Positions 1 through 53,332 are shown, counted from the first letter of the stretch. The stretch: 53,332 nt of DNA from Phycisphaerae bacterium (GCA_016342495.1 JAEIOG010000028.1:1-53332); one strand, 5' to 3'. A program made the numbers and translations. The notes: generated by a model not told the origin, from the sequence alone.

Positions 1-1236
1 CTGGCAATCTTACTTGCTGATGCCAAAGAAAGCATTGAAACTAAAACTGATCAGGTCGTCAATGAAGCAGTTATTACTGTGCCAGCTAACTATAGCGATT
101 TGCAAAAGCAGCAGACAATTGATGCAGCCAATAATGTTGGCATTAAAGCAATTCTACTGCCACATGAGCCAACCGCAGCTGCCTTAGGCAATAAACTGCA
201 TGATCGCAATAACTGTACTGCTTTAGTCTATGATTTAGGCGGCGGAACATTTGATGTTACAGTTGTACGTTCAAGAGGTAATGTCTTTACAATTATAGCT
301 ACCGGCGGTGACTCTAATATCGGTGGTAGAGATTTCAATGACCGTATCAGTGAAAAGCTATTAGATGAATTTGAAGTTAAAAATAGTTTCAGACCTCAAA
401 AAGATCAAGATCCTATCTTTTATCAGGAGATGACTCAAAGAATTGAACAGCTGAAAATCAGTCTTTCGATTCAGAATCAATCTCAGATAGTATTATCCTG
501 CCAGGGCAAACAATTGCAAATGACAATTACCCGTCAGCAGTTTGATAGCTGGGTGATGGATCTTGCGGTAAAAACTATGGCTAAGACCAATCAGGTTATC
601 AAAGATAAAAATCTTGATATATCCCAAATCGATGAAGTATATGCCGTCGGTGGCGGGGCCATGATGCCAATTATCATTGAACAACTTGAAGAGTTGACCG
701 GTAAGAAAGTCTCTCGTCGCTGTGAACCGCATGTGGCAGCTGCTTTAGGTGCGGTTTTTGCTGGACGTCTGGAATATAAACGCAAAAATGAACCTTATCC
801 CAACGGTGATGTTGTTCTGCCAGCACCAGATTATATTTTGCATGAAATACTGAGCCATTCTGTTGGTGTGTTGGTGTTGGATGAAAATGGTAATGATATC
901 TGTAATGAAATCCTTGCCAAAGATACTCCCGTTCCATCGATTCAGACCAAACTCTTTAAGCTCAGCGAACCTGACCAGATGGCTGTTACCATCAAAATCC
1001 TGCAAGGTGAAAATGGTCAGGATGCAGATAGTTGTCAGCCATTAGGTCATTTTGAGCTTGAAGGCTTACCGGCTCGACCAGATATGATTGGCCGAATTGA
1101 AGTGACTTTCTCGCTGGATAATAACGGTATATTAACTGCCAGGGCTCGTGATAATGCCAGCGGTAAAACTGCTGAGATGGAAATTAACTATGAAATTTCT
1201 GCAAACAGTGATGCTAATCAGGTAGATGCCGCTTAA
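1..1236 (+). CDS. Hsp70/DnaK-like chaperone lacking the C-terminal lid (5' truncated by window edge)
   Basis: The reading frame is open from base 1, so the true start lies upstream and 411 residues are visible. Hsp70 nucleotide-binding signatures are present: VPANYSDLQKQ, HEPTAAAL (usually NEPTAAAL), DLGGGTFDVTV (phosphate 2), GGDSNIGGRDFN and VGGGAMMP. A beta-type substrate-binding domain follows (about the last 150 residues, with HSVGVLV and PARPDMIGRIEVTFSLDNNGILTARA-like features). The protein stops about there, with no alpha-helical lid and no EEVD-like tail, so it is shorter than housekeeping DnaK. That fits a specialised Hsp70 ATPase that holds clients or switches a partner, rather than the cell's main DnaK. 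A vWA gene follows 64 bases downstream on the same strand, and an integrase lies further on, so it looks like cargo of an integrative element. The family call is certain; the specialised role is inferred. Confidence 0.9.
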   Translation: MAILLADAKESIETKTDQVVNEAVITVPANYSDLQKQQTIDAANNVGIKAILLPHEPTAAALGNKLHDRNNCTALVYDLGGGTFDVTVVRSRGNVFTIIATGGDSNIGGRDFNDRISEKLLDEFEVKNSFRPQKDQDPIFYQEMTQRIEQLKISLSIQNQSQIVLSCQGKQLQMTITRQQFDSWVMDLAVKTMAKTNQVIKDKNLDISQIDEVYAVGGGAMMPIIIEQLEELTGKKVSRRCEPHVAAALGAVFAGRLEYKRKNEPYPNGDVVLPAPDYILHEILSHSVGVLVLDENGNDICNEILAKDTPVPSIQTKLFKLSEPDQMAVTIKILQGENGQDADSCQPLGHFELEGLPARPDMIGRIEVTFSLDNNGILTARARDNASGKTAEMEINYEISANSDANQVDAA

Positions 1237-1248
1237 TTATTAATCAAT

Positions 1249-1279
1249 AGTTCGGCAGGTATTATTTATCTGCCGAACT
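1249..1279 (+). terminator. Hairpin between Hsp70 and vWA genes
   Basis: Perfect 10-bp inverted repeat AGTTCGGCAG / CTGCCGAACT with an 11-base loop, just after the Hsp70 stop. The bases after the stem are only CTATTTC, so it is a weak terminator at best. It may instead stabilise or partly attenuate the transcript ahead of the vWA gene. Confidence 0.5.
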
Positions 1280-1300
1280 CTATTTCAAAAGGAAACAATT

Positions 1301-2005
1301 ATGAAATATTTAGAATTTGCCAACCATGTTCAGGCTAATAAAACAGAGCATACTGTCGTAGTTTCTGATTTATCACCATCGATGGCTGAAGAAGACCTAA
1401 AACCCAGCAGAAAAGTTGCTGCTATTAAAGCTTTTCATGAGCTTGTAAAAATCAAAGATAAATATCATCCTCAAGATAAGATGGCAGTTATTGGTTTTTA
1501 TGATATAGCTGAAGTGTTGCATAACCTTGTAACTATTGGCGATAACTTCAATAGTTTACAAATGGCTTTTAGTGGCAAAGATGGCGGTTATGGAACAGAT
1601 TTTAATGCCGCTCTTGAACTTGCTGAAAGCTGTTTATTTAATCAACCAGTAAAAGCCAATAATGGTTTTTTCTTACAGATGCTGACAGGGATATTTATTG
1701 AACCAGATTCACCTAAAGCAAATATCCCTGATGATGCCAATGTTATCAGGAGAATTATCATGTTAACCGATGGTGAGCATAATGGCGGTGGCAACCCCGT
1801 TGATGTTGCCAGGAATCTCAAAAGTGCTGGTGTGATAATAGATTGTATCGGTATTGGCGGCAGCCCAGAAGCGGTCGATGAAGAATTGCTTAAACAAATC
1901 GCTTCGGCTAATTCTGATGGTTCCAAACGATATTGCTTTATTGGCGATCAACAACAACTGATCCAGAAATATCAAAGCTTAGCTCATCATATCCAGATAG
2001 TTTAG
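1301..2005 (+). CDS. von Willebrand factor A (vWA) domain protein
   Basis: A 234-residue protein that is essentially one vWA domain. The metal-ion-dependent adhesion site is complete: DLSPS (D23, S25, S27), the Thr of GGYGTDF and the Asp of IIMLTDGEHNGGG. No signal peptide or membrane segment is visible, so it is probably cytoplasmic. The ATG follows AAAGGAAAC at good spacing. It sits between a lidless Hsp70 and two small membrane proteins (next start 9 bases downstream). vWA domains usually mediate Mg-dependent protein-protein contacts, and pairing with an ATPase or chaperone is common in bacterial multi-protein switches and conflict systems. The partner and function here are unknown. Confidence 0.85.
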   Translation: MKYLEFANHVQANKTEHTVVVSDLSPSMAEEDLKPSRKVAAIKAFHELVKIKDKYHPQDKMAVIGFYDIAEVLHNLVTIGDNFNSLQMAFSGKDGGYGTDFNAALELAESCLFNQPVKANNGFFLQMLTGIFIEPDSPKANIPDDANVIRRIIMLTDGEHNGGGNPVDVARNLKSAGVIIDCIGIGGSPEAVDEELLKQIASANSDGSKRYCFIGDQQQLIQKYQSLAHHIQIV

Positions 2006-2014
2006 GAGGCAAAA

Positions 2015-2305
2015 ATGATAATTATTATTAATCCTATAGCTATATTTTTTAGCCTGATTGTAACAGTAATTAATATCACTGAGTTCTTTTTGCTGGTTCA
2101 TCTGATTTTACTGTGGAAAGATATTGATTGGCTAAAGCCATTTGATATTGCCGGTGTCGCATTAGTTAAAAGAGCTATGAGTTTGGCTGGAAAATCGTTT
2201 ACTAAACTAACTAATAAAACTTTATCAATCCGGGGCAGCATTATTGCTGCCCTGGCAATCTTGCAGATAATTAAAATAATGCTTTATGCTGTCTGCAAAT
2301 TTTAA
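2015..2305 (+). CDS. Small membrane protein of unknown function
   Basis: 96 residues starting at an ATG with a strong AGGAGG five bases upstream. The N-terminal half is a long hydrophobic stretch (residues 1-33). An amphipathic basic stretch follows, then a second hydrophobic segment near the C-terminus (SIIAALAILQIIKIMLYAV). No known family is recognised. It is 9 bases downstream of the vWA gene and 13 bases upstream of another small membrane protein, so it is probably part of the same operon. It may anchor the vWA/Hsp70 pair at the membrane (inference). Confidence 0.7.
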   Translation: MIIIINPIAIFFSLIVTVINITEFFLLVHLILLWKDIDWLKPFDIAGVALVKRAMSLAGKSFTKLTNKTLSIRGSIIAALAILQIIKIMLYAVCKF

Positions 2306-2318
2306 GAAAGGATCTATC

Positions 2319-2642
2319 ATGTTAACATTAATCTATGTAGTAATATTTGTGATACTCTTCCTGATCACAAGTAATGTTCTTGCTGAAAATACTTCAGTAT
2401 TTGGAAATTATCCGAAAATATTGGCATTTTGCGTTACAGCCTTATGTATGATTGGGATGTCTGAGGCTTTTAGTGGTATGGAGAAAATTGAAGTGAATGT
2501 TGTCTTAATTCCTTATGCAGCATTGGTTATTGGTGTGGTACTTATGATTTTGCTTAAAGCAATATTATGGGTGTTCAAGAAAAAAGAGGGTTCGAGTTTT
2601 GTGGCCAAGGAAAAATCCAGTAGCAAACAATCGAGAAGATGA
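2319..2642 (+). CDS. Small membrane protein with basic C-terminal tail
   Basis: 107 residues. The ATG at 2319 was chosen over an upstream in-frame ATG at 2286 because it has a GAAAGGA ribosome site and avoids overlap with the previous gene. About three hydrophobic segments (residues 1-25, 31-50 and 60-85) precede a cytoplasmic-looking tail rich in Lys and Ser (KKKEGSSF, KSSSKQSRR). No family is recognised. The stop is one base before the start of the next gene, which argues for translational coupling. Confidence 0.65.
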   Translation: MLTLIYVVIFVILFLITSNVLAENTSVFGNYPKILAFCVTALCMIGMSEAFSGMEKIEVNVVLIPYAALVIGVVLMILLKAILWVFKKKEGSSFVAKEKSSSKQSRR

Positions 2643-2643
2643 A

Positions 2644-2901
2644 ATGGAAAATGTAACTTCACAAAGCATTGATCGCCAAACTTGGCCCACAAGACCAGTA
2701 GTTTTTCCAGAGTTAATGACTCCTGTGGAAGCAGCGATGTTTCTACGGCTTGATCAGGTAGGCCATACTCCCGAAGCTGCAATAAGAACATTGAATTATT
2801 GGCGTGACAAAGGGTATCTTAAAGCCACAAAATACGCTCGTAGGATTTGGTACTTGAAAAGCCAGCTGGAAGAATTTCTTAAAGCTAAAACAGAAATTTA
2901 A
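2644..2901 (+). CDS. Excisionase-like helix-turn-helix protein
   Basis: 85 residues from the ATG at 2644; an in-frame TTG at 2599 would lengthen it but overlaps the previous gene. The core, LMTPVEAAMFLRLD ... YWRDKGYLKATKYARRIWYL, is a winged MerR/Xis-type helix-turn-helix: helix 1 and recognition helix, then the RRIWY wing and a closing helix (SQLEEFLKA). Such proteins are typically recombination directionality factors or small repressors encoded next to a tyrosine integrase, as here. The integrase promoter region 10-50 bases downstream carries a perfect palindrome that could be its operator (inference). Confidence 0.75.
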   Translation: MENVTSQSIDRQTWPTRPVVFPELMTPVEAAMFLRLDQVGHTPEAAIRTLNYWRDKGYLKATKYARRIWYLKSQLEEFLKAKTEI

Positions 2902-2911
2902 TAGTTATCAC

Positions 2912-2955
2912 TTGCGCGATTGACTATTGTGTGATATAATAGAATAGTCAATCGC
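2912..2955 (+). promoter_or_regulatory. Integrase promoter overlapped by a perfect inverted repeat (likely operator)
   Basis: TTGCGC at 2912-2917 and TATAAT at 2935-2940 are 17 bases apart, a good sigma-70 spacing. A perfect 13-base inverted repeat overlaps them: GCGATTGACTATT (2916-2928) and AATAGTCAATCGC (2943-2955), separated by 14 bases that contain the -10. A protein bound to the dyad would block polymerase. The RNA hairpin could also act as a leader element. No run of T follows, so it is not a terminator. Confidence 0.6.
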
Positions 2956-2993
2956 CACTGGTAACTGCTTGGCTCCACAGAAAGGAGATACCA

Positions 2994-4190
2994 ATGGCAA
3001 TAATAAAAGTAGGTGTGTATCGCAAATGGCTGGAGCCTGCACCATATGATATTGATGGTACACCAATTCCAAAAAAGTTATGGCCTAAAAAAAGAAGACA
3101 TAACTGGATTGTTAGATGGGTTGGAAGCGACAATAAAAAATATGGTAAGGTTTTCAAGACCAAAAAAGAATCTGATCGATATGCAATGGGCATGCAAAAC
3201 AAGGTCTGTCAAGGTAATGCAGACAAGCCAAATAAAATTACATTGCATGTCTTTCGTATTGAACACGAAAAGATAATTCAAGGTCAAGTTTCATATGGCA
3301 CATACCAAGAACACAAAAGATCGTTAGAGCTCTTTGAAAAATTTATAGGCGGCTCGATAGAGTTGAGCAAAATTAGTCCAAGAAATGCTGAGGCATTTGT
3401 AGCTGACCGTTTAGCTTCCAAAAAAGTTTCTGTTGCTACAGTCAATAAATATGTTGTAAACCTTCGTGCTATTTTTAATAGAGCGATTGATCCAAGAGGT
3501 TATATTGCAGAGGGTAAGAACCCTTTTACTAAAATCAAACTTCGTAAAATCACTGATAAGCCTAAACGATATGTTAATATCACAGAGTATTGCAAATTAG
3601 TGGATTCAACTGATAGTTTATGGTGGAAGACATTTTTGTCTGTAGCTTATAGTAGTGGGCTTCGTCTTAATGAAATATTACATCTGACTTGTAATGATAT
3701 TGATTTTGAAAATCAGAGACTGCGTGTTTCTGCTAAGAAAGGAAAAGACAAAATCATTAATTGGGAACCTAAAAGTCGTAAAAACCGTGTGGTACCCATA
3801 TCTGATGAAGCAATAAAATTCCTAGTTAATCTTCAAGTCGATATCCCTGATGGACATCCGTATATTTTCATTTCTCCTCAAAGGCTTGAGCAAATAACTC
3901 ATCGAATAAAGAATGGAAAATGGAATGAAAGGTCGGAAGTGATTAATAATATCGGCAGAGATTTTAATGTTGTTCGTAATAAGGCAGCTGTGAAAAAGTG
4001 TACAATCCATGATTTGAGAAGATCAGCTATTACCAACTGGGCACAAAAATTACCATTTCAAGTAGTCCATAAACTTGCTGGCCATTCAAATATCAAGACC
4101 ACGATAGATTATTATCTGTCTGTGAGACCCGAAGATTTTGATTCAGCGAGTAAGGTAGTCAACGAAATGCTGGAATTGATGCGATTATGA
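2994..4190 (+). CDS. Tyrosine recombinase (phage-type integrase)
   Basis: 398 residues; the ATG follows AAAGGAGA. The catalytic set is complete: R224 (SGLRLNEIL), K in KSRKNRVVPIS, H339 and R342 (TIHDLRR), H364 (LAGHS) and Tyr373 (TTIDYY). The N-terminal 60 residues (NWIVRW.GSDNKKYGKVF) look like an arm-binding domain, and residues 95-170 form the SAM-like core-binding domain. The gene ends 91 bases from the 3' end of tRNA-Arg(CCT) and points at it. This is the classical arrangement of an element integrated in a tRNA gene. Together with the HTH gene before it, it marks the right boundary of an integrative element that extends left beyond this window. Confidence 0.95.
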   Translation: MAIIKVGVYRKWLEPAPYDIDGTPIPKKLWPKKRRHNWIVRWVGSDNKKYGKVFKTKKESDRYAMGMQNKVCQGNADKPNKITLHVFRIEHEKIIQGQVSYGTYQEHKRSLELFEKFIGGSIELSKISPRNAEAFVADRLASKKVSVATVNKYVVNLRAIFNRAIDPRGYIAEGKNPFTKIKLRKITDKPKRYVNITEYCKLVDSTDSLWWKTFLSVAYSSGLRLNEILHLTCNDIDFENQRLRVSAKKGKDKIINWEPKSRKNRVVPISDEAIKFLVNLQVDIPDGHPYIFISPQRLEQITHRIKNGKWNERSEVINNIGRDFNVVRNKAAVKKCTIHDLRRSAITNWAQKLPFQVVHKLAGHSNIKTTIDYYLSVRPEDFDSASKVVNEMLELMRL

Positions 4191-4209
4191 TTGACACTAA
4201 TTTGACACT
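4191..4209 (+). repeat. Paired TTGACACT direct repeats after the integrase stop
   Basis: TTGACACT occurs at 4191-4198 and again at 4202-4209, one helical turn (11 bases) apart, between int and the tRNA. This spacing and location suit arm-type integrase binding sites. Function is inferred only. Confidence 0.4.
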
Positions 4210-4281
4210 TTTGCGGTTTTTAGGGATCAAGAGATAAATGTGCTAATTCATAAGTTCTTATTTTTCAAGGTTTTAAGTAAA

Positions 4282-4355
4282 TACGCCCGGCGGGATTCGA
4301 ACCCACGACCTTCGGTTTAGGAAACCGATGCTCTATCCTGCTGAGCTACGAGCGC
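4282..4355 (-). tRNA. tRNA-Arg (CCT anticodon)
   Basis: The minus strand folds into a full cloverleaf. The acceptor GCGCTCG pairs with CGGGCGT (two G-U pairs) and the discriminator is A. The D arm has GCTC...GAGC. The anticodon stem TCGGT/ACCGA has loop TTCCTAA, giving CCT. The T arm contains GTTCGAATC. CCA is not encoded; the bases that follow are TTTACTT. The gene's 3' end faces the integrase, so it is the likely attachment site. Confidence 0.95.
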
Positions 4356-4470
4356 TTATCAGGTTGACATTATAGCTTACCTGTTTTTCAGGTCAAGGGC
4401 GTGTATACATTATTTTATCTGGTTTTATTTCCATCGATTTGTGAAAATGCAATATCTGAACCTTTTTACC

Positions 4471-5541
4471 TTAAAATTTCACGTATTCAACTTCTTTTGC
4501 CTGGGTTGGATTTTGCTGAGGTATCACTCGCAGGTGGCTGTCTACAAGATTATTCTCAATCATGTTATTAATCCAATCTACTCGCCTGAATCGAATATCT
4601 TCATAAATATCATAATCCAGGTCATAATATTCATAAGCATTACAGAGCTGCCTTATGCCTGAAAGCATATTCCAGCTACCCTTAAAGTCCAGATGTTCTT
4701 GGATAAGGTCGCAATTGACACGGAAATTGTTGTTATCTGTAAAAGCATTATCTGTATATGAAAGCTGATATTCAGGCATTATTTCTGAAATCATTTTTGC
4801 TATATCGTGGAGCTGGACATTATCTTCAGTTATTCCAACATTAAATATCCTGTTGTGGACTAACGCCTTGTTTGCCTCTGATGCCTTGCAGAATGCATGG
4901 GCAATATCTATTACATGGACAATCGGACGCCACGAGCAGTCATTGCTTTTTAGCTCGACAGTTTCTGCAGTATATGCTAATGCTGTCATATTATTAACTT
5001 GCAGATCAAATCGCATCTTGGGCGAAAAACCATAAGCTTCTGCACAACGCAAAATGACCGGACTGAAATTTTCGTCGGCTAATTCCATTAAATCTTTTTC
5101 AGTATCAAGTTTTGCCCGGTCATAAGCTGTTATCGGGTTGCAGGGTGAATTTTCTTGTAATAGGGTATGGGGGCCATGACTATAGCAACTGCACGAAGAT
5201 GAAAAAATAAATCTTTTTACACCTGCCGTTTTAGCCATTTCAGCTAACCGCATAGATGCATGGTAGTTTATTTCTTCCATTAATAGAGGATTAAGGTCAC
5301 CACAAGGGTCATTGGGCAATCCTGCCAGGTGACATACCGTTTCTACGCCCTGAAAATCTTTTATGTTGACATCGCGAATGTCTTTACGCAAAGTCAATAC
5401 ATTTTCAGGGTTTTGATTGCCAATTGTACACTGACTGAAAAGGTCGTTATCAATACCAATAACTTTATCACCTCTTTGGCGTAATATAGCTGTCAATACC
5501 GTTCCAATATAACCCAGATTGCCCGTTACCATGATTTTCAT
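4471..5541 (-). CDS. NAD-dependent sugar-nucleotide epimerase/dehydratase (extended SDR)
   Basis: 356 residues from the ATG at 5541, which is followed by KIMVTGNLGYIG, the Rossmann GxxGxxG motif. Another start at 5574 would add a poorly placed 11 residues. The SSS..CY.HGP region and YDRAK (catalytic Tyr-xxx-Lys) are present, as are HVIDIAHA and a substrate-binding C-terminal half. It belongs to the UDP-glucose 4-epimerase/GDP-sugar dehydratase superfamily of cytoplasmic enzymes that modify nucleotide-activated sugars. The exact substrate cannot be read from sequence. It stands alone between the tRNA and a prepilin gene. It could feed the polysaccharide operon at 22-27 kb, but they are not linked. 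Confidence 0.85.
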   Translation of the reverse strand: MKIMVTGNLGYIGTVLTAILRQRGDKVIGIDNDLFSQCTIGNQNPENVLTLRKDIRDVNIKDFQGVETVCHLAGLPNDPCGDLNPLLMEEINYHASMRLAEMAKTAGVKRFIFSSSCSCYSHGPHTLLQENSPCNPITAYDRAKLDTEKDLMELADENFSPVILRCAEAYGFSPKMRFDLQVNNMTALAYTAETVELKSNDCSWRPIVHVIDIAHAFCKASEANKALVHNRIFNVGITEDNVQLHDIAKMISEIMPEYQLSYTDNAFTDNNNFRVNCDLIQEHLDFKGSWNMLSGIRQLCNAYEYYDLDYDIYEDIRFRRVDWINNMIENNLVDSHLRVIPQQNPTQAKEVEYVKF

Positions 5542-6015
5542 AATTATCTCTTTTTTTTCGTAATAGCATCCCACTTTTTTATATACATCTACTTTAATGT
5601 ATTCGGAATATAGGCCTATGCTATTAATGCCAAAAAAACTGAGTTAACCATAAGAAAAAATCCTTTATAACATTAATATAGAATTCCACATAAAATATTG
5701 CCCCTGATAAGCTGGTGATTATAGGACTACGTGGTCTTTTTCTTAGGATATTTTTTGTTTATAATTTTCCAGTATCATATCATTTACATAAGAATCTTAA
5801 TTTGACAAATAGCCAACAATTCGTTCTCTGTCCTTTCCAGGGCAGATGCCAACATATTTTGCTTCAGGCTATGTCTGTATTAATGATATTATGTCTATTA
5901 TAATCTCTCAAAAATAAATTTTAATTATAAAGTCAGACGTTGTTTTGATCGAAAAGATATACATATCAGTACACAAAATATATCTCGATATTGTCATAAG
6001 GAGACTGCCAGGAAC
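5542..6015. other. Intergenic region, no supported gene
   Basis: About 470 bases of AT-rich DNA between two divergent genes. The only open frames are short (for example 5715-5903), lack ribosome sites and have no recognisable protein features. It must hold the promoters of both flanking genes. AAGGAG at 5999-6004 lies a little far from the prepilin ATG at 6016. Confidence 0.5.
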
Positions 6016-6540
6016 ATGAGATCAAAAAATACATCTGGAATCAGTATCATTGAACTGGTGATAATTATTGCTGTCATTGGCATTATCTCGGCGATGGCGG
6101 TGCCGCGTATGAGCTCTGCCGGAAACTTTGATTATGAAACTGAACTTAAAAAAGATCTGGCTATTTTTAGAAATGCAATAGATTTATATTATTCTGAACA
6201 TCAGGATCGTTTCCCTGGCGAAGTTTCTGATGGCAAGTATCAGGCTAATTCTTCTGATGCATTTGTTGCTCAGCTGACTTTATTTAGCGATATTAATGGC
6301 CATACATCTGTCCAGCGTGACGAAAACTACGTCTATGGCCCATATCTTCGCAATGGTATCCCGGTCTTACCAGTTGGGGATAATGCCGGTAAATCAACCG
6401 TAAAAATCATATCTGAGCCTATACCACCCAAAGCTGACCTCCAAACATCTGTTGGCTGGGTCTTCAATGTCAATACTGGCCAGATAATCCCCAATGCCCA
6501 AGGCTGTGGCTCCGATGGTGTATCTTATATAAGCTATTAA
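6016..6540 (+). CDS. Type II secretion/type IV pilin-like prepilin, non-canonical leader
   Basis: 174 residues. The N-terminus is MRSKNTSG followed by ISIIELVIIIAVIG, a class III prepilin signal: short basic leader, Gly before the cut, Glu at +5 and a long hydrophobic helix. The usual Phe at +1 is Ile. The body has features of pseudopilins (YYSEHQDRFPGE, then DGKYQ and a C-terminal GWVFNVNTGQI segment). The mature protein would sit in the inner membrane and assemble into a pseudopilus or be displayed. No assembly ATPase or prepilin peptidase is nearby, so it is an orphan. Its neighbour at 6794 is also a prepilin of a different subfamily. Confidence 0.8.
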   Translation: MRSKNTSGISIIELVIIIAVIGIISAMAVPRMSSAGNFDYETELKKDLAIFRNAIDLYYSEHQDRFPGEVSDGKYQANSSDAFVAQLTLFSDINGHTSVQRDENYVYGPYLRNGIPVLPVGDNAGKSTVKIISEPIPPKADLQTSVGWVFNVNTGQIIPNAQGCGSDGVSYISY

Positions 6541-6793
6541 TCTATCAGGCAACCAACCTGTGTCTTAATATGAGCAGTGCTTGAACTATTTTAATATCAT
6601 AGGCAATTGACAGTTTTTATAATAAATAGTATCATCTATACACTTTATTTGATAGAGGCTCCATATCGCTTGCTTCTTCAAATCATTTTTTTTTGTATTT
6701 TTGCGTCAATCGTCATCTGGAAGGCTCAGTTGCCCGAACTCTATTTGAAAGATTACGTAGAAGATGGGTATTGTGGTGTATAAGGAGCTGGTG

Positions 6794-7657
6794 ATGAAAA
6801 AAAAGGCTTTTACGCTTATAGAATTACTTGTAGTAATTTCAATTATTGCGATATTAGTCTCTATTTTGATGCCTGCCCTGGCCAAAGCCCGTGAAATCGC
6901 TCGCGATTCCGTCTGTAAATCCAATCTAAAACAGTATGGCATTGCTTCTATGGGCTATCTTTCAGATAATAATGATGTTTTTGTTAATCAGTTTTATTGG
7001 CTTTTCTCTCTGCAGGATGAGCAGGATTACTATAAACTTCAGGACCCGTCTCCTCGTCAAGTATGTATGTGGCACGATACCAGGATGCAATTCAATGGAG
7101 CATTAACACCATATTTTAACAAAAATAGAGAAATTCATGTTTGTCCTACTTTTGCTATCCATTCTGCTCGTGCTCATCGGAGTGAATGCTATACCGGCAT
7201 AAAAATAGAGCCAAGTTTTGGCTATAGTGTTAATTATCATCTCGGTGATGGGAAATATATCGACCCATATTGCCAATTTGTCGTCACCAAAGTAGGCCAG
7301 GTGCGCCAACCATCCGAAGTTATCAATTTCTGTGAAGAAAACACCTATCAGGTAAGAAGCACCGGCTATACCTGGAGTACCCAACGTCTTAATGATAATA
7401 TTATGTTGCCCAGATATGTTGATTCCCGCAATATGTACCGTAATAACGCAGGCTTGGATACCTTGGCTACTCTTCATTCCATGGTCGGTGGCGACAAATA
7501 TTCCGGTCGCTCTAATATTGTTTTTGTTGATGGCCATATCGGCATAGGCGACCCTGGCGATGCATTTGACCTGTCCTGGCCTTTTAAACAATGGCCCAGT
7601 AACTATAATCGTGGTGAAGATGCGATTTTATGGCAAAAAATAAGGCCCCACGACTGA
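6794..7657 (+). CDS. Prepilin-type N-terminal cleavage/methylation protein (H-X9-DG-like family)
   Basis: 287 residues from the ATG at 6794, with TAAGGAG ten bases upstream. The leader MKKKA is followed by [20 protein letters not shown], a textbook prepilin helix, and then [25 protein letters not shown]. The C-terminal [10 protein letters not shown] corresponds to the H-X9-DG domain. This family is greatly expanded in planctomycetes and lentisphaerae, where members are probably exported and surface-anchored. The specific role is unknown. An upstream in-frame ATG at 6764 has no ribosome site. Confidence 0.88.
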
Positions 7658-7791
7658 TTTTTAATTCTTTCATAGATATATAACGCGATAATTGACTTTT
7701 ACTACCAAAGCAATTACAATCTTTATGACTAATGTGCCTGCTATGCAATTGTTTGCTGGCCAAATATGCTTGTAATAGAATGGATGATTTG

Positions 7792-8421
7792 ATGATAGTT
7801 AAGACTTTTGAATGTGGCCAACTGCTTACCAATAATTATGTGATTTACAACCCCGAAACTTCTAACTGCATAGTTATCGACATTGCTGACAATCCTGTCT
7901 CGCTGTTTAAATTTATTGATGATAATAATCTCAAACCTGTAAAGCTGCTCCTGACCCATGGTCATTCTGACCACATTGCTGGCCTGGGTCAGTTTCGCCA
8001 GAAATATGGCGATGTCCCAGTTGCCATTGGCACCGAAGATGCCGAAATGATTACTAACGAACACTATAATCTTTCTGCTTTGATGGGTTTAAGTATCAAA
8101 TTTGACCCGGCCCAACAATTACTCGAAGATGGTGATACCATAGAATTTGAATCTCTGGAATTCCAGGTTATTGCTGTCCCTGGTCACACCAAAGGTGGCA
8201 TGGCTTTCTATTGCCCACAGTTGGCGATGGCTTTTGTTGGCGATACCCTCTTTACCGGTGGTATGGGCCGTTATGATTTCCCCGGTGGTTGCAAGGAACA
8301 ACTGGTCAAAGGCGTCAAAGAAAAACTTTTCGCACTCCCCAAAGAAACCATCACCTATAGTGGCCATGGCCCTGGAAGCACCATTGGCTATGAAAAAAAA
8401 TGTAATCCATGCTTCTGGTAG
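7792..8421 (+). CDS. Metallo-beta-lactamase-fold hydrolase (glyoxalase II-like)
   Basis: 209 residues from the ATG at 7792 (alternative ATG at 7780). It has the binuclear metal motif THGHSDH, the second-shell HTKGG, the bridging Asp in FVGDTLFTGGMGRYDFPGG, and the C-terminal His in YSGHGPGSTIG. This is the compact glyoxalase II-like subgroup of cytoplasmic thioesterases and hydrolases. The substrate is not determinable. The last residues, KKCNPCFW, match the usual KxxNPF ending of this subgroup. The GH20 gene starts 37 bases later. Confidence 0.88.
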   Translation: MIVKTFECGQLLTNNYVIYNPETSNCIVIDIADNPVSLFKFIDDNNLKPVKLLLTHGHSDHIAGLGQFRQKYGDVPVAIGTEDAEMITNEHYNLSALMGLSIKFDPAQQLLEDGDTIEFESLEFQVIAVPGHTKGGMAFYCPQLAMAFVGDTLFTGGMGRYDFPGGCKEQLVKGVKEKLFALPKETITYSGHGPGSTIGYEKKCNPCFW

Positions 8422-8458
8422 TCTTGTAAAAATTTTATTATGTGATAAGGTGCAAAAA

Positions 8459-10087
8459 ATGAAAAAAACAGTGATTCTATTCTTATCCATTATGATTATG
8501 TGTATGATGGCTAATTCATCTTCTGCTGAAGTGTCAATTATTCCCAAACCGACTAAAATGCAAGTCAGTGAAGATGAAACATTTTCTATTACAAAAGACA
8601 CAGTCATTGTCGTGCGCGGTGATGCACACAAAACAGCAAATTATTTTCAACAGCTGTTAAAACCTGCTTGTGGCTTTGAACTTGATATTGAACAATACGA
8701 TGCAGATAAAAAACCTGCCAACTTTGTTGGCTTTGGACTGGTACCTGATGTCGATACCGCTAAGGGTAGCTACCTTATAAAAAGTAAATCCGATGCTGTG
8801 ATTGTCGTCGCTTCTGACCAGGCCGGACTTTTTTATGGCGCCCAAACTCTAAGGCAATTGCTTCCTGTTCAAATCGAATCTAAAACCAGGGTGGAAAATC
8901 TTAATTTGACTATTCCGGTCGTTCAGATTCAGGATACTCCTCGCTTCCAATGGCGTGCATTTATGCTCGATGAATCTCGATATTTCAAAGGTGAAAAAGA
9001 AGTCAAAAAACTTCTGGATCAGATGGCTTTACATAAAATGAATGTCTTCCACTGGCATCTTACCGATGATCAGGGTTGGCGGATCGAAATCAAAAAATAT
9101 CCAAAACTTACCGAAATCGGTTCCAAACGCAAAGAATCTCAAATTGGCGGTTGGAATAGTAATAAATATGATGGCAAACCCCATAGCGGGTTTTATAGCC
9201 AAAAACAAATTCGTGATATTGTAAAGTATGCCGCTGACAGACATATTACCATTGTCCCTGAAATTGATATGCCAGGCCATGCAAGTGCTGCTATCGCTTC
9301 TTATTCTTGGCTCGGCACCAAAGGTCATGAAATCGAAGTGCCGTCAAAATTTGGAAAACATTACGATATCTATAAAGTTTCTGATCCGAAAGTTATGCAG
9401 TTCATCGAAGATGTAATGATTGAAGTTATTGATTTATTTCCTTCTGATGTTATTCATATCGGTGGTGATGAAGTCAAATATGATCAATGGAAAAGCTCTG
9501 AAGAAATCAAAGCTTATATGACCAAAAATAAGCTTGATACTCCCGCTGATCTTCAAATTTATTTTACGAATCAACTCTCAAAATTCTTTGAGTCGAAAAA
9601 TCGTCGCATGATGGGTTGGAATGAAATCATGGGTGGCCAAAAACTTCATGCTTATCAAACTGATGAAGATACTAAAGTCAAAGAAAAGCTTGCCACCAAT
9701 ACCATTATTCATTTTTGGAAGGGCGATGTCAAGCTTGCCACCAAAGCCGCTTCCGATGGCTATGATATTGTTAATTCTCTTCATACCCATACCTATCTTG
9801 ATTATGGATACAATAATATCCCGCTGAAAAAAGCTTATAATTTTGAGCCAATCCCAAAAGGGCTGGATGAAAAATATCATGATAAAGTTAAAGGCCTTGG
9901 ATGCCAGATGTGGGGCGAATGGATTCCTACTGTCGAAAAAATGGAAAAACAAATCTATCCCCGTTTAAGTGCTTACGCCGAGGTTGGCTGGACCGCAACT
10001 GACCAGAAAGACTTTGATGATTTCAGTAAACGCGTCGAGCAAATGAAAAAACGATGGGATATTCATGGCATAGGCTATACAAAATAA
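8459..10087 (+). CDS. Secreted beta-N-acetylhexosaminidase, glycoside hydrolase family 20
   Basis: 542 residues from the ATG at 8459 with AAGGT upstream. A much longer in-frame extension upstream overlaps the MBL gene and is rejected because a signal peptide (MKKTVILFLSIMIMCMM...SSA) begins here. The N-terminal GH20b domain (about residues 25-155) precedes the TIM barrel. Barrel motifs are HWHLTDDQGWRIEIK, VPEIDMPGHA and the catalytic Asp-Glu pair in HIGGDEV. It hydrolyses terminal N-acetylglucosamine or N-acetylgalactosamine from chitin, glycans or peptidoglycan fragments, probably in the periplasm. The substrate was not deduced. Confidence 0.93.
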   Translation: MKKTVILFLSIMIMCMMANSSSAEVSIIPKPTKMQVSEDETFSITKDTVIVVRGDAHKTANYFQQLLKPACGFELDIEQYDADKKPANFVGFGLVPDVDTAKGSYLIKSKSDAVIVVASDQAGLFYGAQTLRQLLPVQIESKTRVENLNLTIPVVQIQDTPRFQWRAFMLDESRYFKGEKEVKKLLDQMALHKMNVFHWHLTDDQGWRIEIKKYPKLTEIGSKRKESQIGGWNSNKYDGKPHSGFYSQKQIRDIVKYAADRHITIVPEIDMPGHASAAIASYSWLGTKGHEIEVPSKFGKHYDIYKVSDPKVMQFIEDVMIEVIDLFPSDVIHIGGDEVKYDQWKSSEEIKAYMTKNKLDTPADLQIYFTNQLSKFFESKNRRMMGWNEIMGGQKLHAYQTDEDTKVKEKLATNTIIHFWKGDVKLATKAASDGYDIVNSLHTHTYLDYGYNNIPLKKAYNFEPIPKGLDEKYHDKVKGLGCQMWGEWIPTVEKMEKQIYPRLSAYAEVGWTATDQKDFDDFSKRVEQMKKRWDIHGIGYTK

Positions 10088-10115
10088 ACTGCATTTCCCA
10101 TTGATTAATAAATAG

Positions 10116-10146
10116 AAAAGCCCTCGGTATTAAATCGAGGGCTTTT
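10116..10146 (+). terminator. Rho-independent terminator (bidirectional) between GH20 and dsbD
   Basis: Perfect 11-bp stem AAAAGCCCTCG / CGAGGGCTTTT with a 9-base loop and a T run. The symmetric A and T flanks let it serve both the GH20 gene and the convergent dsbD gene. Confidence 0.92.
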
Positions 10147-10186
10147 TCTATTTGAATTTATCGAATATGTCCTGGTGTAGTTGGAT

Positions 10187-11986
10187 CTATTTCACCTTAT
10201 CCATCGCATCCAGTGCGCTTTGCAATGTATATATATCACGTAAGATAACCGGGTTGTCAGGATCCTTTGCTGAAAACACCGCGGTAAACGGTACAGACTT
10301 GGAACCCAGTTTTTCCAAGTAGGTTTTTACCTCTTTATCTTCATGAGTCAGGTCGGCTACAATAAATTCAATATTATTATCTTTGAGTTTTTGCTGGAAC
10401 TCATCACGACTCAACACCGTTGATTCAATGTATTTACAATTTGGACACCAGTCAGCGGTAAATTCTACATAAACATTTTTACCTTCGTCCAGCAATGCAT
10501 TAAGTTTTGCTTCACTGAATTTTTCATAAGTTTCAGTTTTGATCATGCCATTACAAACATATCCACCTAGAACCAAAATGACCAATGCAGTTAAACGCAA
10601 GCCAATTTTTTTATTTGTTGGTGTAATAGGTGTCACCACTTTAAATGCTAGCCAAAGTGCAAATGTGATGACCAGACAAAATGAAGCCATCGCTTTTTGT
10701 GATTCAACTTTGAATAAGAACAACAGGTAAATCGCCACCCCTACCATTACAAAACCTAATCCGGTTTTAAGTGTCAGCATCCACGGCCCGGCAGCCGGTA
10801 CTTTGTCGATTAGTTTCGGGAAACCTGTCAATATCACATAAGGCAATGCCATGCCAGTTCCAATTATCAGGAAGGTTGCGATAGTAACCCAGGTTTCCTG
10901 ACTCAATGACCAGGAAAGGGCTGGCCCAAGTAGCGGGGCACTGCAAGGTGTAGCAAGCAGTGTCGCCAATACTCCCATCATAAAAGCTCCAAAGTAGCCA
11001 TGATCCGAAACATGAACATTAGTAACTTTGCCCGGTAGTGTAATTTCAAACATCCCCAGCATACTTAAACTCAAGATGAAAATAATCATCAGCATGAAAA
11101 ACTTAAATGTTTCACTTTGGAATTGTTGGCCATAAAACATTCCTAATGCCGACATGATCCCACCTAAAACTCCAAAGACAGCCAGAATTCCCAAGGCAAA
11201 GATAAGAGATAGTTTCAATGATTTGTATTTATCGCCAGATTCTCTGGCGACCTGACCTTGTTGAATCAAACTCAAAACTTTAAGTGGAATGACTGGCAAT
11301 ACACATGGCATTAAATTTAGTAAAAAACCTGAAACCAAAGCAGTTAGCAACAAAATCCAGGGAGCGGTACCTATTGCATTAGCTTCGATCGGCGTGAAAG
11401 TCAGTGCAGGCCATTCATCGTCGATAGTGTTTTGTTCAAGCCCTATCGCTTCGATATTTGCATCAAAATTAACCTGAAGTTTTATCGTTCCATTCCAGGG
11501 ATTACAACTGCCTGTGTCATCTGTACAGAACAAGCCATTATATTCTATCTCAAAATCAATTGCATCGGTTAAAATATCATCTTCAATTCTTACTGGTACA
11601 AAAATTGTTATCTCGTCAACATAACCCAGGTATTTTTCGCCTTTGTCAATTTTCTCTTTACCTTTTGGATAAACAACCGGACCAAATGTGACTCCATCAA
11701 TTGGCTTAGGTTTTATTTCTGTAGCTATGCCGGTAAATTCTCCCATTTGCTTATTAGCGTACAGATGCCCCGAAGGATCGAGTGTCAAAACTACCGCAAT
11801 CCCAAATTCTGTTCCAGTTGTAACAGTATTATATTGTGAGATAGTTTCAATGAAAACAAGGTCTTCAATTGTTTTTGGCGTATTGTCTTCATTGTTATTG
11901 GTGTCCAAAAAATCCAGACTGTCAAATTGACCAAAGGCAATGCTGGCAAAAAACAGAACTATTATGGCACTAATAATATTTTTCAT
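10187..11986 (-). CDS. dsbD: Thiol:disulfide interchange protein DsbD
   Basis: 599 residues with AGGAAA before the ATG. Order of parts: signal peptide (to about residue 19, ...IAFG); a periplasmic DsbD-alpha-like domain with a Cys pair (LFCTDDTGSCNPW); then about eight membrane segments, carrying the redox Cys in LMPCVLPVIPLK and TPCSAPLLGP; and a C-terminal thioredoxin domain with WCPNC (residues 514-517). It carries electrons from cytoplasmic thioredoxin across the membrane to periplasmic thiol proteins or cytochrome c maturation. Full-length for the family. It is a single gene with a terminator downstream. The c-type heme histidine kinase at 45-47 kb would need such maturation (inference). 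Confidence 0.92.
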   Translation of the reverse strand: MKNIISAIIVLFFASIAFGQFDSLDFLDTNNNEDNTPKTIEDLVFIETISQYNTVTTGTEFGIAVVLTLDPSGHLYANKQMGEFTGIATEIKPKPIDGVTFGPVVYPKGKEKIDKGEKYLGYVDEITIFVPVRIEDDILTDAIDFEIEYNGLFCTDDTGSCNPWNGTIKLQVNFDANIEAIGLEQNTIDDEWPALTFTPIEANAIGTAPWILLLTALVSGFLLNLMPCVLPVIPLKVLSLIQQGQVARESGDKYKSLKLSLIFALGILAVFGVLGGIMSALGMFYGQQFQSETFKFFMLMIIFILSLSMLGMFEITLPGKVTNVHVSDHGYFGAFMMGVLATLLATPCSAPLLGPALSWSLSQETWVTIATFLIIGTGMALPYVILTGFPKLIDKVPAAGPWMLTLKTGLGFVMVGVAIYLLFLFKVESQKAMASFCLVITFALWLAFKVVTPITPTNKKIGLRLTALVILVLGGYVCNGMIKTETYEKFSEAKLNALLDEGKNVYVEFTADWCPNCKYIESTVLSRDEFQQKLKDNNIEFIVADLTHEDKEVKTYLEKLGSKSVPFTAVFSAKDPDNPVILRDIYTLQSALDAMDKVK

Positions 11987-12204
11987 TTTTTATTTCCTTA
12001 TGCAAAATATAATTCTGGTATTATGACACAGATAAGAAATGTCATCATACACAGCTACTCTGAGATTTGATGTCCTTGGGTAAAAGTAGAAAAAATGCAA
12101 AAAACACCCATTATCCCTAAATATTGAAGGTAACAGGATGTTTTGGCGTTGGCGTTAGGCCTAAACAAAACTATATCATTAATGCTTGCTAATGGAATCC
12201 GCGA

Positions 12205-12585
12205 TTAACTTTGTCTTTTTTTCTGAATATCTTCAATTGCAGACTTTAGTGCTTCTTCAGCCATTACCGAGCAATGTTTTTTGATCGCTGGCAGATTCAA
12301 TTCTTCTGATATAGCTTTATTGCTGATTTCCATAGCTTCTTCCAGGGTCTTACCTTTGATCTTTTCGGTCAGCAACGAACTGGAGGCAATTGCGCTGCCG
12401 CAGCCAAAGGTTTTAAATTTCACATCAACAATAGCATCATTTTCAACTTTGATATAAAGTTTCATAACATCACCACAAGCTGGTGAGCCATAAGTTCCGA
12501 CCCCAACATTCGGGTCGTTTTCGTCCAGCGTCCCGACATTTTGTGGGTTGTTAAAATGTTCCATTACTTTTTCGCTATATTGCAT
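12205..12585 (-). CDS. iscU: Fe-S cluster assembly scaffold IscU
   Basis: 126 residues with all cluster ligands: C37 and D39 (ACGD), C62 (GCGSA) and H104-C105 (KKHCS). The usual LPPVK motif reads NLPAIK. It builds a transient [2Fe-2S] or [4Fe-4S] cluster on sulfur supplied by IscS, encoded 29 bases upstream in the same operon. No iscA, hscA, hscB or fdx follow. The downstream DNA to dsbD is non-coding. Confidence 0.95.
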
Positions 12586-12614
12586 CTCAATATTCCTTTA
12601 TCTGTTTTGTTTGC

Positions 12615-13853
12615 TTATTCATCGTCCACACAGCCATGGCCATGATCACAACATTTACCATATTTACAACATTTGCCTTGGATTGCATCATCATAAAGTG
12701 GGCTAAGGGCACGGGCTTTATGCACTGACTTTTCAATACATTCTACAGCAAAGTCAATTTCCTCTTCAGTGGTGAATCTTCCGATACTGAATCGTAGCGA
12801 TCCATGTATCTCATCATCTTTTACACCCATTGCCTGGAGGACATAGCTGGCACCCAAGGTGGCACTGGTGCAGGCTGACCCACTGGAAACTGCAAGCTCC
12901 GGCATAAACATCATCAGTGTCTCGCCTTCTACATACGCAAAGCCAAGATTGACAACATTAGGTAACCGATGTTGGCGATCACCATTTAATTTCGCGAATT
13001 CAATTGTGCCAAGAATTTCATCTATTAGTTTATCCGAAAGTTTTTTCAGTCTAGCACTTTCTTCGGCCATCACTTCCTGGCAAATTTCACATGCCTTGCC
13101 CAGCCCAACAATACCTGGACTGTTCAGTGTTCCTGATCGCATCCCTTTTTCATGCCCACCGCCATGCAAGACGGCAGTAGGTCGCACACGTGGATTTTTG
13201 TCACGAGCATATAGGGCTCCAACGCCTTTAGGCCCATAAATCTTGTGGGCACTTAGGCTTAGCAGGTCAATTTTCATTTCATTTACATCAATCGGGATTT
13301 TACCAACCGCCTGAGTAGCGTCGCAATGGAAAAATACTCCTTTTTCCCGGGCAATTTCACCAATTTCTTTAACCGGATGTAAAACTCCAACTTCATTGTT
13401 GGCCGCCATCAGGCTGATTAAAATGGTATCGCTACGGATAGCATCTTTCAATTCCTGTAAGTCAAGCATACCATTAGTATCAACACCCAGATATGTAACT
13501 TCATATCCTTTTTGTTCAAGGTACTTGCATGTGTCAAGTATTGCCTTATGTTCAGTTACGCAGGTGATAATATGTTTGCCCTTGTCCCCATAACGCTCGG
13601 CGACACCTTTGATGGCTATATTATTAGATTCAGTTGCGCCGCTGGTAAAGATAATTTCTTTAGCTTCAGCTCCGATAAGGTTGGCTACCTGCTGGCGGGC
13701 TTTGCTCACGGCCATCCCTGCTTCGGTGCCAAACTTATGATGAATGCTGGCGGCATTGCCAAACTGGTCACTGAAATAGGGCAACATTTCTTCCAATACC
13801 GCCGGGTCTACCGGAGTAGTTGCACTATAATCCATATATACTGGTAATTTCAC
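12615..13853 (-). CDS. iscS: Cysteine desulfurase IscS/NifS with Cys-rich C-terminal tail
   Basis: 412 residues, fold-type I PLP enzyme. Motifs: SGATESNN, HCDATQ, the PLP lysine K204 (SLSAHKIYGPKG) and the catalytic loop Cys328 (SSGSACTS). It abstracts sulfur from cysteine and passes it to IscU. The first ~390 residues cover the whole enzyme. The last ~18 residues are an added tail with CCKYGKCC and DHGHGC (Cys 395, 396, 401, 402, 408 and His 404, 406), which looks like a metal- or persulfide-binding appendage. It lies in an operon with an Rrf2 regulator (37 bases upstream) and iscU. Confidence 0.95.
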   Translation of the reverse strand: MKLPVYMDYSATTPVDPAVLEEMLPYFSDQFGNAASIHHKFGTEAGMAVSKARQQVANLIGAEAKEIIFTSGATESNNIAIKGVAERYGDKGKHIITCVTEHKAILDTCKYLEQKGYEVTYLGVDTNGMLDLQELKDAIRSDTILISLMAANNEVGVLHPVKEIGEIAREKGVFFHCDATQAVGKIPIDVNEMKIDLLSLSAHKIYGPKGVGALYARDKNPRVRPTAVLHGGGHEKGMRSGTLNSPGIVGLGKACEICQEVMAEESARLKKLSDKLIDEILGTIEFAKLNGDRQHRLPNVVNLGFAYVEGETLMMFMPELAVSSGSACTSATLGASYVLQAMGVKDDEIHGSLRFSIGRFTTEEEIDFAVECIEKSVHKARALSPLYDDAIQGKCCKYGKCCDHGHGCVDDE

Positions 13854-13890
13854 TGTATTACCCTTTCTGTTTTATATTTAGAATCCAATT

Positions 13891-14349
13891 TTACTGGCCA
13901 ATATTATCATTAACCAAATCAGCTATCGTTATTCCTTCAAGGAAGTCAATCATCTTGCGGTGAACTTTGCGTACTGGCGATTTAACCGGGCAAGCCTGGG
14001 CTAAATTGCAGTCAAAAACTTGGCTTTTTTGGTCAAAACTGTCTTTTTTTTGTACATTTCGGTCGATTTCTGCACATGCCACGAACTTTGGAGGCCCTTC
14101 TATTGCACAAACCAGCTCGGCCAGCGTGATGTTGGCAGGGTCTCTTAGTAGTTTATAGCCACCATTTACCCCGCGGGTAGATTCTACTAAACCATTGCGT
14201 GTCAATGACTTAAGTACATTCATCAGCAAAGCCCCGCTCATGCCATAATTTTCGGCAATCTTACGGGCCGAAAAGAGCACTTCTGGTGCTGTTGCCAGGT
14301 GGCAAAGAGCTATCAAGCCATAATCAGTTTTTTTACTTAAAGCTAACAT
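13891..14349 (-). CDS. iscR: Rrf2-family Fe-S-sensing regulator (IscR-like)
   Basis: 152 residues from the ATG at 14349 (MLALSKKTDYGLIAL, the usual Rrf2 beginning). An upstream ATG at 14406 would add 19 hydrophobic residues and is less likely. The winged HTH (ARKIAENYGMSGALLMNVLKSL, then a GVNGGYKL wing) is followed by a dimer helix and by three Cys in ACAEID...FDCNLAQACPV, the likely cluster ligands. The first spacing is longer than the C-x5-C-x5-C-type spacing of E. coli IscR. It probably represses its own iscR-iscS-iscU operon according to cluster supply. A dyad at 14417-14453 may be its operator. Confidence 0.9.
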   Translation of the reverse strand: MLALSKKTDYGLIALCHLATAPEVLFSARKIAENYGMSGALLMNVLKSLTRNGLVESTRGVNGGYKLLRDPANITLAELVCAIEGPPKFVACAEIDRNVQKKDSFDQKSQVFDCNLAQACPVKSPVRKVHRKMIDFLEGITIADLVNDNIGQ

Positions 14350-14416
14350 CGAATAATTATTACAAAATGAACATAGCAAAGGCAAGTAAAATAGCACCAA
14401 AATCATCCTATTTAGA

Positions 14417-14453
14417 AAAATAATGGTCTGCCCACTGTTTTTGCCATTATTTT
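14417..14453 (-). promoter_or_regulatory. Perfect inverted repeat upstream of iscR
   Basis: AAAATAATGG (14417-14426) and CCATTATTTT (14444-14453) form a perfect 10-base dyad with a 17-base centre, 68 bases before the iscR start. It could be a regulator site in the divergent iscR/CPBP region or, as RNA read leftward with a T run after the stem, an attenuator. Sequence alone does not decide. Confidence 0.45.
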
Positions 14454-14489
14454 AACCAGTATTTAATTATAAATAATTGAATTGATTTC

Positions 14490-14518
14490 TTGTGGATATA
14501 GCTGGAATTTGTTATAAA
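14490..14518 (+). promoter_or_regulatory. Sigma-70-type promoter for the CPBP protease gene
   Basis: TTGTGG (14490-14495), a 17-base spacer, and TATAAA (14513-14518), located 43 bases before the ATG at 14562 on the plus strand. Confidence 0.5.
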
Positions 14519-14561
14519 AGAATAGGTTTATTAGTAAAAATTATCTATGTCGTGAGAAAAT

Positions 14562-15386
14562 ATGGATTCACTAGAAAAACAAACTGGTTCTACCGAAATA
14601 AAGCTATCAGGGCAGTGTTGCAAATATTGTGGCGCTGAATTGAACCCGGCTTTCTATTTTTGTACTGTTTGTGCTACGCCATATAAAGCCGTCGCTAATG
14701 TTGTCACAGCTTATATGCCCCCGATGCTAACTGAATCGGAGCTTATCGAACAAAAAGCCCCAAATGTCTGGAATGTTTTCTGGTCTTATGTGGTTATGCT
14801 ATTTGTCTGTTTAATCGTGTCGGTGTTTATAGACCGTGATGATCGGTCAATGGCTGTTTTTATAATTTTTTCCAGTATTGCCGTATCAGCCTTAACTGTT
14901 GTATTTGCAATGCTTTATAAAAAATCATTGGCGGTGCAGTTTAAGACCTTTGGATTTAATAGCAAGTATGCCTGGCTTGGTTTGTTGATGTTGATACCGG
15001 CTTTGGCGATTAATTTTGGTTATCATGAATTGATTACAAGAGCTGTCCCTGAAATGGCCGGCGAAAGCCATCAAGGTATACTGGAGATTCTGGGTCCTAC
15101 GGGAGCTTTCCTAATAATATGCCTACTGCCGGGAATTATGGAAGAAATTGCATTTAGAGGTCTTATTCAACATTGGCTTCAGGTGGCTATCAAACCCTGG
15201 CGGGCAATAATTTTAGCGGCGGCATTATTTGCTGCTTTGCATGTTAATATTATCAGTTTTCCCTATCTTTTTGGGCTGGGTGTGCTTATGGGGTGGACAA
15301 AATATAAAACGGGTAGTTTGTACCCATCGATTTTGATACATATTTTGCATAATTTTGTCGTGATTACTCTGTTTCAATCATTTTAA
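14562..15386 (+). CDS. Zinc-ribbon CPBP (Abi/CAAX-like) intramembrane protease
   Basis: 274 residues. The N-terminus holds a zinc ribbon, CCKYCGAEL followed by YFCTVCATPY (two CxxC pairs). About seven membrane helices follow. CPBP motifs are EEIAFRGL (EExxxR), then LFAALHVNI (FxxxH-type) and HILHNFVV (the third motif). Members are membrane-embedded glutamic/metal proteases with varied roles, including CAAX processing and bacteriocin self-immunity. The target is unknown. It is probably co-transcribed with the small membrane/coiled-coil gene 21 bases downstream. Confidence 0.88.
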   Translation: MDSLEKQTGSTEIKLSGQCCKYCGAELNPAFYFCTVCATPYKAVANVVTAYMPPMLTESELIEQKAPNVWNVFWSYVVMLFVCLIVSVFIDRDDRSMAVFIIFSSIAVSALTVVFAMLYKKSLAVQFKTFGFNSKYAWLGLLMLIPALAINFGYHELITRAVPEMAGESHQGILEILGPTGAFLIICLLPGIMEEIAFRGLIQHWLQVAIKPWRAIILAAALFAALHVNIISFPYLFGLGVLMGWTKYKTGSLYPSILIHILHNFVVITLFQSF

Positions 15387-15407
15387 CGACATGAAAGGAT
15401 CGGTTCT

Positions 15408-15851
15408 ATGTTTTGGATTATTGCAACTATAATAGGGTTGATATGTGCGATTATTGCCCGTAGTAAAGGGCGCAGTGTTATTGGTTGGTTCTTGATAGGC
15501 TTCTTTTTGGGGCTAATAGGTTTGATAATCATGCTGGTTGTTTCCAATAAAAAAGATGAAAAGCAAAAGCATGAACAACTACAGAATGAACAGCGTCGTC
15601 TCCATGAACAGTTACGTCAGGAGCGACTCAAAAACGAACAGTTCCGCAAACATGCCCAATCTCGACTGGATGCCCATGATAATGTCCTGGAGTTAGATAC
15701 ACGCCAAACATCTACAGGGATGGATAATGAAGTGCTTCAATTGCTGGACGACCGGCACCGACAACCTGAAATAGAGCAAGAGCCTTTGCAACATGAAAGC
15801 GATGAAGATGATGACAGGCTTGCCAGCAATGACCCATATAATGTTTACTGA
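15408..15851 (+). CDS. Membrane-anchored coiled-coil protein of unknown function
   Basis: 147 residues; the start follows GAAAGGA. Two N-terminal membrane segments (about residues 1-18 and 25-45, rich in Gly and Ile) precede a basic, Gln/Glu/Arg-rich helix (residues 50-90; KHEQLQNEQRRLHEQLRQ pattern, heptad-like) and an acidic tail ending ESDEDDDRLASND. The layout is that of a small membrane-tethered scaffold or phage superinfection-type protein. No specific family is assigned. It is the second gene of a probable two-gene unit with the CPBP protease. Confidence 0.7.
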   Translation: MFWIIATIIGLICAIIARSKGRSVIGWFLIGFFLGLIGLIIMLVVSNKKDEKQKHEQLQNEQRRLHEQLRQERLKNEQFRKHAQSRLDAHDNVLELDTRQTSTGMDNEVLQLLDDRHRQPEIEQEPLQHESDEDDDRLASNDPYNVY

Positions 15852-15856
15852 TAATA

Positions 15857-15883
15857 TTCAAGCTGACTTTTGGTCAGCTTGAA
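15857..15883 (+). terminator. 11-bp hairpin after the membrane/coiled-coil gene
   Basis: TTCAAGCTGAC / GTCAGCTTGAA is a perfect 11-bp stem with a 5-base loop, starting six bases after the stop at 15851. It is GC-moderate and lacks a long T run, so it may be a processing or weak termination signal. Dispersed repeat family R3 follows directly. Confidence 0.5.
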
Positions 15884-15939
15884 AGTGAAAAACTAACAGT
15901 TAAAAGTGAAAAGTTGCGGTATTTACCTGCGGTAAATGC
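15881..15939 (+). repeat. Dispersed intergenic repeat R3, copy A
   Basis: It contains AGTTAAAAGT, AAAAGTTGCGGT and the palindrome TTTACCTGCGGTAAA. A second copy lies in inverted orientation at 47180-47237. The two align over the whole ~58 bases with a few substitutions. Confidence 0.8.
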
Positions 15940-16047
15940 TATTTAAAAGACTACTTAAGTTTTTACTGGAACTGTATTTGCAGATAGTGTTCGGTTAGTT
16001 TGGATAATATGATAATCAGATGGCTAAAGTTATAAAGGATTTGAATA

Positions 16048-16944
16048 ATGCCTGAAAAAAAAATGGAAGGAACCTTTTATATTGATGGCCTGATCGAGGG
16101 GCCTATTTTCGATTCCGCCGATCAGCAGGCTCTTGACGCATTGGTTAACCAGGCCAGGGGTCAGGGTATTACCCTGCACCTTTCTACTGATGGCGGACGT
16201 TTCAGCTTTTTAGCCGATCGCAAGCCCGTCAAGCTTCAAAATCAGAATATTCCCGCTCATTCAGTTATTTCCAGATTGCTTGATGATTGGCTGGTAAATT
16301 ATAGCCCCCAGCAATGCGATGCTTTAATGTCTACTTTGCGTTCTGCTGAATATTTGCCCGGCAAAGAACGCCAAACTATCTATGGCATTCTTCCTGAGGG
16401 GCGAATTTCCACCCAGCAGCGAACCGTTGATGCCGATACTGTCCCTCAGCCGATTCCGATGGACCGCAAAAGCATAATCAAAGCCTCATGCTTTGCTTTT
16501 GTTATAATTTTAGCGATCATCGGCATATCATCTTTTTTTGTCCCGTATAAACAATTGGCTCAACAATTTATCAGTAATATCAAGCCTTATGATACCGAAG
16601 AACTTTCCGTTGACTGTTCGCGTTATCAAAGTATATTCAATGTCGAAAAAAAGGAGCTGGACAAAAAAAATAATGTTATTAAAGTATCCTTTAAGATAAC
16701 TAAGCAATATCCATTTACCAAAGCCCAGCTGGAAAATGCCTGGAAAGCGCCGGACTTATCTTTAGATCAAAAATTAGCTCTGGAATCTCTGGCTCGGAAA
16801 TGCCTGATAAGTGAATTTTACGATAAAGATGGTAAATATATTGGGAAAAATGACAGCCGGATATTTGCAGAACCAGATCAGGTGGATATTGTATATATTC
16901 TTTTGCCCTATAATAGAGATATTAAATCTGTGCAGCTTCTTTAG
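16048..16944 (+). CDS. Single-pass membrane protein of unknown function
   Basis: 298 residues. Residues 1-140 form a soluble N-terminal region (YIDGLIEGPIF, then LDDWLVNYSPQQCDALMSTLRS). A transmembrane helix lies around residues 148-172 (SIIKASCFAFVIILAIIGIS). The C-terminal ~125 residues would be on the other side. No catalytic motif or family is recognised. It is monocistronic, and dispersed repeats flank it on both sides (15881-15939 and 16999-17175). Confidence 0.65.
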   Translation: MPEKKMEGTFYIDGLIEGPIFDSADQQALDALVNQARGQGITLHLSTDGGRFSFLADRKPVKLQNQNIPAHSVISRLLDDWLVNYSPQQCDALMSTLRSAEYLPGKERQTIYGILPEGRISTQQRTVDADTVPQPIPMDRKSIIKASCFAFVIILAIIGISSFFVPYKQLAQQFISNIKPYDTEELSVDCSRYQSIFNVEKKELDKKNNVIKVSFKITKQYPFTKAQLENAWKAPDLSLDQKLALESLARKCLISEFYDKDGKYIGKNDSRIFAEPDQVDIVYILLPYNRDIKSVQLL

Positions 16945-16998
16945 CAATTTAGTAACATTTTAGCGATCTGGAGCAACCGGTGATCATTAGTAAGAAAT

Positions 16999-17060
16999 AA
17001 GGTTTTCTATCTGGTCAGCGCACTATGGGGACAAGCTGGAAGCTTATCCTACTTATGGCT
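16999..17060 (+). repeat. Dispersed intergenic repeat R1, copy A
   Basis: It contains GGTTTTCTATCTGG, then GGGACAAGCTGGAAGCTTAT, then CTTATGGCT. An inverted near-full copy lies at 47079-47138 and a partial copy at 52403-52440. The core AAGCTGGAAGCTT is nearly palindromic. It is non-coding. Confidence 0.85.
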
Positions 17061-17095
17061 AAAATTTTACAAAAAAACAAGTTGTCATCGCCTTG

Positions 17096-17175
17096 AAAAA
17101 CGGGGATCCATAAATCGCAAAACAGTGATTATGGACCAAAAACTGGATTCCCGCCTTCGCGGGAATGACAATTGG
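17096..17175 (-). repeat. Dispersed intergenic repeat R2, copy A
   Basis: On the minus strand: CCAATTGTCATTCCCGCG, a hairpin with GGCGGGAAT, then TTTTTGG.CCATAATC and GCGATTTATGGATCCCC. It aligns over ~80 bases with 28133-28216. The hairpin core is the widespread 'CHSREGGNP'-type palindrome that spuriously translates in many bacteria; the remainder is a longer element special to this genome. Confidence 0.85.
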
Positions 17176-17291
17176 AGATTTGGTACGTAAGTGCTGCATA
17201 TATCGTCAGGTGATATTGATGTTCAAAGGCATTTCTGTGAAAATTAAGGACTCCAGCCATCAAAGATAAAAGTTTCATTAAATCAGCCCGG

Positions 17292-18839
17292 TTGATTTCT
17301 ATACTAACTCTGGCCAGCCGCATTTTAGGTTTATTGCGTGATGCTATATGCTCCCGGGTATTTGGCCCGGTTGTTTTGCATTATTTTTATGTTCCTTTTC
17401 AGATTCCCAATCTTGCCCGGCGTATTTTTGGCGAAGGGGCTTTAACTGCCGCGTTAATTCCGGTTTATACTGAACAGTTACACAAGGACTCCAAAGCCGC
17501 CAAAGATCTTAGCCGCTGTGTTATAACCTTGCTGGTTATTACTTTGGCAGCCCTGACTCTGCTGGGTTATGGCGTTTTGGGTCTGCTATGGCAATTCTCC
17601 AATCATACCGCCAACAATGCTCTTATGATAAATTTATGTTTTATCATGCTACCCTATGTTATTCTTATTTGCTCCGTTGCCGCTTTGGGTGGTTTGCTCA
17701 ATGTTCATCGCCATTTTTTCGCCCCGGCAGCGGCGCCGATTGTCCTGAATATATGTATTATCTCGGCGGCTCTATTTTTCCGAAAATATTTTGGCGATGA
17801 CAAATACCAACAGGTTTTCGCTTTGGCTTGGGCAGTTATCTTAGCTGGCTTTTTGCAATTACTCATCCAGCTACCCGCCCTGAAGGCTCATAACATCAGC
17901 ATAAAGCCCAAGCTTGATCTCAATCAGCCCGGTCTGAAAACCATTTTCAAACTGATGGCTCCTATGATTATAGGCCTGGCCGCTGTCCAGCTCAATACCT
18001 TATTCGACAATCTCATAGCCCTTTGGCTTTCCGCTACTGAAACTAATCAAACGTTCACACTGCTGGGTTATACCATTAAGTATCCCGTCCATGAAGGCTC
18101 TGTAGCCTTTCTTTATAATGCTCAACGCTGTTATCAATTTCCTTTGGGGGTTTTTGGCATCGCTATCGCTACTGCGGTTTTTCCTATTCTCAGCAAGCAT
18201 GCGACAACCAAAGATTATAAGTCTTTCGCTGACACTTTATCTGATGGCATAGGTCTGGTTTTTTTTATCGGCCTGCCTGCTACCGCTGGCATGATTATTG
18301 TTCGCAATCAAATGGTTAAGCTGATTTTTGAAGGTAATGAATTCCTGCCCATCCATACCGCCGCAACAGCGGATACCTTACTTTTCTATGCGATGGGTAT
18401 AGCGATCTTTTGTCTTCAGCAGTTGATTGTCCGGGCCTTTTATTCTTTCCAGGATTCTGTGACCCCGGCAAAAATTGCTGTCCGAATGGTAGTCCTTAAT
18501 TTCTTTATGAACCTTATCCTCATTTGGCCTTTAGGCACCGGCGGTCTGGCTCTATCGACTTCCATCTGCGCCGCCATACAAGTTGTGGTTTTGACCCGCA
18601 TCTTATTAAAACGTTATGATCTGCATATTTCCACTACTTTGAAGCTCTCACTGACAAAAACTATTATCGCAACTATTGCAATGACCATTATTTGTATAAT
18701 AGTATTGAAAATATTGCCAACCGACTCAAGCCTGGTTCAATTGTTGGCTGCTGTGACGGTATGCTTGACTTCTTTCATAACTGCCGCTAAAATCCTTAAG
18801 ATGCCAGAATTAAAGATATTGATACATAAAGCTAAATAG
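17292..18839 (+). CDS. murJ: Lipid II flippase MurJ (MviN)
   Basis: 515 residues from a TTG at 17292. MOP-superfamily protein with about 14 membrane helices; signatures SRILGLLRDA, PFQIPNLARRIFGEGALTAALIPVY, and QFPLGVFGIAIATAVFPILS. It flips lipid-linked peptidoglycan precursor across the inner membrane. The frame is open back to 17241, and the upstream codons KSFIKSARL match the conserved MurJ N-terminus, but that stretch has no ATG, GTG or TTG. An ATC at 17259 lies eight bases after AAGGA, so the true start may be a rare codon there. Repeats R1 and R2 lie just upstream. Confidence 0.92.
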   Translation: MISILTLASRILGLLRDAICSRVFGPVVLHYFYVPFQIPNLARRIFGEGALTAALIPVYTEQLHKDSKAAKDLSRCVITLLVITLAALTLLGYGVLGLLWQFSNHTANNALMINLCFIMLPYVILICSVAALGGLLNVHRHFFAPAAAPIVLNICIISAALFFRKYFGDDKYQQVFALAWAVILAGFLQLLIQLPALKAHNISIKPKLDLNQPGLKTIFKLMAPMIIGLAAVQLNTLFDNLIALWLSATETNQTFTLLGYTIKYPVHEGSVAFLYNAQRCYQFPLGVFGIAIATAVFPILSKHATTKDYKSFADTLSDGIGLVFFIGLPATAGMIIVRNQMVKLIFEGNEFLPIHTAATADTLLFYAMGIAIFCLQQLIVRAFYSFQDSVTPAKIAVRMVVLNFFMNLILIWPLGTGGLALSTSICAAIQVVVLTRILLKRYDLHISTTLKLSLTKTIIATIAMTIICIIVLKILPTDSSLVQLLAAVTVCLTSFITAAKILKMPELKILIHKAK

Positions 18840-18877
18840 TTAAATGAAATTATAGCTTTTGTCAAAAAAGATTAAAT

Positions 18878-20599
18878 ATGATAAATAGTCGCATAGAACA
18901 AATTTTCAATCAAATCGCTGACCTCATGGAAATCCTGGGTCAGGATTCTTTCGTTGTTAATCATTATCGCAAAACTGCCCGAACGATTCATCGCATTGAT
19001 GCCGACATTGAACAGCTCGCTATGTTTGGCCAACTCAAAGACCTCAACGGTCTTGGTAAAGCCTCAATTGAAAAAATATTTGAATTTATCGATACCGGCA
19101 AAATTCAGAAACATCAGGACCTAATTGCTGAAATTCCATTTGGTATACTCGACCTTCTGAAAGTCCGGGGCCTGGGGCCAAAATCTATTAAACTCATTTA
19201 TGAAAAGCTCAACGTTTATAATCTCATGGGCCTGAAAAATGCTATTGCCGATGGCACTCTGATGCGACTGCCCGGTTTTGGCAAGACCAAAGCACAGAAT
19301 CTGGCCAAAGGCATAAAATTCATTGTTGCCACTCAGGGCCAACTGGTTATATCCAAAGCTATCGAAATGTCTAATTATATAGCCGACCATCTTGAATCTC
19401 AAACCACAATTGAAAAAATAATCCCCGCTGGCCAAATCCGTCAGGGCTGCGATTCTATCGATACCGTTTCAATTGTCACTCTGGCCAACCAGCAGGATTT
19501 TCCAAAAATCATTCAAGCTTTTATTACTTGCCCTGGCACCCGTGAAATAATCTCTCAAAGCCCAGCTGATGTCGAAATAACTTTTGCTAATGAAAATATC
19601 AGTTCGAAAATTATCAAAGCTCAACTTCATCTTGCCACCGCTGACAATCTGGCGAATATCGAATTAATCAATAGCTCAACACCTGAACATATCAATCAGC
19701 TCAGACAATTAGCCAAACAGAATAATATTGATCTGGATCAAAATGCTCAAACTCAACAGCAGATTTATCAGCGTCTAAACCTCCCATATATTGAACCGTC
19801 TTTACGGCAGGGTGGTAATGAGATCGAATTAGCCCAAAAAGGAAAACTCCCCAAAGTTGTCCAGCTGGCTGACATCAAAGGTGACCTGCATATACACAGC
19901 CCCGCTTCCGATGGCCGTACACCCATTGAGCAATTGGTCGAAACCGCAATTGAGCGAAACTATCAATACATCGCTATAACTGACCATTCCCATAGTTCGA
20001 CTATAGCTAATGGCCTGTCTGCCGAGAGGCTGCTAGGAAATATCGAGATTGTAAGAAAACTGAATCAGAAATATCCCGAAATTGCAATTCTCGCCGGCAC
20101 CGAAGTCGATATCCATATTGATGGCCGGCTTGACTATCCTGACGAAATTTTAGCTCAATTGGATTTTGTTGTTGCTTCGGTTCACATGACTCTGGATTGT
20201 AAGCCATCCCAGGCTAATAAGCATCTTTTAAAAGCAATGGAAAATCCTTATGTTAATTGCATAGGCCATCCCACGACCCGTATTATCCATGCCCGTCCGC
20301 CACTGCCTTTAGATATTGACCGCATTATCAAACAGGCTGCTGAAACCGGTACCGCTCTGGAAATAAATTCCAATCCTTTCCGTCTTGACCTGAAAGCTTC
20401 TCATGGGCGTTTGGCTGTCGAGGCCGGCGCGATGTTAGCTATCAATACTGATGCTCACAGCAAAGCCAATCTTCACTTAATGAAATTCGGTATCCTCACC
20501 GCCCAACGCGCCCATGCGACATCAGCCAACATTATAAATTGTCAGCCACTGGAAACTCTGAAAAAATTTGTCCAGGCCAAACGCGATAGAATGATATGA
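18878..20599 (+). CDS. polX: PolX/PHP-family protein with degenerate polymerase active site
   Basis: 573 residues, usual length for bacterial PolX. The N-terminal helix-hairpin-helix domain (LNGLGKASIEKI, VRGLGPKSIKLIYE, LPGFGKTKA) is followed by a nucleotidyltransferase-like domain and a C-terminal PHP phosphoesterase domain. The PHP metal set is complete: HIHSPASDG (H337, H339), TDHSHS, GTEVDIH, ASVHM, GHPTTRI and NTDAHS. In the polymerase domain the canonical GSxRR...DxD reads GQIRQGCDSIDTVSI (185-199), with Thr196 and Ser198 in place of the two metal-binding Asp. It should therefore be a PHP nuclease/phosphatase with DNA-binding modules and little or no polymerase activity (inference). 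Confidence 0.9.
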   Translation: MINSRIEQIFNQIADLMEILGQDSFVVNHYRKTARTIHRIDADIEQLAMFGQLKDLNGLGKASIEKIFEFIDTGKIQKHQDLIAEIPFGILDLLKVRGLGPKSIKLIYEKLNVYNLMGLKNAIADGTLMRLPGFGKTKAQNLAKGIKFIVATQGQLVISKAIEMSNYIADHLESQTTIEKIIPAGQIRQGCDSIDTVSIVTLANQQDFPKIIQAFITCPGTREIISQSPADVEITFANENISSKIIKAQLHLATADNLANIELINSSTPEHINQLRQLAKQNNIDLDQNAQTQQQIYQRLNLPYIEPSLRQGGNEIELAQKGKLPKVVQLADIKGDLHIHSPASDGRTPIEQLVETAIERNYQYIAITDHSHSSTIANGLSAERLLGNIEIVRKLNQKYPEIAILAGTEVDIHIDGRLDYPDEILAQLDFVVASVHMTLDCKPSQANKHLLKAMENPYVNCIGHPTTRIIHARPPLPLDIDRIIKQAAETGTALEINSNPFRLDLKASHGRLAVEAGAMLAINTDAHSKANLHLMKFGILTAQRAHATSANIINCQPLETLKKFVQAKRDRMI

Positions 20600-20600
20600 T

Positions 20601-20930
20601 TCAAACCTTCAGCTGATCGTCAATTGTCTGTTTTACTTTCTGCATTAATTCTACAAAATTTGCCTGGCATTTTGTTAATTCTTTCAATAGTTCATTATTG
20701 CAAATATTGGTTTCGATTTCCTGAAGTTTGTGTTTGTCCTCTACTTCGATGGGCTTATTTTGCTTTTGCAAATCAGTAATTTTCTGACCTTGCACTTGAT
20801 ACTGCTCAATTAATTGGGAAGCTTCGCTGTCTTCCTGAACTATTTTTTGTGCTTTTCTCAAATCAGCAGTACGGCTATGATTAGCTATCGCCTGTCCCAG
20901 TTCACTGGCCATCTCTATCAGTTTTTCCAT
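20601..20930 (-). CDS. YlbF/YmcA-family (Com_YlbF) protein
   Basis: 109 residues, all helical and charged, with the family pattern: an N-terminal helix (MASELGQAIANHSRTADLRKAQ), a long central helix pair with SQLIEQYQVQGQ, and a C-terminal FVELMQKVKQTIDD. In Bacillus the paralogues YlbF and YmcA form a complex that tunes RNase Y processing, competence and biofilm formation. Here no partner is adjacent. It is convergent with polX and ends one base past the polX stop. A ribosome site (AAGGATAAC) precedes the ATG. Confidence 0.82.
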   Translation of the reverse strand: MEKLIEMASELGQAIANHSRTADLRKAQKIVQEDSEASQLIEQYQVQGQKITDLQKQNKPIEVEDKHKLQEIETNICNNELLKELTKCQANFVELMQKVKQTIDDQLKV

Positions 20931-21121
20931 GGTTATCCTTTCATTTAGTATATTTTGCCTATATTTATATCAAAGATAGCCAGACTTGTCCCGAAAAAAA
21001 ATAGTTTCTTATGGCTTAATCCCCAAACAAAACCGATATAAAAACCGTAAAAATCCATTTCAAAGGGCTAACCGTGCCTTATTATTACTACTAAACAACT
21101 TGGGAAAATTATCACCTGTCT

Positions 21122-21150
21122 TTGACTTAGCTCTTTTATTGGTGTATAGT
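21122..21150 (+). promoter_or_regulatory. Strong sigma-70 promoter for the FHA-GAF gene
   Basis: TTGACT (21122-21127), exactly 17 bases, TATAGT (21145-21150). It lies ~52 bases before the chosen ATG at 21202. It also supports choosing that start over the longer upstream frame from 20986, which would begin before the promoter. Confidence 0.75.
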
Positions 21151-21201
21151 TTAGTAGAACATGTCATTTTTGTATCAGAATCAAAGCACGAGGGCCAGAT
21201 C

Positions 21202-22095
21202 ATGAGACTTTTAGTTAAAAGAGGGGCAACGTTAATTGGTGATTTAAGATTTTCTCGGGGGCCAGTCTATGTTGGCCGCCATAATCGCTGCCAGGTTTTC
21301 CTGCCCGACCGTTCTGTTTCACGTCGTCATGCGGTACTTTTTACTGCCGATGATGGTTCATGGATGGCCGAAGATCTGGATTCTTCCAACCGAACGACCG
21401 TTAACAATAAACCTATTGTTAAAGTTCCGTTAAGAGATGGCGATACTATCGGCATTGCCGATTTTTCTATAGATGTTCATTTTACTGCCGATGCTACGGT
21501 TGATAAACGTCATCAGGCAGTTGATATGGGAGAAACTATAATGAATGCTGAAGTAGCTTCTCCGACTTTTTATCAAAATCCTTGTTCAAAACAGCATACT
21601 GTGCATCTTAATGCCTGTCACCTGAAAGATTTTTATGAATTAAACCTGAAGCTTTTCCAGCAACGGGATCAGGAATCTTTATTAGCTGAATTGACAGCTT
21701 TGCTGTTAAAACAATTCGATGCTTACCATGTCTGGGCTGGCTTGCGTGAAACTACTTCCGGGCCCCTGACATGTCATTGTGGCCGTGGCAAAAATGGCTC
21801 TCAATTAAATCTTGCAGGTATCCCCGGCCAGGCAGTTATCAAGCAGGCAATTACGCGCGAGTCATTTATTCTTTTGCCAAACTTTGCCGAATTCCAGGAT
21901 CCCGCAGATACACGTTTACCGGATATGCGAACCGTCCAGTCGATGATGTGTGCTCCGATTGCTGCCCCTGAAGGTGTTTATGGCGTTATTTATGTTGATA
22001 ATCACAATGAACATATTCCTTTTAACCGGCAGGATATGGATTATTTATCTCTAATCAGCATCCAGACTGCTGCATTAATTGAGATTGTTGGCTAG
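21202..22095 (+). CDS. FHA domain-GAF domain protein
   Basis: 297 residues from the ATG at 21202 (GAGGG upstream; promoter at 21122-21150). The FHA domain occupies about residues 1-100, with the phosphothreonine-binding signature VGRHNRCQ, then SVSRRHAVL and SNRTTVNNKP. A C-terminal GAF domain follows (about 140-295), ending CAPI..PEGVYGVIYVDN, then FNRQDMDYLSLISIQTA. It probably reads phosphorylated Ser/Thr on partners and a small ligand, linking Ser/Thr kinase signalling to an unknown output. No kinase or phosphatase is adjacent. Confidence 0.9.
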   Translation: MRLLVKRGATLIGDLRFSRGPVYVGRHNRCQVFLPDRSVSRRHAVLFTADDGSWMAEDLDSSNRTTVNNKPIVKVPLRDGDTIGIADFSIDVHFTADATVDKRHQAVDMGETIMNAEVASPTFYQNPCSKQHTVHLNACHLKDFYELNLKLFQQRDQESLLAELTALLLKQFDAYHVWAGLRETTSGPLTCHCGRGKNGSQLNLAGIPGQAVIKQAITRESFILLPNFAEFQDPADTRLPDMRTVQSMMCAPIAAPEGVYGVIYVDNHNEHIPFNRQDMDYLSLISIQTAALIEIVG

Positions 22096-22110
22096 GGTAT
22101 TTTTGATCAC

Positions 22111-22150
22111 AAAAAAAGACTGCCATTGATATTATCAACTGGCAGTCTTT
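22111..22150 (-). terminator. Rho-independent terminator, best in the leftward direction
   Basis: Perfect 11-bp stem AAAGACTGCCA / TGGCAGTCTTT with a 14-base loop. Read leftward it is followed by a run of seven T, so it should end the polysaccharide operon. It also follows the plus-strand FHA-GAF gene, where it has three T. Confidence 0.85.
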
Positions 22151-22332
22151 AGAAAGTATTATGGGCCCATACATCATTGTGTTTTGATGTATATATCTGG
22201 AATTCTCTAAGTTTTTTTACAATGCTTCTGTCATTCTAATGAAAGATACGCTTTGTGTCCCATCCGGAAAGCACCGAACATCTTTTATCCCATAATACTT
22301 TTTTGTTTAATAATCAATTTACCAGTGGCCAT

Positions 22333-23898
22333 TTATTCGTAAAAATCCTGTACCGAACCACAATTTGCCCCGGCAAATATTTCTTCAGTTTCTATTTTTA
22401 TTTCCTGTTTTTTACCAGAAGTATGTTTAAAACTGCTACGAATTTGTTTTAATAGCCATTCGATTCGTTGTTCATCGCGGCTTAATTGTTTATTTGATTC
22501 TAATTGAAGCACTGCTTTTTTATGCTCTTTTTCATTGATAGAAAATTCTCTGGTCCATCTGTTTGCTAACAGATTTGCGATCATCTCTTCTGAGCGAACC
22601 CATTGATAAGTCTTGCAGCTTAATTTGCCATCATCGCTTATGTCTTCAAGGGTTAATATCGCTCTATCTAAAGGAGTCTTTTCGAACAATGGTTTCATTT
22701 GTTCCCAAAGTCTTTCCAGCTCAGAAATGTATTTTTGTGCTAAGGCCTTATTAGTGCTGCTGGGTAAATGTAATATTATTGCTATTCGATGCGATAGGGC
22801 TCTTAAGTTAAGACATCCTAAAGTTATTCCCAGGTAAATTTCCACACCAGCTAATACCAAAGCCGCAAAAGAAGCAATCCAGCTGTTTGTAAAATATAAT
22901 GTAACACTGGTAGCGGCAGTGAAAGTTGCAGCAAACCACAGTGTATGAACCGATTGTTTGACACTTAAACCATGACTCTGTAAACAATGATGGATATGAT
23001 TCCGGTCACCACGAGCTGGAGAGTCAGCATAACTGTAACGTCGCAAAACTGAAAGTAATGTATCCATAACCGGAATGCTCATCAGTAAACATGCTGCCGG
23101 AAGATAAAATACAGAGTTTATTGAAACAATGCGAATGGCCAAAACTGACAATATTAATCCAATTAACATCGAACCACTATCACCAAGAAATATCCTTGCA
23201 GGATTATAATTGTATAATAGTAAACCCAATAAACTTCCGGCAAGCATAAAAGCGATTATTGCCTCGGTGTGCATTCCATTGTTGATCCCTAAGATACCCA
23301 GTGCAACAGCCATTATCATGCCAATGCCCCCGGCTAGCCCGTCCATGCCATCTATGAAATTAAATGCATTGCAACTACCAACAATCCAGAAGAATGTAAA
23401 TGGTATCGCTGCTATTCCCATTATGATATTTGTTGAACCAAACGCACTTACTTTTTCTATTACCAGACCATCGTTTATCAGAACAGTTGCCACTATCAAT
23501 TGGAATACCAGCTTGGTTTTGGGTGTTATCATCCAGATATCATCATATATTCCAACCAATAAAATTATTAAAGCTGCAATAGCAAAACTGCTAAGCGATA
23601 ATGAATTACCTGCTTGTGCCTGGATATGCTCCCAGTTACCAAATTTTGAGGTTATAGACATTAATGAACCAGCAATTATGATTGATATGAATAAAGGTAT
23701 CCCACCTAATGTTGCTGTTGCTTTTTTGTGATTTTTTAGGCCGCCATCGGGCCTGTCAAGGATGCCTAGTTTCCAACATGATTTTATTGTTATTGGCGTT
23801 AAAATCACCGTAACAAATAAAGCGATTAATAATGCCAGGACCCCGGAAATCAGAACGGTATTATCCATTGTTGTGCTCAAGAGAATCTGATTAGCCAC
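22333..23898 (-). CDS. Undecaprenyl-phosphate sugar-1-phosphate transferase (WecA/MraY-like) with C-terminal extension
   Basis: 521 residues from the GTG at 23898, preceded by AAAGGTG at good spacing; a GTG at 23907 sits directly on the Shine-Dalgarno. The membrane core has the polyprenyl-phosphate phosphotransferase signatures: RPDGGLKNHKKATATLGGIPLF, NFIDGMDGLAGG (catalytic Asp), FLGDSGSM and RGDRNHIHHCL. It transfers a sugar phosphate to undecaprenyl phosphate to start glycan assembly. After about residue 365 a ~155-residue cytoplasmic region (KALAQKYISELERLWEQMKPL ...) is not part of the enzyme family and looks helical. It is the third gene of the wza-wzc-like operon and the likely initiating step of that pathway. 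Confidence 0.88.
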   Translation of the reverse strand: MANQILLSTTMDNTVLISGVLALLIALFVTVILTPITIKSCWKLGILDRPDGGLKNHKKATATLGGIPLFISIIIAGSLMSITSKFGNWEHIQAQAGNSLSLSSFAIAALIILLVGIYDDIWMITPKTKLVFQLIVATVLINDGLVIEKVSAFGSTNIIMGIAAIPFTFFWIVGSCNAFNFIDGMDGLAGGIGMIMAVALGILGINNGMHTEAIIAFMLAGSLLGLLLYNYNPARIFLGDSGSMLIGLILSVLAIRIVSINSVFYLPAACLLMSIPVMDTLLSVLRRYSYADSPARGDRNHIHHCLQSHGLSVKQSVHTLWFAATFTAATSVTLYFTNSWIASFAALVLAGVEIYLGITLGCLNLRALSHRIAIILHLPSSTNKALAQKYISELERLWEQMKPLFEKTPLDRAILTLEDISDDGKLSCKTYQWVRSEEMIANLLANRWTREFSINEKEHKKAVLQLESNKQLSRDEQRIEWLLKQIRSSFKHTSGKKQEIKIETEEIFAGANCGSVQDFYE

Positions 23899-23969
23899 GT
23901 TTGTCACCTTTAGCTCTCTTTCTTATTCAAATGCATAGTGAAATACTGATGTCAGTTGAGTATTCAAAA

Positions 23970-26210
23970 TTACCAGCTTCTAGCTGTATTAGTTTGGTTA
24001 ACATTTTCCATGACGTGGTTATTTTCGACATAACCTACAACCATAGCACCACAGCTAATAATTTGACTGCTTATTACTGATACTTCTGAGGAATTACTAT
24101 TGCCAACGGCTAGTGACTTACCCACAATCCGTAATAGATTTTGGGTTGATGCCTTTGAAAGTGTCCCGCCATCATATAAAACCCAGTCAAATTTGCTATG
24201 TAACTGACGTTCCAGTGTACTGAAAGCTTCCTGGAATTGACCGTCAGTTGGCTCAATGTCCAAATTTAATTGAATAACATCCAGATTCATTACATCAGTC
24301 TTGCTAATAAATTCTTCTGATAAAACTGAATTGCTATTTATGCTCTTAAGGTCAAGTTTATTATTATTTAGCCTGAATACTCTTTGTAATGCATGTTCAC
24401 TATTAGAATCAACAATACAAACGCGTCTGCCGCTTTGTGCTAACATTAGTGCAAGGTTTGTCAGGCATGTTGTTTTGCCGCTGTATCTACTTGAACCTGT
24501 AACTACCAGACTTTGTCGAGCATTTCCTGATTGACTTAGTAACTTAATGCCAATGTCACGGAATGCATTTGCTTCGGAACTACTTGGGTCAGTATGCACT
24601 ATTCTGCATCGAGCTGCGAAAGCCATGTCCTGTTGACTCATTCCCGCAAATTGAATGTGGCCTACATGTCCCAATGTCGATGCCATTGGCCCGGCAGCCA
24701 TATTCATGTTGCCGCCAAATCCATTTGGTCCGGCAAATGCATAGTTTTGATAGCCAGGGTTCATGCCGTGCATGTTATTCATCGCAACCGGTGCGACAAA
24801 ACCACCAGGAACTGCATAATATCCCGGTGCCGCTGAAGCTGCATTTTGAGCTTCAGAGTTATAAATATGTTCACTTGGTTCATCGGAAAATCTATCCAGA
24901 GCAATTACAAATGCTATGCTGAATAATAATCCGACTAAAAGAATTGATGCCGCACGATGTGCTGGACTCAAACCACTGGCTTTAGTCGGCACAACTGCCC
25001 ATTCCGACGCCTCAACAGGATCGCTGGTTATGCTTTTATCTAAGATTAGTTTACGTTTACTGTTTTCAGTTTCATTGCGTAATGCAATTATATATTCCAG
25101 GTCTTTTATAAGTTTTTGATAACCTTGATGTTCATCTGTCAATGCGATATTTTTTTCACGTTCAAGATTAAGGTCTTTGGTTAGCTTAACTTCATAATCT
25201 AATATAGAACTATATTCGTGGCGATTTTGTTCATAATAATTTGATAAGGCATTGGCCCTGATTTTACTTAGACGGTTGCTTGTATCTGTTAGTTGATTGC
25301 GAATTTCTTTAAGTTTATCATGACCTGGCAAATATACGCGAGATAACTGAGCTTCTTTTTTCTCTAAGTCATCAAGCTCCTTGCGAATTGTTATTATTGC
25401 TATGTCTTTGTCAATAGCATCCAGTTTCAAATTATTATCAGCAAGATATTTACCTTCTTTGATGATTTTGTCTATATAATCAAGTCTGGCTTTTTGGTCT
25501 TGTCGGCTTGTACGCGTCTTTGCCAATTCATTACTTAAGGATGTTACGTGACTTTCTGATAATCTCAGGTCGCTTCCAGAATCATTTACTTTGTGCTGAT
25601 CTCGATATTCTTTAATCTTGGCTTGTTTATCTGCCAATTCCTGGTCTATCACAACTATTTGCTCATCCAGCATTTTTTTGAAGTTTTCGCGCTCACTTAT
25701 TATTTGTTCTCGCGAAATCTCAACAAAGGCTGCTGCTACATTATTAGCAATTGCGGTGGCTCTAGTCTGATCATGCGATACACCAGTAATGTTAATAAAA
25801 TCAGAGCCGCTGACAGGCTGGATCTCCAACTGGGATTTCAATAAATCTATTGATGTATCGGAGTAGGCCCAGTCTCTATTTTCATTGCCCAGATTTTCAG
25901 CTGCCAAATCTAATACTTTGCGGGATTTCAAAATTTCTTTATAAGTATTAAACTGATCTCTGCCGCCACCAAACAAACTTTTTGGCCCACTTTCACTGGT
26001 AACTTTTACCTGAGCGGTCGCTTTATAAGCTGGTTTTGTGATAAATAATGACGCCAATGCAACACAGCTTACCAGTAAGAAACATGCAAGTAATTGCCAG
26101 CGTCTCTGAACTAGTATCTGCAAAGGATGAAATGCACCCACAGACTGTGTGTGATTACCATGCGTCGCTATATTCTCGTTTACGTTGCTTCTATTGTTCT
26201 TGGCACTCAT
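23970..26210 (-). CDS. Wzc-like chain-length determinant/ATPase with low-complexity linker, lacking a Tyr cluster
   Basis: 746 residues. The N-terminal Wzz domain is flanked by two membrane helices (about 38-60 and 418-437), with a large periplasmic coiled-coil between. An unusual ~80-residue linker rich in Gly, Met, Asn, Ala and Tyr follows. A MinD/BY-kinase-type ATPase domain comes last: Walker A GSSRYSGKTT, Walker A' VCIVDSN, and a B-like FDWVLYDGG in place of the usual hydrophobic-D-x-P form. The C-terminus (NVNQTNTARSW) has no Tyr cluster, so tyrosine autophosphorylation of the standard kind is unlikely. It should control polymer length and couple to the Wza-like exporter encoded just upstream. 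Confidence 0.88.
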   Translation of the reverse strand: MSAKNNRSNVNENIATHGNHTQSVGAFHPLQILVQRRWQLLACFLLVSCVALASLFITKPAYKATAQVKVTSESGPKSLFGGGRDQFNTYKEILKSRKVLDLAAENLGNENRDWAYSDTSIDLLKSQLEIQPVSGSDFINITGVSHDQTRATAIANNVAAAFVEISREQIISERENFKKMLDEQIVVIDQELADKQAKIKEYRDQHKVNDSGSDLRLSESHVTSLSNELAKTRTSRQDQKARLDYIDKIIKEGKYLADNNLKLDAIDKDIAIITIRKELDDLEKKEAQLSRVYLPGHDKLKEIRNQLTDTSNRLSKIRANALSNYYEQNRHEYSSILDYEVKLTKDLNLEREKNIALTDEHQGYQKLIKDLEYIIALRNETENSKRKLILDKSITSDPVEASEWAVVPTKASGLSPAHRAASILLVGLLFSIAFVIALDRFSDEPSEHIYNSEAQNAASAAPGYYAVPGGFVAPVAMNNMHGMNPGYQNYAFAGPNGFGGNMNMAAGPMASTLGHVGHIQFAGMSQQDMAFAARCRIVHTDPSSSEANAFRDIGIKLLSQSGNARQSLVVTGSSRYSGKTTCLTNLALMLAQSGRRVCIVDSNSEHALQRVFRLNNNKLDLKSINSNSVLSEEFISKTDVMNLDVIQLNLDIEPTDGQFQEAFSTLERQLHSKFDWVLYDGGTLSKASTQNLLRIVGKSLAVGNSNSSEVSVISSQIISCGAMVVGYVENNHVMENVNQTNTARSW

Positions 26211-26288
26211 AGCTCAAGCCTTTTTCTAAGCGTCAATCCCCCCAGACTAACATCATCTGAAAATGTTGACGCAGTATCTTCTTCTTTT

Positions 26289-27506
26289 TTAGTATATTGT
26301 ATTACCAGCACTTGCTCCCGATGGGATACCAGCGTCTGCTGCCATATCATATGTCATACTTGCACCGACCCGGAAAAACCTGCCTAGATTGCTGAAGAAT
26401 TTCTTCGTCGGGTTAGCCGGAATTAATATTGTATCGTTTTGAGCCAGAAGTATATTTTCTGTTTCACCGTCACGAATATCATCCAGATCAACAATTATTT
26501 CCTTTTCACTTCCGTCCGATAAACGGCGAATTAACTTACATTCGCTGTCTTCAGCTATTGAGGTTACTCCTCCTGCACAGCTTAATGCCTGAAGTATTGA
26601 TAGCGGACGACGGAACGGTGTCGAGCCTGGGCGTTTTACTTCCCCCATCAGGTAAACATAACCTTCTGTCTCTGCTTTGACCTTTATCACATCTCCCGGG
26701 TATATCACAGGATTTTCCTGACGCCCATTTTCAGCAAATAATAAACTCATAGGAACCAGTTCTCTTTGGGTGCCGGTTTGGGCAATGATCTGTTTTTCAA
26801 GATTGCTGCGAGGCGACCCTTGATTGTCAACAGTTTTGTAAGCACCGCGAAGAATCTCAATTTCAGGTGCCGCACTGCCTTGGATGCCACCGGCCATTGT
26901 TATCGCATCCATTAAAGTTGTGGCATTGCTCTTCAGTATTACTTCCCCTGGTTTGCGAACCTGACCTATTATCATTGCCACTTTGCTATTGTAAATAGCA
27001 ACGCTGACATCAACTTTTGGGTCTTTGATATAGCGGCTTGACAATATCTGCACCAGGTTTTCTTTGATTTGTTCAGTTGTCTGGCCCTCTACCTTCACAT
27101 CTTCAAGTAACGGTAGATATATATTGCCATTATTATCTACCTGGCTGCGAAGGTTTTCTTCTTTATTTATATCCAGCAATTGATAGATTTTTACTGCCAA
27201 CGTGTCTCCTGGGCCTACCTTGTAGCCCTTCTCCGACATGTCTACTTCGCTCAGTGAGGTTTGTGCTATTGGCTTTGACCCTGCTTTTGCCTGACTTGGC
27301 GCGTTTGAACCACTACCGATATAGCTTGAATTGCTGTATTGGTTTGTGGTTTGCACTGATGTCGCTATCGGATAAGCTCGGTCTCGATCTTGATAGCTTG
27401 TGCTTGCTTGCGTTTCGTTGGCTATCATATATGGGCGAGTTCCCTTGTTAGAGTTGCAACCCGCCATAACCAGCAATAACAAAATTAGCAATTGTGTTCG
27501 AAACAT
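26289..27506 (-). CDS. Polysaccharide export outer-membrane lipoprotein (Wza-like)
   Basis: 405 residues from the ATG at 27506 (AGAGAAAAC upstream). Lipoprotein signal MFRTQLLILLLLVMAGC with Cys17. A Poly_export domain (YKVGPGDTLAVKIYQL ... DNNGNIYLPLLEDVKVEG) is followed by two SLBB-type segments (GQVRKPGEVIL; GEVKRPGSTPFRRPLSILQAL). It forms the periplasm-to-outer-membrane channel for exopolysaccharide. It is the first gene of a minus-strand operon with the Wzc-like and WecA-like genes (gaps of 78 and 71 bases). No glycosyltransferases or polymerase are in this cluster. Confidence 0.93.
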   Translation of the reverse strand: MFRTQLLILLLLVMAGCNSNKGTRPYMIANETQASTSYQDRDRAYPIATSVQTTNQYSNSSYIGSGSNAPSQAKAGSKPIAQTSLSEVDMSEKGYKVGPGDTLAVKIYQLLDINKEENLRSQVDNNGNIYLPLLEDVKVEGQTTEQIKENLVQILSSRYIKDPKVDVSVAIYNSKVAMIIGQVRKPGEVILKSNATTLMDAITMAGGIQGSAAPEIEILRGAYKTVDNQGSPRSNLEKQIIAQTGTQRELVPMSLLFAENGRQENPVIYPGDVIKVKAETEGYVYLMGEVKRPGSTPFRRPLSILQALSCAGGVTSIAEDSECKLIRRLSDGSEKEIIVDLDDIRDGETENILLAQNDTILIPANPTKKFFSNLGRFFRVGASMTYDMAADAGIPSGASAGNTIY

Positions 27507-28458
27507 TGTTTTCTCTTTTCTTAGCGTCTGTTGCGTATTCATATTTTTCTACGCCCTCTATATTAAATTAACGCCAACTTTACACGTTGCCTATATTACC
27601 CACATTAACTTCCTTACTTCTCCAACTTTCATATCGTCACCGAAGATTACCATCGTGAGGAAAATTCCGGTTAGAACGGTTGTTCTTAAAAAAACAAATG
27701 TAATTTTTTGTCGGATTAAGCATTAATTAATGAATGATTTGAAATTTTCTATTGAAATGATATTATTGATGAAATTACCTGAGGCAACTTTGAAAACCTT
27801 ATTTAAGCATCTATAAAGGACTATTTAGCAAATTTTTCCGATTGTATCGATTCTGTCATTTGGGTAACACGGCTACAGAATCACTATTTTGGCTATGACT
27901 TTTGTTGATTTTTATTTGTCATAACAGGGTTTTTAAAAACGCTAAAAAAACTCCCAAAATCTAACGCAACGCCCGATAAACATATCATTTATTCTTATCA
28001 AAAAAGTGGATCAAGCTTAGAATGCATCATTTTGCATAGAGATATGTTATTAGATGTTAAATTCCTTGTATCATAATATTGCCAAAAATACAGTCTGAGC
28101 TGCAGGGGAACCAGCACTTACGCACAAAAGCTCCAATTGCATTGCCGCTAAAGCGGGAATCCGGTTTTTGGCCCATAATCGCTGTTTTGCGATTTATGGA
28201 TCCCCTATCGTTTTTTATTAGGCAAATCAAGATAGAGTTAGTTAAATATGCCTGAAACGTCAAATTTTTTAATTATGATACAATTATTTGACTGGAGTTC
28301 TCATTAAATGAGAAAATTTGGATATTCATTGTGAAATTTGCTCAACGATCCATTTTGACTTTATTGTTTCATGGCCCGGCAAGTTATAGGACTAAAAAGC
28401 CTGTTGTGCAAAAGGATTTGTAGCTATATGAATAGATTAGAATTGGTTTATTGCTGAA
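27507..28458. other. Long intergenic region with one R2 repeat
   Basis: About 950 bases of AT-rich DNA. It contains the upstream region of the polysaccharide operon, repeat R2 copy B (28133-28216), and a small dyad TTCTCATTAAATGAGAA near 28300. Open frames inside it are short and lack ribosome sites. No known riboswitch could be recognised by eye. Confidence 0.5.
28133..28216 (+). repeat. Dispersed intergenic repeat R2, copy B
   Basis: It aligns with the minus strand of 17096-17175 from CCAATTG through GCGATTTATGGATCCCC, differing at a few positions (for example CATTGCCGC for CATTCCCGC). The hairpin arm in this copy is degenerate. Confidence 0.85.
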
Positions 28459-28674
28459 TTAGTCACGCCAGGCAGCTTTGCGAACTACTGCTGGGGGAAG
28501 GATGAAGCTGTCGACATTTGCCCGAATCTGGCCAATGAGTCGAGTCTCTGCCGGGAACCATTTAATATTGTGATTACAAAAATCTGTAGGCCAAATATTT
28601 GACATATTCTTTTTGTTGGAATTTGCCTTGTGGCTGTTATGGTTCTTTAGATGTATTTTTTGATTTACAGTCAT
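28459..28674 (-). CDS. Small basic protein of unknown function behind an occluded ribosome site
   Basis: 71 residues from the ATG at 28674; an in-frame TTG at 28704 lies inside the leader hairpin and is rejected. A perfect AAGAGGAG Shine-Dalgarno sits seven bases before the ATG, which supports a real gene. The protein is basic and Asn/Lys/His-rich at the N-terminus (MTVNQKIHLKNHNSHKANSN) and ends VVRKAAWRD. It has one Cys, no membrane segment, and no recognised family. The gene is downstream of cysK on the same strand (145 bases). Its translation is probably controlled by the hairpin at 28679-28729. Confidence 0.55.
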   Translation of the reverse strand: MTVNQKIHLKNHNSHKANSNKKNMSNIWPTDFCNHNIKWFPAETRLIGQIRANVDSFILPPAVVRKAAWRD

Positions 28675-28678
28675 AGCA

Positions 28679-28729
28679 TTGCTCCTCTTATTTTCCTCTG
28701 ACAAACATATCGTCTTATAAGAGGAGCAA
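28679..28729 (-). promoter_or_regulatory. RNA hairpin that sequesters the Shine-Dalgarno of the 71-aa gene
   Basis: Perfect 12-base inverted repeat. On the minus strand the upstream arm is TTGCTCCTCTTA (28718-28729) and the downstream arm is TAAGAGGAGCAA (28679-28690), with 27 bases between. The downstream arm contains the whole AGGAG ribosome site. The stem would block ribosome entry and must be opened by heat, an RNA, a protein or a ligand. Confidence 0.65.
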
Positions 28730-28819
28730 CTTTGGTGACAAAATACAAACTTGTTAAATTTCTTTATATTTATATATCAATATCAAAAAAGTGACCAGAC
28801 TGTTTGTTATGACTGGATG

Positions 28820-29776
28820 CTAAAATAAACCCTTAAATAAATCTGTGGATAAATATCGTTCACAACTGTCCGGTAAAATCGCAACAATCATTTTACCCTT
28901 GAATTCTTCTCTTTGTGCCAGACGGTCAGCTACAGCGATAGCTGCCCCACTGGATATCCCAGCCATAATACCTTCTTCGGTAGCCAGTTTGCGGGCATAT
29001 TCAAACGCTACTTCATCCTGAACGCTTTCTACCATGTCCACCAGGGATAAATCCAGATTATCAGGGATAAATCCCGCTCCAATACCTTGGATTTTATGCG
29101 AATTCGGCATGATTTTTTCCCCAGCGAGATGTTGACTGATAACTGGGCTGTTAGCAGGCTCTACTGCGACCGAGACGATTTTTTTATTCATTGTCGTTTT
29201 TATATACCTGCTTATGCCAGTGATGGTCCCACCTGTTCCGACGCCACTGACCAGTACATCAATTTGGCCTTCGGTATCATTCCATATCTCCGGTCCGGTC
29301 GTTTTTTCATGAATTTGTGGATTTGCCGGGTTGCAAAATTGATTAGGCATAAAATAACGATCTGGATATGTGTGGGCTAATTCATTAGCTTTTTCGATGG
29401 ATCCGCTCATGCCTTTGGCTCCATCGGTCAATATAACCTTGGCACCTAGTGCCATCAGGACCTTGCGTCTCTCAATACTCATGGTTTCAGGCATGGTTAA
29501 GTTCACGGTATAGCCACGGGCGGCACCAGTAAAAGCTAAGGCGATACCGGTATTGCCGGATGTTGGCTCCACAATTTCAATTCCAGGTTTCAGTAGCCCT
29601 TGTTCTTCTGCTTGCCAGATCATGTTGGCGCCAACTCGACATTTAACCGAAAAAGCCGGATTTCTACCTTCGACCTTGGCTAAAATGGTTGCGTCTCTGT
29701 CTTTTCCAATTCGATTCAATTGTACCAATGGGGTATTGCCAATTGTATAACTATAATCTTTATGGTATTTACTCAT
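28820..29776 (-). CDS. cysK: Cysteine synthase A (O-acetylserine sulfhydrylase)
   Basis: 318 residues from the ATG at 29776 (GAAAGGA seven bases upstream), usual length. Fold-type II PLP enzyme with [12 protein letters not shown], the PLP lysine in [12 protein letters not shown] (family: NP..SVKDR), the [10 protein letters not shown] loop and the GTGGTITG phosphate site. It makes cysteine from O-acetylserine and sulfide in the cytoplasm. No serine acetyltransferase (cysE) gene is adjacent. Confidence 0.94.
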
Positions 29777-29868
29777 ATTTAATCCTTTCGATATCTTCAT
29801 ATTGCTTAAATCTTACATATAATCATAGTCATCTCGCCGAAATTATGCAAATATCATTTAAAATGTAC

Positions 29869-29907
29869 AAAAAAAGGCCGTATGCGTGGTTAGCATACAG
29901 CCTTTTT
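29869..29907 (-). terminator. Rho-independent terminator of the histone-like gene
   Basis: AAAAAGGCCGTATGC and GCATACAGCCTTTTT form a 15-position stem with one mismatch. Read leftward it is followed by seven T. It lies between the histone-like gene and cysK. Confidence 0.9.
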
Positions 29908-29938
29908 GGCTTTAGCTTAGCATTAATATGCTGGTTGC

Positions 29939-30226
29939 TTATAGATCCTGTGGACGCAGTGTGCTGCGTTTGTTGGCGCCACAACGTGCCAAAGCTTCAT
30001 CAAGAGCTTTGTAGACAGTTTCGTTGATTGTGCCAATTGCATCCGCTGAGCACATGAAGCCTTTGCTTCTGATATATGCTTTAACTTTGCTGGTAACAAC
30101 CAAAGCTTCTTTAGCTGGAGCAGCTTTTTTAGCAGGTGCTTTTTTAGCTGGAGCTTTCTTTGCAGGTGCTTTTTTAGCAGGAGCCTTTTTTGCGGGTGCT
30201 TTTTTAGCAGGTGCTTTTTTAGCCAT
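29939..30226 (-). CDS. Histone H1-like (KKAPA)n tail fused to a histone-fold-like domain
   Basis: 95 residues; GGAGGATTT precedes the ATG. Residues 3-36 are seven tandem AKKAP units, the Lys-Ala-Pro tail seen in eukaryotic H1 and bacterial H1-like proteins, and bind DNA non-specifically. Residues 42-95 (VTSKVKAYIRSKG...ADAIGTINETVYKALDEALARCGANKRSTLRPQDL) form two to three helices with the end KRSTLRPQDL, which resembles the RKTI.PEDI loop and helix of histone-fold proteins. It should be a small, abundant nucleoid protein. It is a single gene with its own terminator. The tail is certain; the histone-fold reading is inference. Confidence 0.8.
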   Translation of the reverse strand: MAKKAPAKKAPAKKAPAKKAPAKKAPAKKAPAKKAAPAKEALVVTSKVKAYIRSKGFMCSADAIGTINETVYKALDEALARCGANKRSTLRPQDL

Positions 30227-30796
30227 GGATTAAATCCTCCGTGAAAATGTTTTCAAAAATAATTTATTTACTCTTTTAGTAACACATGAAACACTCATGC
30301 GCCAATATCATATCTATCCATCGGCAAAAGTCTCTTAAATTATCGACAAAAAATTGATATTTTTGCTTAAAATACCCTTTTTGATGCATTTTTTTGCATT
30401 TGAGCACTTTTTTCTGACTGATTCTAGCCTGATTTGCCTGCAACAGCCTGTTTGAGCTAAATATTTGCACAAGAACAATCCCTGCTTTAAAATGAAATTC
30501 AATGACCTAAAATGGTAAAATAGCTTCATCACCACTCTGGATAGCACAGAGTTGATTTGTCGAAAATTTAGAGTTGCACTTCAAAAACCGATGGCTATAT
30601 AATCATATTTTGCTGTAAGAATGAATCAAGAAAAACCACATTTAACGCACAGTGACCGACGATGCCTCTTTGGTCTAATAGATTTATAACCACAAACGCT
30701 AGCGCGTGGACATAGGGTGGCAATGCTCCGGCAGTAACTGCAATATTGCCACCCGTTACACCCATCCATTCGGCCTGCAGGGCCAGCATAACATAG
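30227..30796. other. Intergenic region upstream of the histone-like gene
   Basis: AT-rich DNA with no supported coding frame. The leftward promoter of the histone-like gene must lie at its left end, but I could not pick a clear -35/-10 pair. Confidence 0.4.
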
Positions 30797-30963
30797 CCCA
30801 GGGCAACGCCCTGGGTTAAAAACCCCAGCGACTCTTTTCAGGCCTGTAAGGCCGACATAATTTCATGGGATTGATTATATTGCCCTTACAGGGCTTAAAA
30901 AGGATTTTGACGTTTTATCCCCAGGGCGATGCCCTGGGCTAAAATATATCGCCCCTTCGGGGC
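30797..30963. repeat. Cluster of five short palindromes (REP-like)
   Basis: Five hairpins within 167 bases: CCCAGGGCAACGCCCTGGG (30797-30815), GGCCTGTAAGGCC (30841-30853), GCCCTTACAGGGC (30882-30894), CCCAGGGCGATGCCCTGGG (30920-30938) and GCCCCTTCGGGGC (30951-30963). The first and fourth are copies of one palindrome that differ only in the loop. Non-coding; the layout is that of REP/BIME-type mobile palindromes. Confidence 0.85.
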
Positions 30964-30976
30964 TTCTACCCATCTC

Positions 30977-31070
30977 CAACAAACATCGCCCAACGGTAGC
31001 AACTCACTAAACTCTCATCTCACACGTCAAATACGCCAACAAATAGCGGCCAGCGGTAGTGACTCGCTAA
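30977..31070 (+). repeat. Pair of 34-base imperfect direct repeats
   Basis: 30977-31010 and 31037-31070 match at 27 of 34 positions (CAACAAA...CGGTAG...ACTC.CTAA) and start 60 bases apart. Only two units are present. A short R2-like palindrome (TCATTCGCGGGAATGA) follows at 31142. Confidence 0.65.
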
Positions 31071-31203
31071 CCTTGTTTTTTGTTCAGAAAATCAAGGAGG
31101 AAAACCGTTGATGATGATAATATTCCAATTGCGAAACAGTCTCATTCGCGGGAATGACATAATTAAATTTCATGGTTTAGTCTTAAATATCTTGTGCAAA
31201 AGC

Positions 31204-31231
31204 TTGCAAATAGCGACAAATATACTATAGT
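31204..31231 (+). promoter_or_regulatory. Promoter that would make ispF leaderless
   Basis: TTGCAA (31204-31209), 16 bases, TATAGT (31226-31231). The ATG at 31238 lies six bases after the -10, where transcription would start. No Shine-Dalgarno is present. Confidence 0.5.
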
Positions 31232-31237
31232 TAAAAC

Positions 31238-31744
31238 ATGAAAAATCAAAAAATCAAACCAGTTATCCGTACCGGCTTGGGATATGATCTGCATCAACTG
31301 GTCGAGAACCGCAAACTCATTCTTGGCGGTATTGAGGTCCCATACCATCTAGGGCTTAAAGGTCATAGCGATGCCGATGTTGTAATCCATGCGCTAATCG
31401 ACGCTCTTTTAGGTGCTGCCGGGTTTGATGATATTGGTACCCATTTTCCGGATAATGACCCGAACTTCAAAGATATTGACAGCATGATATTGCTTAACAA
31501 AACCATGTTGTTAATCAGTGAAAAAGGCTTTGCCCCAACCAATGCTGATATCACTATTATAGCTGAACAACCTAAGCTTAAAGATTATAAACCATTGATA
31601 AAGCATAACTTAGCGGAAGCTTTGTCGCTACCGCCAGAGGCTGTTGCCGTCAAAGCTAAAACCAATGAAACCATGGATTCGGTGGGCCAATCTAAAGCTA
31701 TCGTCGCATTGGCTGCGGTAGGTCTGGCCTGTACGGATGAATGA
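31238..31744 (+). CDS. ispF: 2-C-methyl-D-erythritol 2,4-cyclodiphosphate synthase
   Basis: 168 residues, usual length. The Zn ligands are in GYDLHQL (D17, H19) and in the conserved GHSDADVVIHALIDALLGA. FPD.D..FK.IDS, the substrate loop, and the C-terminal KAKTNETMDSVG motif are present. It catalyses the fifth step of the non-mevalonate isoprenoid pathway in the cytoplasm. Neither ispD nor any other pathway gene is nearby. The mRNA may be leaderless. Confidence 0.96.
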   Translation: MKNQKIKPVIRTGLGYDLHQLVENRKLILGGIEVPYHLGLKGHSDADVVIHALIDALLGAAGFDDIGTHFPDNDPNFKDIDSMILLNKTMLLISEKGFAPTNADITIIAEQPKLKDYKPLIKHNLAEALSLPPEAVAVKAKTNETMDSVGQSKAIVALAAVGLACTDE

Positions 31745-31889
31745 ATCGGCGTTTTTCAGCTGAAATTTTGAAAATCAGGCCAAATCTCTTCTGGCACTCG
31801 CCATATTTTGATACCCAAAATAGCCATACCTATATATAATAAAGTATACGTTTGGTCTTTAAGCTGAGCATTATTAATATAAGTTATTG

Positions 31890-31930
31890 TCGATAAAGAG
31901 TTTATCGAATATATCTGCTTCCCAGGCAGA
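31890..31930 (+). promoter_or_regulatory. Two adjacent hairpins in the cysS leader
   Basis: TCGATAAA-GAG-TTTATCGA (31890-31908, perfect 8 bp) and TCTGC...GCAGA (31914-31930), the latter followed by CTGAGTTTTTG and then the cysS ribosome site. The order hairpin, weaker hairpin with T run, start codon resembles an attenuator. No T-box features (AGGGTGG.ACCGCG) are present. Confidence 0.35.
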
Positions 31931-31953
31931 CTGAGTTTTTGAAAGGAAAACCG

Positions 31954-33465
31954 ATGGCACTACGCCTATATAATACATTGAGCAAGCAAAAGGAACTTTT
32001 TGAACCTGTAAACCCCGGTAAGGTAGGGATTTATGTGTGCGGACCTACTGTTTATAAGGACAGTCACATTGGTCATGCTGTAGGTCCGGTCATTTTCGAT
32101 GCACTCAAAAAATTCCTGCAATATAAAGGTTATGATGTTACTTTGGTTATTAATATCACGGATGTTGATGACAAACTTATTATCGAAGCGGGCAATCGTG
32201 GCATTTCTGTCAAAGAATTAGCTGCGGAAGTCTCGGCGGGCTATTTCGACGCGATGGATCTTTTGGGTGTCGACAGTATCGACCATTATCCTCGCGCTAC
32301 CGACCACATTACTGAAATTATCAATATGATTCAGCAGTTGGCTGAAAATGAAGCCGCTTATGCTGTTGATGGCGATGTCTATTGCGATATTTCAAAGGTC
32401 AAAGATTATGGCAAGCTGTCACATCGAAAAAGTGAAGATCAACTCGAAGGTTCTCGTCAACTCTCTGGCAATGAAAAAAGAAATCCCGCAGACTTTGCAT
32501 TATGGAAAAAAGCTCAACCAGATGAAATTGGCTGGGATTCTCCCTGGGGCTATGGCCGACCCGGTTGGCATATTGAATGTTCAGCTATGAGCATGAAATT
32601 TCTGGGCGAAACTTTTGATATTCATGGCGGTGGTTTAGATCTTATTTTTCCTCACCATGAAAATGAAATAGCTCAATCCGAAACTGCCACCTGCAAACCA
32701 TTTGCCAAATACTGGATGCACAATGGTCTGACCCGGTTGAAAACCAAGGCCGCTTCTGGTGAATGGAAAGCGGAAAAGATGTCCAAATCGCTGGGCAATA
32801 TCAAAACATTGAAATCGTTGCTTGCCGAAGTGTCGCCTGCGGTAATTCGTTTTTTCCTTTTGAGTACGCATTATCGTCGTCCTATTGATTTTTCTGAAGA
32901 ATCCATTATTGCCACCCAAAAGGGTATGATGAATATTTATCGCACGCTCGAACGCCTGACGCGTATTAGTAAAGATGATGTTTACAGCGATTTATTTCAG
33001 GCTCGCTGTTTTGAACAGGCAATGGATACTGACACCGACACTGACAAGCAATTGTTTGAATATATTACCGCCGGCCAGTTAAGGTTTCTTGAAGCCTTAG
33101 ACGACGATTTTAATACCGCCGGTGCTATTTCAGTTTTGTATGATCTAAGCAGCACAATAAATAAATTTATTGATGACCATCAACTAGAAAGTGCTGCCAG
33201 TGACAATGCCAAAGTTTTGATGCTTGAATCTGGTCGAATGATTAGCACTTTGGGTAAAATCCTTGGCTTGTTTACCGGCCCATTAGAAAGTAATGAAAAT
33301 TCTGATCAATTGAGTGCTCAATTGATGGATATTATGATTGAATTACGTGCTAATGCTCGTAAAGAAAAGAATTTCGCATTAGCTGACATGATTCGTGACC
33401 GCCTTAAAGCAATTGACATCGTTATTGAAGATCGCCCCGGAAGCACGACCTGGACTAAAGGATAA
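31954..33465 (+). CDS. cysS: Cysteinyl-tRNA synthetase
   Basis: 503 residues from the ATG at 31954 (AAAGGA six bases upstream; a TTG at 31939 is rejected). Class I synthetase with HIGH (HIGHAVGP), KMSKS (EKMSKSLGN), and the zinc ligands in VCGPTVY, WHIECSAMS and HHENE. It charges tRNA-Cys with cysteine in the cytoplasm. It is the first gene of a cysS-ruvC-ruvA run; ruvC starts nine bases after its stop. Confidence 0.97.
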   Translation: MALRLYNTLSKQKELFEPVNPGKVGIYVCGPTVYKDSHIGHAVGPVIFDALKKFLQYKGYDVTLVINITDVDDKLIIEAGNRGISVKELAAEVSAGYFDAMDLLGVDSIDHYPRATDHITEIINMIQQLAENEAAYAVDGDVYCDISKVKDYGKLSHRKSEDQLEGSRQLSGNEKRNPADFALWKKAQPDEIGWDSPWGYGRPGWHIECSAMSMKFLGETFDIHGGGLDLIFPHHENEIAQSETATCKPFAKYWMHNGLTRLKTKAASGEWKAEKMSKSLGNIKTLKSLLAEVSPAVIRFFLLSTHYRRPIDFSEESIIATQKGMMNIYRTLERLTRISKDDVYSDLFQARCFEQAMDTDTDTDKQLFEYITAGQLRFLEALDDDFNTAGAISVLYDLSSTINKFIDDHQLESAASDNAKVLMLESGRMISTLGKILGLFTGPLESNENSDQLSAQLMDIMIELRANARKEKNFALADMIRDRLKAIDIVIEDRPGSTTWTKG

Positions 33466-33474
33466 AATGTATAA

Positions 33475-33969
33475 ATGATCGTAGTAGCAATAGATCCAGG
33501 TTTACGAACATCAGGCTATGCCGTTGTCAGCTCCATTGCCTCCACCATCAAAGTAATTGATGCCGGCACCATCAAAGCTGACCCGAAAGCGGAGATGGCT
33601 TATCGTATCCAGCAAATTTATAATGACATTGCCCATTTGTTATCTTTGTATGATGCAGATGTTCTGGCTATTGAACAGTTGTATTCACATTATAAATTCC
33701 CGAAGACTTCGATTTTGATGGGCCATGCCCGGGCGATGTTTTTGTTGGCTGCTGCACAGAAAAATATTCCGGTTGTCGATTATGCCGCTACCAAAATTAA
33801 AAAATCTCTCACCGGCAATGGCCGTGCCAGTAAGTCGCAAATGCAGCATGCCATCGCCAGTCAACTGGGTTTGATTAAAATTCCCGAACCCGCCGATGTC
33901 GCCGACGCTTTAGCAATAGCACTGTGCTGTATAAACTATCGCAAAGATGAAATGCCAGAATCTGTTTGA
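33475..33969 (+). CDS. ruvC: Holliday junction resolvase RuvC
   Basis: 164 residues with catalytic D7 (VAIDPGLRTSGYA), Glu in LAIEQLY, and the C-terminal ADVADALAIAL Asp pair. GHARAMFLLAA and GNGRASKSQMQ are typical. It cuts four-way junctions at the end of recombination. It works with RuvA and RuvB; ruvA is 23 bases downstream, but ruvB is 4 kb away. Confidence 0.96.
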   Translation: MIVVAIDPGLRTSGYAVVSSIASTIKVIDAGTIKADPKAEMAYRIQQIYNDIAHLLSLYDADVLAIEQLYSHYKFPKTSILMGHARAMFLLAAAQKNIPVVDYAATKIKKSLTGNGRASKSQMQHAIASQLGLIKIPEPADVADALAIALCCINYRKDEMPESV

Positions 33970-33992
33970 AATGAAAATTGTAAAGTGAAATT

Positions 33993-34619
33993 ATGATAGC
34001 AAAAATAACCGGAAAACTTGAGTCACTCGATACCAAAGCCAACACCATCTATTTGTCTGTTGGTGATATCTGCTATGAAATTCTTGTTCCTGCCTATGCG
34101 GTCACTGACCTGTCAGCCCGGCTTGATAGCAGAATAACTTTATCGACACTACAATATTTTGAAGGTAATATGCAGGGATCTAATATGGTGCCTATTCTTT
34201 TAGGGTTTCCGCATAATAATGATAAAGCTTTTTTCCAGCGTTTTATTTCCGTTAAAGGTATTGGCATCCGCAAAGCTCTTCGCGCGTTGGCTAAACCGCT
34301 TGCCGACATCGCTTACGCAATTGAGCAGGGCGATACCAAGTGGTTAATTCTACTTCCTGAAGTTGGCAAACGCACCGCCGAACAAATAGTCGCTGAACTT
34401 AAAGGCAAAATGGCAGATTACGCAACCGCGTCAACCAGTCCGGTCGCAGGTAAAGCCCATAAACCTCATACTCCAATAGAAACCGAAGCTTTGGACATAC
34501 TTATTCAATTGGGCGAAAAACCCGAAGTAGCCGAAGCCCTTATCGAGCGGGTGATGACATTATATCCAGAAATCAAAACCACTGATACCCTTGTGCAGGC
34601 GGTTTATAAACATAAATAG
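33993..34619 (+). CDS. ruvA: Holliday junction DNA helicase subunit RuvA
   Basis: 208 residues: an N-terminal OB domain (MIAKITGKLESLD...GDICYEILVP), a tandem helix-hairpin-helix domain (FISVKGIGIRKALRAL, LPEVGKRTAEQIVAELKGK), a linker, and a C-terminal domain that contacts RuvB (ALDILIQLGEKPEVAEALIERV). It binds junctions and loads the RuvB motor. It is normal length and shares a transcription unit with ruvC. Confidence 0.96.
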   Translation: MIAKITGKLESLDTKANTIYLSVGDICYEILVPAYAVTDLSARLDSRITLSTLQYFEGNMQGSNMVPILLGFPHNNDKAFFQRFISVKGIGIRKALRALAKPLADIAYAIEQGDTKWLILLPEVGKRTAEQIVAELKGKMADYATASTSPVAGKAHKPHTPIETEALDILIQLGEKPEVAEALIERVMTLYPEIKTTDTLVQAVYKHK

Positions 34620-34651
34620 AATTAAGGCTAATTAACTGGAAATTATTAATA

Positions 34652-35323
34652 GTGGAAAATAGAACAAAATCATATTATTTTTTTATGATATTTCTTGTGA
34701 TACATGTATTAGGTATCACATACATAATGTGCAGCCAATGTAAAGATATGTATGCGCATATTGCACTTGCTTCGACTTCGCATTTTAATAAGTTGATTAA
34801 TATCTATGGCGAATTAGAAATTATTAAAGAAGATAATGGAGAATATCCTGAATCTTTGAATGATTTCTGGTTTTATGATGAAGAAAATTGTGCTTTGCGA
34901 TTTAATGATAGTGTGATTTTTTGGCAAACAGATAATTTAGAGGATGCAGAACAAAATAAAAAGAAAGTACAGTATGAAATAAATGAAAGAGCTCTTGTTC
35001 TTGTTTATCTAGGTGATGACCTGAAAGTAGGCGGTTCAGAACGTGATAATGATTTTGTTATAGTTAATGGTAAAAGAGTCCCTTACTCATTGAAGGATTT
35101 TATGCGTACCGGTACATTCTTTAAGACGCTTATACTTTCCTTGATAATTTCTATTTTATTTTCGCTATCTTTTTTCAAGATAATGCGAAAGAATAAATTG
35201 GATAAAGAACCGTCAACCGGTGGTATGATCGGTATGCTGATTTATGCTGGAATGTTGATAATTGTTGAGTTTGGCTTTGCTTTTGGTGTTTTATTGGCCC
35301 ATGTTTTACCGCCTTATCATTAA
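34652..35323 (+). CDS. Membrane protein of unknown function (pseudopilin-like middle)
   Basis: 223 residues from a GTG at 34652. One N-terminal membrane helix (about 9-28, FFMIFLVIHVLGITYIM), a ~100-residue soluble part that begins FNKLINIYGELEIIKEDNGEYPESL (reminiscent of pseudopilin YxxDNGxYP), and two C-terminal helices (about 150-172 and 190-220). The ribosome site is weak. The DNA is AT-rich compared with the flanking ruv genes. Its stop overlaps the next ATG (TAATG), so the two genes are translationally coupled. Confidence 0.6.
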   Translation: MENRTKSYYFFMIFLVIHVLGITYIMCSQCKDMYAHIALASTSHFNKLINIYGELEIIKEDNGEYPESLNDFWFYDEENCALRFNDSVIFWQTDNLEDAEQNKKKVQYEINERALVLVYLGDDLKVGGSERDNDFVIVNGKRVPYSLKDFMRTGTFFKTLILSLIISILFSLSFFKIMRKNKLDKEPSTGGMIGMLIYAGMLIIVEFGFAFGVLLAHVLPPYH

Positions 35324-35826
35324 TGATGAATATAGAAGTATATGATAATAACGCTTTAAATTGGCTGCGCCATTGTCGCAAGACGGCATTTACATATATG
35401 GCTGACAGATTATTTATTTGTTGTGTTGTCTTGTATTTTATCAACAGATTGGTTTTAAAACCAATCACCGTTGGTAAAATAGATTTCTTTCATAGTTATT
35501 TTAATGATTTAATTTGTATACCATTTTTGTTGCCAGTAGTGTTGTATTTAGCTAAAATATTAAAACTGCGAACTCATGATGAACCTCCTGATATTTATGA
35601 GTTGGTTTTCCATGTATTATTATGGTCTGTTGTTTTTGAATTTTATGGCCCTGTTTTTGGACAAAGACATAACTATCCGATCATAGGTGACCCTTGGGAT
35701 GTTGTTTGCTATGCATCCGGTGCATTACTCGCAGGTATTTACTGGAACCTTGATATTAAAAAAATATTTCGTAGTTTTAAGCTGTGTAAATCTACAGATA
35801 AAAAAATTGGAATTAAAAATGATTGA
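35323..35826 (+). CDS. Membrane protein of unknown function
   Basis: 167 residues with several hydrophobic helices (about 30-45, 65-82, 90-110, 130-147). The start overlaps the previous stop by one base. Its C-terminus overlaps the threonine aldolase start by eight bases (ATG 35819, TGA 35824). No family is recognised. It appears to form an inserted pair with the 34652 gene in the ruvA-ruvB interval. Confidence 0.65.
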   Translation: MMNIEVYDNNALNWLRHCRKTAFTYMADRLFICCVVLYFINRLVLKPITVGKIDFFHSYFNDLICIPFLLPVVLYLAKILKLRTHDEPPDIYELVFHVLLWSVVFEFYGPVFGQRHNYPIIGDPWDVVCYASGALLAGIYWNLDIKKIFRSFKLCKSTDKKIGIKND

Positions 35827-36838
35827 TTTAAGAAGTGACACTGTAACAAAGCCTGGCGATGCAATGCGACAAGCGATGGCCAACGCAATCGTTGGCGATG
35901 ATATTCTGGAGCACGATCCAACCGTCGAAAAACTTGAAACTGCGGTAGCTCAGCTGCTCGGCAAAGAAGCAGCACTTTTCATGCCATCAGGTATCATGAC
36001 CAACCAGATCGCTTTACGTTGTCATACCCAGCCGGGCGATGAGATTATTCTCGATTCTCAGGCACATATTTATTATTATGAAGCTGGTGGCCCGGCGGCT
36101 TTGTCTGGTGTGTCATGCAATTTAATTGATGGCGACCGTATGCGTTTCACCGCCGAACAAGTCAAAACTGTTCTTCGTCCGGTCAACCAGCATTTTGCCC
36201 CGACAAAATTGATCTGCATTGAAAATACTACCAATCGGGGTGGCGGGGCAATTTGGCCTCTGGAACAAATCAAAGAAGTCCACGACCTTGCCCGCGAAAA
36301 CAATATTGCAATGCACCTCGATGGCGCCAGGCTCTGGAATGCCACTGCTGAAACTGGAATATCCGAAAAAGATTATTCCCAATATTTCGATACAATCAGC
36401 GTTTGCTTTTCTAAAGGACTTGGCGCACCGGTTGGCTCGGTCTTGGCTGGCCCTGAAGCAATTATGGAAAAGGCCCATCGTTTCCGCAGAATGTTTGGCG
36501 GCGCTATGCGTCAGTCCGGCATCATCGCAGCCGGGGCGCTGTTTGCCCTGGAAAATAATCGGGATAGATTGAAACAGGATCATGCCAACGCAAAAAAACT
36601 TGCCGATGGCATAGCCAACCTGCCAGGTGTAAAAGTTGAAATCCAAAGCGTTCAGACCAACATTCTCTGCTTTGATGTCACAACCATGCCCGCAACCGAA
36701 ATGGTAAAAAAGCTTAAAGCTCACAATATTGCTATGCTGAACATAGGCCCCCAGACAGTTCGGGCCGTCACCAATCTTGGCGTGACTGAAAATGATATTG
36801 AAACAACGATTAAAGTTTTTATGGAAATATTGAATTAA
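35819..36838 (+). CDS. ltaE: Low-specificity L-threonine aldolase
   Basis: 339 residues from the ATG at 35819; the longer open frame upstream is the neighbour's overlap. Motifs: MIDLRSDTVTKPGDAM at the start, GDDILEHDPTVEKLE, MTNQIAL, the Asp/His region HLDGARLWNA, and the PLP lysine in VCFSKGLGAPVGS. It cleaves L-threonine and allo-threonine to glycine and acetaldehyde. It overlaps the membrane gene ahead of it and lies between ruvA and ruvB without functional relation. Confidence 0.93.
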   Translation: MIDLRSDTVTKPGDAMRQAMANAIVGDDILEHDPTVEKLETAVAQLLGKEAALFMPSGIMTNQIALRCHTQPGDEIILDSQAHIYYYEAGGPAALSGVSCNLIDGDRMRFTAEQVKTVLRPVNQHFAPTKLICIENTTNRGGGAIWPLEQIKEVHDLARENNIAMHLDGARLWNATAETGISEKDYSQYFDTISVCFSKGLGAPVGSVLAGPEAIMEKAHRFRRMFGGAMRQSGIIAAGALFALENNRDRLKQDHANAKKLADGIANLPGVKVEIQSVQTNILCFDVTTMPATEMVKKLKAHNIAMLNIGPQTVRAVTNLGVTENDIETTIKVFMEILN

Positions 36839-36845
36839 GATAAAC

Positions 36846-38286
36846 ATGCTATCATATAAAGATAATAAATATTATTCTGAAATTGTTCAGGAACTTTGCA
36901 AATTACCTAAAGAGCAAGAATGGCTTGAATTTAAGGCCAACAAGGCAAAACCCAATGATATTGGTGAATATATTTCTGCTCTGGCTAATTCTGCGGTACT
37001 TGTAAGCAAACCTCATGCTTATTTGGTTTGGGGTATCTCAGATGATTCACATGAAGTTATTGGTACCAGTTTTGACCCTGATATTACTCAAATAGGAAAT
37101 GAACAGTTGGAAAATTGGATTCTTAAACTATTGACTCCGAAAATAGAATTCAATTTTCATAAACTAATTATTGATAAAAAAAGTGTGGTACTTTTGGAAA
37201 TTCGTTGTGCAACTCATCAGCCTGTTCAATTCCAAAATGTTGAATACATTCGAATAGGATCTTATAATAAAAAATTGAAAGATTATGCAGAAATCGAACG
37301 CAAACTTTGGAGATTATTTGATCAGACTCCATTTGAAGAACAATCAGCTATTGAAAATATTAATGCTGAAGAAGTGTTTAGACTTTTAAATTATCCATCG
37401 TATTTTGAGTTATTTGATTTGCCATTACCCGAAAACAGAGATGGCATTTTAGATAGACTTAGCCACGATGGCATTATAAAATTGCATCAGAACAAAAAGT
37501 GGGATATAACTAATTTAGGTGCAATACTATTTGCAAAGAAATTATCTGATTTTAATCATCTAGCAAGAAAAACTGTTAGGGTTATTATTTATAAAGATAA
37601 TAGCCGAAAAGAGACAATTAAAGAGTTTGAGGGGAACAAAGGTTATGCTTGTGGATATGAAGGCTTAATTCAGTTGATTAATGATTTGTTGCCTACAAAT
37701 GAAGTGATAGGGCAGGCATTGCGAAAAAACGTTAAGATGTATCCTGAATTAGCAGTGCGAGAACTTGTTGCTAATGCTATTATTCATCAGGACTTTTCTA
37801 TAAAAGGCACTGGTCCAATGATTGAAATATTTATGGATCGTATGGAAATAACTAATCCTGGCCAGCCATTGGTTGACACTCAAAGATTTCTCGATTATCC
37901 ACCCCGTTCAAGAAATGAATTACTAGCTTCATTATTAAGACGAGTAGGTATTTGCGAGGAACGTGGTAGCGGAATTGACAAAGTTGTTTCCCAAACAGAG
38001 TTATTTCAGCTACCTGCGCCACTATTTGAAACTTTTTGCTCATAAACCATATAGCGAAATGGACAAAGAAGACCGTGTTAGGGCTTGCTATTTACATGCT
38101 TGCTTGAACTATGTTAATTGTGTAGATACGACAAATTCAACTGTTCGCCAAAGGTTTCAAATAGAAACTCATAATAGTGCCTTAGCTTCACGTATTATTA
38201 AAGATGCTATAAATGCCGACAAGATTCGTTTATACAACCCTGAGCAGTCCAGGAAATATGCCAGATATGTACCTTTTTGGGCTTAG
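36846..38286 (+). pseudogene. AlbA_2/RecG-like ATP-binding regulator, frameshifted near the C-terminus
   Basis: Frame 1 (36846-38045) encodes 399 residues: an AlbA_2 DNA-binding domain (EWLEFKANKAKPNDIGEYISALANSAVL), a middle region and a HATPase_c_4 domain (RELVANAIIHQDFS..G, MEITNPG). It then runs ELFQLPAPLFE and stops at TFCS. A +1 frame carries on at once with LFAHKPYSEMDKEDRVRACYLHACLNYV...YARYVPFWA to 38286, which is the normal end of this family. Family members usually have several residues (..TRVT..) between LPAP.F and LFAHK, so roughly 20-23 bases appear lost at about 38030. The gene is probably inactive or makes a truncated product. Confidence 0.8.
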
Positions 38287-38488
38287 CTAATCTTATTTGA
38301 TGGCATTTTGATAGAATTGAAATAAAATTAATATTGAATAAATGACAATTAACATTAAACTCCTGTAAATAAAGGACTTAAGGACTTTTTGATGGTCCTG
38401 CTTTATTTGATCCTTATTTGATAGACGCCTACTATTTGGGCCCTCCAGCAGGCGATGTTAATCATAAAATACTTAATTGGAAAACAAT

Positions 38489-39496
38489 ATGGCACTTGAA
38501 AGAATAATAGATCCTGAATTCCGTGACCCTGGTGAGCAAGGCTACGACCTGGCTTTGCGACCGCAGTATATCAAAGACTGCATCGGTCAGGAAAAACTGA
38601 TTGAAAAAATCATGATCGCAATTACCGCCGCCAAACAGCGTAGCGAACCCATGGAGCATACCCTGTTTCATGGCCCCCCCGGCCTGGGCAAGACTACTAT
38701 CGCCCATGTCATTGCCAACGAAATGGATACTAATCTGAGATTTTCTTCCGGTCCGGCTCTGACCCGTCCGGGCGACCTGATGGGGATTCTGACCAATCTC
38801 GAACATGGCGATATCCTTTTTATTGATGAAATCCATCGGCTGCCGGCGGTTGTTGAAGAATTCATTTATCCGGCCATGGAAGATTTCCGCGTGGATTTCA
38901 CCGTTGATTCTGGTATGCACGCCAAGACCATTAATATCCCGCTGAAACCTTTCACCTTAATTGGCGCAACGACTCGCGCTGGTCTGATTACCGCCCCAAT
39001 GCGGGCACGATTTGGCATTCAGCATCATCTGGAATTCTGGTCTGAGCTAAATCTTCGCCAATGTGTCGCTCGTTCAGCTAATTTATTAAATGTTCCCTGT
39101 GATGATGATTCAATGGCTTTGATTGCAAGTTGCAGCCGCGGCACCCCTCGTATCGCTAATCGGCTTTTACGCCGTGTTCGTGATTTTGCCCAGGTGCATG
39201 GCTCTGGTCCTATAACTGTATCGCTGGCTCAGCAGGCTTTACGCATTGAAGAAATTGATGAACTTGGTTTGGATAATCATGACCGTAACTATCTCAAAGC
39301 TTTGATTAAAACTTATAAAGGTGGCCCGGCAGGTGTTGAAGCCTTAGCGGCTACCTTAGGCGATGAACGTGACACCCTTGAAGATGTTGTCGAACCATAT
39401 CTTTTACAAATCGGTTTCCTTGCCCGCACCCGTCAGGGGCGCGTCGCTACTGAAGCTGCTTATAAACATCTTGGTTTGGCTAACACTAATGAATAA
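38489..39496 (+). CDS. ruvB: Holliday junction branch migration ATPase RuvB
   Basis: 335 residues from the ATG at 38489 (a TTG at 38477 is rejected). AAA+ motor with Walker A GPPGLGKTT, Walker B LFIDEIHRLP, sensor 1 GATTRAGL, the arginine-finger region RARFGIQ, and a C-terminal winged helix (IGFLARTRQGRVAT). It drives branch migration with RuvA. Split from ruvCA by about 3.9 kb of unrelated genes. Confidence 0.97.
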   Translation: MALERIIDPEFRDPGEQGYDLALRPQYIKDCIGQEKLIEKIMIAITAAKQRSEPMEHTLFHGPPGLGKTTIAHVIANEMDTNLRFSSGPALTRPGDLMGILTNLEHGDILFIDEIHRLPAVVEEFIYPAMEDFRVDFTVDSGMHAKTINIPLKPFTLIGATTRAGLITAPMRARFGIQHHLEFWSELNLRQCVARSANLLNVPCDDDSMALIASCSRGTPRIANRLLRRVRDFAQVHGSGPITVSLAQQALRIEEIDELGLDNHDRNYLKALIKTYKGGPAGVEALAATLGDERDTLEDVVEPYLLQIGFLARTRQGRVATEAAYKHLGLANTNE

Positions 39497-39654
39497 AACA
39501 ATATTACTTGGCACGAAAGTATACTCATAATAATTGAGTTTTTCCATTTTGCCTACCTATAAGTTCATATACTGTAAGGCTTTAGCGTTGGCTCTGCCAG
39601 ATTAAATCATACCCTTTGGGTATAACACGATTAAATTAAACAAAAGGAATTAAA

Positions 39655-40368
39655 ATGTATCTCTTACCAGCTATTGATCTTCGCGAAGGACGTTGTGTCC
39701 GATTAATTCAGGGTGACTATGATCGCCAGATAAATTATAATGATGATCCTGTTGCCCAGGCCCAGCAATTCGAAAATGATGGTGCCCAATGGCTGCATGT
39801 CGTCGACCTTGATGGTGCTCTTAAAGGTGGCCAATACAATCTTGAGGTTTTGCGTGAGATTCGCCAGGGAACTAAGCTGCAAATCCAAGTCGGTGGCGGT
39901 GTCCGTGACACCAAATCGATCAATAAGCTTTTGGCCTGTGGCATTACTCGCGTTATTATCGGAACCAGTGCATTGGAAAAACCAGATTGGTTCAAACAGG
40001 TCGTCCATGATTACCCTTTTAAAATTGTCCTTGGGCTTGATGCCCGTGATGGAATGATCGCCACCCGTGGCTGGAAACATACCGCCGAAATGACTGCTAT
40101 AGCTATGGCTGCTGATGTCAGCGATTGGCCCTTGGCTGCTATTGTCTATACTGATATCGCCAAAGATGGTATGCTTACCGGACCTAACTACGAAGCTACC
40201 GAAAATGTCGCAAAGGCTACTTCTGCCCCGATTATCGCTTCCGGTGGCGTCGGTGCCCTCGATCATATCGAAAAACTAAATCAGCTTCCTATCGCCGGTA
40301 CGATTGTAGGCAGAGCTCTCTACGAAAATAAATTTACCCTTGAACAAGCTCTTCAAATTGTTAAATAA
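39655..40368 (+). CDS. hisA: Phosphoribosylformimino-5-aminoimidazole carboxamide ribotide isomerase HisA
   Basis: 237 residues, TIM barrel. PAIDLREG with the catalytic Asp at the start; VVDLDGA; QVGGGVRD; and YTDIAKDGML with the second catalytic Asp; then SGGV and GRALYE phosphate sites. It catalyses the fourth step of histidine synthesis. Start preceded by AAGGAA. No other his genes are near. Confidence 0.96.
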   Translation: MYLLPAIDLREGRCVRLIQGDYDRQINYNDDPVAQAQQFENDGAQWLHVVDLDGALKGGQYNLEVLREIRQGTKLQIQVGGGVRDTKSINKLLACGITRVIIGTSALEKPDWFKQVVHDYPFKIVLGLDARDGMIATRGWKHTAEMTAIAMAADVSDWPLAAIVYTDIAKDGMLTGPNYEATENVAKATSAPIIASGGVGALDHIEKLNQLPIAGTIVGRALYENKFTLEQALQIVK

Positions 40369-40610
40369 ATAATGGCGTATTACCATAAATAGCTCGAGCA
40401 TCCTGCTTGACCTTTCTTCTAAAACAATCTAAAACAATCTAAAAAATACACTCAGTTGTTTAGCCTGTAACCTTTACATCGCTACATTACCTTACCCTCA
40501 TGGTAGGCCCTGTGTCGCAGGCTCACAATAATTTTCAAACATCTATTTTTCAAATTAAGATGTGACTTAAAAAGGTCGATATCTTCTGTGGAAACAATTA
40601 TAGTATCCGT

Positions 40611-40634
40611 AGGGGCTATCGGCCCTTTTTTTTT
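40611..40634 (+). terminator. Terminator-like hairpin immediately upstream of the PilZ gene
   Basis: AGGGGC-TATC-GGCCCT forms a short GC stem followed by eight T, ending only eight bases before the PilZ gene's ribosome site. It may end hisA transcription or act as a leader attenuator for the PilZ operon. I see no known riboswitch aptamer upstream. Confidence 0.6.
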
Positions 40635-40651
40635 GATTAATGGAGATGATT

Positions 40652-41083
40652 ATGGACCCGCATCAAAACGATGGCATAACACTTAATGACGAACAATTGG
40701 GTTTTGATTTGTTGCAGGAAATTGAAAATCAGACTAGTGACCATATTAAACAGCAAAGAAATCATGAACGCCTGACGATCAAAGCCCATGTATTGCTTCA
40801 ACCGGGTAATTCCAGCGAGTTTATGAATTATAAAATTCAGGGCATCACTGGTGATATATCTGTATCTGGCTGCCAGATGATGCTGCCTGTACCTGCAAAA
40901 GTTGGCGATATATATAGGCTTTCTTTTCAGGATGAATTATCACAGTTGCCAATGGTATTTGGCAGATGTCTTCGTTGTAAGCTTGTAAGTGAAGATGCTT
41001 TTGAAGCTGGATTTTCTTTTTTTAGTCCCATAACCTTGCCATCAGTGGTGGCAGTACCCTCTGAAATGACTTCATTGATATAA
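40652..41083 (+). CDS. PilZ-domain protein (probable c-di-GMP receptor)
   Basis: 143 residues from the ATG at 40652 (GGAG six bases upstream; an ATG at 40640 lies on the Shine-Dalgarno). A PilZ fold is suggested by RNHERLTIKAHVLL (basic RxxxR-like N-terminal motif) and GDISVSGCQMM (the D/NxSxxG motif). The C-terminus LRCKLVSEDAFEAGFSFF is the last strand. It probably binds c-di-GMP and reports it to a partner. The next gene starts two bases after the stop (or 41140), so it is linked to the HlyD/M50 genes. Confidence 0.75.
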   Translation: MDPHQNDGITLNDEQLGFDLLQEIENQTSDHIKQQRNHERLTIKAHVLLQPGNSSEFMNYKIQGITGDISVSGCQMMLPVPAKVGDIYRLSFQDELSQLPMVFGRCLRCKLVSEDAFEAGFSFFSPITLPSVVAVPSEMTSLI

Positions 41084-41139
41084 TTATGAGCATAAAAAAC
41101 CCCGAAAAATCAAATACAGTCATTACCGGGGAGGGGAAA

Positions 41140-42957
41140 ATGGCTGAAACTTGCCAGACTATTGGACAATTAGCCCAAAGCTGTGCAAGCCAACCTGAAT
41201 TTTATTATAAAGCTTTAGCAATAATATCTCAGGCTTTTAATAGTCCCTATGCAAAAATAAATGTCAGGTTGCAGGCCGGAGTTGTCGATAATTATCATCA
41301 CAATGGGCCTACCGATCCAAAGTTCTGGCAGGAAGCAGTTTCGTCTCAGCTTAATGATACTATCAATGCCGGCAGGGAAAAACTAAAATTTCATCGTAGC
41401 AAAAATGCCGACACAGATTTATCAATTGCGATTATCTCCAGTGCCATCATAAACAAAGGCAAAACTATTGGTGCTATCGCTTTGGTGTGCCAGAGCTCAA
41501 CCCAAAAAGATGCTCAGGTTAATCAGGTCCTTTTGGATAGTTTAACTCAGCTAATCAGTGGTTTGGCACAAAATATTGGACAACTTAAAACTGAACCAGA
41601 CAAAAAAAATCTGGAACAACTCGGTAATCTTGCCAAAGCCGCCGGATATTCTTCTCAAAAAGAATTAGCCTTTGCGATGGTCAATAATCTTTGTAACCGC
41701 ACCGGATGTGACCAGATGTCATTAAGCTCAGTCTCAAATAATAAAGTCAGTATGGTTGCGGTATCGGGACATGACAACGTAAGTAAAAGTTCGTTGGAAA
41801 TTGCCTGCATTATTGGCGCAATGAGTGAAGCCGTTGATATGCGGAAGACTCTTTGCTATCAACATGATAAGCAAAACCAGCAGCTTGATTACCGATTACA
41901 TCGCAAATGGCATGAATTTGCAGGCCAGGGATGTGTGGCATCAATACCGCTGATAACTGATGGGCAGGTTAATGTTGTTATAAGCCTGAAACGCTTAGCG
42001 CACAATCCTTTTACGGATAAAGAACTTGCCGAAATCCAAAAGATGACCGAAACATATGCTTTGGCATTTCCGCTGATACAGAAAGCTAATCGTAGCCTGG
42101 TCAATCATCTGTCAGAATCTCTGCGAAACTCTGTTGCTAAAACTTTCAAGCCTGGCTATTGGGCCCATAAAGCTATGCTTCTGGCAAGTTTGCTCGCAAT
42201 TACGTGGTTTATCTTTGGCACTATGCAATATAGCATAACTGTTCCAGCTAAAATTAAGCCCGCCAGCATCCGACATATTTCAGCTGCTCATAATGCCATG
42301 CTTATTGAATCCAATATTGTCGAAGGCGATATTGTTAACAAAGGTGATATTCTTTGTCGTTTCGACAATCAGCAATTACAACTGGAAAATAATAACCTGC
42401 ATGCTCAACTCGAAATAGCAAATATTGACATTAGTTATTATACCAGTCAGGCCGACGATATTAGTCTTCAGCAAAGCAAAGCTAAAGCTCAACTGCTAAA
42501 GGCCCAGATAGAAATCATTAATAATAAAATTGCACAAACAGTTGTCCGGGCGCCATTTGATGGAGTTATTATTCAGGGCGACCTGCGCAAACAAATTGGC
42601 CAGACCATGGATATTGGTCAACCATTATTCCAGATCGCATCTGACCAGGGATGGGCCGTTGAATTAATGATACCTGAAAACTCGATAACGAATATTAGAG
42701 CTGGCTTAAATGGAATATTAGCGATTAATGCCCGACCTGATATTGTATCAGAACTGGCTATTCAGCAAGTTGCCCCCGGTGCAACTATTGACCAAGAAAA
42801 AAATATATATATTTGCCAGGCCAATATTGATATGGATCAGCAATGGGTCAAATCAGGCATGGAAGGGACAGCTAAAATACAAATTGGGCCACGCAAACCA
42901 TGGTGGATCTTTACCCATAAAATTATCGATTATATACATCTGAATCTTTGGCTATGA
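41140..42957 (+). CDS. GAF-HlyD membrane fusion (adaptor) protein
   Basis: 605 residues from the ATG at 41140, which has GGGGAGGGG upstream; an ATG at 41086 would add 18 residues. The N-terminal ~310 residues include one or two GAF-like domains. A single membrane helix (about 337-358, AMLLASLLAITWFIFGT) leads to a periplasmic HlyD/biotinyl-lipoyl part: VPAKIKPASIRHISAAHNAMLIES, a hairpin rich in Gln and Leu, VRAPFDGVI, and a beta-barrel ending KPWWIFTHK. Such proteins couple inner-membrane machines to export. The next gene starts inside its stop codon (ATGA). Cytoplasmic GAF domains on an adaptor are unusual. Confidence 0.82.
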   Translation: MAETCQTIGQLAQSCASQPEFYYKALAIISQAFNSPYAKINVRLQAGVVDNYHHNGPTDPKFWQEAVSSQLNDTINAGREKLKFHRSKNADTDLSIAIISSAIINKGKTIGAIALVCQSSTQKDAQVNQVLLDSLTQLISGLAQNIGQLKTEPDKKNLEQLGNLAKAAGYSSQKELAFAMVNNLCNRTGCDQMSLSSVSNNKVSMVAVSGHDNVSKSSLEIACIIGAMSEAVDMRKTLCYQHDKQNQQLDYRLHRKWHEFAGQGCVASIPLITDGQVNVVISLKRLAHNPFTDKELAEIQKMTETYALAFPLIQKANRSLVNHLSESLRNSVAKTFKPGYWAHKAMLLASLLAITWFIFGTMQYSITVPAKIKPASIRHISAAHNAMLIESNIVEGDIVNKGDILCRFDNQQLQLENNNLHAQLEIANIDISYYTSQADDISLQQSKAKAQLLKAQIEIINNKIAQTVVRAPFDGVIIQGDLRKQIGQTMDIGQPLFQIASDQGWAVELMIPENSITNIRAGLNGILAINARPDIVSELAIQQVAPGATIDQEKNIYICQANIDMDQQWVKSGMEGTAKIQIGPRKPWWIFTHKIIDYIHLNLWL

Positions 42958-45092
42958 CAGAAAATAATAATAATACCAATATAGTGGAAAGACTTGCCGA
43001 TTCGCATGTTGGCTTGCGGTCCGATCTGCAAGTCAGCCGTCATTTGTTTCGCGGTCAGCCTTGTTATATTGTTCGTGACCCCATTACGCTGCAATGCCAT
43101 AAGCTTCAGCAAAGCCAATATCAGATAATTACCAATATCACTTCTGATAAATCTTTGAACGAAATATTCGAAAATCTGGTAGAACAGGGTCTAAGCGAAA
43201 ATGAACATCAAGAAGATTTCTACAAATTCATTTTGCATCTGCACCAGCTTTCATTTTTGAATCTTCCGATAAATGACAGCAAAAAATTATATCAAAGACA
43301 TCAAAAAAGAGAAAAAGCAGAATTCAAAAGTAAATTGTTCGCCTTTCTATTTTATCGCTTTCCTTTATTTGACCCTGATAATTTTCTGGAAAAGACCAAA
43401 CATTTTGCCAAACCGTTCTTCAGCCCCTTGGCCTTTATCTTTTGGGTTGCTTTGATGCTGGGCGGTTCTTTTATCATAATCAACAGGTCTACCGAGTTGT
43501 TTTCGGCCTTGCGGAACATTTTCTCTACCGAAAACCTCCTATATATGTGGTTTACCTTAATTGGACTTAAAGTTTTCCATGAATTTGGCCATGCCTATGC
43601 ATGCAAAGTTTTTGGCGGACAGGTTCCCGATATGGGTTTATACTTTATTGTCTTTACTCCTTGTGCTTATGTTGATGTGACTTCATCATGGGAATTTCCG
43701 CGTAAGAGGCAAAGATTGATCGTAGCGCTCGGTGGCATTTATTTTGAATCTATTATTGCTATGCTGGCATTATTCCTATGGGCTTTCTCATCGTCGCCGG
43801 CTATTAAAAACTTTGCTTGCAACACTTTTTTCTTAGCAGGTGTAATGACGGTTTTGATGAATGCTAACCCGCTAATGCGTTTCGATGGCTATTATGTTTT
43901 AGCGGACCTGCTGGAAATGCCAAACCTTAGAAGTCGTTCCCAAAGGCATGTTGTTAACTTAATTAAAAAAATCTTTCTGGGCATAAACCTACCACAAAAT
44001 AATGATTCGCGTTCTATAAATATGATAATGTTGCTGTTTGGCATCGCCAGCTCATTATACAAAATCACAATCGTTATCAGTATTTCATTTGTAATTGCCA
44101 GCAAATTCTTCCTGGTGGGGATTTTATTGGCGGCTTTTTACGTAGGCAGCACACTACTGGGGTTGTTTAGCAAAATCATCATCTATCTTTGGAAATCGCC
44201 TGAAGCGGCACCATGCCGTTTGCGTGCCGTCAGCGTCAGCGTTATATGCCTGGTTGTCCTGCCTGTTGTGATGTTTAGCACACCCGTCCCTCATTATGCC
44301 TATGCTGCCGGACAGGTTGGTTGTGAAAATGAAAATATTATCCGAGCTCAAAGCCAAGGGGTTATAACTGATATTCTAGTCAAACCGGGCAATCACATTC
44401 AGGACAATGCCACTTTAATGAAATTAGAAAATAGCCAGCTCAATGAACAGGTCCTCGTCGCAGAATCAAAATTATTGCAAGCGACAATTGACCTGCAAAC
44501 TTCAAATGGTCAGGGAGATTCAGCAGACCAGTTGGCTAAAAAAAGAAAAATAGTCGAAACCTTTCAATCTGAACTTGATATGTATACCGAACTAATGGAT
44601 CAGCTGCAAATATCAGCAAAACCAGGTAAATGCATTTTTGTTCTCGACCATAACAATATAGGCAACTTCGTTAAACGTGGTCAACCTATTGCTACAATTG
44701 TCTCTGGTAAATGGCAGCTTCATGCATTAATGGATGAGCAAAGCGTAGGACAAACCGCTGTCAAAGCCGGTGACAAGGTTCAGATAAGATTGAAAAATTT
44801 CAGTAACAGAATATTAACAGGCACAATAGTTCTTATATCACCTGATGCCAGGGAACAAATTGATATGCCCGCACTGACAATTAATGGTGGAGGCGAAATT
44901 TTAGCTGACCCCAAAACCCATATGGCCAGGCAAAGCTATTATAAACTTATAATTGAATTTGACGATATCGACAATATCGATATGACTTATGGCACAACAG
45001 CCAATGTCAGGATCTCCGGTCCGACTATGCCCATCGGTAAATCCTTATATCATAAATTCAAACTTTTCCTGAACAATCTTAATAAAGAATAA
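42954..45092 (+). CDS. PqqD-M50 peptidase-HlyD fusion protein
   Basis: 712 residues from the ATG at 42954 (overlaps the previous stop). Residues ~20-95 resemble PqqD (peptide chaperone of RiPP pathways). A multi-helix site-2 protease-type M50 domain follows, with HEFGHA (H209, E210, H213) and NANPLMRFDGYY (the third metal ligand is the Asp). A biotinyl-lipoyl/HlyD-type part (VGCENENIIRAQSQGVITDILVKPG and a barrel) closes the protein. The order resembles peptide- or bacteriocin-export M50/HlyD proteins. It probably cleaves or exports a small peptide with the GAF-HlyD adaptor. No ABC or RND pump and no precursor gene is visible nearby. Confidence 0.85.
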   Translation: MTENNNNTNIVERLADSHVGLRSDLQVSRHLFRGQPCYIVRDPITLQCHKLQQSQYQIITNITSDKSLNEIFENLVEQGLSENEHQEDFYKFILHLHQLSFLNLPINDSKKLYQRHQKREKAEFKSKLFAFLFYRFPLFDPDNFLEKTKHFAKPFFSPLAFIFWVALMLGGSFIIINRSTELFSALRNIFSTENLLYMWFTLIGLKVFHEFGHAYACKVFGGQVPDMGLYFIVFTPCAYVDVTSSWEFPRKRQRLIVALGGIYFESIIAMLALFLWAFSSSPAIKNFACNTFFLAGVMTVLMNANPLMRFDGYYVLADLLEMPNLRSRSQRHVVNLIKKIFLGINLPQNNDSRSINMIMLLFGIASSLYKITIVISISFVIASKFFLVGILLAAFYVGSTLLGLFSKIIIYLWKSPEAAPCRLRAVSVSVICLVVLPVVMFSTPVPHYAYAAGQVGCENENIIRAQSQGVITDILVKPGNHIQDNATLMKLENSQLNEQVLVAESKLLQATIDLQTSNGQGDSADQLAKKRKIVETFQSELDMYTELMDQLQISAKPGKCIFVLDHNNIGNFVKRGQPIATIVSGKWQLHALMDEQSVGQTAVKAGDKVQIRLKNFSNRILTGTIVLISPDAREQIDMPALTINGGGEILADPKTHMARQSYYKLIIEFDDIDNIDMTYGTTANVRISGPTMPIGKSLYHKFKLFLNNLNKE

Positions 45093-45120
45093 TAAGATTA
45101 CTTTTGCATTATCTCAAGGT

Positions 45121-46974
45121 TTATTTCTGTTCATCACTATTATCAATAGGTCGATATTTTCTAATGGGCAACATGATCGTAAATACACTGCCGGTGCCGA
45201 CCTCGCCTCCTACGGTTATCGAGCCCCCCATGATGTTCAGCAACTCCTTGACAATCGAAAGCCCCAGGCCAATGCCAGCATGTTCACGAGTAACTGAGCT
45301 GTCGAGCTGTTGGAATTTTTCGAAAATCACATCGCGTTTATCTTCAGGGATGCCCGGTCCGGTGTCAATAACCCTGATCTGCAATAGTGACCAGTAAGGC
45401 TCAGAATAAGGTGGAATGTCGATTGGTTCGGGAAAATCTTTTTCGGTTGTATAATTTTCCTTGATGATCCGGGCTTTAATTTCTACCCGTCCAGAATCAG
45501 GAGTGAACTTGACAGCATTGCTAATTAGATTAAAAATGATTTGCTGCAATTTACCTACATCGGTTTCAACTTCTCCAATATTTTCATCAACGATTAATAT
45601 CAACTCTAATGCTTTTTCATCAGCTTGAGGACGATTCAGATTTATTAAAGATTTGATCAATTCGTCGAATATCATCCGCTGCCAGTGCATTTCGATTTTG
45701 CCGGCCTCAATTTTAACCAGGTCCAGCAAATCATTAATAATACCTAGCAGCATCGTTCCACTTTCTACGACATTGCTGGCATAACGAATTGAACGATCAT
45801 CTTCTCGCTGAACAGCTGAGTCTTTGAGGATATCGGCAAAGCCTAAAATAGCGTTTAATGGTGTACGTAATTCATGGGAAACATTGGCCAGAAATTCACT
45901 CTTTAGCTTATTACTTTCATAAAGAGCAATGTTTTTGGCTTCCAATTCACCTAAACGAATATCCAATGCCCGATTGGTTTCCTGCAGGCGATCGTGAGCG
46001 ATTTTAAGGCGGCTGAGCATCTGATGAAATGCAGTAGCTAAATGTTCAAATTCATCACCAGTTTTAATTTTCGAGGTAATATCCATGGCATTAAGCCATG
46101 GGTCGCTTGATTCTGGCTTACCATTTTCTTTCTGGATATTAGCTGCAGATTCAATCGGAACAATAGCCTCAGCGGCCATACGCAAACGACGTACCGGGCT
46201 TAGAATGACTCGCTGGGTAATAATATAAAAAACCACCACAGCCATCACGCACGATATCGTTCCACCAATAATGATAAAAATTCGGTTGAACAATAAAGTA
46301 ACGCTTGACTGGCCAGCGGGTAAATCAACTGAAATTACACCAACCAGTTGGCCTTCGGTAAATTCAGATGCTTTTTTTGTAACTGAATTTTCAGTTTCAG
46401 TAGCTATATCTACAGCAGTTGCTGGGGTACTTGCATGGCATTTCATACAAGAAATGTTGGCCCGAACCGGATAAAGATAACGTGATGGCTCATTAGAAGG
46501 CAATATTTTCCCAAAGCCTTCAACTTTTTCTTCATTTTCAATATCTGGCAATAAACTTTCATCTTCAACGATTTGCTGTTTAACCCGAAAATCAAAAATA
46601 TAAGGAATTTTTTTATCTTTAGCGAGCCTGCGAATATTTCTTTGAATAAAGCGATCTTCATGGTTAAAATTTTCCGCCTGACCAGTTATGCGATACCAGT
46701 TAGTTATAGGTTTGGGGTTATCAGTATCATCTTGGGGATTTACCAAAGAAGGTTTATCGCTGGTGCCCGGACCGGTGCTGGTTTGGCAATGCCTTTGCAA
46801 AACATAGTCAACTTGTGATTTAGCCAAATCAAGCATACCTTGCTCGACCAGTTTGTCCATCCACCGATAAGGCAGAAACAAACCCGCAACCGTAATCAAC
46901 AGTACCGCAGCAGCAAAACCAATACGACACTTAGCCGCCAGCGAAATTGAAATTTTATACCATTTATTTGCCAA
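45121..46974 (-). CDS. Sensor histidine kinase with periplasmic c-type heme motif
   Basis: 617 residues from a TTG at 46974. One membrane helix (about 17-36); a Tll0287/DUF3365-like periplasmic domain with CMKCH (176-180), a c-type heme site; a second membrane helix (about 230-254); HAMP (259-320); HisKA with H367 in NVSHELRTPLNAILGF; and HATPase_c with NLISNAVKF, DTGPGIP and GIGLGLSIV. It probably senses redox, NO or O2 through heme and phosphorylates an unlinked response regulator. It faces the M50/HlyD operon tail to tail, so shared function is not implied. Confidence 0.92.
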   Translation of the reverse strand: MANKWYKISISLAAKCRIGFAAAVLLITVAGLFLPYRWMDKLVEQGMLDLAKSQVDYVLQRHCQTSTGPGTSDKPSLVNPQDDTDNPKPITNWYRITGQAENFNHEDRFIQRNIRRLAKDKKIPYIFDFRVKQQIVEDESLLPDIENEEKVEGFGKILPSNEPSRYLYPVRANISCMKCHASTPATAVDIATETENSVTKKASEFTEGQLVGVISVDLPAGQSSVTLLFNRIFIIIGGTISCVMAVVVFYIITQRVILSPVRRLRMAAEAIVPIESAANIQKENGKPESSDPWLNAMDITSKIKTGDEFEHLATAFHQMLSRLKIAHDRLQETNRALDIRLGELEAKNIALYESNKLKSEFLANVSHELRTPLNAILGFADILKDSAVQREDDRSIRYASNVVESGTMLLGIINDLLDLVKIEAGKIEMHWQRMIFDELIKSLINLNRPQADEKALELILIVDENIGEVETDVGKLQQIIFNLISNAVKFTPDSGRVEIKARIIKENYTTEKDFPEPIDIPPYSEPYWSLLQIRVIDTGPGIPEDKRDVIFEKFQQLDSSVTREHAGIGLGLSIVKELLNIMGGSITVGGEVGTGSVFTIMLPIRKYRPIDNSDEQK

Positions 46975-47078
46975 AAAATTCTCACAAAAAGCACTAATAC
47001 AAACAATTTATATCGTCATATCAGCGATTATTATTTACTTAAACTGACCGAATATTGTTTATAAATACATAACATTTG

Positions 47079-47138
47079 AGCCATAAGTAAGATAAGCTTC
47101 CAGCTTGTCCCGCAGTGCGATAGCCAGATAGAAAACCC
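47079..47138 (-). repeat. Dispersed intergenic repeat R1, copy B
   Basis: Inverted near-full match to 16999-17060: minus strand shows GGTTTTCTATCTGGC, then GGGACAAGCTGGAAGCTTAT, then CTTATGGCTC. It lies 41 bases from R3 copy B. Confidence 0.85.
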
Positions 47139-47179
47139 TATTAGTTCACTTGTCTAAAGTGTTACAACGCTTTTGAAAA

Positions 47180-47237
47180 CATTTACCGCAGGTAAACACC
47201 GCAACTTTTAACTTTTAACTTTTAGTTTTTAACTATT
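47180..47237 (-). repeat. Dispersed intergenic repeat R3, copy B
   Basis: The inverted copy of 15881-15939. It overlaps the ygiQ stop (47229-47231) and last codons. Contains a tandem ACTTTTA heptamer three times and the TTTACCTGCGGTAAA palindrome (one mismatch from copy A's flanks). Confidence 0.8.
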
Positions 47238-49121
47238 ATTATCGCTCAGCCTGCGTATACTTGCCAACACTTTTTCCACATTAATTCCCAGTTTTCGTAC
47301 AACTGATTTGTTTTCACGGAGATATTGGACTATCAGTTCGTATGAGCCACTTTGATGATATTTCAGCATAGCCATCTGCAATTGCTTTTCACGACGACCT
47401 TTGGCCACATAAATTTTATTACAGTTGGCATCCAAACCTGAAACATACATCGCGGTAGCAAGGGTCAAAGGCACCGGGGTAAAATCCTGCACCTGACGCA
47501 CCCGCCAATTACGTTCCAGTAAATACAAACAAAGCCTCAAAGCATCTTCAGGGCTGCTGCCGGGATGAGAGCTGATAAAATATGGCACGAGGTACTGCTG
47601 CTTGCCAGCGATAGCGTTGGCCTGATTAAATTTATTTTCAAAATCTTCAAAAGTATTAAACCCGGGCTTGCCCATCAAATCCAGCACATCCTTACAATAA
47701 TGTTCAGGCGCTACTTTCAGATGTCCACCAATAAAATCCTTGGCCAGTGCCTGAGTATATTTTTCGCAGCGAGCCGCTAAATCATGCCGTACACCCGAAG
47801 CGACAAAAATGTTGACTTTACGTTTCTGCTGCGATTTCCATTTTTGCACAACAGCCATCAGGTGCAAAATCGGAGCTGTATCTTCATCGAGCTGTTTGCA
47901 AACTTTAGGGAAAATACAACTGGGTTTTTTACATTCCTTTTCGCACTTGCACTCCATGCCATACATATTGGCCGAAGGCCCACCTATATCAGAAACAGTC
48001 CCTTTAAAATCAGGATGAGCTACACAGCGATCCAGTTCATCTAAGATAGATTGCTCGCTGCGACCGCTGATATGTTTTCCTTGATGGAAATACAATGAAC
48101 AAAATGAACAGCCACCAAAACAACCCCGATGAGTAGTAATTGAAAAACCGATAGTTTCCAAAGCCGGAATTTTTTCTTTATAATCACAATGGGCTGTCCG
48201 CGTATATTTAAATGAATAAATCAAATCCATCTGTTCGGTCGTCAGGGGTTCCGCTGGTGGCAAAATCACAATAGATTCGCCATCCTGATCTTGTATGACA
48301 GCTTTACCATCGGGGTTAGCCTGATCCTGATAGAGCAGATGGGCTTTCATGAATTCTTCAGGGTTTTCCTGCTGAGCCTGCAAAGAAGGAATTTCAATAG
48401 CCCCAGCCGGCGCGGTTTTGTTACGAATCATGCGAAATGCAGTGCCGGGAATATCGGTTAAAGTTTCAATCGATTCGCCATCATTGAGTCGACGGGCTAT
48501 TTGCTCAATTGCATTTTCACCCATGCCATGCACTAATAAATCCGCCTTGGAATCGGTCAGTACCGAACGTTTAATCTTATCTTCAATATAGTCATAATGA
48601 GCCATCCGCCGCAGCGATGCTTCCAGACCACCAATAATTAGTGGAACATCCTTACAAACCTGCCTGGCCCTTTGCCCATAAGCTAATAAGGGTTTGTCAG
48701 GGCGGAGCCCGATTTGACCGCCGGGGCTATAGGCATCATCTTTGCGTTTATGGCCCATCGAGCTGTAATTATTCAGTCGACTATCTACCGCACCAGAGGT
48801 TATACCCCAAAACAATCTGGGCGAACCAAGCTTGCCAAAATCATCAGCAGACTTCCAATCCGGCTGGGCGATAACACCAACCTTATAACCCAGATGTTCA
48901 AGATAACGACCTAATAAAGCAACTCCAAAAGAAGGATGATCTATATAAGCGTCAGCGGTGATAAATATGATGTCAAGCTGATCAATCTTGCGTTTTTTCA
49001 TGTCAATCGCTGATGTGACCAGAAAATCGGCACAACTAAAAGGGCTTTTGGCAACCTTATTAGCTTTCACAAGCCGCCTTGGCCTGGATTTATCATTGTT
49101 TTTCCTGCGTTTTTCATTCAT
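47229..49121 (-). CDS. ygiQ: YgiQ family radical SAM protein
   Basis: 630 residues from the ATG at 49121; a GTG at 49148 is also possible and neither has a clear ribosome site. The UPF0313 N-terminal domain (MKKRKIDQLDIIFITADAYIDHPSFG, GGLEASLRR) is followed by a radical SAM barrel with the 4Fe-4S ligands in RGCFGGCSFC, and a C-terminal DUF3362-like part (VQDFTPVPLTLATAMYVSG). It is a widespread enzyme of undetermined reaction. The protein's 3' end carries repeat R3. Confidence 0.93.
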   Translation of the reverse strand: MNEKRRKNNDKSRPRRLVKANKVAKSPFSCADFLVTSAIDMKKRKIDQLDIIFITADAYIDHPSFGVALLGRYLEHLGYKVGVIAQPDWKSADDFGKLGSPRLFWGITSGAVDSRLNNYSSMGHKRKDDAYSPGGQIGLRPDKPLLAYGQRARQVCKDVPLIIGGLEASLRRMAHYDYIEDKIKRSVLTDSKADLLVHGMGENAIEQIARRLNDGESIETLTDIPGTAFRMIRNKTAPAGAIEIPSLQAQQENPEEFMKAHLLYQDQANPDGKAVIQDQDGESIVILPPAEPLTTEQMDLIYSFKYTRTAHCDYKEKIPALETIGFSITTHRGCFGGCSFCSLYFHQGKHISGRSEQSILDELDRCVAHPDFKGTVSDIGGPSANMYGMECKCEKECKKPSCIFPKVCKQLDEDTAPILHLMAVVQKWKSQQKRKVNIFVASGVRHDLAARCEKYTQALAKDFIGGHLKVAPEHYCKDVLDLMGKPGFNTFEDFENKFNQANAIAGKQQYLVPYFISSHPGSSPEDALRLCLYLLERNWRVRQVQDFTPVPLTLATAMYVSGLDANCNKIYVAKGRREKQLQMAMLKYHQSGSYELIVQYLRENKSVVRKLGINVEKVLASIRRLSDNNS

Positions 49122-49326
49122 AAAGCGTATTCTATCAGCTAAATACACAATTTAACAAGGATTTTAAACAAATCCTAGCAAAGATGTATTATTTTAGCTA
49201 TATGAAACAAATCGCAAGGATGGGCTCTGCCATGCTGATAAAAATCATACCGCAATAGCGATACCGATCGTCACGCATTGCTTCACTTGGCTAAAGTGTT
49301 ATGAGAAAATCAAAATACAATCCTAA

Positions 49327-49343
49327 TCTGTCAACATGACAGA
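49327..49343 (+). promoter_or_regulatory. Dyad TCTGTCA-ACA-TGACAGA, possible enhancer for sigma-54 activation
   Basis: A perfect 7-base inverted repeat with a 3-base centre, about 180 bases before the -24/-12 element. Activators of sigma-54 promoters usually bind dyads at this range. Function is inferred. Confidence 0.45.
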
Positions 49344-49512
49344 AAGACTTTGAATGTCGAACCGTTTTGGCAGGATTTATGCAAGAGATATTCTGACAAT
49401 TTAAATATTTAATAAAAAATAGCATTAAGTAAATTCCATAAGTTATTGATTGTCAATGCCTTATGTTGTATTTAGGCATTGCGATTCTGTCTAATTTATC
49501 CCTTCGCTATAA

Positions 49513-49541
49513 TTGGCACATTATTTGCATATATTTATACT
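49513..49541 (+). promoter_or_regulatory. Sigma-70 promoter overlapping the sigma-54 element
   Basis: TTGGCA (49513-49518), 17-base spacer, TATACT (49536-49541). It shares bases with the -24 element, so the two sigma factors would compete. Confidence 0.6.
49514..49529 (+). promoter_or_regulatory. Sigma-54 (RpoN) -24/-12 promoter
   Basis: TGGCAC (49514-49519), then ATTAT, then TTGCA (49525-49529). GG at 49515-49516 and GC at 49527-49528 have the exact 12-base phasing of the TGGCAC-N5-TTGCW consensus. It would start transcription near 49541. Confidence 0.7.
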
Positions 49542-49593
49542 AGTTATCTGTATATTTGCAGATTTTGGCATAAAATAAAAGATTTTGGGCTTA

Positions 49594-50088
49594 ATGATGG
49601 CTTTGAATTTATCACAACCTGGCAATGTAAATGTCCTGATAGGCGACCCCAACTGGGCTTGGCCTCAGGCCGTTACCCAAATTTTCAAGCCCCGTGGCAT
49701 TAATGCCATGGTCGCCGAAACGCCTAATGATATGGTTCGCATCATCGATAACAGCAAAATTCACCTGGCAATTCTGGGTGAAAATAATGGGATACAAACC
49801 CTGAAAATGATTCGACAGCATGATAAATTGTTGCCCTGTATGGTTTTAGCTGATCAGATTAATCATCAACTACTAAGCGAAGCATTGAATTTGAATGTTT
49901 TCTCAGTTCTCACTAAACCTGTGGATATGGCCCAGCTTATCAATCAGCTCAATCGTCTGTTCATTAAGTATTATGCATCTAATGTCTTTGCCCAAAGCAC
50001 TGAACAAACCGAAGATTCAACAAAAACCGTTACCATTAAAAAAACCAAATCGATTTTTGTCCGTTGGCAAAATCGTGATAATAAATAA
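49594..50088 (+). CDS. Receiver-like (CheY-fold) protein lacking the phospho-acceptor Asp
   Basis: 164 residues from the ATG at 49594 (a TTG at 49585 is also in frame). It has the receiver layout: VNVLIGDP (first strand; the usual acidic pair is reduced to one Asp), then IHLAILGENN where the phospho-acceptor Asp is replaced by Gly, CMVLADQ where the Thr/Ser is Ala, and VLTKPVD with the conserved Lys. The C-terminal ~40 residues are a basic tail (TVTIKKTKSIFVRWQNRDNK). It should act as a phosphorylation-independent pseudo-receiver or protein-binding module. groES starts 40 bases downstream on the same strand, so it is likely co-expressed with groESL. Confidence 0.7.
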   Translation: MMALNLSQPGNVNVLIGDPNWAWPQAVTQIFKPRGINAMVAETPNDMVRIIDNSKIHLAILGENNGIQTLKMIRQHDKLLPCMVLADQINHQLLSEALNLNVFSVLTKPVDMAQLINQLNRLFIKYYASNVFAQSTEQTEDSTKTVTIKKTKSIFVRWQNRDNK

Positions 50089-50128
50089 TCATAAACGAAT
50101 GTAAACAATTATATTGAAAGGATTTACA

Positions 50129-50422
50129 ATGTCAGCAAAAGTAAGACCACTGGCAGATAAAGTGCTGGTAAAACGCACCGAAGCAGCAAGCATTACCAAA
50201 GGTGGAATCGTCCTGCCTGATTCAGCCAAAGAAAAACCTCGTCGCGGCGAAGTTATCGCTTTAGGCAATGGCAAACTATTAAATGATGGCACCCGAAGTG
50301 ATTTTCAAGTCAAAGTCGGCGACCAGGTTCTCTTCAGCGCCTATGGCGGTAGCGAAATCAAAGTCGATGGCGAAGAATTACTCATCCTGGAAGAAAGCGA
50401 AATCCTCGCTGTACTTGCCTAA
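50129..50422 (+). CDS. groES: Co-chaperonin GroES
   Basis: 97 residues from the ATG at 50129 (GAAAGGA upstream). Typical [26 protein letters not shown] mobile-loop region and C-terminal [24 protein letters not shown]. It caps the GroEL ring. Immediately ahead of groEL; no CIRCE element is seen. Confidence 0.97.
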
Positions 50423-50513
50423 TAACCGCAACAATACTAGTGAGCAAAGCGAACGCTTGAAATTTTAGGTTTTTCCTTCTCACTTTGAACTTAAAATAAT
50501 AGGAGTATATATA

Positions 50514-52139
50514 ATGAGTGCAAAAAAAATCATTTTTGACAATGATGCACGTGAAGCTATCCGCCGTGGCGTAAAACAACTGGCCCGTGCGGTCAAAGTC
50601 ACACTTGGCCCGGCTGGCCGTAATGTCGTAATCGAAAAATCTTATGGCTCCCCTACAGTCACCAAAGATGGCGTTACTGTCGCTAAAGAAATCGAACTTG
50701 AAGATGCATGTGAAAATATCGGCGCACAAATGGTCAAAGAAGTTGCCTCAAAAACTTCTAATGCCGCTGGCGATGGCACAACCACCGCTACCGTGATGGC
50801 CGAAGCTATCTTTGATGAAGGCCTCAAAAATGTCGTTGCAGGCGCTAATCCATCTGATCTGAAACGCGGTATCGATAAAGCTGTTGAAGCAGTTGTTGAA
50901 TACTTCTTTAAGATGAAAATAGCTGTCGATTCCAGCAAGCAAATCGCTCAGGTCGGTACATGTGCCGCTAATCAGGATGCTGAAATCGGAAAAATGATTG
51001 CCCAGGCTATGGACAAAGTCGGTAAAGATGGCGTTATTACTATCGAAGAAGGCAAAACCTTAGATACTAATGTTGATCTTGTCGAAGGCATGCAATTTGA
51101 CCGTGGCTACCTGTCACCGCATTTTGTAACCAACCCTGAAACTATGAGCTGCGAACTGGAAAAACCTTTCATCCTTATCTATGAAAAGAAAATTTCCAGC
51201 GTTAAAGATATTGTTCCACTACTGGAAAAAATCGCTCAGTCAGGCCGTCCGCTTTTGATTGTTGCAGAAGACATTGATGGCGAAGCTCTTGCTACCCTGG
51301 TTGTCAATAAACTGCGTGGCACATTAAATGTTGTCGCTGTCAAGGCTCCCGGCTTTGGTGACAACCGCAAAGCCATGCTCCAGGATATCGCTATCTTAAC
51401 CGGCGGAACCGCAGTATTTGAAGACCTCGGTGTCAAGCTCGAAAATGTTGGCATTAGCGAACTTGGTCAGGCTAAAAAAATCAGTATTGATAAAGACACA
51501 ACCATCATTATTGAAGGCGCTGGCTCAACTGAAGACATTAAAGGTCGTATCGACCAGCTACGCAATGAAATGAATCTTACCTCCAGCGATTACGATAAAG
51601 AAAAATTGCAGGAAAGACTAGCAAAAATCGCTGGTGGCGTAGCCCAGATTAATGTTGGCGCTGCAACTGAAGCCGAAATGAAAGAAAAGAAAGCCCGCGT
51701 CGAAGATGCATTGCATGCCTGCCGTGCAGCTGTCGAAGAAGGTGTCCTCCCTGGTGGTGGCACCGCTATGGTTCGTGCTTCACAGGTCTTAGCTAAAGTC
51801 AAAGCTACTGGCGATGAAAAAATCGGTGTTGATATTATCCGCCGTGCTTTGTTCGCTCCTATCAAACAGTTGGCAACTAATGCTGGCCTTGATGGCTCGG
51901 TCATCGCTCATAAAGTTCTGGAAAATGAAGATCCAAACTTTGGCTATGATGTCGCTAAAGATAAATATGGCGATATGATGAAATTTGGCATTATCGTGCC
52001 AACCAAAGTTGAACGCACCGCATTGCAAAACGCAGCATCAATCAGTGGCTTGCTATTGACTACCGATGCTATCGTTTCAGAAATCCCTGAAGACAAACCT
52101 GCAATGCCTCCAATGGGTGGCGGCGGCGGGATGTACTAG
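50514..52139 (+). CDS. groEL: Chaperonin GroEL
   Basis: 541 residues with an AGGAG site. Motifs [24 protein letters not shown] (nucleotide site), [17 protein letters not shown], and a C-terminal GGGGGMY tail (family: GGM repeats). It folds client proteins with GroES in the cytoplasm. Last gene of the pseudo-receiver-groES-groEL unit, followed by two terminators. Confidence 0.98.
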
Positions 52140-52226
52140 GCACTCCGCGTGAGGCGAACTCGTGGTTGTCGGTAAAATGATTTACCGCTCCCGCTGGTCG
52201 CTGCATCCGGATGCGACACAAAAATT

Positions 52227-52259
52227 AAAAGGCTGCTCCAATTCGGGGTGGCCTTTTTT
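52227..52259 (+). terminator. Rho-independent terminator of groEL
   Basis: AAAAGGC...GCCTTTT forms the base of a ~13-pair stem (with some G-U pairs; inner TGCTCC/GGGGTG) followed by six T. Confidence 0.85.
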
Positions 52260-52300
52260 GTATTTTCAACAGCCGCCTGGCAGGTATTTGGGCTATGTAG

Positions 52301-52325
52301 GTCAAGCATTCTGCTTGACTTTTTT
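52301..52325 (+). terminator. Second terminator after groEL
   Basis: GTCAAGCA-TTC-TGCTTGAC is a perfect 8-bp stem with a triloop and six T. A degenerate relative (GAGCATCCTGCTTGACCTTTC) lies after hisA near 40394. Confidence 0.7.
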
Positions 52326-52402
52326 CCAGGATTGTTAAAAACAGGAAAAACAAAATCTGGAATAATGTCCTGTAAAACCAGCAAGTAAGTTACATAATCA
52401 AA

Positions 52403-52440
52403 ACTATGGGATACAAGACAAGCTGGAAGCTTATCCTACA
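52403..52440 (+). repeat. Dispersed intergenic repeat R1, partial copy C
   Basis: ACTATGGGATACAAGACAAG, then CTGGAAGCTTATCCTAC. It corresponds to the central part of copy A (17023-17052) with a small insertion (ATACAA). Confidence 0.75.
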
Positions 52441-52470
52441 TTGCCGCTTTACGGGTGTTTGTTGGCCATA

Positions 52471-53229
52471 TTACAACTCATCCGGATACACAATCGCCGC
52501 CAATGTCATTTTATAATATTTCTGCCAGATTTGTTGATCGCTCAAGTTGGAATCCGACCGCGGGAATTCAACAGTAATAATCGGTATTTCTAAAACATTA
52601 CCCGCATAAGAACCTAGCGAACCGGGTCTGGAACCTAATTTTTTAACTGGCAAATCACAATAGCCCGCCAACCGCTGAGCCAAAGCCAAACCTGGACCAT
52701 CATAATCAATACAATTCAAAGGCTGATGCATGGTAACAATTCGCCCGGGCTTATATCTATTTATAACATTGTAAACTGCAACTGATTCCGGTTCACTTAA
52801 TGCCTCAAAGCCATTTTTCTTATTGTCTATACGATTATCCGCAGGAAAATTTCTATTAAGGTCTATCCCATGAGCATTAACACGAGCATTATTTGCCATC
52901 CCATCAGGATTAACCAAAGGCATAATCACAACCTTTCGACCCTGCAGGAAATGGGAATTATTCTGTAAATAAACTTTCATGCGTTCCAGTAAAGGCGTCC
53001 CGACATTTTCATTTCCGTGAATCGTCGACATCAGCAAAACCACATCACTGCCACCGCCTAAAACCAAACATTCAATCGCCCGGCCATCGACCGAAGTGCC
53101 TACCGCCAAAGTCTGGACAACTTCAACAACTTTTCGGTCGCTAATATCAATCCCACCGGAATAATAGCAGCCACCCATCAATAATAGTATAGATGTAGAT
53201 AAAACAATCCAAAATTTCTTCGCAGTCAT
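52471..53229 (-). CDS. M14-type zinc carboxypeptidase lipoprotein (MpaA-like)
   Basis: 252 residues from the ATG at 53229 (GGAGAAAAC upstream; ATGs at 53250 and 53244 are possible). Lipoprotein signal ILLLMGGC with Cys21. Zinc ligands in IHGNENVG (His, Glu) and TMHQPL (His); substrate-binding NPDGM and DLNRNFP; general base in TVEFPR. It resembles murein peptide amidase A, which cleaves tripeptide cell-wall fragments, but is exported here. No other wall-recycling genes are adjacent. Confidence 0.88.
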   Translation of the reverse strand: MTAKKFWIVLSTSILLLMGGCYYSGGIDISDRKVVEVVQTLAVGTSVDGRAIECLVLGGGSDVVLLMSTIHGNENVGTPLLERMKVYLQNNSHFLQGRKVVIMPLVNPDGMANNARVNAHGIDLNRNFPADNRIDNKKNGFEALSEPESVAVYNVINRYKPGRIVTMHQPLNCIDYDGPGLALAQRLAGYCDLPVKKLGSRPGSLGSYAGNVLEIPIITVEFPRSDSNLSDQQIWQKYYKMTLAAIVYPDEL

Positions 53230-53332
53230 AATTGTTTTCTCCATATACATTTCGATAATTAGGGATTGCTCAATAAATCACAAGTTATTTATTGCAAAAG
53301 GTTTATGGTTTAAATAGAATACTTCAGATGAA

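Follow-up and report, generated by a model that had tools for sequence, protein, structure and literature searches.

The window analysed here, contig C186 of a Phycisphaerae bacterium (53,332 nucleotides in a genome of 5.4 Mb and 221 contigs), begins with a gene run, at positions 1–4355, that forms the integrase end of an island at tRNA-Arg. The relatives of this genome belong to the Planctomycetota, in a Sedimentisphaerales-like order. The protein-coding genes all lie on the plus strand. The first of them (1–1236) is the 3′ part of an Hsp70 gene (PF00012, 2e-77), which is cut by the window so that the first ~93 codons fall outside; it corresponds to residues 94–504 of the full-length protein on contig C145 of the same genome. 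NBD motifs and the SBD-β are present, and the α-lid is absent. The lidless architecture claimed in the original prediction holds for the complete C145 protein, which has 504 aa and ends after the SBD-β, compared with 635 aa in the genome's own DnaK.

The gap of 64 bases after the Hsp70 gene contains a stem-loop (1249–1279, plus strand) with a 13-bp stem, at −20.6 kcal/mol and a z-score of −6.2 versus dinucleotide shuffles. It is followed by a single-domain vWA protein of 234 aa (1301–2005; PF00092/PF13519, ~1e-11), whose MIDAS residues (DxSxS...T...D) are intact, as had been predicted for the metal site. Next come TM1 (2015–2305; 96 aa), a fast-evolving protein with two hydrophobic segments, and TM2 (2319–2642; 107 aa), which has three; the earliest ATG of TM2, at 2286, is probably not its true start. 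The ATG of an Xis-like HTH protein of 85 aa (2644–2901; HTH_17 at 5e-4, under Pfam's cut-off) sits one base past the TM2 stop, and translational coupling of TM2 and xis is probable. Between xis and int lies an inverted repeat or hairpin (2914–2956, plus strand) with TATAAT in its loop, possibly the int promoter or a site for the recombinase or Xis. The tyrosine integrase IntA (2994–4190; 398 aa; PF00589, 8e-22) stops 92 bases short of tRNA-Arg(CCT) (4282–4355, minus strand), whose 3′ end faces it. The 3′ part of this tRNA gene, 4282–4335, is the attachment core. All genes of the run, from Hsp70 to the tRNA, were found where the original prediction had placed them.

Sibling copies and complete islands

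Two further copies of the block are present in the same genome. Contig C145 matches window positions 1–2566 at 97%, and contig C84 matches positions 1605–4335 at 94%. Besides the full Hsp70, C145 yields an upstream GrpE gene, the last few bases of which overlap with the start of Hsp70. The homology of C145 to the window ends at 2566, within TM2, and its xis and integrase differ from those of the window. A search for a direct repeat of the tRNA 3′ end, which had been proposed as a check, located the second copy at 2678–2731 of C84. Past the attachment core, C84 and C145 have in common a 1.3-kb stretch (96%), the L-arm, which is joined to the 3′ end of tRNA-Arg(CCT) in C84 and to that of tRNA-Ser in C145. 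The L-arm occurs once more on C58, where it adjoins a tRNA-Arg(TCT)-like 3′ end and the remnant of a third integrase. The exchange has thus affected xis, int and the attachment core as one unit; one breakpoint lies within TM2, at window 2566, and the other at the 5′ border of the core. The junctions of L-arm, core and int match a circular or a tandem form, and the assembly is compatible with either. The other arm of these islands carries a gene for a beta-helix protein. The chromosomal far end of the window's island was not found in this 221-contig assembly. One contig end (C34) holds the start of a HerA-like ATPase gene behind the same upstream genes as in relatives; the genome's own islands therefore probably have HerA too.

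Among the three copies, the cytosolic part stays constant and the membrane part changes. Hsp70 and vWA have dN/dS values of 0.06–0.08 and Int has 0.09, versus 0.39–0.91 for TM1 and 0.32–0.48 for TM2; these values come from small counts, with recombination possible.

Complete islands flanked by direct repeats are found in two relatives, in agreement with the predicted integrative element at a tRNA 3′ end. In one of them (G127, a single contig), the cassette lies at tRNA-Asp, the 3′ end of which is repeated 112.8 kb off; in the other (G287, also a single contig), the tRNA-Asp 3′ end has two further copies, one at 111.9 kb and the next 32 kb beyond it, which delimit two tandem islands. The far copies in both genomes are fragments, not tRNA genes. 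The second, 32-kb island of G287 has no cassette homologue besides integrases. The G127 island contains sugar catabolism genes (GH2, TRAP transporter, KDPG aldolase) and insertion sequences, and no relaxase or T4SS occurs among the 25 most frequent of its 62 Pfam families. A phage or plasmid origin was rejected, as no vWA relative was found among viral contigs, phages or plasmids.

Composition and spread of the cassette

At 1e-12, a vWA profile matched 45 of 161 order-mate genomes, a minority, with roughly 20 loci of cassette type. Comparison across genomes shows that Hsp70-vWA-TM-TM is one syntenic unit, as the original prediction had it, but that four genes are too few: upstream lie GrpE and, in most cases, a HerA-like ATPase with a nuclease-like protein. 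In some 20 loci, mostly from order mates, the order is HerA-(nuclease-like)-GrpE-Hsp70-vWA-TM1-TM2-(Xis)-recombinase. Among 28 sequences compared, several of them on contigs too short to show every part, we found Hsp70 in 25, a tyrosine recombinase in 23, HerA in 16, GrpE in 16, TM2 in 15, TM1 in 12 and Xis in 10; the count for vWA (22) is not independent, because the relatives were chosen by vWA similarity. ORF calling was mechanical, and weak phmmer matches underlie some of the gene labels. Misbinning is possible for L140 and L145, from bins named Kuenenia, and for L142, from a bin named Actinomycetota. GrpE exceeds Pfam's cut-off in L009, L031, L036 and L144. A diverged form of the cassette (L036, L113, L116, L118, L119) has other genes after vWA, and a primase-like AEP gene is present in L032, L036, L113 and L140.

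In the cassette Hsp70s, the motifs for phosphate and adenosine, the conserved Lys and Glu and the SBD-β are all retained, and the proteins end where the lid would start; the lid is absent from all 11 full-length proteins aligned. A plain DnaK paralogue was rejected because the lid is absent and the proteins form a separate clade. Most first-clade loci, as well as Pontiellaceae (L144) from another phylum, have a gap of 60–69 bases between hsp70 and vWA. Of the 12 distinct long gaps folded, 11 form a strong single hairpin, with differing arm sequences, and that of L135 is imperfect; these are single-sequence folds, the MAFFT alignment being too poor for pairs to be counted formally. In L130 and the diverged form, the gap is short and has no hairpin. 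An Rfam match of the hairpin to MIR2629 (E 0.92) is attributable to chance. The hairpin may have a role in mRNA processing or in setting the expression ratio.

The best PADLOC match of the HerA-like ATPase is Mad8 (2e-8 to 3e-17 in three loci, 7e-7 in L036), followed by weaker matches to HerA/DndH/SspH; its nearest solved chain is that of DptH, a phosphorothioation-dependent restriction ATPase, at an E-value of only 0.07. It also weakly matches the translocases VirB4, CedD and TraD, and the AlphaFold model of the L130 protein has a pLDDT of 45. The nuclease-like protein is recognised by a conserved D...(E)IETT...R...N..KA pattern.

It is very improbable, in our opinion, that the cassette is an ordinary chaperone set that helps fold or export large polysaccharide-degrading proteins of the islands. 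The sugar catabolism genes of the G127 island and the beta-helix gene of the own islands are what such a set would serve. However, no DnaJ family is conserved in the cassette, its Hsp70s lack the lid, other cassette-bearing islands differ in content, and HerA, the nuclease-like protein, vWA and the fixed place on the recombinase side are left unexplained.

Two variants are instructive. In Pontiellaceae B12227 (Kiritimatiellota), two caspase genes (PF00656, 5e-12 and 7e-10), both with visible His and Cys motifs, stand immediately before GrpE-Hsp70-vWA-TM-TM; neither HerA nor an integrase lies within the 20 kb examined. In L037, an island of the window's own genome, a PP2C-FHA-STK set replaces GrpE-Hsp70 within the same vWA-TM-xis-int-tRNA layout, together with HerA; otherwise, PP2C and Ser/Thr kinase genes are absent from GrpE-Hsp70-vWA loci, except for an STK-FHA gene in L032. 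This TerY-type vWA context, with its kinase/phosphatase alternative, would agree with a metal- or stress-response module of the TerY kind that protects the host under envelope or chemical stress and has no role against mobile DNA. Genes for zf-HC2 anti-sigma-like and M56/M48 membrane-protease proteins upstream of the cassette in four loci likewise suggest envelope-stress regulation, but such regulators are confined to a minority of the loci, the cassettes showed no TerC/TerD or tellurite genes, and the HerA-like ATPase and its nuclease-like partner are hard to place in a module of this kind, which we regard as quite improbable. Identification of an upstream gene of 194–196 aa as a sigma factor was set aside, the protein having no Pfam match.

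Recombinase exchange and a possible control of mobility

The Hsp70 and integrase trees disagree. The window and C145 have near-identical Hsp70s and distant integrases; the Hsp70 of L036 is distant from that of the window (24% identical), whereas its integrase is the nearest (51%) and its Xis is 80% identical. Large serine recombinases are present in L132 and L114, but a tyrosine integrase occurs in L139, which comes from the MAG of L132 and has an almost identical Hsp70. Integration targets include tRNA-Asp, -Ser, -Arg, -Phe and -Met, with a remnant (L034) at tRNA-Pro; a fixed chromosomal locus in relatives, which would have spoken against an integrative element, is therefore rejected. Single integrase placements are uncertain because some branches are long. 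Taken together, the sequences indicate that the recombinase has been swapped repeatedly between tyrosine clades, and even for serine recombinases, and that the cassette stays. The integrase-adjacent genes, regarded as cargo in the original prediction, do lie within an island; yet they are not merely variable cargo, since the place beside the recombinase is kept while the recombinase changes. If true, this is a clean case of recombinase-plus-att exchange round a constant core, in bacteria with little-studied mobile elements.

The same closeness to the recombinase lends itself to a different explanation, in which the module serves the island as machinery for its own excision or transfer: Hsp70, GrpE and vWA would sense host stress and trigger xis, HerA would be a packaging or transfer translocase, and TM1/TM2 a membrane pore or a means of sibling-island exclusion. 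In nearly all loci, no more than a few kb separate the cassette from a recombinase. In the window, C145, L031, L131, L137, L138 and L145, xis or the final gene of the cassette overlaps or abuts its neighbour, AEP and xis do so in L036 and L113, and it is the proximity of xis to the operon that keeps this explanation alive. The primase-like AEP of four variants, the weak VirB4/CedD/TraD matches of HerA, the three copies in one genome, and the junctions resembling circular or tandem forms are also consistent with it. On the other hand, the cassette is tied to no single recombinase, tyrosine clades and serine recombinases serving alike; the most frequent families of the G127 island contain no conjugation genes of the kinds sought; the tandem island of G287 occupies the same tRNA without the cassette; and the Kiritimatiellota version has no nearby integrase. 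We consider control of mobility a realistic possibility, although a somewhat unlikely one.

A predicted conflict system and its known relatives

The cassette looks like an undescribed chaperone/vWA system, either a defence or an excision switch; a literature search, largely without subscription papers, found no description of this gene set. We give nearly an even chance to the view that it is the chaperone-driven switch module of a conflict system, serving defence or cell suicide, and a core part of tRNA-targeted integrative islands. Defence, which the original prediction had raised as a possibility, is indirectly suggested by the resemblance of HerA to Mad8, DndH, SspH and DptH, by the nuclease-like partner, by the caspases of B12227 and by the parallel island L037. 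The conflict-system view gains support from the gene order kept across divergent loci and from the high dN/dS of TM1/TM2 versus the low values of Hsp70 and vWA. It is weakened in that Hsp70 and vWA match no PADLOC model, the Mad8/DptH resemblance could be general HerA/FtsK P-loop kinship, the close xis/int linkage equally suits a mobility role, the caspase association comes from one genome, and the high dN/dS of TM1/TM2 may reflect relaxed constraint or recombination.

In such a conflict system, the lidless Hsp70, cycled by GrpE, would keep vWA and an effector in an inactive complex, with the vWA domain gripping a peptide of its partner through the metal site. TM1 and TM2 would form the membrane-side, fast-changing sensor or specificity part, and a change in them or in the client would release the complex. 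As output, the HerA/nuclease pair would attack DNA, and caspases, in loci that have them in this slot, would act by proteolysis. In loci with xis directly adjoining the operon, activation may in addition promote excision of the island, which raises the question of why a chaperone switch should stand directly ahead of an excision gene. A bolder version, unlikely as it stands, would make the cassette a new mobile-element core, composed of a Hsp70/GrpE/vWA switch, hypervariable membrane proteins, and HerA and the nuclease as output. Such a core would police rival DNA, sibling islands among it, control the excision of its own island, and outlive plug-in recombinases swapped together with the attachment site.

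The TerY-P triad consists of vWA, PP2C and a Ser/Thr kinase, as set out in PMC11090510 (citing Anantharaman 2012 and Gao 2020). Like the cassette, it combines a stand-alone vWA with a switch pair and is linked to HerA/FtsK-like ATPases and DNA-processing genes, and L037 is a TerY-P-like island with the layout of the cassette. Unlike TerY-P, the cassette has GrpE and a lidless Hsp70 in place of phosphatase and kinase, two small membrane proteins, and a fixed place beside recombinases. GAP1-N2 conflict systems contain one of two sets, HSP70+GrpE or STK+PP2C+vWA (Kaur et al. 2020, PMC7159879). The cassette shares with these predicted membrane-close systems the HSP70 with its exchange factor, the theme of a kinase/phosphatase/vWA alternative, and caspases, which are among the effectors of such system types; it differs in that no GTPase, GAP1 or FNIII component was found in it, and its Hsp70 retains the SBD-β and loses only the lid. 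Neither a TRAFAC GTPase with GAP1 nor a MoxR AAA+ ATPase was found among the conserved families and neighbours scanned; L036 has only a RuvB-like AAA+. If the conflict-system view is true, the predicted vWA-regulated conflict systems gain a branch driven by a chaperone, with kinase/phosphatase and Hsp70/GrpE switches interchangeable within the same genomic layout.

Resemblance to MADS comprises the Mad8-like ATPase, a weak Mad1 match of the Xis-like HTH protein, and a Mad6 match of the L037 kinase, which many STK models match as well. No methyltransferase was recognised in the cassette, and Hsp70 and GrpE are not known to be parts of MADS. Likeness to Dpt/Dnd and Ssp is confined to the profile resemblance of the HerA-like ATPase to DptH, DndH and SspH, with marginal E-values, and no phosphorothioation genes were seen with the cassette. 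Canonical DnaK differs from the cassette Hsp70, which consists of NBD and SBD-β without the α-lid and has no DnaJ family conserved beside it. Finally, tRNA-integrated islands such as tycheposons attach at tRNA 3′ ends by means of a tyrosine recombinase and carry metabolic cargo; compared with tycheposons, the cassette islands are distinguished by a chaperone/vWA/HerA core and by the use of serine recombinases as well.

Genes flanking the cassette

Four genes lie 5' of HerA at positions 151-5064 of L128, a locus on contig C34 of the window's own genome; they encode a 145-aa protein rich in Cys and His, an M56/M48 membrane protease of 911 aa that contains an alpha/alpha-toroid domain, an anti-sigma-like protein of the zf-HC2 type, and a product of 196 aa. 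The gene order upstream of HerA is identical in loci L131 and L137. At the locus of Pontiella sulfatireligans F21 (L143, 9941-11827), only three genes remain next to tRNA-Lys: vWA, one for a small membrane protein, and one with a product of 239 aa. GrpE, Hsp70 and the caspases, all of which are present in the Pontiellaceae B12227 locus (L144), are absent from it.

Recombination modules and attachment sites

A strong inverted repeat, the loop of which contains TATAAT, is located between xis and int in the window (2914-2956); the spacer taken whole has a z of -6.6. In loci L132 (4010-5515) and L114 (4890-6395), the cassette-adjoining slot holds a large serine recombinase instead of the tyrosine integrase, in each case next to tRNA-Arg(CCT). 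The third attachment core, on contig C58, is adjoined by a nucleotidyltransferase-like and a primase-like gene (L054, 1556-3449), both named by eye only.

Neighboring and related islands

In the relative genome G287, a second island of 32 kb (C1, 2299406-2331370), with its own integrases, lies in tandem at the same tRNA-Asp; no cassette homologues were found in it. The window's own genome also carries a tRNA-Met-located island (L037, contig C39, 3427-12177) encoding HerA, PP2C, FHA, STK-FHA and vWA together with a small membrane protein, xis and an integrase. This gene set is similar to TerY-P and is arranged like the Hsp70 cassette.
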